This document shows positions 1 through 28,768 of a DNA stretch of 28,768 nt, in pieces (the first letter of the stretch is position 1; every line of letters begins with the position of its first letter). The notes under the pieces are model-generated. The model did not search any database. It worked only from the letters and a program-made list of their open reading frames with translations, and was not told the DNA's origin. A program made the position numbers and the translations under genes. Source of the DNA: a virus. The stretch is taken from positions 1-28,768 of IMG/VR virus record IMGVR_UViG_3300009082_000050, one strand, 5' to 3'.

Positions 1-564
1 CATAGCGAAATTGCAGCTTATTATCAGATCAATCCTGATAAAGCGAATCATTATGAGTATGATTTTTTCAAGAAGGAATTGGTTAAAGACAGAATCAATC
101 TCAAAGATGATTTTGAAACTGTATTAATACAATGCAAAAAGCTTAAAGTTTCAACCATTGCACCTCTAAATATTAAAAAAATAATAAATCCTTTCGAAAT
201 AAGGAGATATAAAATCGGACTTAAAGAGGCGATTAAGCTATTAAAAAAGTGGGCTTCGGTCGGGCCTTCGGTCTGGGCTTCGGTCAGGGCTTCGGTCAGG
301 GATTCGGTCGGGCCTTCGGTCGGGGCTTCGGTCAGGGATTCGGTCGGGGCTTCGGTCTGGGATTTGGTCGGGGTTTTGGTCAGGGATTCGGTCTGGGCTT
401 ATATTTCTTCTTTTTTCAATATTTCTTATAAATACGATTTTTCCCCTTGCGTTCAATTATGGGAATCTGGTTATGTTCCATCATTTGATGGCACTGTTTG
501 GCGGCTGCATGGGCACAAAGGGAAGGTAGTGTATAAATACAAACCGAGAGCTAAAAAGAAATAA
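1..564 (+). CDS. Phage protein with tetrapeptide repeats, 5' end outside window
   Basis: The reading frame is open from base 1, so the true start lies upstream; 187 residues are visible. An N-terminal hydrophilic part of about 80 residues is followed by some 12 four-residue units of the form x-x-Ser-Val (WASV, RASV, RDSV, GPSV, GASV). The C-terminal part contains LWESGYVPSFDG and WRLH. Similar x-x-S-V repeats followed by a GxVPSFDG-WRLH tail occur, from memory, in phage hypothetical proteins of unknown function. An internal TTG at 79 could be read as a start, but the frame continues cleanly upstream and I see no reason to prefer it. The repeat unit is 12 bp, so copy-number changes stay in frame. 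Function unknown. Confidence 0.75.
   Translation, partial: HSEIAAYYQINPDKANHYEYDFFKKELVKDRINLKDDFETVLIQCKKLKVSTIAPLNIKKIINPFEIRRYKIGLKEAIKLLKKWASVGPSVWASVRASVRDSVGPSVGASVRDSVGASVWDLVGVLVRDSVWAYISSFFNISYKYDFSPCVQLWESGYVPSFDGTVWRLHGHKGKVVYKYKPRAKKK
252..395. repeat. 12-bp tandem repeat, 12 units
   Basis: Twelve head-to-tail copies of a unit close to GGCTTCGGTCGG, with variation mainly at units' positions 2-3 and 11. The block is markedly more GC-rich than its surroundings. Because 12 is divisible by three, every frame on both strands stays open through it, which creates spurious glycine-rich (plus) and PDR-rich (minus) reading frames. The coding frame is that of the gene spanning 1-564. Confidence 0.95.
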
Positions 565-580
565 AAAAAGGATGGTATAT

Positions 581-979
581 ATGCCGACAAAACAGAAAAC
601 ATTACAGGCGATAGACGATTCTATTCAGAATTGGGAGAAGAGGAGGGCTTGCGTAAAGAATAAAATTGAAAATGGCTATGGCAATAGCCGTATTTTCATC
701 TATGAGATGGAAAAGATTATTGGCAAGGATTGGTATTCATGTGATTTTAAATTGTGTGCACTATTCCATTATGATAATAATTCCAAATGTATTGATTGTC
801 CCTTAGCAAAGATAGGTGAGAGCTGCGAAGAAGAAGGGAGTGTGTGGTGTCTTACAGAAGATAGCGAATCATATATCGAATGGTTTACCGCATCAGATAA
901 AATGATGGACGCACTTAATCGGGCCAGGCAGTGGGTTATTGATAATGTTGATGATACTGGTAAAGCTAATGATAAATAA
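581..979 (+). CDS. Cysteine-containing phage hypothetical protein
   Basis: 132 residues. An AAGGA motif 8 nt upstream fits the ATG at 581 better than the ATG at 572, which sits almost on the ribosome binding site. The N-terminal third is helical and charged. The middle holds six cysteines (CDFKLC, CIDC, C near GESCEEE, WCL), suggesting metal binding. The C-terminus (TASDKMMDALNRARQW) recurs as a broken fragment at 8463-8555, so a relative of this gene once existed elsewhere in the genome. I do not recognise the family. Confidence 0.75.
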   Translation: MPTKQKTLQAIDDSIQNWEKRRACVKNKIENGYGNSRIFIYEMEKIIGKDWYSCDFKLCALFHYDNNSKCIDCPLAKIGESCEEEGSVWCLTEDSESYIEWFTASDKMMDALNRARQWVIDNVDDTGKANDK

Positions 980-1017
980 ACAGCGAACCTTAAGGAGTAA
1001 TAGGTGGAGACAAATAA

Positions 1018-1272
1018 ATGATCTATATTTTAAAATATGATAAAGAAGAAAAGTTGTCTTATTTTTTCTGTAGTAATTCTATACAGTTTAATAATACAGT
1101 TATGAGATTAAAAATCACAGAAGCTGCAATAAAAAAAATAAACGGCCTTGCTGTTGCAAAGATTGACTATGATACATATAAACAACTGCTTGGCGAAAAC
1201 AATATAGTATTATGCAAAGAAGAGCAATTTAAAGAATTTCAGGCTAAATTTGTATATCGATTAAGCGAATAA
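1018..1272 (+). CDS. Small hypothetical protein
   Basis: 84 residues starting at ATG 1018, preceded by GGAG-type motifs in a short gap after the gene ending at 979. It is predicted to be soluble with mixed alpha/beta character (MIYILKYDKEE at the start). No motif recognised. It is the last plus-strand gene before a hairpin-rich spacer and convergent minus-strand genes. Confidence 0.65.
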   Translation: MIYILKYDKEEKLSYFFCSNSIQFNNTVMRLKITEAAIKKINGLAVAKIDYDTYKQLLGENNIVLCKEEQFKEFQAKFVYRLSE

Positions 1273-1427
1273 CGCCGTTGGCGTTTAAATATCTTACACT
1301 ATTTTTAACCTTTAAAAACTCTTTGTATAAAGAGTTAACTTAAAAAAAGGAGGATTCCTATCGAGTAAGATAGGCATTAATTATTTGGTTGCTTTGCCGG
1401 AGGGATACCACACCTCCGGCATTTTAT
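1273..1427 (+). other. Hairpin-rich spacer between convergent genes
   Basis: No gene. Inverted repeats in order: AACGCC/GGCGTT with a 3-nt loop just after the stop of the preceding gene; a perfect 8-bp stem AACTCTTT/AAAGAGTT with a 4-nt loop near 1316-1335; CCTATC/GATAGG near 1358-1375; and the terminator at 1396-1432. An AAAAAGGAGG near 1350 looks like a ribosome binding site but no ATG, GTG or TTG follows at a usable distance. The spacer may be a multi-hairpin transcript end or a small RNA. Confidence 0.5.
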
Positions 1428-1432
1428 TTATG
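1396..1432 (+). terminator. Intrinsic terminator
   Basis: Perfect 8-bp GC-rich stem GCCGGAGG (1396-1403) and CCTCCGGC (1413-1420) followed by ATTTTATTTAT. It ends plus-strand transcription against the convergent minus-strand cassette. Confidence 0.75.
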
Positions 1433-1817
1433 ATAAATTATAAATATATGTCATACTGGTTTTAGGCGTTACCTGTTGTATATTCTGTTGATTGACTGGT
1501 TTATAGAACCACCACCACATGAGAAATGCAATTAGTGCAGTAAATAATGGAGACAGAATTGCTATAGCTATAGTAAGTGTTGTTCTTGCTTTCGCGTCGG
1601 CTAACCCTTTCAAGTCTGCAAGTTTATCAATAATGATCTTGATATCTTTTTTAAGTTCAATGACGACTTCTTTATATTTTTTCAAATCTTGAATTTCGCT
1701 ATCTGCCGTTTTATTTTTTTCTTCAAGCATTATAATTCTGTTTTCAAGTGCGTTTATTTCTTTTCTATTCTGATCGACTCTGTCGATTATTTTCTCAATT
1801 TCTGTTTTCTCTCCCAT
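1428..1817 (-). CDS. XhlA-like coiled-coil membrane protein
   Basis: 129 residues. I chose the ATG at 1817 because AAAGGTGG lies just upstream; a GTG at 1826 is possible. Residues 1-75 are a charged heptad-like coiled coil (IEKIIDRVDQNRKEI and on). A single hydrophobic membrane segment follows around 85-107, ending in tryptophans (LMWWWFY), then a short polar tail. This is the layout of haemolysin XhlA family proteins, which assist holins in phages and prophages of the PBSX type. It overlaps the end of the upstream multi-TM gene by 23 nt. Together they look like a lysis-associated cassette, though no endolysin is beside it. Confidence 0.6.
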   Translation of the reverse strand: MGEKTEIEKIIDRVDQNRKEINALENRIIMLEEKNKTADSEIQDLKKYKEVVIELKKDIKIIIDKLADLKGLADAKARTTLTIAIAILSPLFTALIAFLMWWWFYKPVNQQNIQQVTPKTSMTYIYNLS

Positions 1818-2280
1818 CTTTACCACCTTTAAATATTAAAAAGTTAAATACACTGTAAGCGCCGATATAGAATAAAAATACATTAAACAAAAGAAATATG
1901 TTATAATTGTTTATGATGAATTTAACAAAAATAGCAACTACATTTAGAATAAGGAGGAAATACACAAATGTGCTATTTGGGAAGGCATAAATAGAAAAAA
2001 TAATAAACAGGATGCCAGCTACATTCCCTGCATCCCCATAATAAGAAAGGGTTAGCGATGTTAATCCGTATAATAAGCCTAGGCCGAAATCCGATCCTGC
2101 TATTGTTGAATAAATAGCTATAATCAATAATGTTAAAAATACTGAACAGTTTATTACTAATATCGTAATAGTATGATTAACAAAAAAATATATTACTAAA
2201 TTAATGATCAAAAAAACACTTAAGAAAAAGATATTTGTTATATTTATCCAAATCCTGGAATGTTGATCAATTCTAACCAT
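1795..2280 (-). CDS. Multi-TM membrane protein
   Basis: 161 residues from the ATG at 2280, which overlaps the stop codon of the upstream gene (ATGGTTAG arrangement) and suggests translational coupling. A longer frame from 2334 is possible, but that extension lies inside the upstream gene. The sequence is mostly hydrophobic with about five predicted membrane helices and a basic C-terminus. Co-transcription with an XhlA-like gene makes a holin or holin-accessory role plausible, but it is larger than typical holins, so I leave it unnamed. Confidence 0.65.
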   Translation of the reverse strand: MVRIDQHSRIWINITNIFFLSVFLIINLVIYFFVNHTITILVINCSVFLTLLIIAIYSTIAGSDFGLGLLYGLTSLTLSYYGDAGNVAGILFIIFSIYAFPNSTFVYFLLILNVVAIFVKFIINNYNIFLLFNVFLFYIGAYSVFNFLIFKGGKDGRENRN

Positions 2281-2686
2281 TCCAGAATTCGGCTGGTGAT
2301 GCAATAAGTTCTTTTTCTTCATCTGTGAGTTCATAGCCGGTTAGTTCTTCTTCTAAATCTTCGATATACCCCTGGCAATCTATCCCGTGTGCATCGCGGT
2401 AATGCCTGGTAATAAGTACCTTTGCAATTGTGATAGCTTTTTTATATTGTAATGATTCTTTGATCTTTTCTATATTTTCTTCACCGATTAAAGGGATTGC
2501 AAATTCAGCTCTTTTATTAAGTGGAACAGAATGCGGCAGAAAATTATAATCTTCAATTTCTTTTCTGAATATCAATACAGCTATTTCTCCATTTGTATAG
2601 GGAAAAGACAACCCAAGCGAATAAGGAATTTGTTTTAACCATGATAACAATATATTAGTTTTGCTATTTGTTAATGTACTTGTCAT
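2273..2686 (-). CDS. Hypothetical protein, first gene of minus-strand cassette
   Basis: 137 residues with a GGAGG motif just upstream of the ATG and a promoter 60-90 bp further back. The protein is soluble and mixed alpha/beta with an acidic C-terminus (EDLEEELTGYELTDEEKEL). A histidine/arginine segment (ITRHYRDAHG) lies in the middle. I recognise no family. Its stop overlaps the start of the membrane-protein gene, so the cassette is one operon. Confidence 0.7.
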   Translation of the reverse strand: MTSTLTNSKTNILLSWLKQIPYSLGLSFPYTNGEIAVLIFRKEIEDYNFLPHSVPLNKRAEFAIPLIGEENIEKIKESLQYKKAITIAKVLITRHYRDAHGIDCQGYIEDLEEELTGYELTDEEKELIASPAEFWNG

Positions 2687-2744
2687 TATATACCTCCGAA
2701 TAATATACTTTATTAAGTATAATTAAATTATAAAGCAATAATAT

Positions 2745-2774
2745 ATTATATATTATATGAAAAATTAGGTCAAG
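2745..2774 (-). promoter_or_regulatory. Sigma70-type promoter for minus cassette
   Basis: Read on the minus strand: TTGACC, 18 nt, TATAAT. It is correctly placed upstream of the gene starting at 2686. Confidence 0.65.
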
Positions 2775-2889
2775 TGTTTTAAGCAAAATTTATAAATATT
2801 TTAGTTTGTTTAGGATTTAATATAAATCTTAAAATCCTTTTAATAGGGCTTTTAAGATTCTTACAAATCTTTATAATGTCTTTTTTAAG

Positions 2890-2930
2890 CTTATAAGATT
2901 TCTTATAAGGTTAATATGAATCCTTATAAG
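2890..2930. repeat. Three CTTATAAG palindromes (operator or origin-like)
   Basis: The 8-bp palindrome CTTATAAG occurs at 2890-2897, 2902-2909 and 2923-2930, with starts spaced 12 and 21 bp. Looser relatives (CTTTTAAG, CTTACAAATC, CTTTATAA) extend upstream to about 2820. The cluster sits in AT-rich DNA directly before the replication gene and between divergent promoters. That suits a replication origin with iterons or an operator set. Confidence 0.5.
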
Positions 2931-3005
2931 AAATAAAAGGACAAATTAAGCGATTTAAGCATTCCTGAAAACAGAATATAAAATCAATTTATTTGAAAAA
3001 ATGTA

Positions 3006-3034
3006 TTTACATAAATTACTAAATATGCTATTAT
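3006..3034 (+). promoter_or_regulatory. Sigma70-type promoter
   Basis: TTTACA, 17 nt, TATTAT. The predicted start is about 3041, immediately before the small-RNA unit. Confidence 0.6.
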
Positions 3035-3040
3035 CAAATT

Positions 3041-3137
3041 GACTATAAAAATACAGAGGATTGGGTTTTGTTATCCCCTTCTTTTCCTCTGGAGACCCTG
3101 CTAGTCACAGGGTGGGGATAACAAAACCCTTTTTTAT
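3041..3137 (+). ncRNA. Candidate small RNA with 16-bp terminator stem and pseudoknot
   Basis: A promoter ends at 3034 and a perfect 16-bp stem (3063-3078 with 3114-3129) is followed by TTTTTTATT. The roughly 97-nt transcript has no coding frame. The 35-nt loop holds an inner 5-bp hairpin (CCCTG/CAGGG, 3096-3112) and a pyrimidine tract CTTCTTTTCCTCT. TCCTCT at 3085-3090 can pair with AGAGGA at 3055-3060, outside the stem, making a pseudoknot. The loop resembles an anti-Shine-Dalgarno sequence. It could alternatively be an attenuator for the replication gene at 3194, but the terminator is strong and that gene has its own ribosome binding site. Confidence 0.6.
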
Positions 3138-3193
3138 TATTATGAATTTTAAAATCATATCTTTTTTGAAAATTAATTATAAAGGATGGTCAA

Positions 3194-4120
3194 ATGTCAG
3201 ACAATAAGAAATACTATTATCTAAAACTTAAGGACGATTTCTTCAACCAGGAAGAAATAAAACTAATAGAAAGCCAGCCAAATGGGATAATTTATTCAAA
3301 CATTTATTTAAAATTATGTTTATTATCTTTGAAAAATAAAGGCGAGTTAAGATATAAACAGTTTATCCCTTATGATGAAGCTATGCTGTCTACTTTATGT
3401 AATGTTGATATTGATCATATCAGATGTGCACTTGTTGTTTTCCTTAAAATGGAGCTTATCGATAAATTAGATGATGGCACAATTTTTATACTTGAAATTC
3501 AATCTCTAATCGGTAAGTCTTCAAGTGAAGCAGAGAGAAAAGCCGATTATAGAGAACGAATTAAAAGCAAAAAAGAAGAAATAGAAATAATAGCTACAGG
3601 AAATGGGACATTGTCCCAAAAGTCCCAAGACAGTTTAACGACAATGACCCCTATAACTAAGACTCTAGAATTTAGAAATAAAAATAAAGAGAGAGAGAGA
3701 GAGAGTATACTAGGAGATATAAGGAATCCACTAGAAAATAACATTGATAATCCTATTCCCTCTACCTTCATCACTAATACACATAAATTTAATACCAATA
3801 ATGCTAAAATTTACTCTGAAATCCGTGATGCATGGAATAGTATTACCGGACAACAAATATATGAAATACCATACACTGCTCTATGCTGTATTAGGAATGC
3901 TATAGCAAAAGGGGTAACGCCAGATCAATTTAAAGCTGTCATACAAAATAAATATGATGAATGGAGAAATGACCCTAAAATGCGATCTCAAATAATGCTC
4001 CATGTAATTCTAAATGGTAGTCGATTTGATTGTTATCTTAATGCGTGTAAAACAACAAAACTTGAATCCATAGAAGATCGGCTGAAGAGAATACGGGAGC
4101 AAGATAATGGAACTTTCTGA
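3194..4120 (+). CDS. Phage replisome organizer / replication initiation protein
   Basis: 308 residues. Residues 1-120 (KYYYLKLKDDFFNQEEIKLI, then a winged-helix-like stretch) match the phage replisome organizer N-terminal domain found in Firmicutes phages, which binds origin DNA. Residues 120-200 are a polar linker containing a GA-repeat-encoded ERERE segment. Residues 205-300 (AWNSITGQ, AIAKGVTPDQFKAVI, NKYDEWRNDP, LNGSRFDCYLNA) match the conserved C-terminal domain of phage DnaD-like replication proteins. An AAAGGA motif precedes the ATG. It overlaps the next gene by 14 nt, and the CTTATAAG cluster upstream may be its binding region. Role: loading of the host replicative helicase onto the phage origin. 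Confidence 0.85.
   Translation: MSDNKKYYYLKLKDDFFNQEEIKLIESQPNGIIYSNIYLKLCLLSLKNKGELRYKQFIPYDEAMLSTLCNVDIDHIRCALVVFLKMELIDKLDDGTIFILEIQSLIGKSSSEAERKADYRERIKSKKEEIEIIATGNGTLSQKSQDSLTTMTPITKTLEFRNKNKERERESILGDIRNPLENNIDNPIPSTFITNTHKFNTNNAKIYSEIRDAWNSITGQQIYEIPYTALCCIRNAIAKGVTPDQFKAVIQNKYDEWRNDPKMRSQIMLHVILNGSRFDCYLNACKTTKLESIEDRLKRIREQDNGTF
3689..3705. repeat. GA dinucleotide run inside the replication gene
   Basis: Eight GA units plus a G within the linker-coding part of the replication gene. Gain or loss of one unit would shift the frame about halfway through the protein, so this is a potential slippage site. Confidence 0.85.
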
Positions 4121-4508
4121 AGATCAATTTTTTCAGGAAATAGAAAAAGAATATGGTAAGTATCTCAATGAGTACAACTTAATCAATGCACTGAAATATA
4201 TAAATAAATTTATTAGGAAAGACAGATTGAATGATGTATTAACTTTTGTTAAGTTATATTATGTATCAAGTAATTCTACACCTCCTAAGATGTCAGATAT
4301 AGAACAATCAATAAAAACAGCTTTGCGAGAAAACAAAGGGGGTAGCCCTTACATTAAGGATTATTTGCCAAATCGATACAATCCTGATGAATTCAAGCAT
4401 AGCAATGAATATGTATCAAAAGATGAAGCCGCGCAAAATATGCGTATAATATTAGACATGCTAAAAGAAAAAAAAATAATTAAAAAAAAGCTTGACAATA
4501 AACTATAA
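4107..4508 (+). CDS. Hypothetical protein, possible helicase-loader partner
   Basis: 133 residues, starting inside the end of the replication gene (14-nt overlap). It is helical and charged, with a lysine-rich C-terminus. The segment TPPKMSDIEQSI recalls the PPT-x-x-D-I element of small G39P-like helicase-loading proteins of Firmicutes phages. The match is weak and no ATPase motif is present. Position next to the replisome organizer supports a replication role. A promoter for downstream DNA lies within its last codons. Confidence 0.6.
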   Translation: MELSEDQFFQEIEKEYGKYLNEYNLINALKYINKFIRKDRLNDVLTFVKLYYVSSNSTPPKMSDIEQSIKTALRENKGGSPYIKDYLPNRYNPDEFKHSNEYVSKDEAAQNMRIILDMLKEKKIIKKKLDNKL

Positions 4509-4520
4509 ATATGTTATTAT
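4492..4520 (+). promoter_or_regulatory. Strong sigma70-type promoter
   Basis: TTGACA, 17 nt, TATTAT. It overlaps the 3' end of the preceding gene, with predicted transcription start near 4527. Confidence 0.7.
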
Positions 4521-4526
4521 ATTATT

Positions 4527-4756
4527 TAGGTTACTTTATATCTCTAATATTATCAGCATATTATTCCTTGTGTATAAAAAGGGAATAATGAAGGAGGCGA
4601 GACAATCGATAATCCAATTGACTACTAGCACCATGACAGGTTAGTATCGCTTGTTATGGGCAGCATTTAGTAAAGATACATTCGGTGGTAATTTTTTTGA
4701 CGGAACTCGCCCGTTGGGCGGGATTAAAGTTTAAGAAGATTGACAAATTTGAGAAA
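4527..4756 (+). ncRNA. Candidate structured RNA or long 5' leader
   Basis: About 290 nt lie between a strong promoter and the next gene with no convincing coding frame. Visible pairings: an 8-bp stem ATTATTCC/GGAATAAT (4560-4567 with 4582-4589); an 8-bp stem CCATGACA/TGTTATGG (4631-4638 with 4652-4659); a long-range GGCGAG/CTCGCC pairing (4596-4601 with 4706-4711); and a competing local stem CGCCC/GGGCG (4708-4712 with 4716-4720). The mutually exclusive use of 4708-4711 would allow a switch. AAGGAGG at 4591 has no start codon after it. The family is unknown. Confidence 0.4.
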
Positions 4757-4759
4757 AAT

Positions 4760-4795
4760 TGTGCAGCCTATTTAAGCCTCATAGTAGGCTGCACA
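4760..4795 (+). promoter_or_regulatory. Leader hairpin before protease gene
   Basis: Perfect 11-bp stem TGTGCAGCCTA (4760-4770) and TAGGCTGCACA (4785-4795) with a 14-nt loop, 19 bp before the ATG at 4815. It lacks a T tract, so it is more likely an mRNA-stabilising or processing hairpin than a terminator. Confidence 0.55.
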
Positions 4796-4814
4796 TAAAT
4801 ATAAGAGGTTATGG

Positions 4815-5402
4815 ATGCGAAAGATTTTAGGAACAAAAGATCAATATTATGAGCAAACAAAAAATGCACAGGTAAGCTTAATAAAAATGTATACAGGGCA
4901 AATTCGTAGTATAGCTTGTGGCCCAACATGCGCTGCAATGGCATTAGATATTTGCTGTTATGATATGTCAGTATTTACGCCAGGGGAACAGCCCGAAGAC
5001 TCTTTACTTATGATCTTTCATAATCCAGCCCACCTTCAGAAATTCAAAAAAACCAGGGATTTGGATTATAACAAATATCCGCCAAATGAAATACCACAAC
5101 TTTATCCCACAGTTATGGAAATAATATACAAAGAATCAGTTTGTGAATTTTCGTTCGGTCTCTCTTATGAAGAAATACGTCAGACTATCTGCAATGATTC
5201 ACCTGTACAAATTGTTGGGAAGTTTCCAGCAGGTGGCCATTATGTTCTAGTCGTTGGCTTTGATGATAAGGATAAAACGTTAATATATAATGACCCGTAT
5301 GCCTTGCAATGGCCAGATCATAATGGATATAACAGAATAATGGATCAGAAATTTTTCAATAAAAATATACAGAAACATAAAATAATTTATTATCCACAGT
5401 GA
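4815..5402 (+). CDS. C39-like papain-fold cysteine protease
   Basis: 195 residues. CGPTCAAMAL (Cys35) matches the catalytic cysteine region of peptidase C39-like proteins. GGHYVLVVGFDD (His142) followed by YNDPY (Asp160) gives the expected Cys-His-Asp order and spacing. There is no signal peptide, transmembrane segment or transporter domain, so it is a free-standing cytoplasmic protein unless released by lysis. AGAGG precedes the ATG. Possible roles are processing of a host or phage protein, or peptide cleavage in lysis. Its place beside the replication genes, under a long structured leader, does not settle this. Confidence 0.7.
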   Translation: MRKILGTKDQYYEQTKNAQVSLIKMYTGQIRSIACGPTCAAMALDICCYDMSVFTPGEQPEDSLLMIFHNPAHLQKFKKTRDLDYNKYPPNEIPQLYPTVMEIIYKESVCEFSFGLSYEEIRQTICNDSPVQIVGKFPAGGHYVLVVGFDDKDKTLIYNDPYALQWPDHNGYNRIMDQKFFNKNIQKHKIIYYPQ

Positions 5403-5438
5403 TAATAAAATAATAAATTATATTGCAAGGGGGAATAT

Positions 5439-5633
5439 ATGAAGATACTAACAGATAAACTTAAGAAAGAATGGCTTAATTATCTTACTAATACACTCAA
5501 CATTTATAAGAGCCAGTATCTTGATGATTTTACCGTTGTAACTGATTATAAATATACAGAAATTAGTAAATTATTAAAAATGGGTTTGGTCGTGAAATTT
5601 GAATTAAAAAATCAACAGGAGAAAAAAGGGTAA
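5439..5633 (+). CDS. Small hypothetical protein
   Basis: 64 residues with AAGGGGG upstream of the ATG. It is lysine-rich and mostly helical (LKKEWLNYLTNTLNIYKSQYL). No recognised motif. It begins the run of small accessory genes. Confidence 0.6.
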   Translation: MKILTDKLKKEWLNYLTNTLNIYKSQYLDDFTVVTDYKYTEISKLLKMGLVVKFELKNQQEKKG

Positions 5634-5645
5634 TGGTGAAAGTAA

Positions 5646-6074
5646 ATGGATAATAAAATAACACATAAAAATATAGTTGCATTACTTACACCGGAGTTTA
5701 TAAATTTCTGGTGTCAATATACTTTTTTTGATCTTAAGGATAATCAAGATAATGTATCGATTTTAATGACTGGTATTAAAAAGATAAACAGAGGCGAAAT
5801 GCCTCTAATGACTTTTAACTGGTTGTTTGAATCTTTTATTAATCAGGCAAGGGATGGTTGGAATAGAAAAGCTTTAAATAATTTGTATAAGTGGAGAATT
5901 GTGGAAGAGGCGGATCGGATATTGCTATTCGATAAAGATTTAAATAAGAAGTATGCTGATAGATATTTGGCTTTTTGTTTTTCTGATTTTCCTAATCAAC
6001 CACTTTGTTATTTCCGAAAAGAGATTCAAGCACTTATATGCGCTTTGTACATATTAAAGCAAAGGATGGAATAG
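5646..6074 (+). CDS. Paralog family A, member 1 (LITPEF protein)
   Basis: 142 residues. It shares three blocks with the products at 12321-12800 and 13654-14049: an N-terminal V-x-x-LLTPEFI block (residues about 11-20), a central FESF-x-x-QARDGWNRK block, and a C-terminal EIQALICAL block. The middle between blocks is unrelated in length and sequence. The family appears to be phage-specific with unknown function. It ends directly against the next gene (TAG then ATG), so it sits inside an operon. Confidence 0.7.
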   Translation: MDNKITHKNIVALLTPEFINFWCQYTFFDLKDNQDNVSILMTGIKKINRGEMPLMTFNWLFESFINQARDGWNRKALNNLYKWRIVEEADRILLFDKDLNKKYADRYLAFCFSDFPNQPLCYFRKEIQALICALYILKQRME

Positions 6075-6320
6075 ATGAAAATTATAATTAAATCAGAAGA
6101 GAAAAGAATCATTAAGGTAGAATTGTGGGAAATAAAAAAAATTCTTATAGATTATCTAATAAAGAATAATATCATTGGTTGCGATGATATTGCTGAAGAG
6201 CCTTATGTTGTATATGAAACGCTGCCAGATAGTGATAATAAATTTATGATTGGGATAAATATTCCAATTATGTTAAAAGCTCATATCACAAAAGAAGAGA
6301 GATCACTTATAAAGGAGTAA
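6075..6320 (+). CDS. Small hypothetical protein
   Basis: 81 residues, starting immediately after the preceding stop, with AAAGGATGG over the previous gene's end as ribosome binding site. The pattern is beta-alpha, with a basic N-terminal strand followed by an amphipathic helix (LWEIKKILIDYLIK). No family recognised. Confidence 0.6.
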   Translation: MKIIIKSEEKRIIKVELWEIKKILIDYLIKNNIIGCDDIAEEPYVVYETLPDSDNKFMIGINIPIMLKAHITKEERSLIKE

Positions 6321-6326
6321 TAAAAA

Positions 6327-7067
6327 ATGCAGAGCGAATTATCATTACTTGAAAAGATAAATAAATTTGTTGATTATCTCAGAGGTGAAGAAATTCCAGA
6401 TGGTTGTCTAATTGAATCACCAAAGTTATCACAAGAGCAAGCAGAAAATATCGTATATATGATGCAAATGTTTTTAGAGGTTATTCCAGATAGTTATGAT
6501 GTTTGTGCTAATTGTGGGTGTGTATATGATTCTTATGAACAAGGGAATTATCACTATTGCGAAGAATGCGATAATAAGTATTGCGAAGAATATTACAAGG
6601 CAGATTGCGATGATAAGGCGGCGTTAAATTGCAAGAGTTTTTGCTGTGATGAATGTGAGTTAGAATTTTTATGGAAAAGAAGAGAGGCAGCAATGAAAGC
6701 AAAGGAAATACAGGAAATTAAAATTAGGTATTGCTTAAAAAATAAACATACTGATCAATTACATTTCAAATGGTATCATATTTCAGAAATTAAAAAAGGA
6801 TTAGATAAATTATTTGATTTAGAAAACTATGATATTATTGCCCGTGATTTATTCACTGGTAAACAAATAAAAAATAAAGATGCTTATGTATGTGATATTA
6901 TAAAATCTAAAATAGGGGTAGTTGGAATTGTTTACAATCCTGATTTAATGAGATTTGAAGCATCTACTATATATGGAAGAATGGCTTTGCATACTTATTT
7001 AGAGGATAATCCCGATTCTGAAATCATCGGCAATAAACATCAAAGCCAGGAATTATTAGAGGCATAA
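6327..7067 (+). CDS. Zinc-binding phage hypothetical protein
   Basis: 246 residues. The N-terminal part (residues 15-55, GEEIPDGCLIESP, LSQEQAENIVYMMQ) is helical. A cysteine-rich middle (about 60-115: CANCGC, CEECDNKYC, CCDEC) should bind one or more zinc ions. A basic helix follows, then a mixed C-terminal domain. The PDGC/LSQEQA/PDS arrangement resembles a phage hypothetical family I have seen but cannot name. The last residues QELLEA reappear as fossil tails near 9499-9520 and 9795-9815. GGAG precedes the ATG. Confidence 0.7.
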   Translation: MQSELSLLEKINKFVDYLRGEEIPDGCLIESPKLSQEQAENIVYMMQMFLEVIPDSYDVCANCGCVYDSYEQGNYHYCEECDNKYCEEYYKADCDDKAALNCKSFCCDECELEFLWKRREAAMKAKEIQEIKIRYCLKNKHTDQLHFKWYHISEIKKGLDKLFDLENYDIIARDLFTGKQIKNKDAYVCDIIKSKIGVVGIVYNPDLMRFEASTIYGRMALHTYLEDNPDSEIIGNKHQSQELLEA

Positions 7068-7068
7068 C

Positions 7069-7404
7069 ATGGAAAAGAAATCTTGTTTGAACTGCTCCTT
7101 TTGCGCAAAGGGTGTATGTCCGACATACAAGGATTTATGTGAGATCGCTGCAAGGAATTGCCGAGGTTATGTGGCTGAAGTTCCAGTTGATTATTGGCGT
7201 GATGCTCCGGAATGGGCTGAGTGGTTAGCGATGGACAGTGACGGTAAATGGTTTTATTTTACTGATAAGCCAGGATTAAGAATAAATCGCGGCATTTGGT
7301 TACGGTTATACGGTGAGGCAGATGTAGCTAATGGCATACCACCATATAACGATTGGAAAACCAGTCTACAACACAGACCGGAAGGCGCACAGAATGATCT
7401 ATAA
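7069..7404 (+). CDS. Cysteine-rich phage hypothetical protein
   Basis: 111 residues starting 1 nt after the preceding stop; the upstream gene's TTAGAGGC supplies the ribosome binding site. The N-terminus has CLNCSFC, C, C, C, spaced like a small zinc cluster. A segment DAPEWAEWLAMDSDGKW, then PPYNDWKTSL near the C-terminus, is typical of a phage hypothetical family with no known role. It overlaps the next gene by 11 nt. Confidence 0.7.
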   Translation: MEKKSCLNCSFCAKGVCPTYKDLCEIAARNCRGYVAEVPVDYWRDAPEWAEWLAMDSDGKWFYFTDKPGLRINRGIWLRLYGEADVANGIPPYNDWKTSLQHRPEGAQNDL

Positions 7405-7561
7405 AGTTTTCTGCGCACATTGTGGGGCGTTGGTACATTTTTCGTATTATAAATTAAGTTTTTATATCGATACACGGGATGGCTATATTGATTGTTGGTT
7501 TTGCGGAAGGCATATAATGTCCAGCGATAGGTTGCTTTTTTATAGAGAGGCTGAACAATGA
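7394..7561 (+). CDS. Small zinc-ribbon protein
   Basis: 55 residues. The ATG at 7394 has GGAAGG 9 nt upstream; a longer frame from 7331 lies inside the preceding gene and is unlikely. CAHC and CWFC pairs about 30 residues apart form a classic zinc ribbon. Its stop overlaps the next start (ATGA), indicating coupling. Possibly a small nucleic-acid- or protein-binding adaptor. Confidence 0.65.
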   Translation: MIYKVFCAHCGALVHFSYYKLSFYIDTRDGYIDCWFCGRHIMSSDRLLFYREAEQ

Positions 7562-8073
7562 CAAAACTTAATTCGGCCATGATTAAACATGCTCTATATT
7601 GGAGATATAGAATCAAGCTGCAATATCATTATTGTACGGATGAAGTGAACTGTGCGGACTTTCTTTTTATCACAAAATCAGGATATATCGGGGAGATAGA
7701 AATCAAAGTATCTATCCAAGACTTGAAGGCAGATTTTAAGAAATCAAAACATGATTTTATCAAAAGAGACGTGAATATAAACAGGCATTACTTTTATTTT
7801 GCATTACCAGATTATTTAGTAGAAAAAGCCACTCCCATCATAGAGGCTGTAAATCACAAGTACGGTATTATTTCAGTTAACAGTAAACATTTATTCAAAG
7901 TACAAACAGTGAAAAAAGCAAAATTATTAAGGCCGTTAGACGGGACTTTTTATGATAAAGTCAAAGAAAGCATTGTCATGCGGTTAACCTCAAGGATTGC
8001 CGGTGAAGCAAGGGAATTCATGATTGCACATATGAATTTAGCGAAAGAGGCAAGAGATGAAAGGATCGGTTAA
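7558..8073 (+). CDS. PD-(D/E)XK nuclease-like protein
   Basis: 171 residues. ADFLFITKSG (Asp34) followed by GEIEIKVS (Glu48-Ile-Lys50) gives the D-(x13)-E-x-K core of the PD-(D/E)XK fold. The next segment, DLKADFKKSKH, then YFALPDYL, resembles the MmcB-like/restriction-endonuclease-like phage proteins. The N-terminal 30 residues and C-terminal helices are basic. Likely a small DNA nuclease or DNA-repair factor acting on phage or host DNA. It overlaps the upstream zinc-ribbon gene by 4 nt. Confidence 0.7.
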   Translation: MTKLNSAMIKHALYWRYRIKLQYHYCTDEVNCADFLFITKSGYIGEIEIKVSIQDLKADFKKSKHDFIKRDVNINRHYFYFALPDYLVEKATPIIEAVNHKYGIISVNSKHLFKVQTVKKAKLLRPLDGTFYDKVKESIVMRLTSRIAGEAREFMIAHMNLAKEARDERIG

Positions 8074-8097
8074 AAAATATGATAGGAGGTATGTTTT

Positions 8098-8322
8098 ATG
8101 AAAGTAGACTTTGATAAATTAAGAATCAGTTTGGCTAAACAATACAATAGGTTGTTTATGTTAAGTAAAAAAATAAACGATATCGATTTATTAAATGAAA
8201 TTACAATTGTGCTTGATTTTATGCATGACTCTATAGCTATTCTTTTATGCTGTGAATCCGATAATGAAAAAATAAATGCAATAGATTTTGAATTATTGCC
8301 AAGAGATGAAGAAGAGGACTAA
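8098..8322 (+). CDS. Small phage hypothetical protein
   Basis: 74 residues with AGGAGG upstream of the ATG. It starts with KVDFDKLRISLAKQYNRL, has a central helix and a LLCC pair, and an acidic tail. The D-x-LR-x-x-LA-x-x-YNRL plus LLCC pattern recalls small proteins of unknown function in Firmicutes phages. Confidence 0.65.
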   Translation: MKVDFDKLRISLAKQYNRLFMLSKKINDIDLLNEITIVLDFMHDSIAILLCCESDNEKINAIDFELLPRDEEED

Positions 8323-8325
8323 ACC

Positions 8326-8484
8326 ATGAAAGTAAAAATCAGCTTTGAAATAGATTATAATTTACCTGAAAAAACATCAAGAGAAATAAAAAATGTTTTT
8401 ATGGAAAATATAAAAGTATTTTACGAAAATAATTTACCAATTGCAAAACCTTCACCGACTGGCTTACCGCATCGGATCGAATGA
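8326..8484 (+). CDS. Short ORF truncated at a recombination junction
   Basis: 52 residues from the ATG at 8326, 3 nt after the preceding stop. The first 40 residues look like ordinary protein (MKVKISFEIDY, then a helix). From about 8461 the DNA is that of another gene's 3' end, read out of frame, so the last residues (GLPHRIE) are accidental. This is best seen as the N-terminal remnant of a lost gene. Confidence 0.5.
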   Translation: MKVKISFEIDYNLPEKTSREIKNVFMENIKVFYENNLPIAKPSPTGLPHRIE

Positions 8485-8555
8485 TGGATGCGCTTAATAG
8501 AGCCAAGCAGTGGGTGATGGAAAACTTAAATGATGGAGGAGAAAATCATGAGTAA
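8463..8555 (+). pseudogene. 3' remnant of a paralog of the gene at 581-979
   Basis: In the frame ending at TAA 8553-8555, the DNA encodes TASDRMMDALNRAKQW and on. This closely matches TASDKMMDALNRARQW at the C-terminus of the 581-979 product. No start codon of its own is present. The remnant's tail supplies the GGAGGAG ribosome binding site of the next gene, and its stop overlaps that gene's start. Confidence 0.8.
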
Positions 8556-9492
8556 AACTAACAAAGGCTTATACGACATAGAATCTGCAAGCATTATCTG
8601 GGGTGGTCGTGATATTGCCGAAAGCGAAATAGCCGCGGGCAGGAGGGGGATATTTGATAAAGTACCCACAAAAAAATCAGAGAGACATATGCCTGTCAAT
8701 ATCACGATTAAAGAACTACTCGACAAAATGGCCCCTATCATCGTAACGATCATTGACACAGACAAACGTCAGCGGCTGGAAAGTTTGTTGAAGCGTTGCC
8801 AGCTTGCACTTGAGTCGATTATCATTGTTCCTCCTATCGGGATAATCCCTGCTTTTCAGTTGCCCTCGGTTGAAGCCCCTAAACCGCAGAAAACAGCAAA
8901 GCGCGTGGGGAATCCATACAAGCCCGGCGATTATGTGAGGGTGACTGGGTTTAAGTATACTCATAAGAATAGGGCTGGATTGATGGATTACTTGATAAAT
9001 AGGGTTATAAAAGTTGATGAACCGCCTGGGCCTATGCGGCGCAAGTATATTCAGGTCGATAGTCCTGGATGGGTTATCAATATCAAAGACATAATCCCCG
9101 CAACCCGTGCAGAATACGAAGCCCAGGAAGCCGCAGAGCAGCAGACTGCAGAGCAGCCGTATCAATTCAGGATTGGTGATATTGTTGACGTGAGAGACGA
9201 TGTGCCAGAATGGTTAAAGGCGGAATGGGGTAGCATTTTTTATGATTATAATGGTGACGAGGCACCGAGGGAAGCAATAAAAATAATAGATATTGGTGAC
9301 GGAATAATGCAATCGGATAAATATTGGCGGTATCCATTAGCAGCCCTTAAACTACACACCGACACACCCGAAATGATCGACATAGTACCTGCATCCAGTC
9401 AATCGGATGAACAACTCAAACAATCGGGGGATTATTTGCCGCCCGATACAGTTGTTGATGATTGGATAAGGGAAGACCCAGAGCACGCATAA
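8548..9492 (+). CDS. Phage protein with two SH3/KOW-like modules
   Basis: 314 residues from the ATG at 8548; GGAGGAG sits 6 nt upstream. An ATG at 8530 lies in the preceding fossil. Residues 1-110 are helical with a proline-rich end. Two small beta-type modules follow: about 112-165 (YKPGDYVRVTG to GWVINIKDIIPAT) and about 185-250 (YQFRIGDIVDVRD to IKIIDIG). Each starts with a [KR]-x-GD-x-V-x-V motif typical of KOW/SH3-like barrels. An alanine/glutamine linker joins them. Codon use is somewhat richer in GC than its neighbours, suggesting recent acquisition. Function unknown, possibly nucleic-acid binding. Confidence 0.65.
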   Translation: MSKTNKGLYDIESASIIWGGRDIAESEIAAGRRGIFDKVPTKKSERHMPVNITIKELLDKMAPIIVTIIDTDKRQRLESLLKRCQLALESIIIVPPIGIIPAFQLPSVEAPKPQKTAKRVGNPYKPGDYVRVTGFKYTHKNRAGLMDYLINRVIKVDEPPGPMRRKYIQVDSPGWVINIKDIIPATRAEYEAQEAAEQQTAEQPYQFRIGDIVDVRDDVPEWLKAEWGSIFYDYNGDEAPREAIKIIDIGDGIMQSDKYWRYPLAALKLHTDTPEMIDIVPASSQSDEQLKQSGDYLPPDTVVDDWIREDPEHA

Positions 9493-9495
9493 TCA

Positions 9496-9524
9496 AAACC
9501 CTGAATTATTGGAGGCGTAAATGA
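9496..9524. repeat. 29-bp direct repeat carrying a ribosome binding site, copy 1
   Basis: Identical to 9791-9819. The repeat encodes the fossil gene tail NPELLEA, a stop, GGAGG, and the ATG of the following gene. Here it follows a complete, unrelated gene end. Confidence 0.95.
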
Positions 9525-9736
9525 TAACTGTTTGCCCTTATTGTGGAAGCACCGATGGATATTATGAAAAAATAATACAAAGATATGCGCAGTTTTATAC
9601 ATTCGATAATTTGCCAGACTGTGCAAGCGAGTTTGTGCCTGTTCGAGGCGGAGACAGGAAATATTGCACAAGCTGCAACAAAGATATAACCAAAGCTTTA
9701 AAGGGAGGGGATAAAGATGAAAGCATTGTCAATTAA
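9521..9736 (+). CDS. Zinc-ribbon hypothetical protein
   Basis: 71 residues. CPYCGS near the N-terminus and CTSC near residue 50 form a zinc ribbon. The ribosome binding site GGAGG is inside the 29-bp repeat. The 3' end overlaps the truncated ASCH gene by 20 nt. Function unknown. Confidence 0.7.
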   Translation: MITVCPYCGSTDGYYEKIIQRYAQFYTFDNLPDCASEFVPVRGGDRKYCTSCNKDITKALKGGDKDESIVN

Positions 9737-9815
9737 GCAGCCCTGGGCTTATCTTGCAGGTTCATTAAATTTTTGGGACTACCGACGTCTAAACCCTGAA
9801 TTATTGGAGGCGTAA
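9717..9815 (+). pseudogene. Truncated ASCH-domain gene
   Basis: 32 codons from ATG 9717, preceded by GGGAGGGG. The first residues MKALSIKQPWAYL are the signature start of ASCH-domain proteins (ALSI-[RK]-QPW), which bind nucleic acid or modified nucleosides. After about residue 14 the family match stops. The frame runs into the second copy of the 29-bp repeat and ends NPELLEA. A complete ASCH protein would be about 110-150 residues. I read this as a deletion fusion between two genes. Confidence 0.75.
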
Positions 9816-9819
9816 ATGA
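9791..9819. repeat. 29-bp direct repeat carrying a ribosome binding site, copy 2
   Basis: Identical to 9496-9524. It supplies the stop of the truncated ASCH frame and the GGAGG plus ATG of the following gene. Confidence 0.95.
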
Positions 9820-10013
9820 ACGTAAAAAAAGAAGTGTATGACAAAATTATTAAGTCGTTATCCAATGAATTAAAAGCGTGTAAATACAAAATAGCACAAA
9901 ACAAATACGAATTCAAAAAGTTAACTGAGCAGCAGACTATCTTAAAAAGGGAATGCGCAGAGCTTACAATAATGTTAAAAGGGTTAACAGACAAAAGGGA
10001 GGCTAAATCATAA
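9816..10013 (+). CDS. Small coiled-coil protein
   Basis: 65 residues, almost entirely helical and charged, with heptad-like spacing (KKEVYDKIIKSLSNELKACK). The start is set by GGAGG in the 29-bp repeat. Function unknown. Confidence 0.6.
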   Translation: MNVKKEVYDKIIKSLSNELKACKYKIAQNKYEFKKLTEQQTILKRECAELTIMLKGLTDKREAKS

Positions 10014-10047
10014 AAATTAAAAGATTTCAAGGGGCAGGAGGCAATAA

Positions 10048-10443
10048 ATGCAAATAGATAAACAAAATCCCGTTGACCCGTGGCTATATCCCGGGTGTCC
10101 GTGTTGGTGCTGGAATAACGGACAAGATAATAAAGACATAATGTTATTTGAAAAGATATCTGGCATTGGAGAAAATATATTTTATACAACACAAAACAAG
10201 GGTGTTTATATGTTCGACCATTACCGTCCAATCGGCACCCCGTGGGATTTTGCACCAGATACCGCAAGGGTTATCGACATTAACAGTGAGGGTGTCTGCT
10301 CTTTTCAGGAGACGGAGGAGGACGGATCATACATTGTTGATAAATGGCTACAGCTGCCCTATTTAATCCTCTGGAGAGAATGCCCAGAGCATTTAAAGGG
10401 CAGAATCTTGCCACGCCCTGAATGGGCAGGAGGGAATAATTAA
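10048..10443 (+). CDS. Phage hypothetical protein
   Basis: 131 residues with GGCAGGAGG upstream. The N-terminus is proline-, cysteine- and tryptophan-rich (YPGCPCWCWNNG), followed by a mostly beta sequence with a central YRPIGTPWDFAPDTA. No family recognised. The GGGCAGGAGG ribosome-binding cassette is shared with the next two genes. Confidence 0.65.
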   Translation: MQIDKQNPVDPWLYPGCPCWCWNNGQDNKDIMLFEKISGIGENIFYTTQNKGVYMFDHYRPIGTPWDFAPDTARVIDINSEGVCSFQETEEDGSYIVDKWLQLPYLILWRECPEHLKGRILPRPEWAGGNN

Positions 10444-10608
10444 ATGAGCAAGAAAAATAAGCTGTCAATTGAAAAATGTATTATTCTTCAGGAAGCTAGA
10501 GAATATTGTGACAAAGAGGATAAAAGTACAGAATTCATGTTGCAATACATGGCAGATAAAGCAGGGATAACAATTGACAAGGTGATTGACTGGTTACGGG
10601 ATGATTAA
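10444..10608 (+). CDS. Small helical protein
   Basis: 54 residues with GGGCAGGAGGG upstream. The sequence MSKKNKLSIEKCIILQEAREYC and the C-terminal AGITIDKVIDWLRDD suggest a small helical, possibly helix-turn-helix-like, protein. No family is certain. Confidence 0.55.
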   Translation: MSKKNKLSIEKCIILQEAREYCDKEDKSTEFMLQYMADKAGITIDKVIDWLRDD

Positions 10609-10638
10609 GATAAAACAGAGGGCAGGAGGAAATTAATA

Positions 10639-10812
10639 ATGCTGATAAAATATAAAAGGCGTTCAGGCAGTATAACCATAGAGACGCCATGCCCTTTTAT
10701 TAACGATGGTACGAGAGTAGGCTCTATCGCATGTGGAGAATGCCGGTATCATGTATGGGAATCGCCACTTTTAAAGTTGGTTTGGTGTAGGAGAAAGAGA
10801 AGCAAGTCATGA
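10639..10812 (+). CDS. Small basic cysteine-containing protein
   Basis: 57 residues with GGGCAGGAGG upstream. Cysteines at TPCPF, ACGECRY and VWC could bind metal. The C-terminus is strongly basic (RRKRSKS), suggesting nucleic-acid contact. It ends in an ATGA overlap with the next gene. Confidence 0.55.
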   Translation: MLIKYKRRSGSITIETPCPFINDGTRVGSIACGECRYHVWESPLLKLVWCRRKRSKS

Positions 10813-11333
10813 CAGAAACTGAATACTTGGAATTTAAGATTAAATCATTACAAAAGAATAAAAGAGGCTCACTTTCTGCCGCCGAAAATAAATTGATACA
10901 TACTTTTTTACAACGGATATCCCGCTTCGGCAAATTAACAAAAACACAGGAAGAAAAACTTGAGCACATTGATGCCAGGCATTCAGTTGAAATTGAAATA
11001 CCCGATGAATTGATTTATACAGGCGCCTTGCATGAGGCATATTATGGCTATCCGTGCTTTGAATGCAAAATCAAAGACAATACGGACAAATTCCGATTTG
11101 TCATCGGGTTGTCATATGAAAAACCGCATGGATCAATCAAGACTTGTAGCCCCGATGAGTTAGCGGCTATTGTTTATAGGTGTCCTGCGTGTGGGCGAAT
11201 TTACTGGCTACATTGCTGCCAGGCTGATATCCGCGCATACCAGAGATATAGGGCGGAGAAGGAAGAGGAGAGGAGTAAAAGAGAAGTGAAACAACAGGGT
11301 TGCTACAAGAGACAGGAAGAAGTAAAAATGTGA
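10809..11333 (+). CDS. Paralog family B, long member (zinc protein)
   Basis: 174 residues. The central region (about 58-140) matches the whole product of 13143-13436: IP-x-x-L-x-YTG-x-L, YGYPCF-x-C, FVIG-x-SY, AIVYRCP-x-CGRI-x-WLHC. The four to five conserved cysteines form a likely zinc ribbon. This member has an extra charged N-terminal 55 residues and a lysine/arginine-rich C-terminal tail. Function unknown. It overlaps the upstream gene (ATGA) and a possible small downstream gene. Confidence 0.75.
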   Translation: MTETEYLEFKIKSLQKNKRGSLSAAENKLIHTFLQRISRFGKLTKTQEEKLEHIDARHSVEIEIPDELIYTGALHEAYYGYPCFECKIKDNTDKFRFVIGLSYEKPHGSIKTCSPDELAAIVYRCPACGRIYWLHCCQADIRAYQRYRAEKEEERSKREVKQQGCYKRQEEVKM

Positions 11334-11479
11334 CAAAATACAGACCACGGGAAATGACACAGGATGAAATGAAAGCATTCCAAAAAAGCCGGAATAGCCT
11401 TTTTAGACTTGTGACAAATCAAAACAAAATTGATGGAAAGGAGGCACGGATAAACCATGAACACACAACAGCTAATTAA
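11330..11479 (+). CDS. Possible small basic protein, GTG start
   Basis: 49 codons from GTG 11330, whose first base is the last base of ATG in ATGTGA. AGGAAG lies 11 nt upstream. The start VTKYRPREMTQDEMKAFQKS looks protein-like, but the frame runs 23 nt into the next gene. It fills an otherwise empty 120-bp gap. Confidence 0.4.
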   Translation: MTKYRPREMTQDEMKAFQKSRNSLFRLVTNQNKIDGKEARINHEHTTAN

Positions 11480-12125
11480 CGATTGCCACGAGCAGGCAGT
11501 AAAAAGCGGGTTTTATGATTGCCCGGAATGTAGAAATGAGATTGATCCACTATGTAGCGAGCCAGAATGTGGGGGTTGTAATAAATGTAAAAAAGGGTGC
11601 ACTCTCTGTAATGGTACCGGTATCAATCATAACCGAGATATCTGGGAATTGCTCATGTTGATAGTTACCGAATTAAGCGAGGCGGTAGAAGCACACAGAA
11701 AGAATGATTTTTTAAATCGTTATTTTATTGATAACGGAAATGAATATTTGAAAAAATATATTTTAAATCCTATTCCTAATAAAAAAGGTTTTGAAAATAC
11801 AATTAAAGATACTTTCGAGGATGAAATCGCAGACGTTTTTATCAGGTTGTTTGATTTATGCGGATATATAGGGATTAAGGAATTATTGTACAATTCAGAT
11901 CATGGTATAATATTCTACAAAACAATTGCAGGTACATTATATAATATTTCGCGCACTCTCCCTAATCCTGAAGCAAATTCCGGAATAGCTAAAAATTGTT
12001 TTAATACGTTTTATTCTTGCATGATAGACTTTTCGGTCTTTTATAAGATCGATATCGAAAACCACATTGCTGCAAAAATGGCATACAACAAAACAAGAGA
12101 GCATAAGCACGGGAAGAGGTATTGA
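11457..12125 (+). CDS. MazG-like NTP pyrophosphohydrolase with zinc-finger insert
   Basis: 222 residues with AAAGGAGG upstream. Two metal-binding signatures of the all-alpha NTP pyrophosphatase superfamily are visible: TELSEAVEA (Glu72, Glu75) and FEDEIADVFIRLFDL (Glu123, Asp126). A C-terminal helix IAAKMAYNKTREHKHG is also typical. Such enzymes hydrolyse (d)NTPs or modified nucleotides; in phages they may lower alarmone or damaged-nucleotide levels. Unusually, residues 22-55 carry eight cysteines ending in CTLCNGTG, a DnaJ-type zinc-finger motif, placed between the first helix and the first catalytic helix. The last codons overlap the next start. Confidence 0.75.
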   Translation: MNTQQLINDCHEQAVKSGFYDCPECRNEIDPLCSEPECGGCNKCKKGCTLCNGTGINHNRDIWELLMLIVTELSEAVEAHRKNDFLNRYFIDNGNEYLKKYILNPIPNKKGFENTIKDTFEDEIADVFIRLFDLCGYIGIKELLYNSDHGIIFYKTIAGTLYNISRTLPNPEANSGIAKNCFNTFYSCMIDFSVFYKIDIENHIAAKMAYNKTREHKHGKRY

Positions 12126-12307
12126 TGGAAAAGAAATATAAAGTATCCTTTCAAAAAAAAATAATTTGTCCATACTGCAAGCATGTGCATAAAACAGATC
12201 GGATAATGCCGGGCAAGGGCTACGGGACGTGTCAAAAATGTAAAAATGAATTTACAATATCGGTAATTGTTAAAACCATCACAGGTACACAATTTTTGGA
12301 TATTTAG
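12125..12307 (+). CDS. Small zinc-ribbon protein
   Basis: 60 residues. I chose ATG 12125, overlapping the MazG-like gene's TGA, with AGAGG 5 nt upstream; TTG at 12122 is an alternative. CPYCKH and CQKC about 23 residues apart form a zinc ribbon. Likely co-translated with the MazG-like enzyme. Confidence 0.65.
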   Translation: MEKKYKVSFQKKIICPYCKHVHKTDRIMPGKGYGTCQKCKNEFTISVIVKTITGTQFLDI

Positions 12308-12320
12308 AAAGGAGGATTGA

Positions 12321-12800
12321 ATGGAATATCAAAAGGTAATTGATCTTATAACGCCTGATTTTCTAAAGTTTTGTTGTGATAATAGCTTTGATTATGAGGC
12401 AGGGCTGTCATGTCACAGTAGACTTTATATTTGTTTTAAGGGTGAGTCAATCTGTCTATTAGATTATATACCAACCATGATCAAGTTAGGTCGTTTTTGT
12501 GAAATTCCTATGTATAAGTTTTTACATTTTCAATCTCTTTTACATCAAGCAATGGATGGATTGAATAGAAAGATTAAAGACACTTTTATTTTTATAGATT
12601 ATACTTACGTTCCATCTTTTTGTGTAAATGAAATGGTTTTTTCAGCATGTTATTTTCCAGCTGAAATTCTTGACAGAACGATAACACCTTTTTTATGTAA
12701 CGATTTTGAATCTGACCAGCTCCTCCGTCCTGAACTTCAAGTTCTTATCTGTGCACTAAAAACTGTGATGGAATGGAGCAAAAGGAGTAGCAATGCGTAA
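12321..12800 (+). CDS. Paralog family A, member 2
   Basis: 159 residues with AAAGGAGG upstream. It shares the three family blocks: YQKVIDLITPDFLKFCC at the N-terminus, FQSLLHQAMDGLNRK in the middle, and LLRPELQVLICALK near the C-terminus. It is the longest member, with a longer variable segment after the central block. Cysteines at CC and elsewhere are not shared by all members. Function unknown. Confidence 0.7.
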   Translation: MEYQKVIDLITPDFLKFCCDNSFDYEAGLSCHSRLYICFKGESICLLDYIPTMIKLGRFCEIPMYKFLHFQSLLHQAMDGLNRKIKDTFIFIDYTYVPSFCVNEMVFSACYFPAEILDRTITPFLCNDFESDQLLRPELQVLICALKTVMEWSKRSSNA

Positions 12801-13143
12801 TATGTCATTTTCTCATACTGTGAATCAAATCAAGGCCAGCGCTAAAACCGAAACAACACGCGCAGGCTGGGGATTTCTTAAGCCCGGCGATAGGGCCATG
12901 GCAGTAGAAAAAGCAATGGGCCTAAAGAAAGGCGAAAAGATCAAGAAAATCAGACCTATTGAGATTGTAAAGGTCGAAGCGATAACAGCAAGACCACATA
13001 ATTATACCCAACAAAACGTTAATAGAGAGGGATTCCCGGAATATACGCCGCATCAATTCGTTGTTAATGTTTTATTTCATAAATGTAAGCTACGGCATGG
13101 CCAACCTGTCAACCGTATAACGTTTAAATATATAGAGGAGTGA
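12793..13143 (+). CDS. ASCH-domain protein
   Basis: 116 residues. AAAGGAG lies upstream of the ATG, which is inside the preceding gene. The pattern KTETTRAGWGFLKPGDRAM, GLKKGEKIKKI, IEIVKV, REGFPEYTPHQFV and a final basic beta strand is that of phage ASCH-superfamily proteins, a beta-barrel related to PUA domains. These may bind RNA, or recognise or deaminate/hydrolyse modified nucleosides. The family's usual size is about 110-150 residues, so this copy looks intact, unlike the fragment at 9717-9815. Confidence 0.75.
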   Translation: MRNMSFSHTVNQIKASAKTETTRAGWGFLKPGDRAMAVEKAMGLKKGEKIKKIRPIEIVKVEAITARPHNYTQQNVNREGFPEYTPHQFVVNVLFHKCKLRHGQPVNRITFKYIEE

Positions 13144-13436
13144 TGGAGAGAATGAAAATTCCATCTAATCTTTTATATACAGGGAATTTGTACCCTGCTC
13201 ATTATGGTTATCCATGTTTTGATTGTCACCCTAAAAACTATATGGATGAATTTAAATTTGTTATTGGTTTTTCTTATAATCCACCGCGCGGGTCAATAAG
13301 GGAAAGTTTTACTGATACACATTTTGCGATTGTTTATCGCTGCCCGATGTGCGGGAGAATTTTCTGGCTACATTGTGGTAAGGATATTATTGTGGAATAC
13401 ATGAAATACAAAAAGAAAAAAGGCAAGGAGGAGTAA
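13143..13436 (+). CDS. Paralog family B, short member (zinc protein)
   Basis: 97 residues from ATG 13143, overlapping the previous TGA; ATG 13152 (MKIPSNLLYTG) is an equally good start by comparison with its paralog. It consists of just the conserved core found in residues 58-140 of the 10809-11333 product: YTG-x-L, YGYPCFDC, FVIGFSY, AIVYRCPMCGRIFWLHC. Cysteine pairs indicate a zinc ribbon. The C-terminus is lysine-rich. Its 3' end is the first copy of a 30-bp direct repeat. Confidence 0.75.
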   Translation: MERMKIPSNLLYTGNLYPAHYGYPCFDCHPKNYMDEFKFVIGFSYNPPRGSIRESFTDTHFAIVYRCPMCGRIFWLHCGKDIIVEYMKYKKKKGKEE

Positions 13437-13441
13437 ATGAA
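13412..13441. repeat. 30-bp direct repeat carrying a ribosome binding site, copy 1
   Basis: Identical to 14473-14502. It covers the lysine-rich gene end, GGAGGAG, the stop TAA and the next ATG. Here the repeat encodes KKGKEE-stop in frame. Confidence 0.95.
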
Positions 13442-13664
13442 GGTTAAAACTCGTGAAGAATTCAATCAAAAATATAATTATTCAAAATGCAAGGATAAGG
13501 AATTAAATGTATTACTGCGTTGTTCACATTGCAAGTATTGTGTAGATTTTGAAGAAGAGCTTCCAATAGGTTTTTGTAGCCGCATGGATGGGATGTTTAT
13601 TCGTGATTGTACAATTTATTTAAATCATTTTTGCAAGTTATGGAGGCAAAAACATGACATATGA
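13437..13664 (+). CDS. Cysteine-rich small protein
   Basis: 75 residues starting in the 30-bp repeat. Cysteines occur as C-x(10)-CSHCKYC, then C, C, C, a pattern expected for zinc binding. No named family. It overlaps the next gene by 11 nt. Confidence 0.65.
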   Translation: MKVKTREEFNQKYNYSKCKDKELNVLLRCSHCKYCVDFEEELPIGFCSRMDGMFIRDCTIYLNHFCKLWRQKHDI

Positions 13665-14049
13665 CAATGTGGTAAAACTGATAACACCTGAATTTATCGG
13701 AGAATGCTGCAAGCTGTCAAAGGCTTTCAAAAAACATAAAACACATTCCGAGTATGAGCAGATTGCAGAGATCACCCGAGAGATTGCTACGGCAAAATCG
13801 AAAAAGCAAAAGTATAGTATAAAGAATTTCGAGTCCCTGCTGTTTGAGGCTTGGATTGGCTGGAATCGGGTGCATAAAGAATCTGGCTTGATTATTGATC
13901 TTAATTATGATAGTTGTATGTCATTTGACAATAATGGGTCTTCAAATGTTTCTGTATTTTATTACTCAGGATTAATCCCTAAAAGGCCACTTTCGCCTGA
14001 AATCCAGGCTCTTGTGTGCGTGTTGTCTAATGCAATTAAAAGGGGGTAA
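13654..14049 (+). CDS. Paralog family A, member 3
   Basis: 131 residues. The family blocks are YDNVVKLITPEFIGECC, FESLLFEAWIGWNRV and LSPEIQALVCVLSNA. It differs from the other members mainly in the segment between the first and second blocks, which is lysine-rich here. The ATG lies inside the previous gene, with GGAGG nearby. Function unknown. Confidence 0.7.
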   Translation: MTYDNVVKLITPEFIGECCKLSKAFKKHKTHSEYEQIAEITREIATAKSKKQKYSIKNFESLLFEAWIGWNRVHKESGLIIDLNYDSCMSFDNNGSSNVSVFYYSGLIPKRPLSPEIQALVCVLSNAIKRG

Positions 14050-14052
14050 TAA

Positions 14053-14511
14053 ATGAAATATCTTGGGATTGTCGGGAGCAATAATCTTAATATGGGGCCA
14101 GAATTCTGGAAATGGGTTATAAAGAAAGCTGGTAAATTCCGATTTATGCGAGAAGAGGGATTAAATCCTAGTGGAGAGGTAAATGATTGCTCAGCGACGA
14201 TAAGGTTTGGAATGCAAACTATAGAATTTTTATGCAATTATGAAAGTTGTGTTCTTACCGTAGCGCTTGTTCAAACAGCAATAGACAAAATCAATAAAGA
14301 AGGAATTTATTTTTTAAGGGAGGATGCGTTAGGACAGGATGATTTGGGTGTGATTGTATCTAAGAAAATTACCCTAGCCAATTTGTATGATAGTAAAAGT
14401 AAATTAGGAAAATTCAGTCACTACCCTTCGGCACTAAAAACACGTGTAGAGGCGTTAGCGTGGATATGGGAGAAAGAAAAAAGGCAAGGAGGAGTAAATG
14501 AAAATTCTTAA
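14053..14511 (+). CDS. Phage hypothetical protein with recombined C-terminus
   Basis: 152 residues, starting 3 nt after the preceding stop with GGGGG as ribosome binding site. The main body is mixed alpha/beta (MKYLGIVGSNNLNMGPEFWKW). The last residues (KEKRQGGVNENS) come from the 30-bp repeat read in a different frame from copy 1, so the frame misses the repeat's TAA and runs 14 nt into the truncated methyltransferase. The natural C-terminus was probably lost or extended by recombination. Confidence 0.6.
   Translation: MKYLGIVGSNNLNMGPEFWKWVIKKAGKFRFMREEGLNPSGEVNDCSATIRFGMQTIEFLCNYESCVLTVALVQTAIDKINKEGIYFLREDALGQDDLGVIVSKKITLANLYDSKSKLGKFSHYPSALKTRVEALAWIWEKEKRQGGVNENS
14473..14502. repeat. 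30-bp direct repeat carrying a ribosome binding site, copy 2
   Basis: Identical to 13412-13441, 1061 bp downstream. It supplies GGAGGAG and the ATG of the methyltransferase fragment but is read in another frame by the upstream gene. Confidence 0.95.
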
Positions 14512-14629
14512 CCTATACTGTGGAGTCGGCGGCAATCGTAAATTATGGGGCAATGATCACGACATAACGGCCATAGAAGCCGATCCGCTCATTGCGCAGA
14601 TATATATTGATGATCTTACTTTATTATGA
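14498..14629 (+). pseudogene. Truncated DNA methyltransferase N-terminus
   Basis: 43 codons. MKILNLYCGVGGNRKLWG and DITAIEADPLIAQIYID are the SAM-binding motif I and following strand of phage DNA methyltransferases (FxGxGG-type site here as YCGVGG, acidic residue in IEAD). The family match stops at IYID, where the full protein continues with a FP-x-D segment. A stop follows after DLTLL. Catalytic motifs are absent, so it cannot be active. The break coincides with the -35 element of the next promoter. Confidence 0.85.
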
Positions 14630-14635
14630 TATATT
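14607..14635 (+). promoter_or_regulatory. Sigma70-type promoter, predicted leaderless
   Basis: TTGATG, 17 nt, TATATT. Six nucleotides separate the -10 box from the ATG at 14642, so transcription should start at or next to the start codon. Confidence 0.55.
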
Positions 14636-14641
14636 GAAATA

Positions 14642-14908
14642 ATGAAAAGTAACAAATCTAGGCTTCAATCAATATTGAAATTTTCAATTTTATCTGTTTT
14701 GTTTATTATGATTTATGTGTCTATAATTTTTATACTAAATCCAGATGTTATAGAATTAAAAGATATTTTCATAACAGGAATCACACTTATTGGCAGTATG
14801 ACAATAGCATTGATAGGTAGATATGGAATAAGAGAAGCGGTACTAAGTGGTAAAGCAGAAAGTAAAGATGTTTCTGACATAATTGCTAAAGGACTTAATG
14901 AAAAATAA
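14642..14908 (+). CDS. Two-TM membrane protein
   Basis: 88 residues with no Shine-Dalgarno motif but a promoter immediately upstream. A basic N-terminus is followed by two membrane helices (about 11-33 and 41-60) and a soluble C-terminal tail with charged residues. Size and topology are holin-like, but nothing specific confirms that. It is the last plus-strand gene before a minus-strand operon. Confidence 0.6.
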   Translation: MKSNKSRLQSILKFSILSVLFIMIYVSIIFILNPDVIELKDIFITGITLIGSMTIALIGRYGIREAVLSGKAESKDVSDIIAKGLNEK

Positions 14909-14935
14909 AATATATACTTTATTAAATAGCGATAT

Positions 14936-15178
14936 TTAGAACAATGTATCTTTTATATCTTCAATTTTAGATTGTAATACCCCTACCATGTATGCATATT
15001 TTGCAATTATGTTCTCTTTGCCGCTATGAGTTTCGGCTATTTTTTCTATTTCTGTGATATCGATCTTGTCATAATCTTTATGTTTAATAGCTGACTCGAA
15101 TTCAAGTAAGATGATTGCAATTTCTTCGGGATTATCTATATTATTTCTGATTTTGTTTATAAGCTGTTTAATTTTCAT
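14936..15178 (-). CDS. Small helical protein
   Basis: 80 residues from the ATG at 15178 with AGGAGG upstream; a longer frame from 15217 overlaps the neighbouring gene and lacks a ribosome binding site. Charged helical sequence (MKIKQLINKIRNNIDNPEE). It is the last gene of the leftward operon. Function unknown. Confidence 0.6.
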   Translation of the reverse strand: MKIKQLINKIRNNIDNPEEIAIILLEFESAIKHKDYDKIDITEIEKIAETHSGKENIIAKYAYMVGVLQSKIEDIKDTLF

Positions 15179-15197
15179 TTTATACCTCCTATTTATT

Positions 15198-15356
15198 TTA
15201 TAGCTTCCATCTTTCATCGATTAACTTTAAAATTTTTTTATCTACTTCTTTGATTCCCTCCATCGCTTCCTTCATCTGCTCAAGCCCGGCTTTTGCTATG
15301 CCGATTTCGGCTTGTGCTCCTGCGATGGCTGCGATAATTTCCTTAAATGCTTTCAT
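15198..15356 (-). CDS. Small alanine-rich helical protein
   Basis: 52 residues with GGAGAGGAG upstream. One long amphipathic helix (MKAFKEIIAAIAGAQAEIG and on), ending in DERWKL. Function unknown; its place within the operon and its strong ribosome binding site argue that it is real. Confidence 0.55.
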   Translation of the reverse strand: MKAFKEIIAAIAGAQAEIGIAKAGLEQMKEAMEGIKEVDKKILKLIDERWKL

Positions 15357-15359
15357 GGT

Positions 15360-15605
15360 TTACTCCTCTCCGTAAATTTCTTCTTTTGTGAATTTGTTTT
15401 TTATCGCCTCAATTACTTCTTTTTCATTACATATATCTAATAATTCCATAGAAGAAAAATTTTTCTTGATCATATTTATCACGCTTTCATCATAAAAATC
15501 TGCGGTGATCCGCATACGGTCAAGGTCTCTACTTTTATAATAATCAGTAAATATCGCTTCGATGTTAAAATCATCTTCTTTGTAAATATCCAAAATGCCT
15601 TTCAT
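15360..15605 (-). CDS. Small acidic protein
   Basis: 81 residues with AAGGAG upstream. Acidic, mixed alpha/beta sequence (MKGILDIYKEDDFNIEAIF). No motif recognised. It is 3 nt from the next gene in the leftward operon. Confidence 0.6.
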   Translation of the reverse strand: MKGILDIYKEDDFNIEAIFTDYYKSRDLDRMRITADFYDESVINMIKKNFSSMELLDICNEKEVIEAIKNKFTKEEIYGEE

Positions 15606-15709
15606 GGTTTTCTCCTTATCAAAAAATCCGCCTACTATGTAGGCTAAACCCGCCCGCCGATTTGCACGACGTCTCCGGCTGCTCTTGTTATCAGCTGGCG
15701 GGTGAGTAA
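15606..15709 (-). other. GC-rich spacer with terminator and possible decayed peptide
   Basis: Minus-strand spacer between two operon genes, clearly richer in GC than its surroundings. In one frame after the upstream stop it encodes LTRQLITRAAGDVVQIGGRV and a stop. That looks protein-like but lacks an ATG, so it may be a decayed small gene. It ends in the hairpin at 15621-15646. Confidence 0.35.
15621..15646 (-). terminator. Intrinsic terminator
   Basis: Minus strand: GCCTAC, 3-nt loop, GTAGGC, then GGATTTTTT. It would limit read-through from the genes to its right into the last three genes. Confidence 0.55.
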
Positions 15710-15973
15710 TTATCCTTCAATTGTTATTTGCATAGACCCTTTCATTTTGTCTTGGTATGGCAACAGCAAATTATAAATATTTTGTGCAGTTTCCATATCC
15801 CCGCATACCATTACAAAAGGCAAGTCAAAGCAATGCCATTTACCCGGTTCAATTTTTTTTGAAACATCTTCTTGCCGTGATTCTTCCAACGTCCGCAAAG
15901 TCGTTTTATTAAACTCAACTGATAAATTTTCTGCTATTCTCTCGGGTGATAAATTACCTAACATTATACTCAT
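15710..15973 (-). CDS. Hypothetical protein
   Basis: 87 residues with GGAG and GGAGG motifs just upstream. Mixed alpha/beta sequence with a central WHCFDLPFVMVCGD. No family recognised. Part of the leftward operon. Confidence 0.6.
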   Translation of the reverse strand: MSIMLGNLSPERIAENLSVEFNKTTLRTLEESRQEDVSKKIEPGKWHCFDLPFVMVCGDMETAQNIYNLLLPYQDKMKGSMQITIEG

Positions 15974-16015
15974 GCCTCCATTCTCCTTCTGTGGTAGGTC
16001 ACAGCCCTAAATATT

Positions 16016-16079
16016 CCCCGGCCAGGCTTTGGCACCTGACCGGGGGGGCCGTAGGAGCGGTTACGTATTCCGCTCCTAC
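16016..16079. terminator. Tandem GC-rich hairpins in leftward operon
   Basis: One stem is CCCCGGCCAGG (16016-16026) with CCTGACCGGGG (16035-16045), one mismatch. The other is a perfect 10-bp GTAGGAGCGG/CCGCTCCTAC (16051-16060 with 16070-16079) overlapping the stop codon of the minus gene ending at 16076. Neither is followed by a T run, so they may act in mRNA processing or stability rather than termination. Confidence 0.5.
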
Positions 16080-16798
16080 ATTATTACTTCAAAACTCTTA
16101 ACATCGACAATTTGCAATTTTGCATGTTTTGTAATACTAATATTTTTTGCAATTCCTATTATTTTTATTGTTTTCCCTTTAATTCTTTTTGCTTTTCCGT
16201 TGAGCACGGGGAGCCAATAGGATTTATTCCTATACCAGAATTTTTTCACTTCCGGGAAAAGCAAATCTACAGTTAACCAATTTTCAAGATTTTGTCTATA
16301 TATTGCAGTTTCGTATATTGCGGCAAACAACAAATTTGTTTCAATCTTTATTGTTAATTCAACTGTAGAGCCAATTTCAAAAGTGGGAATATTTGCTATC
16401 TCTTTATAATATTCAATTTCTTTCTGTTTTTTTTCTTTTTCTTTTTCGGCTATGATAGGGAGATTGTATATAATTGTGCGTAACTGTTTATTTTGACAAC
16501 TACCCATTAACCATTCAAAATAAGAGTAATCATTTTGAACAATAAAATTAAGTGTATTGCCCGCATATTTCCCAAAATCGATTATTGTGTTTCCGCCTAA
16601 ATCAGTATACTTTTTAGGTATTTTAAAGGATTTACTTTCTCCTCTTAAAAACTCATCATAGTCTGTGGTGCCTGTTTTTTTAACAGCAGCCTCAAAATTG
16701 AAACTCAAATTCTGCTGGTAGTCATAATGTGTATACCCATTAAGATCATATACATCCCATAAAGTGTAATATTTATTTGCAAATCCTATTTTCAGCAT
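16076..16798 (-). CDS. Phage protein with DUF3820/exonuclease X C-terminal-like motif
   Basis: 240 residues with AGGAGG about 11 nt upstream of the ATG. Residues 72-98 (IDFGKYAGNTLNFI, YSYFEWLMGS) match the FGK-x-x-G-x-x-[LI]...D-x-x-Y-x-x-WL signature of DUF3820 and the C-terminal domain of exonuclease X-like proteins. The exonuclease domain itself is absent. A KYYTLWDV element at the N-terminus is common in related phage proteins. The C-terminal half is beta-rich and basic. Probably DNA-associated. It is the second gene of the leftward operon. Confidence 0.6.
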   Translation of the reverse strand: MLKIGFANKYYTLWDVYDLNGYTHYDYQQNLSFNFEAAVKKTGTTDYDEFLRGESKSFKIPKKYTDLGGNTIIDFGKYAGNTLNFIVQNDYSYFEWLMGSCQNKQLRTIIYNLPIIAEKEKEKKQKEIEYYKEIANIPTFEIGSTVELTIKIETNLLFAAIYETAIYRQNLENWLTVDLLFPEVKKFWYRNKSYWLPVLNGKAKRIKGKTIKIIGIAKNISITKHAKLQIVDVKSFEVIM

Positions 16799-16861
16799 GT
16801 CAAACGCCTCCTACAGCGTCCCGGAAAACCGGGTGATTTTAACCGGCGCTATGGCCGGTAT

Positions 16862-17062
16862 TTAAAAACTATCACAAAAAGCGACAAACTCATTTTCCGG
16901 GAGTTTTTCTTGTAACACTTCAAGGGCAACCTGAAACGGGATATCGGCATCAGGCATATCATAAAGATTTCTTACGGCATTCTTTATTTCTTCAGCCGAA
17001 AATGTTGTAAGATTCTTTGAAAATCTGGCCTTTAAAACTTCTATTCTTTCCATCTTTTCCAT
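16862..17062 (-). CDS. Small helical protein, first gene of leftward operon
   Basis: 66 residues with GAGGAGGG upstream of the ATG. Helical and charged (MEKMERIEVLKARFSKNL). No helix-turn-helix evident. Two hairpins (ACCGGC/GCCGGT and CCCGG/CCGGG) follow its stop. As the promoter-proximal gene opposite a divergent promoter it is a candidate regulator, by position only. Confidence 0.6.
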   Translation of the reverse strand: MEKMERIEVLKARFSKNLTTFSAEEIKNAVRNLYDMPDADIPFQVALEVLQEKLPENEFVAFCDSF

Positions 17063-17107
17063 GCTGCCCTCCTCGGCAAAATTGCTTTAATTGCAATCTC
17101 TATTATC

Positions 17108-17136
17108 AATATATACAATTGTATAATATAAGTCAA
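17108..17136 (-). promoter_or_regulatory. Leftward promoter with operator-like palindrome in spacer
   Basis: Minus strand: TTGACT, 17 nt, TATATT. The perfect palindrome TATACAATTGTATA (17112-17125) lies within the spacer. It drives the operon starting at 17062. Confidence 0.65.
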
Positions 17137-17324
17137 GTGTGTTTTAGAATATTTTTAATTATTTTCAATATTTTTATATAAAATTAGTTAACAAAACATA
17201 AGTAGTTATTGAATATATGCAATTGTATTGGTATCTTCTATTATATAAGCAGATTTCTTATAAAATTAGAAAAGTATTTTTATTTATTTTCATAAAACCA
17301 CTTGACAATTATATTCGATTGTAT
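17112..17324. promoter_or_regulatory. Three operator-like sites between divergent promoters
   Basis: Sites ATACAATTGTAT (17113-17124), ATGCAATTGTAT (17217-17228) and ATTCGATTGTAT (17313-17324) share AT-x-C-[AG]-ATTGTAT. The outer two lie inside the spacers of the leftward and rightward promoters. The middle one lies roughly halfway (centres 104 and 96 bp apart). This layout fits one regulator controlling both directions, possibly with looping. Confidence 0.55.
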
Positions 17325-17330
17325 TATTAT
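17302..17330 (+). promoter_or_regulatory. Rightward promoter
   Basis: TTGACA, 17 nt, TATTAT, a near-consensus promoter. The third operator-like site fills the right part of its spacer. A short leader with a possible GTGAG/CTCAC stem precedes the gene at 17389. Confidence 0.75.
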
Positions 17331-17388
17331 TATATATAGTGAGAGTGCAGAAAGCACAAATAAGCTCACGGCCTGGGGAGGATAAGAA

Positions 17389-17565
17389 ATGTCAGAAAAA
17401 GAAATCAATGCAATAATAGAGGCGATTGATAGAGCAAGTAAAAGGCCGAGTGAAACAAAATATGTGAGCGGCGGGGAAGAAATTATAAATAAAGATTGTA
17501 AATTCCAACATTTAGTTGGAGGGCTATCTAATATATTAAATATTGATTTAATAAAATATTGTTAA
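17389..17565 (+). CDS. Small hypothetical protein, first gene of rightward operon
   Basis: 58 residues with GGGGAGG 6 nt upstream. Helical N-terminus (MSEKEINAIIEAIDRASK) and a hydrophobic C-terminus. No recognised motif. As first gene of the rightward operon it is comparable in size to phage early regulators. Confidence 0.6.
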   Translation: MSEKEINAIIEAIDRASKRPSETKYVSGGEEIINKDCKFQHLVGGLSNILNIDLIKYC

Positions 17566-17609
17566 TAATTTTATCCCTTGGGTGGCAATACGTAAGCCTC
17601 CCAGAGTTT

Positions 17610-17627
17610 AGCCCGGCTCATGCCGGG
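17610..17627 (+). terminator. Hairpin between first two rightward genes
   Basis: 7-bp stem GCCCGGC/GCCGGGC with a 4-nt loop followed by AATTATTAT. A weak terminator or processing site. Confidence 0.4.
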
Positions 17628-17649
17628 CAATTATTATAACGGAGGGAAT

Positions 17650-17973
17650 ATGGGAGCCTACAACAATGAAACAGCGCAGCAGGCTGCGCTGGAATATCTT
17701 AAAGATCAGATGCAGCAGGGGAAAATGAACGCAGCACAGGCCAATGTGGAAAAAGTGCGGTGGCTGCGTGTGGAACTTATCACGTGCAGCGTGCCCTGTG
17801 ATGTGCGGAAAGCCTTGAATGCCGCTGTTAAAGAGGGCAAGCTCGGCCATATGAAAAAAGACGGAAGAAAGCCGGAATGCTATTTTCATCCGGATTTTGA
17901 GTACTTGGCAAAGCAGGAAAGGCATGAATATGAAATTAAGACTATAGAAGCCTTAAAGGCTATTTGTGTTTAA
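17650..17973 (+). CDS. Winged-helix-like DNA-binding protein
   Basis: 107 residues from ATG 17650, chosen because GGAGGG lies just upstream; ATG 17620 falls in the hairpin. Residues 35-85 (VRWLRVELITCSVPCDVRKAL, then KEGKLGHMKKDG, then PECYFHPDF) have the helix-turn-helix and basic wing pattern of small phage winged-helix proteins. Likely a transcription regulator, and a candidate for the nearby operator sites. Composition is richer in GC than neighbours. Confidence 0.5.
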   Translation: MGAYNNETAQQAALEYLKDQMQQGKMNAAQANVEKVRWLRVELITCSVPCDVRKALNAAVKEGKLGHMKKDGRKPECYFHPDFEYLAKQERHEYEIKTIEALKAICV

Positions 17974-17995
17974 TATATTATAAGAGGAAGCTAAT

Positions 17996-18172
17996 ATGGG
18001 AAATAAGGAAAATGCAAAGGCAATCGAAAATAAAATAATAAATCAATTTGATCAGTCTGGTGATGGGCAGTTAATTAAGCAACTTGGTGTTCCGGTCTGT
18101 GTGGATGATAAAAGCAGGGTTGTTGATTGTTCTAATTGTTGGAGAAAGTGCCCTTTTAATTGTAATCGCTGA
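17996..18172 (+). CDS. Small cysteine-rich protein
   Basis: 58 residues with AGAGGAAG upstream. The C-terminus VVDCSNCWRKCPFNCNR has four cysteines (C-x2-C-x3-C-x3-C), suggesting metal binding or a redox cluster. The N-terminus is polar. Function unknown. Confidence 0.6.
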   Translation: MGNKENAKAIENKIINQFDQSGDGQLIKQLGVPVCVDDKSRVVDCSNCWRKCPFNCNR

Positions 18173-18216
18173 AAAGTTTAGCCGGTATGATTTTTTTATA
18201 TTAGCAAGGAGGATGA

Positions 18217-18429
18217 ATGGAAACAGATGTTATTAGAAAGCCTACTAGGCAGTGGGCAAGAGAAAAAGGCTTGAATGAAATTACAGCATGTAGCTGGCTT
18301 AGATATCTGTCGATAAAAGATGAACAGAAAATTGGTACAGCTATTGCACTTACTGAACAAGAATTTGATTCTATGGTCACTGAAGCGAAAAAGCACAAGC
18401 GCGGTAGGCATAGAAAGGGGCAGAAATAA
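18217..18429 (+). CDS. Excisionase/MerR-type small HTH protein
   Basis: 70 residues with AAGGAGG upstream. PTRQWAREKGLNEITACSWL, a short loop, then EQKIGTAIALTEQEFDSM follows the HTH_17 layout: helix-turn-helix, small wing, and a closing helix, with a basic KKHKRGRHRKGQK tail. Such proteins act as excisionases or small regulators. With no integrase in the window a regulatory role is more likely. It directly precedes the tRNA group. Confidence 0.5.
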   Translation: METDVIRKPTRQWAREKGLNEITACSWLRYLSIKDEQKIGTAIALTEQEFDSMVTEAKKHKRGRHRKGQK

Positions 18430-18435
18430 TTATAA

Positions 18436-18508
18436 GCACCGTTAACTTATCGGTTAGAGTGTCTGCCTTATAAGCAGAGGGTAAATGGTTCAATTCCATT
18501 ACGGTGCA
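18436..18508 (+). tRNA. tRNA-Ile (anticodon UAU)
   Basis: 73 nt. Acceptor GCACCGT/ACGGTGC with discriminator A. The D arm contains GG. The anticodon stem TCTGC/GCAGA encloses CTTATAA with anticodon TAT, and the T loop is TTCAATT. No CCA is encoded. It reads AUA, a codon abundant in this AT-rich genome. Confidence 0.9.
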
Positions 18509-18533
18509 AGTTAATAATAGGGAGGAAGATAAA

Positions 18534-18734
18534 ATGGAAATAGAACAGATAGATTTTTATATTAATAAAGATCATATGGATAGTTCATTCCCACCAATAT
18601 TTGTGGAAAAAAGTATAATAAATGAATTTGATGATTTAGACTCATGCTTTAGGTTTGCAAAAGAACGGTTAATAGTATTCCGCAAAGCATATTCTTTGCC
18701 GGATGCTGTTACTATGATACATTTTACAGAATAA
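18534..18734 (+). CDS. Small hypothetical protein between tRNAs
   Basis: 66 residues from ATG 18534 with GGAGG upstream; an upstream in-frame start at 18504 overlaps the tRNA. Acidic N-terminus (MEIEQIDFYINKDHMDSSF), then a helical segment. No recognised motif. Confidence 0.6.
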   Translation: MEIEQIDFYINKDHMDSSFPPIFVEKSIINEFDDLDSCFRFAKERLIVFRKAYSLPDAVTMIHFTE

Positions 18735-18739
18735 TTTAT

Positions 18740-18810
18740 GGCGGTTTAGTGAAATGGTATCACGCAAGAATTTCAATCTTGCATAAAGGGTTCAATTCCC
18801 TTAACCGCTA
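18740..18810 (+). tRNA. tRNA-Glu (anticodon UUC)
   Basis: 71 nt. Acceptor GGCGGTT/AACCGCT (first pair G-U) with discriminator A. D stem GTGA/TCAC with GG in the loop; anticodon stem CAAGA/TCTTG with loop ATTTCAA; T loop TTCAATT. No CCA is encoded. Confidence 0.88.
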
Positions 18811-18814
18811 TTGT

Positions 18815-18884
18815 ATCCCTGTAGTGCAATGTAGCACGACAGCCCTTGAAGCTGTTTATCAAGGTTCGAGTCCTTGCAGGGATG
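18815..18884 (+). tRNA. tRNA-Gln (anticodon UUG), non-canonical loops
   Basis: 70 nt. Acceptor ATCCCTG/CAGGGAT with discriminator G, as in glutamine tRNAs. The anticodon stem ACAGC/GCTGT encloses CCTTGAA, so the anticodon is TTG but position 33 is C instead of the near-universal U. The D loop (AATGTA) is one base short and lacks the GG pair. The T arm (AAGGTTCGAGTCCTT) is normal. Confidence 0.75.
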
Positions 18885-18910
18885 AATATTTTTTAGAAAA
18901 GGAGTTTTAA

Positions 18911-19048
18911 ATGGACTTTTTTATTTTAATAATTTTATTTTTAATTTACATAACAAATTTTAAGACACCAACAACAGGACAATCGGATAAGATAATTCTC
19001 CTTTTAAAGGAAATTAAAGAATTATTAAAATCAAAGGAAATAAAATGA
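18911..19048 (+). CDS. Small single-pass membrane protein
   Basis: 45 residues with AAAGGAG upstream. The N-terminal 15 residues are a membrane helix (MDFFILIILFLIYI). A short soluble part ends in an amphipathic lysine-rich helix. Its TGA overlaps the next ATG, so it belongs to the same unit as the overprinted pair and may be part of a membrane/lysis complex. Confidence 0.6.
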   Translation: MDFFILIILFLIYITNFKTPTTGQSDKIILLLKEIKELLKSKEIK

Positions 19049-19500
19049 ATGAAGGAATCAAAATTTTGTGGATTATTATCGGTGTTATTGTTTTTCTTGG
19101 GATTTTTTCTTCAATCGGATCATATATATGCGGATACTATTATGGATCAAAAACAATTTCTATTGTTGAAGATTCAGGAATCCAATCAATTATTGGCAGT
19201 CTTAGAAAACGAATTGAACAGCAAGCAGATATTATACAATCAGCTCTCTCTGAATCTGACAAAATCAGAGCAGACTATAAACTTGCAAGAGAGCGCCTTG
19301 ATAATGCAAAAAAGACAATTGATAGTATTACAATTAAGAATAATGAACTTGCAAGCCTTAATCAGGCAGCAACAAAAGAAATCAGAGAGGCTAGAAAGTT
19401 ACTTGAAACAATCGGAACAAGTAATATTACTTCAACTGCAATCATTATCGAACTTAAGCGAATTAACAAAGAAATTGCAGATTCAATTAACGGTGAGTAA
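19045..19500 (+). CDS. TM plus coiled-coil protein, i-spanin-like topology (frame 1 of overprinted pair)
   Basis: 151 residues with AAAGGA 6-7 nt upstream. One N-terminal membrane segment (about 7-34, ILWIIIGVIVFLGIF onward, with a glycine/tyrosine-rich end) is followed by about 110 residues of charged coiled coil. This is the topology of inner-membrane spanins (Rz). Another long frame, 19049-19573, lies inside it on the same strand. Only 2 of 30 isoleucine codons are ATA, unlike neighbouring genes, and every codon ending in TA is followed by C or T, so no stop arises in the other frame. This supports simultaneous coding. Confidence 0.65.
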   Translation: MNEGIKILWIIIGVIVFLGIFSSIGSYICGYYYGSKTISIVEDSGIQSIIGSLRKRIEQQADIIQSALSESDKIRADYKLARERLDNAKKTIDSITIKNNELASLNQAATKEIREARKLLETIGTSNITSTAIIIELKRINKEIADSINGE

Positions 19501-19573
19501 AATTATTGTGATAAGTGAAGGGGTGTTACTTATTAGCGCGATAACTTGGGCAATAGTTGAGAGTTGTGATTAA
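19049..19573 (+). CDS. Secreted coiled-coil protein with C-terminal TM (frame 2 of overprinted pair)
   Basis: 174 residues, beginning 4 nt after the other frame's ATG, so both could use the same ribosome binding site. Residues 1-28 look like a signal peptide (LLSVLLFFLGFF, then HIYA before Asp29) with a signal-peptidase-I-like site and no lipobox cysteine. Residues 33-148 are a glutamine/leucine-rich coiled coil. Residues about 151-170 (IIVISEGVLLISAITWAIV) form a C-terminal membrane helix encoded mostly beyond the other frame's stop. The topology is unlike a classical Rz1 lipoprotein but could act as an envelope-spanning partner. If only one frame is real, either could be it. Confidence 0.55.
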   Translation: MKESKFCGLLSVLLFFLGFFLQSDHIYADTIMDQKQFLLLKIQESNQLLAVLENELNSKQILYNQLSLNLTKSEQTINLQESALIMQKRQLIVLQLRIMNLQALIRQQQKKSERLESYLKQSEQVILLQLQSLSNLSELTKKLQIQLTVSKIIVISEGVLLISAITWAIVESCD

Positions 19574-19587
19574 ATAAGGAGGTATAG

Positions 19588-19965
19588 ATGTTACTTATTA
19601 TTGTACAAATAATACTTATTATATTGGGGCTTTATTGTGTTTTTCTTTTTTTCCGAAATAATGCTGTTTTAAAATTTCGGTCATATGTATCTGATTTAAT
19701 GTTTTTGTGTTTTAGAGAAGAGGCTATTATAACTCATATCAATATAACGGAAAAATTAAATTCTGGTGACTATTCTATTGATTTGCTTGAGAATCAATGG
19801 AAGACATATAGAGAGGGTTGTGATAATATAATAGAAGAATACGAATCAATTTCTTATATAAAAATGTTATTTTCTATTTTCAAGCCGTTAAAGATGTGTG
19901 CATGGTATTCCGCTGATTTTTGCAATAAATTGGAATCCGTAAATATTAAGGAGATAATAAAATGA
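19588..19965 (+). CDS. Single-pass membrane protein
   Basis: 125 residues with GGAGG upstream. The N-terminal membrane helix (LLIIVQIILIILGLYCVFLFF) is followed by a soluble, mainly helical domain. Possibly part of the same membrane-associated operon. It overlaps the next gene by 4 nt. Confidence 0.6.
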   Translation: MLLIIVQIILIILGLYCVFLFFRNNAVLKFRSYVSDLMFLCFREEAIITHINITEKLNSGDYSIDLLENQWKTYREGCDNIIEEYESISYIKMLFSIFKPLKMCAWYSADFCNKLESVNIKEIIK

Positions 19966-20327
19966 TAGATTTAAATAAAAAATATGCAGATGCTACTATA
20001 GGGGAAGTGTTATTTATGGAACTTATAATGAATGCTCCTTTAGTAATCCCCTCGTGTGGGTTTAATCCTGGCATATTACCAGAAGAGCCTAAAATCAGTG
20101 ATGACTTATTATATAAGAGAAAACGGTCTTTAGAGAGTGTTGATTCAAGATTTTGGAATAGCCTTACTTCCGAAGAGCAAGGAGCAATAACGGAATATGA
20201 TAAAGCCCTTGAAAAGTGGGAAAAAGATAGAGAAGCTGAAGAAATAGCACACTGGCCATTATTTTATGCTAAAAAAATAATGAGTGTTATAATGGCAAAT
20301 AAAGATAATAAGGAGATTAAAGAATGA
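19962..20327 (+). CDS. Hypothetical soluble protein
   Basis: 121 residues with AAGGAG upstream. The N-terminal part has a proline-rich stretch (NPGILPEEPK), then a charged helical region (EYDKALEKWEKDREAEEIAHW). No family recognised. It overlaps both neighbours by 4 nt, showing tight coupling. Confidence 0.6.
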   Translation: MIDLNKKYADATIGEVLFMELIMNAPLVIPSCGFNPGILPEEPKISDDLLYKRKRSLESVDSRFWNSLTSEEQGAITEYDKALEKWEKDREAEEIAHWPLFYAKKIMSVIMANKDNKEIKE

Positions 20328-20548
20328 CAACGGTAAAAAGTGAGTTATGGCATGAGCAAAGCACGGGGCTGTATTTTTCATCACAAGAGATACTTAATAA
20401 ATATATGAAGGACAATAAAATACCTTTACCTTATATATATAAATCTGTAGCGGTTAAATATATAAAGGCAGAATACTCATATGAGCTAGAAGATGGGCAA
20501 CTATTAACTAAGATCGGAAGGGGTGTACATGAGTTGCAAGACCAATAA
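20324..20548 (+). CDS. Small hypothetical protein
   Basis: 74 residues with AAGGAG upstream. Contains YFSSQEILNKYMKDNKI. Mixed alpha/beta and basic. It is the last gene of the rightward operon, followed by a terminator. Confidence 0.6.
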   Translation: MTTVKSELWHEQSTGLYFSSQEILNKYMKDNKIPLPYIYKSVAVKYIKAEYSYELEDGQLLTKIGRGVHELQDQ

Positions 20549-20586
20549 ATAATATCAATGACGGTTATCGAGCAGTCAATAATAGA

Positions 20587-20617
20587 CCCGGTATAGACTC
20601 CTGCCGGGCTTTTTTTA
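20587..20617 (+). terminator. Intrinsic terminator
   Basis: Stem CCCGG (20587-20591) and CCGGG (20604-20608) followed by CTTTTTTTATT. It ends the rightward operon just before the next promoter. Confidence 0.8.
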
Positions 20618-20645
20618 TTACTATTAAAAAAAATAATAAACTTAC

Positions 20646-20674
20646 TTGACGCAATTTATAATTTAATGTATCAT
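20646..20674 (+). promoter_or_regulatory. Sigma70-type promoter, predicted leaderless
   Basis: TTGACG, 17 nt, TATCAT. The ATG at 20681 is 6 nt beyond the -10 box, where transcription would begin, and no Shine-Dalgarno motif is present. Confidence 0.6.
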
Positions 20675-20680
20675 GTTTTT

Positions 20681-21322
20681 ATGATAACAGATCAAGATTT
20701 TTTAAATTGGCTTGAAAATCAACCTAAAACTATTAAAATTAAATGCCGCGGTTCTGGAGTATTAAAGCTTGATGAATTCCAGGTTATCCAGGGGAATTTA
20801 AAATCCATTAAAGACAATAACCTGATCAAGCTTATAAAAAGTATCCTTACACTTGGCTTTATTGCTCCTATTTTTATTTGGAATAAGGAAATTCTTGACG
20901 GTACCCATAGGCTTAAGGCACTTTACTTCCTGGAAGGTAAAGGATTCAAAATTCCTGAAATCCCTACAGTCAATGTTATAGCTCAGAACAAAACAGAAGC
21001 TAAGAAAGAATTGCTTGCCATATCCTCTCATTACGCAGATTTTGAGATGGAAGAAGTATCAGAGTGGGTTATGCAAATCGGGGATGGGGTTGATGAGATA
21101 ATCAGAATACAGGAATATGTGATAACAGATGAATCGGAAACAAAAGAAAGTAACGAAGAGAAAGAAGCGATTCCAAAATCAGGGCTGCCAACAAATTGCG
21201 TGATAATTGGTAGGTTAAAAGAAAATATTGAAGCTGGTATATTAGGAGAAGTTGTAAGCAAAATAGAAGACAAATTCAATTCTCTTGGCAGTTTTTTTGT
21301 ATGGGTAAATAATAATTTATGA
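20681..21322 (+). CDS. ParB/sulfiredoxin-fold protein, IbrB-like
   Basis: 213 residues from ATG 20681. The ATG at 20666 would place the start inside the promoter. Residues 28-80 (VLKLDEFQVIQGNLK, LIKSILTLGFIAPIFIW, ILDGTHRLKAL) form a ParB N-terminal-like domain with the DG-x-HR signature, here DGTHR. The C-terminal half is acidic and then basic, without a methylase domain. It overlaps the PAPS-reductase-like gene by 4 nt. Pairs of ParB-like and PAPS-reductase-like proteins are known as IbrB/IbrA, which are phage- and prophage-linked and act in gene activation by an unclear mechanism. Confidence 0.7.
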   Translation: MITDQDFLNWLENQPKTIKIKCRGSGVLKLDEFQVIQGNLKSIKDNNLIKLIKSILTLGFIAPIFIWNKEILDGTHRLKALYFLEGKGFKIPEIPTVNVIAQNKTEAKKELLAISSHYADFEMEEVSEWVMQIGDGVDEIIRIQEYVITDESETKESNEEKEAIPKSGLPTNCVIIGRLKENIEAGILGEVVSKIEDKFNSLGSFFVWVNNNL

Positions 21323-22170
21323 GACATGAAGAATATTCACAGCAACTTTTAACGCAGAGGCAGAATTTCGATTTGGAAGGAAAAATCCTTTTAAGCAATG
21401 CACGGATTTTTAAGTGGTATCAAGAGTGGAGCGGGAAAGTTTATGTTGCTTTCTCTGGTGGAAAAGATTCAACAGTGTTGTTGCATTTGGTTAGGCAACA
21501 ATTTCCTGAAGTGCCTGGTGTGTTTATTGATACTGGATTAGAATATCCTGAAATTAGAGAATTTGTAAAAACAGTTGATAATGTTATAGTTATAAAGCCA
21601 GAAATGCAATTTAAAAAAGTTATAGAGAAATATGGATACCCTTTGATATCGAAAATACAAGCAGAGTATATCGAAGATCAAAGAAGCAAGACAACTATGA
21701 AGACAAAGCGATATAATGGGCTTCATTTAAGGAATGGGCAAAAGAAATATAAAATAAGCGAGAAATGGAAGTACTTGCTAAATGCACCATTTAAAATATC
21801 TGCAAAGTGCTGCAAGCATCTTAAGAAAAATCCCGCAAAATTATATGAAAAGGAAACAGGCTTGAAGCCTATATTGGGCATATTGGCTGAAGAAAGCGAG
21901 CAGAGAAGAGATCAGTATGTTAAAAAGGGATGTAATATTTATGATGGGGATATGCCACAATCAAGACCAATGATGTTTTGGAAAACAAGCGATATATGGG
22001 ATTATATTAAAAAGTACAATATCCCATATTCAGATATATACGATAAAGGGGTGAATAGAACAGGATGTATTTTTTGCTTGTTTGGAATTCATATGGAAAA
22101 TCATCCAAATAGATTTGATAAATTAAAACAATTGCATCCTAAATTGTATGACTATTGTATGGTAAATTAG
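21319..22170 (+). CDS. PAPS reductase/ATP-PPase family protein, IbrA-like, C-terminus frameshifted
   Basis: 283 residues as read. The PP-loop SGGKDST is at 46-52. Cys164-Cys165 and Cys250/Cys253 (GCIFC) are placed as in iron-sulfur PAPS/APS reductase relatives. ISKIQAEYIEDQR and TGLKPILGILAEES are family segments. The frame stops right after KLYDYCMVN. Shifting frame at about 22161 restores the expected family C-terminus, KLGIREVLKYIGIEQE, ending at TAA 22212-22214. A one-base deletion, sequencing error or recoding is implied. It is translationally coupled to the ParB-like gene. Substrate unknown; related proteins act on nucleotides, sulfate esters or DNA phosphorothioate chemistry (DndC). 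Confidence 0.8.
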   Translation: MRHEEYSQQLLTQRQNFDLEGKILLSNARIFKWYQEWSGKVYVAFSGGKDSTVLLHLVRQQFPEVPGVFIDTGLEYPEIREFVKTVDNVIVIKPEMQFKKVIEKYGYPLISKIQAEYIEDQRSKTTMKTKRYNGLHLRNGQKKYKISEKWKYLLNAPFKISAKCCKHLKKNPAKLYEKETGLKPILGILAEESEQRRDQYVKKGCNIYDGDMPQSRPMMFWKTSDIWDYIKKYNIPYSDIYDKGVNRTGCIFCLFGIHMENHPNRFDKLKQLHPKLYDYCMVN

Positions 22171-22215
22171 GGATAAGAGAAGTATTAAAATATATTGGCA
22201 TTGAACAAGAATAAG

Positions 22216-22243
22216 GCGCTCTATCCATAACGGTATAGAGCGC
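22216..22243. terminator. Hairpin between convergent genes
   Basis: 9-bp stem GCGCTCTAT (22216-22224) and ATAGAGCGC (22235-22243). It sits just past the end of the PAPS-reductase reading frame and before the convergent minus gene. No T run is visible on the plus side. A second weaker inverted repeat, GAGTCAA/TTGACTC, follows at about 22254-22276. Confidence 0.5.
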
Positions 22244-22260
22244 TGTTGACCAGGAGTCAA

Positions 22261-22524
22261 TTACGTATTTTGACTCGCTGCGAGAAGGCAAGAGATTTTT
22301 TCGGCGAATTGAATATCTGTCAGCCCGCAATGTAGTTTTCTGGCCTCGTTGTTTTTGACAGCTATCCTTTTTTCGGGATTTTTTATTATCCAATCTGTCC
22401 GATGTTTCATCGATTCAAAAAGATATAGAGCCCCTGCTGTTGATAGTCTTTTTGTATGGGGATTTGGCTCCCCTGCTTTTGTTTCTGGTGTGTCTTGAAA
22501 TTCAAAACCTAGATATTTCTTCAT
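22261..22524 (-). CDS. Isolated minus-strand hypothetical protein
   Basis: 87 residues with AGGAGG upstream of the ATG and its own promoter. Basic protein (MKKYLGFEFQDTPETKAGEP, then RTDWIIKNPEKRIAVKNNEAR). Single-gene, oppositely oriented units with their own promoter, as here, are typical of moron genes or regulators. It lies between the ParB/PAPS pair and the packaging module. No family recognised. Confidence 0.65.
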   Translation of the reverse strand: MKKYLGFEFQDTPETKAGEPNPHTKRLSTAGALYLFESMKHRTDWIIKNPEKRIAVKNNEARKLHCGLTDIQFAEKISCLLAASQNT

Positions 22525-22557
22525 TTTTGACCTCCTGAGTCAATAATTTATATTAAT

Positions 22558-22586
22558 ATATTAACACAAGACAGGAGAAATGTCAA
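22558..22586 (-). promoter_or_regulatory. Promoter for the isolated minus gene
   Basis: Minus strand: TTGACA, 17 nt, TAATAT. Confidence 0.7.
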
Positions 22587-22646
22587 GTAAAATATAAAAT
22601 AATTTTAAAAAAAACAAAAATAAAAATAATGAGGAGGATTATAACA

Positions 22647-22718
22647 ATGTATTTAAAAGTATACTTGTTCTGGAGATGGATATCGTTTTATATAGTTTTT
22701 TCGCACCAGTGTTATTAA
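22647..22718 (+). CDS. Possible 23-residue hydrophobic peptide
   Basis: GAGGAGG stands 8 nt before ATG 22647. The peptide MYLKVYLFWRWISFYIVFSH and three more residues is hydrophobic and aromatic with a few basic residues, like small membrane peptides or toxins. The strong ribosome binding site is the main support. Otherwise the 22525-22851 gap holds only the minus promoter, direct repeats of ATGTATAATT near 22770-22790, and the next promoter. Confidence 0.35.
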   Translation: MYLKVYLFWRWISFYIVFSHQCY

Positions 22719-22804
22719 TATTATAGGAATCATTATTAAGAGCGGCTTGGCATGATTTTTATAAAAATAAATGTATAATTATGTATAATTACAAGTTAAA
22801 TTCT

Positions 22805-22816
22805 AGCGAATTCGCT
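22805..22816. promoter_or_regulatory. Operator-like palindrome overlapping -35
   Basis: Perfect 12-bp palindrome AGCGAATTCGCT whose last base is the first base of the -35 box of the terminase promoter. It would suit a repressor or activator of the packaging module. Confidence 0.5.
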
Positions 22817-22844
22817 TGATATTTGTATAAATATACATTATATT
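22816..22844 (+). promoter_or_regulatory. Promoter of small-terminase gene, predicted leaderless
   Basis: TTGATA, 17 nt, TATATT. Seven nucleotides separate the -10 box from ATG 22852, with no Shine-Dalgarno motif. Confidence 0.6.
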
Positions 22845-22851
22845 TCATATT

Positions 22852-23271
22852 ATGAGCAAGAATACTAATCCTACGGGGAGAGGCGGCTTTGGTGATAATA
22901 AGCATCATCAAAATAAGGGCGGAAGACCGAAACGAGGTATGTCATTAACAGACTTGTTGCGAAAAGAGCTGAAGAAGCGGGATATTATGATCAAGAAAAT
23001 AGACCCGAAAACAGGTGAAGAGGTCAAGAAGAAAATATCGGGTGCAGAAGCCGTTGCCAGGCAATTACGGGATATGGCAATAAAAGAAAAATACTGGCCT
23101 GCGATTAAATATGTATATGAACGTATAGATGGGCGGCCGGTTGAGCAGATAATAGCTAATACTGAACTAACCCTAAAAGACTATACGATTATCCCTGCCG
23201 ATCCTTATGACCCGAGTAAAGATGTTGATTTACATCCCGAGCTATTAAGCAACAACACAGAAGAGGACTAA
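22852..23271 (+). CDS. DUF5681-like protein, probable small terminase subunit
   Basis: 139 residues. GRGGFGDNKHHQNKGGRPKRG at the start matches the glycine-rich, GGRPK-containing N-terminus of DUF5681 proteins. LTDLLRKELKKRD, TGEEVKKKISGAEAVARQL and AIKYVYERIDGRPVEQI complete that pattern. Such proteins are usually encoded just before large terminases in phages and are thought to recognise the packaging site. Here the large subunit gene is 3.7 kb downstream. The start has no Shine-Dalgarno motif. Confidence 0.7.
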   Translation: MSKNTNPTGRGGFGDNKHHQNKGGRPKRGMSLTDLLRKELKKRDIMIKKIDPKTGEEVKKKISGAEAVARQLRDMAIKEKYWPAIKYVYERIDGRPVEQIIANTELTLKDYTIIPADPYDPSKDVDLHPELLSNNTEED

Positions 23272-23289
23272 AAAATATTATTCGGCTAC

Positions 23290-23318
23290 TTGACAATATA
23301 TATAATATCTGATATTAT
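23290..23318 (+). promoter_or_regulatory. Strong sigma70-type promoter
   Basis: TTGACA, 17 nt, TATTAT, just after the small-terminase stop. Predicted transcription start is about 23325. Confidence 0.75.
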
Positions 23319-23324
23319 ATATAT

Positions 23325-23420
23325 CCATGGTGGAAGGGTTAATAATGACAGATATCAAAAGCTTTTGTTATAAGGGCTGCCGTTAAATCCTTGCCTTCCA
23401 TCCTTAACGGGGCCCTTTTA
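23325..23420 (+). ncRNA. Candidate small RNA with terminator stem and pseudoknot
   Basis: A roughly 95-nt unit between a near-consensus promoter and a strong terminator. The terminator stem is AAGGGC plus CCGTTAA (23372-23386, 2-nt bulge) with TTAACGG, G, GCCCTT (23404-23417), then TTATTTTA. Its 17-nt loop contains CCTTCCATC (23394-23402), which pairs over 9 bp (one G-U) with GGTGGAAGG at the 5' end (23329-23337), forming a pseudoknot. A palindrome CAAAAGCTTTTG lies between. Same architecture as the unit at 3041-3137. ATG codons inside give only short frames. Confidence 0.6.
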
Positions 23421-23440
23421 TTTTATAGAAGGAGAAGTAT

Positions 23441-23542
23441 ATGGGATTTATTATATATAGAAAGATAATAAAATTCAAATTATTTGATATTTCAAAAATA
23501 AAACTAGTAAGAAATAATGTTAATTTGGACGTGGAGAAATAA
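23441..23542 (+). CDS. Small basic peptide
   Basis: 33 residues with AAGGAG 7 nt upstream. MGFIIYRKIIKFKLFDISKI begins a basic, hydrophobic peptide. First of a series of short genes between the terminase subunits. Confidence 0.45.
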   Translation: MGFIIYRKIIKFKLFDISKIKLVRNNVNLDVEK

Positions 23543-23551
23543 GGGGGTATT

Positions 23552-23707
23552 ATGTTTATTTTAAAGCTTGTATTTTTGTTTTTTGCGGTTTGGTTTACAA
23601 TTATAAATATAGGACGTGTGCTACTTAAAGAACGTGTGCCGGGTAGTAATTTACTAATTCAGGCAATAGGGATAACTGGGTTTATTGTTTTTCAATGGTT
23701 AATTTGA
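23552..23707 (+). CDS. Small two-TM membrane protein
   Basis: 51 residues with GGGGG upstream. Two membrane helices (MFILKLVFLFFAVWFTIINI and IQAIGITGFIVFQWLI) are joined by a short basic loop. Holin-sized, but without specific support. Confidence 0.55.
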   Translation: MFILKLVFLFFAVWFTIINIGRVLLKERVPGSNLLIQAIGITGFIVFQWLI

Positions 23708-23733
23708 GAGGTAAAGAGTTATAGGAGAATAAT

Positions 23734-24039
23734 ATGGTGAAAAGGCTTTTTGTTTTAATTGGTAATGGGGATGATATCTATATGATATCTGAATCAGAAA
23801 CAAAATGTATAGAAGCGGCAATAAAATATTGGGAGACAAACAGAAGGGATATGTCTATATTCAATTATTTGTATACTTTTGATGTTGTTGAATATTATAT
23901 TGATACAAAATATGAAGATGAAAAGATAAATAAGATTTTATATGGGCTCTATGAGCCAGATCAATATGAAGATTTGCTTGAAGATTCTAACAAAAAGGAT
24001 TTAATAGTCACAGATAAATATATCAGGATTAATTATTAA
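23734..24039 (+). CDS. Hypothetical acidic protein
   Basis: 101 residues with AGGAG upstream. Starts MVKRLFVLIGNGDDIYMISE, a beta strand pattern followed by helices rich in Asp, Glu and Tyr. No family recognised. Confidence 0.6.
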   Translation: MVKRLFVLIGNGDDIYMISESETKCIEAAIKYWETNRRDMSIFNYLYTFDVVEYYIDTKYEDEKINKILYGLYEPDQYEDLLEDSNKKDLIVTDKYIRINY

Positions 24040-24052
24040 GGAGATAAGGTAA

Positions 24053-24601
24053 ATGGATGACGGAGTATATAATCAAGCTTCGATTATGATTGGTAGCCAT
24101 GATATTTCTTCAGGATATAGCCAAGATAAAGGTGATAATAAAGATTCAGAAGATATTGAAAAGACAATAGATAATGATTTGATTGATAAATTTAAATATA
24201 TTCGTGCTGCATTAAATAACAATTCATTAACAGCCATAGAATGTATGGAATATATAAACGAAGGTGAGATTGATTCTGTAAAGTTAAATCTGGCAATGAG
24301 AGAAATATTTGGAACAGATATTCCTTTAACAGAGAACATCTTAAAAATAAGAGGGTTAATGGAATTAGAAAAACAAATACTTTCTAAAAAAGCACTTGTT
24401 GAAAAAGAACAAATAGAGTTAGCTTTATTATGTGCTCAATATGCAGCCATATTTTCACAGCCAATTATGTCAAAACAAGAATTGCAAACAGGTGGGGTAA
24501 TCCCGGTTGATAATGCATATATGGTCATTAATAATAAAATTAAATTAAATAATAAAGGTTTTGGACTATCCGATCAAGAGAATGCAGAAATGGGTAGATA
24601 G
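24053..24601 (+). CDS. Hypothetical helical protein
   Basis: 182 residues with AAGGAG upstream. A polar N-terminal 45 residues is followed by a helical core (IDKFKYIRAALNNNSLTAIE to LLCAQYAAIF) and a glycine-containing C-terminus. No motif recognised. Confidence 0.6.
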   Translation: MDDGVYNQASIMIGSHDISSGYSQDKGDNKDSEDIEKTIDNDLIDKFKYIRAALNNNSLTAIECMEYINEGEIDSVKLNLAMREIFGTDIPLTENILKIRGLMELEKQILSKKALVEKEQIELALLCAQYAAIFSQPIMSKQELQTGGVIPVDNAYMVINNKIKLNNKGFGLSDQENAEMGR

Positions 24602-24604
24602 TTT

Positions 24605-24946
24605 ATGAACAGGGTACGTTTTTGGAAAACACAAGAAGAAATAGAACAAGATAAAACTGATTATGTAATTAAGACATCAGAAGAATATAATGAGTTAGTA
24701 CAAAAAATTAGACATAACAAAAATTGGCAAGAACCATTTATAAAATTATGTAGACATTATTATGAAAAGAATCCATCCGGTGGTAATTTACATATTGTTT
24801 TAGATGATGGGAATTTAGAGAATCATAACATAGATTATTGTGCTGGGTTAGCATTTGGTTGTCAAGATCATGAGGCGTTAGACATTGCAGAATTGATGCA
24901 ATGGATGAACAAGAAACAAAGAAAGGTAGTTTATGAAAACATATAA
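24605..24946 (+). CDS. Phage hypothetical protein (GGNLHIVLDDGN family)
   Basis: 113 residues. The start lies 3 nt past the previous stop with a weak ribosome binding site, so coupling is likely. The segment HYYEKNPSGGNLHIVLDDGN followed by C-x-GLAFGCQDHEALDIAELM and a C-terminal QR matches a widespread phage hypothetical family of unknown role. Good conservation suggests a real function. Confidence 0.65.
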   Translation: MNRVRFWKTQEEIEQDKTDYVIKTSEEYNELVQKIRHNKNWQEPFIKLCRHYYEKNPSGGNLHIVLDDGNLENHNIDYCAGLAFGCQDHEALDIAELMQWMNKKQRKVVYENI

Positions 24947-25082
24947 TACTATTTTAACATTATTTACATCAAATTTTTATAAATGGCTAAATGATAAAGG
25001 TATTACATGTACTATAGGTAGGGATAAATGGTTTTTTGTATATGAATTTATAAAACCATATAATAGGGTTTATAGTGGTTAA
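24933..25082 (+). CDS. Small hypothetical protein
   Basis: 49 residues; starts inside the previous gene with AAAGG upstream. MKTYNTILTLFTSNFYKWLN begins an aromatic-rich short protein with one cysteine. No family recognised. Confidence 0.5.
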   Translation: MKTYNTILTLFTSNFYKWLNDKGITCTIGRDKWFFVYEFIKPYNRVYSG

Positions 25083-25097
25083 TACAAGGAGAATGGT

Positions 25098-25292
25098 ATG
25101 TTATTTTATTCAGTTTTCAGTATTATAACTTTTATATTATTTACTGGATGCCTAATATTAGAAATAATATTTAATAATTATAATATACAAGTAATTTTAA
25201 CGATATTTGCTATTATATTTTTCGGATTCTTTATGTATTTTTTCTGTAATGTATTGTATTTACAATATACAATTATATATGCAGTTGGATAA
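25098..25292 (+). CDS. Two-TM membrane protein
   Basis: 64 residues with AAGGAG upstream. Two membrane helices (residues about 3-24 and 30-52), with very few charges. Function unknown. Confidence 0.6.
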   Translation: MLFYSVFSIITFILFTGCLILEIIFNNYNIQVILTIFAIIFFGFFMYFFCNVLYLQYTIIYAVG

Positions 25293-25313
25293 TTATTTTA
25301 AACGGAGGAATTT

Positions 25314-25730
25314 ATGGGATTTTTATTGATTTCTTTATGCATGATTATAGCAGGAATTATTTTAGCTATAAAATTGGATTCTGAAATAGGTGCTGGCTGT
25401 TTAGTTGTATTTGGCGCTATAGCGTTGATTTTATCTATTGGGTTCTGGATATTTACTCCGGTTGGTGAAAAGCAATGGATAACAGCTTATAATCAGAATA
25501 CATTATATCTCGAATTAATTTATAACAATGAGAACATAACCGAAACCGAAAGGCTAAATGCTATAAAAATTATTATCGATACAAATAATAAAATTATAAA
25601 TACCGAGAAATTAAAAAATAATTTTATGATTGGTATATTTCAGTATAGAAAAATAATCGAGTTTAGGCAGCTTGATACAGCTATGATAAAACCGGTCAAA
25701 AATAATATTGAGATAGAAAAGGATAAATAA
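25314..25730 (+). CDS. Membrane-anchored hypothetical protein
   Basis: 138 residues with GGAGG upstream. Two N-terminal membrane helices (about 3-20 and 28-48) are followed by an 85-residue soluble helical domain (EKQWITAYNQNTLYLELI onward). The layout is shared by phage membrane proteins similar to LemA, but no family is certain. Confidence 0.6.
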   Translation: MGFLLISLCMIIAGIILAIKLDSEIGAGCLVVFGAIALILSIGFWIFTPVGEKQWITAYNQNTLYLELIYNNENITETERLNAIKIIIDTNNKIINTEKLKNNFMIGIFQYRKIIEFRQLDTAMIKPVKNNIEIEKDK

Positions 25731-25736
25731 TATAAT

Positions 25737-25807
25737 GGCGTTTATAGTGTAATGGTAGCACGGTTGACTGTGAATCAACAAGATAGGGTTCGATACCCGT
25801 TAACGCC
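25737..25807 (+). tRNA. tRNA-His (anticodon GUG)
   Basis: About 71 nt. The anticodon stem GTTGA/TCAAC encloses CTGTGAA (anticodon GTG). The D arm GTGT-AATGGTA-GCAC and T loop TTCGATA are normal. The acceptor pairs as GGCGTT...AACGCC with one extra unpaired T on the 5' side, and two mismatches sit at the base of the T stem. C73 is present. No CCA is encoded. Confidence 0.8.
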
Positions 25808-25823
25808 CGATATTTTGTTTTAA

Positions 25824-25870
25824 GATGGCATAGTGTAGTGTTTATCACTATAGATTGTCAATCTATAGCG
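25824..25870 (+). pseudogene. Truncated tRNA-Asp (anticodon GUC)
   Basis: The 5' two-thirds of a tRNA is present: acceptor strand GATGGCA, D arm GTGT...TCAC and anticodon arm ATAGA-TTGTCAA-TCTAT (anticodon GTC). No T arm (TTC-x-A) or 3' acceptor strand follows, as the sequence continues with unrelated AT-rich DNA. Confidence 0.65.
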
Positions 25871-25927
25871 GGAAAAGTGTAAAGTAGTACACATGTGATA
25901 AATTGCTTGATTATTGAAAAGGAGGCA

Positions 25928-25993
25928 TTGTATGTATTGTGGCCTATAGTTTCTATTCTTTTTATTTTTTGGTATATAATGTCAAAAAAATAA
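25928..25993 (+). CDS. Possible micro-ORF, hydrophobic peptide
   Basis: AAAGGAGG is followed by a TTG-started frame of 21 residues (MYVLWPIVSILFIFWYIMSK, then K): one membrane helix with a basic tail. The better-spaced ATG at 25932 codes for only five residues. The TTG is very close to the ribosome binding site, so this is tentative. Confidence 0.3.
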   Translation: MYVLWPIVSILFIFWYIMSKK

Positions 25994-26083
25994 GGGAAAT
26001 GGGAAAAAATAAAAATGCTTTCTGTTTCTGTTTCTAGTTTTAACAAATTAAACCAAAGAAGGATTACAGAGAGGATTAAAAAA

Positions 26084-26509
26084 ATGATTAAAATCAATAA
26101 GCTTAAAAAATGTTTAAGAAGTATAATAATTTGTATTTTTGTGGTTTTTATAATTTTTTGTGAATATAAGTTATTTGATTGTAAAAAATTTACTAGGGCT
26201 TATTGTGGGAAAGTAATTCATTCATTTGTTTCAACTGGAAGAAGGTCAAGTACTTGTTTAGCAACTGTTGCTTTTGATGAAGGCGGAGTGGAAGAATTAA
26301 ATACAGGGCATTATTTATATAATATAGGAGATAGGTTTTGTGGTCAATTAAGCTGGGATTGGTTTTTAGGATTATCTGGCACAGCATATGCTTATGTGCC
26401 GACTGAATATAACTTTATTTTCCCTATTGTGGCCGGATTATGCAATATTCTTATTGGATTTGTGATTATAGCGGCTATAATATTTGGAATATATAAAATA
26501 TTTACTTAA
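26084..26509 (+). CDS. Two-TM membrane protein
   Basis: 141 residues from ATG 26084, chosen for AGAGG upstream; an upstream ATG at 26015 lacks one. A basic N-terminus leads into a membrane helix (about 12-31). A loop of about 75 residues with four cysteines follows, probably outside the membrane, and a second helix sits near the C-terminus (FPIVAGLCNILIGFVIIAAI). The loop cysteines (FDCKKF, AYCGK, STCLA, FCGQL) could form disulfides. Function unknown; possibly superinfection exclusion, from topology alone. Confidence 0.55.
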   Translation: MIKINKLKKCLRSIIICIFVVFIIFCEYKLFDCKKFTRAYCGKVIHSFVSTGRRSSTCLATVAFDEGGVEELNTGHYLYNIGDRFCGQLSWDWFLGLSGTAYAYVPTEYNFIFPIVAGLCNILIGFVIIAAIIFGIYKIFT

Positions 26510-26520
26510 AAGGTGGTTGT

Positions 26521-26763
26521 ATGTGGTATTTTATATTTCTAATCATATTATGGCTATTCGCTTTAACAATAGGCTTGTTTATAAATCAAATTAGAAGGTT
26601 TGTAAAAACTATTATTCATAAATTAAAATCTATTAAAAAAGAGCAGGATAGTTGTTTTGTATTGCAGCAAGGTAGAGTTACTGGAAAAACTAATTTCAAA
26701 AATATAAAACCTGGTCAAGCACTTTATTATTATGAAAAATCTAAAAAAGGATGGATTATATGA
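26521..26763 (+). CDS. Small membrane-anchored protein
   Basis: 80 residues with AAAGGTGG upstream. The N-terminal membrane helix (MWYFIFLIILWLFALTIGLF) is followed by a basic cytoplasmic part. The TGA overlaps the next ATG. Confidence 0.6.
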   Translation: MWYFIFLIILWLFALTIGLFINQIRRFVKTIIHKLKSIKKEQDSCFVLQQGRVTGKTNFKNIKPGQALYYYEKSKKGWII

Positions 26764-26918
26764 ACAATGAATTAACCCAAGTATCATCAGATGAATATAT
26801 TATGCTGAATGATAAGGGATTATTACTTACTGAGGTTGTTATAAATACTTACAAGATTTATAATGCTGTCGATAGTATTTATGCTCTTTATGGATGTGTG
26901 TTTTATAAAATAATTTAG
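26760..26918 (+). CDS. Small hypothetical protein
   Basis: 52 residues, coupled to the previous gene by an ATGA overlap, with AAAGGATGG upstream. MNNELTQVSSDEYIMLNDKG begins a mostly soluble peptide with one cysteine. No family recognised. Confidence 0.5.
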   Translation: MNNELTQVSSDEYIMLNDKGLLLTEVVINTYKIYNAVDSIYALYGCVFYKII

Positions 26919-26955
26919 AGGAAGAGTTTAATCATAAGGAATAGAAGTATGTTAA

Positions 26956-28239
26956 TTGGCGATAATAGACTTTAGGAATATATACAAGGTCATCAATCCT
27001 GTATTTAGACAATATCTTGTAGATTTTAGACCGTATCAATTATATTTTGGCGGTGGCGGTTCTGGCAAATCTCATTTTATAGCACAGAAAATAATTTATA
27101 ATTTTTACACACTTCCTGGGTATAATGGGATTGCTCTGCGTAAAGTAGCGGCTGCTAACCATGATTCTACATTTGCGGAGTTATGCAAAGTACTCATAGA
27201 ATGGGGCTTTGACGAGAATATCGTAAAAATAAATCATAGTATCGGCAGTGAAAGAATTATAAATCTTGTAAATGGTAATGAGATATTATTCAAGGGGATG
27301 AAGGATAAGCGGGAAAGAGAAAAGATAAAATCTGTAACATTTTCTAATGGTGACTGCGTATGGTTATGGCCTGAAGAAATAACAGAATTTGTTGAAGATG
27401 ATTTTAACCAAATGGACATTCGGTTAAGGGGTCAGGGGACAATTCCTAAACACACTATGCTTTCAACAAATCCAATTGACGAGGCGTCCTGGGTTAAGAC
27501 AAGATTTATAGATAATCCGTATAAACCAGCTATGGGCTTTGCCATGAAAACTACTCACCTGGATAATAAATATCTTACAAAAGCAGATCATAATAAATTT
27601 GAAAGTTATAAAGATATTGATTCTTATTGGTATCAGGTGTATACTCTTGGTAATTGGGGAAGTATTAACAATGCAAAAGTATTTTTCAATATTGAAGTAC
27701 ATGATTTTGATATACCGGATTATAATTTTCAGAATTTGCGGAATGGGCTTGACTTCGGCTTTGTTCACGCCCAGGCTTTAGTCAGGAACGGATATATGGA
27801 GAATGAGTTATATATATATAAGGAATATTACAAGAAGGGCATGGACAACATAGATTTTGCGCAATGGGTTAGTGATGATGGGTTTCCTAAGGATTTTTGG
27901 ATAACGGCAGATAGCGAAGACCCGATGAAAATTGGCCAATGGCGTGCGCTTGATTTCAAGGTAAAAGGGGCGGTTAAAGGGAAGGATTCTGTAATACATG
28001 GTGTTGATTATTTGCGCAGGCTTCCTAAAATCCATATCCATCAGACATTAGCACCGAATGCAGCTAGAGAATTCCCAAGGTTTAAGAGGCGGCAATTGCT
28101 TGATGGAACTATTTGCGAAAAAGAATTTGTAGAACTTGATGATGATACTATCGCGGCAACTAGATATTCACAAGAGGAATTTATTAGAGGGAGAGGTGAT
28201 GGACTGCCAACAGTGGCAACCGTTAAGGGAGTAAGATAA
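26956..28239 (+). CDS. terL: Terminase large subunit, PBSX type
   Basis: 427 residues. The only usable start is TTG 26956, since an in-frame stop is directly upstream; the ribosome binding site is weak (AGAAG). The ATPase domain has Walker A GGGGSGKS (32-39) and a Walker B-like CVWLWPEEI (134-142) with the catalytic glutamate. STNP (170-173) is the coupling motif. The nuclease domain has Asp266 (GLDFGF), Asp319 (TADSEDP) and the aspartates at 395-397 (DDDTIAATRYS). Length and motifs are those of a complete PBSX-family/Terminase_3 protein that pumps DNA into the procapsid and cuts concatemers. It overlaps the portal gene by 1 nt. Confidence 0.95.
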   Translation: MAIIDFRNIYKVINPVFRQYLVDFRPYQLYFGGGGSGKSHFIAQKIIYNFYTLPGYNGIALRKVAAANHDSTFAELCKVLIEWGFDENIVKINHSIGSERIINLVNGNEILFKGMKDKREREKIKSVTFSNGDCVWLWPEEITEFVEDDFNQMDIRLRGQGTIPKHTMLSTNPIDEASWVKTRFIDNPYKPAMGFAMKTTHLDNKYLTKADHNKFESYKDIDSYWYQVYTLGNWGSINNAKVFFNIEVHDFDIPDYNFQNLRNGLDFGFVHAQALVRNGYMENELYIYKEYYKKGMDNIDFAQWVSDDGFPKDFWITADSEDPMKIGQWRALDFKVKGAVKGKDSVIHGVDYLRRLPKIHIHQTLAPNAAREFPRFKRRQLLDGTICEKEFVELDDDTIAATRYSQEEFIRGRGDGLPTVATVKGVR

Positions 28240-28768
28240 TGAGTTCAGAGATTATGAGTTTAAAAGCACAAGCTAAAGTACAGATAATCAGTTATGAAGA
28301 TCATTTAAAATATTTTCGTGAGCAGTTATCTAAAGAAGCGGGGCGTATTATAAAACGACCTAAAGTGATACAAGCAATGCAACGTAAAATTCAGGCGGTA
28401 GAAGGTGGCAGGGATGTTCTTAGTACATATATAACAGACCTTGAACGCACAGAAAAGCTTGTTGATAAAAATAATTATATAACATATTCTGCACAGGTCG
28501 TAACCGCGTATGATATGTATATGGGAAAGACTGATAACGGTGCAGAGATATTTGGTGCTGTTACAGATTCAAGGGTAGCTTGTATCGGCGGTGAAGGAAT
28601 AAATTTCCAATCAGATAATAAAGCAAAGGAAAAGTGGATTAAGAATTTCCTGAAGATGAATAAACTCCAGGGCTCTAATCTATTAGCTTTTCTATTAACT
28701 GGAGAACTAGAAGGCAAGAATTTACTTATACTTAATCCTATAAAAGTAAAGAATACGGGAGTAATAAC
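28239..28768 (+). CDS. Portal protein, 3' end outside window
   Basis: 176 codons are visible from ATG 28239 (TAATG overlap with the terminase stop). The N-terminal 70 residues are helical and charged. Then follow YITYSAQVVTAYDMYMGKTD, a segment near DSRVACIGGEGINFQSDN, and FLKMNKLQGSNLLAFLLTGELEG. That is the typical course of SPP1/phi-like portal proteins: an N-terminal arm followed by the clip and wing region. Position directly after terL supports this. The portal forms the dodecameric DNA entry channel. Confidence 0.8.
   Translation, partial: MSSEIMSLKAQAKVQIISYEDHLKYFREQLSKEAGRIIKRPKVIQAMQRKIQAVEGGRDVLSTYITDLERTEKLVDKNNYITYSAQVVTAYDMYMGKTDNGAEIFGAVTDSRVACIGGEGINFQSDNKAKEKWIKNFLKMNKLQGSNLLAFLLTGELEGKNLLILNPIKVKNTGVI

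Follow-up and report, generated by a model that had tools for sequence, protein, structure and literature searches.

Two long open reading frames on the plus strand of a tailed-phage genome share almost all of their sequence. ORF1 (19045..19500, 151 aa) has an N-terminal transmembrane segment (TM; about residues 7-25) followed by a coiled-coil-like helix, and ORF2 (19049..19573, 174 aa), which lies in the +1 frame relative to ORF1, has an N-terminal hydrophobic segment, a long helix and a C-terminal TM. They overlap over 452 nt (19049-19500), confirming the coordinates of a preliminary description that had placed two same-strand frames 4 nt apart with an overlap of about 450 bp. Both begin in a double start, ATGAATG (19045..19051, plus strand), behind a single Shine-Dalgarno (SD)-like AAGGA (19034..19038, plus strand), which stands 6 nt before the first ATG and 10 nt before the second. 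The same motif also ends a further ORF, which the preliminary description did not mention: a 45-aa ORF (18911..19048, plus strand; from the sequence, hydropathy and an SD scan) with an N-terminal hydrophobic segment and an AAGGAG 6 nt 5' of its start, whose TGA (19046-19048) sits within ATGAATG. From this TGA to its own stop the ORF2 frame contains no stop codon, while the third frame across the pair contains 26. Judged by hydropathy, the non-overlapping 3' part of ORF2 (19501..19573, plus strand) encodes the greater part of its C-terminal TM. ORF2 fills an 87-nt gap and ends right before the SD of the next gene, 14 nt short of its start. That gene (19588..19965, plus strand) encodes 125 aa with an N-terminal TM, and its start is preceded by a perfect AAGGAGGT. 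In PHROGs and Pfam, the 45-aa ORF had no family match and the gene at 19588 nothing above the cut-off.

The stretch analysed, referred to here as the window, is the IMG/VR virus record IMGVR_UViG_3300009082_000050 over its full 28,768 bases. The carrier of the gene pair is a tailed phage, and a large terminase, a replisome organizer and a PAPS reductase are all encoded in the window (PHROGs/Pfam). The replication and PAPS-reductase genes are similar to those of phages of Firmicutes, bacteria that mostly lack an outer membrane. Another contig of this virus (IMGVR_UViG_3300009037_000213) covers 10.2 kb of the window and departs from it at two positions, 19773 and 21592, both outside ORF1 and ORF2; being identical over the pair, it rules out an assembly error as the cause of the double openness.

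Several other features deserve mention in their own right. Genes for tRNA-Ile (anticodon TAT), tRNA-Glu and tRNA-Gln lie at 18436-18885, directly 5' of the pair; ATA encodes Ile more often in this phage than any other codon (388 of 907), and the tRNA-Ile may be the phage's own means of decoding it. The gene at 79-564 encodes a protein with a tandem SVRDSVGASV-like repeat, and this repeat accounts for long open stretches in its other frames. Long antisense ORFs do occur in this genome, as on the minus strand over other genes at 8716-9165 (149 aa) and 9779-10267 (162 aa). Three small proteins (5646-6074, 12321-12800 and 13654-14049) are alike at their start (LLTPEFI, LITPDFL and LITPEFI, respectively) and are probably paralogues, judging by these residues. 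The sole lysis candidate found is a C39-like peptidase at 4815-5402 (PF13529, E 9e-12; weak match to a phage endolysin family, E 0.012), 14 kb away from the pair. Finally, a minor head protein at L006:6638-8602 (phrog_4611, E 2e-33, residues 15-276) appears from its sequence to be broken by an intein-like insertion: part of phrog_85 is matched further along, the end reading ...VWSGN|CMHSM.

The probability that both frames of the pair are open was calculated by exact dynamic programming, with the protein of one frame held fixed and codons drawn according to genome-average usage. Given the ORF1 protein, 16.6 stops are expected in the ORF2 frame and the frame is open with P = 6.4e-10; given the ORF2 protein, the ORF1 frame is open with P = 2.0e-6. 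When the codon usage of each single gene is applied instead, the least favourable case gives 4.8e-6 and 2.9e-4, respectively; as the pair was selected after scanning many windows, P values near 1e-6 or larger need discounting. None of 20,000 synonymous recodings attained the 149 open codons seen here, and the longest off-frame open run in the other genes, 94 codons, belongs to a tandem-repeat gene. As a positive control, lambda Rz/Rz1 gave P = 0.09, the openness test being weak for short overlaps in GC-richer DNA. The double openness of ORF1 and ORF2 is not a product of chance, and the earlier proposal of overprinted genes whose frames are both kept open is statistically well supported. Tandem repetition within the pair was ruled out as its source, just two repeat pairs of 12-13 nt being present.

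The overlap is also visible in the codons of ORF1, where ATA is shunned exactly where ORF2 would gain a stop. An ATA followed by a purine in ORF1 creates TAA or TAG in the ORF2 frame. None of the 24 Ile codons before a purine is ATA, as against two of the six before a pyrimidine; in the other phage genes ATA makes up 44% of Ile codons before purines, giving P = 8e-7 for the absence from all 24. The counts agree with what had been noticed from the letters, namely that ORF1 has only two ATA among 30 Ile codons (with 19 ATT and nine ATC), that its neighbours use ATA freely (53%, 73% and 88% of Ile codons in the genes at 19588, 19962 and 18504; 43% in the other phage genes), and that no TA-ending codon of ORF1 precedes A or G, the three NTA codons being followed by T, C and C. 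As to which frame came first, codon usage correlates with that of the genome at 0.74 for ORF1, as for the phage's other genes, versus 0.42 for ORF2, as for shifted frames. By the codon-usage criterion for telling a newer from an ancestral overlapping frame (PMC3744397), ORF1 is therefore probably the older frame and ORF2 the overprinted one. The coding potential of ORF1 is normal, and that of ORF2 (-0.096 bits per codon) is ordinary for an off-frame reading.

At the protein level, the N-terminal TM and coiled coil attributed to ORF1 both find support, the former being clear by hydropathy and the latter favoured by heptad statistics (P = 0.015). Relative to what a fixed ORF2 protein would impose, ORF1 is enriched in Leu and Ile, its N-terminal segment is more strongly hydrophobic, and a 3.5-residue periodicity is present. 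AlphaFold run without an alignment gave helices at low confidence (pLDDT 59.3). Weak family matches of ORF1 (E 0.002-0.09, PHROGs/Pfam) were set aside as coiled-coil noise, and its sequence matches in the PDB were weak coiled-coil resemblances.

For ORF2, which had been described as having a signal peptide, a coiled coil and a C-terminal TM, the TM is borne out by hydropathy and the coiled coil is not, its heptad pattern being non-significant and within the range of a shadow cast by ORF1. The N-terminal hydrophobicity is likewise no stronger than the shadow of the ORF1 TM (P = 0.17), and both features could be such shadows. The C-terminal TM (residues 152-170, KD19 2.3) is no shadow of this kind, since it is mostly encoded in the 73 nt past the ORF1 stop; among random 26-codon stretches drawn from the window, about 0.8% are both open and as hydrophobic. 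Composition was compared with the expectation when the ORF1 protein is fixed and ORF2 is kept open under genome usage: residues 30-149 contain no Pro or Gly where 7.3 are expected (P = 0.0004), and the net charge is +3 instead of about +17. If ORF1's own usage is taken as the model, the composition is only weakly unusual (P = 0.23 for Pro/Gly, 0.05 for charge). Leu makes up 21% and Gln 13% of the protein. AlphaFold without an alignment modelled ORF2 as a single long helix (pLDDT 89.5), and a fold search with this model in BFVD gave no match. In the sequence, Lys precedes the C-terminal TM, and Glu and Asp follow it; these flanking charges fit a cytoplasmic C-terminus poorly.

Relatives of the pair were sought widely. 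Scans of IMG/VR with either frame returned the same virus only, as did the terminase, capsid, portal, ParB-like and neighbour proteins as queries, and tblastn of either frame gave no match in phages (E up to 1) or plasmids (E up to 0.01). In scans of genome contigs the terminase had no relative and the replication protein one weak match. Relatives of the PAPS reductase (43-58% identity) lie in other contexts, where the pair is absent.

We consider it likely that ORF1 and ORF2 are both genes, and assign a probability of roughly 0.75 to the fuller reading, in which they form a real double-coding pair, ORF1 being the older gene and ORF2 overprinted on it, and are made together, both products being helical, anchored in the membrane and active on the host envelope. 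If instead ORF1 were the sole gene, ORF2 would be an accident of an ATA-poor, perhaps newly acquired, codon usage. It is ORF1 and not ORF2 that has the coding potential and codon usage of a normal gene, no homologue of ORF2 is known, and permuting ORF1's own synonymous codons leaves ORF2 open with P = 0.007, a value that is over-conservative because the overlap itself has already shaped ORF1 usage. We nevertheless regard this explanation as unlikely: P stays at or below 4.8e-6 under every other gene's codon usage and is 9.7e-6 with the pooled usage of low-ATA genes, ATA is missing solely at stop-making positions, and ORF2 differs in composition from the shadow expectation, besides running beyond the ORF1 stop into a TM and ending right before the next SD. 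The converse, with ORF2 as the sole gene and ORF1 accidental, could appeal to the greater length of ORF2 and to its filling the gap up to the next gene, yet is the least probable of the explanations considered, given the probability of 2e-6 that ORF1 would then be open and the normal coding potential, heptad periodicity and better-placed SD of ORF1. Scarcely more probable is a programmed +1 frameshift, by which the 3' part of ORF2 would serve as an alternative end of ORF1 carrying a C-terminal TM, with no start of its own. The TM does follow directly on the ORF1 stop and in the +1 frame, but a shift so late would demand neither a preceding run of 149 open codons nor a frame that opens with ATG.

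The pair had also been likened to spanins; on this reading ORF1 would be the i-spanin and ORF2 an atypical partner attacking the outer membrane during lysis. The layout of ORF1, an N-terminal TM with a coiled coil, resembles that of an i-spanin, and overlaps between spanin genes are frequent: of 528 two-component systems, 182 are embedded and 228 overlapped (PMC6139136). Against this, the lipobox treated as required for o- and u-spanins (consensus [LVI][ASTVI][GAS]C; PMC6139136) is absent from ORF2, whose only two Cys, at residues 7 (SKFC) and 173 (VESC), do not fit, and from ORF1 too. PHROGs and Pfam gave no spanin family match for the pair and revealed no endolysin or holin beside it, and with replication and PAPS-reductase genes resembling those of Firmicutes phages an outer membrane of the host is uncertain. 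The likeness to spanins is thus not upheld, and we think a spanin system quite improbable. As a role for the double-coding pair, we slightly favour superinfection exclusion or some other alteration of the host membrane over lysis, and we hold any named function with low confidence.

How two proteins might be made from this site is suggested by its geometry. Here an AUGNAUG behind one SD opens two long frames, and the RNA structure round the double start is nothing unusual (z 0.27). On the double-coding reading, ORF1 would be the older gene for a membrane-anchored helical protein with an N-terminal TM and a coiled coil, and ORF2 would have been overprinted on it later in the +1 frame, running on past the ORF1 stop into its C-terminal TM. 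One initiation region would serve both, ribosomes positioned by AAGGA starting at either AUG of AUGAAUG; alternatively, ribosomes could be supplied by release from the 45-aa membrane peptide, whose UGA lies within the motif, AUGA translational coupling being documented (PMC6728339). We lean, with some reserve, towards such a shared start. A single mRNA would then yield two envelope proteins, the start site fixing their ratio; both are predicted to be anchored in the cytoplasmic membrane, to have their helices outside it and to cooperate with or oppose each other on the host envelope. More tentative, and somewhat doubtful in our view, is the idea that the 45-aa peptide, ORF1 and ORF2 make up a three-protein membrane module from one packed translation unit, in which ORF1 and ORF2, one of the two a recently overprinted orphan, would be produced at a fixed ratio and work with or against each other.

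The double-coding signal is strong over about 150 codons, and near-complete overlaps from adjacent AUGs are almost undescribed. Should such a module be real, it would be a natural phage example of shared-start dual decoding, of which PMC9841429 gives few examples from bacteria. As has been remarked for o-spanins (PMC6139136), gene callers are biased against overlapping genes; one of the two ORFs here would probably be missed by them.

Among known systems, lambda Rz/Rz1 resembles the pair in strand, relative frame and the coding of two envelope proteins, one with an N-terminal TM and a coiled coil. However, the gene for the 60-aa lipoprotein Rz1 has its start 220 nt inside Rz, whereas here the starts are 4 nt apart, no lipobox is present and ORF2 has a C-terminal TM. 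The unimolecular spanin gp11 of phage T1 (PMC6139136) shares with the proposed ORF2 protein an N-terminal export signal and a C-terminal TM, but it carries a lipobox, and its periplasmic domain is predicted to be mainly beta, while ORF2 is helical and lacks a lipobox. In Pseudomonas phage Fc02, olg1 and olg2 are likewise two phage ORFs in different frames with close out-of-frame starts (25 nt apart), at least one product having been shown to exclude other phages (PMC9936078); the proteins are unrelated to those described here, where one SD precedes two starts 4 nt apart and both proteins have membrane segments. The closest parallel in start geometry is Thermus rpmH/rnpA, in which AUGGAUG behind one SD gives two proteins and which PMC9841429 cites as the sole bacterial precedent for an ambiguous start site that opens two frames. 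The same-start, near-complete overlap is accordingly unusual, as had been said of it, without being unprecedented. In both systems the AUGs are one nucleotide apart (AUGGAUG versus AUGAAUG), a single SD serves different frames and one gene lies fully or almost fully within the other. Dual initiation has been demonstrated for rpmH/rnpA; for the phage pair it is suggested by the geometry of the sequence. The Thermus genes encode ribosomal protein L34 and the RNase P protein; the phage products would be two membrane-anchored helical proteins, from a pair set apart by its 452-nt overlap, by an ORF2 that outruns ORF1 and by the stop of a third ORF within the start motif.
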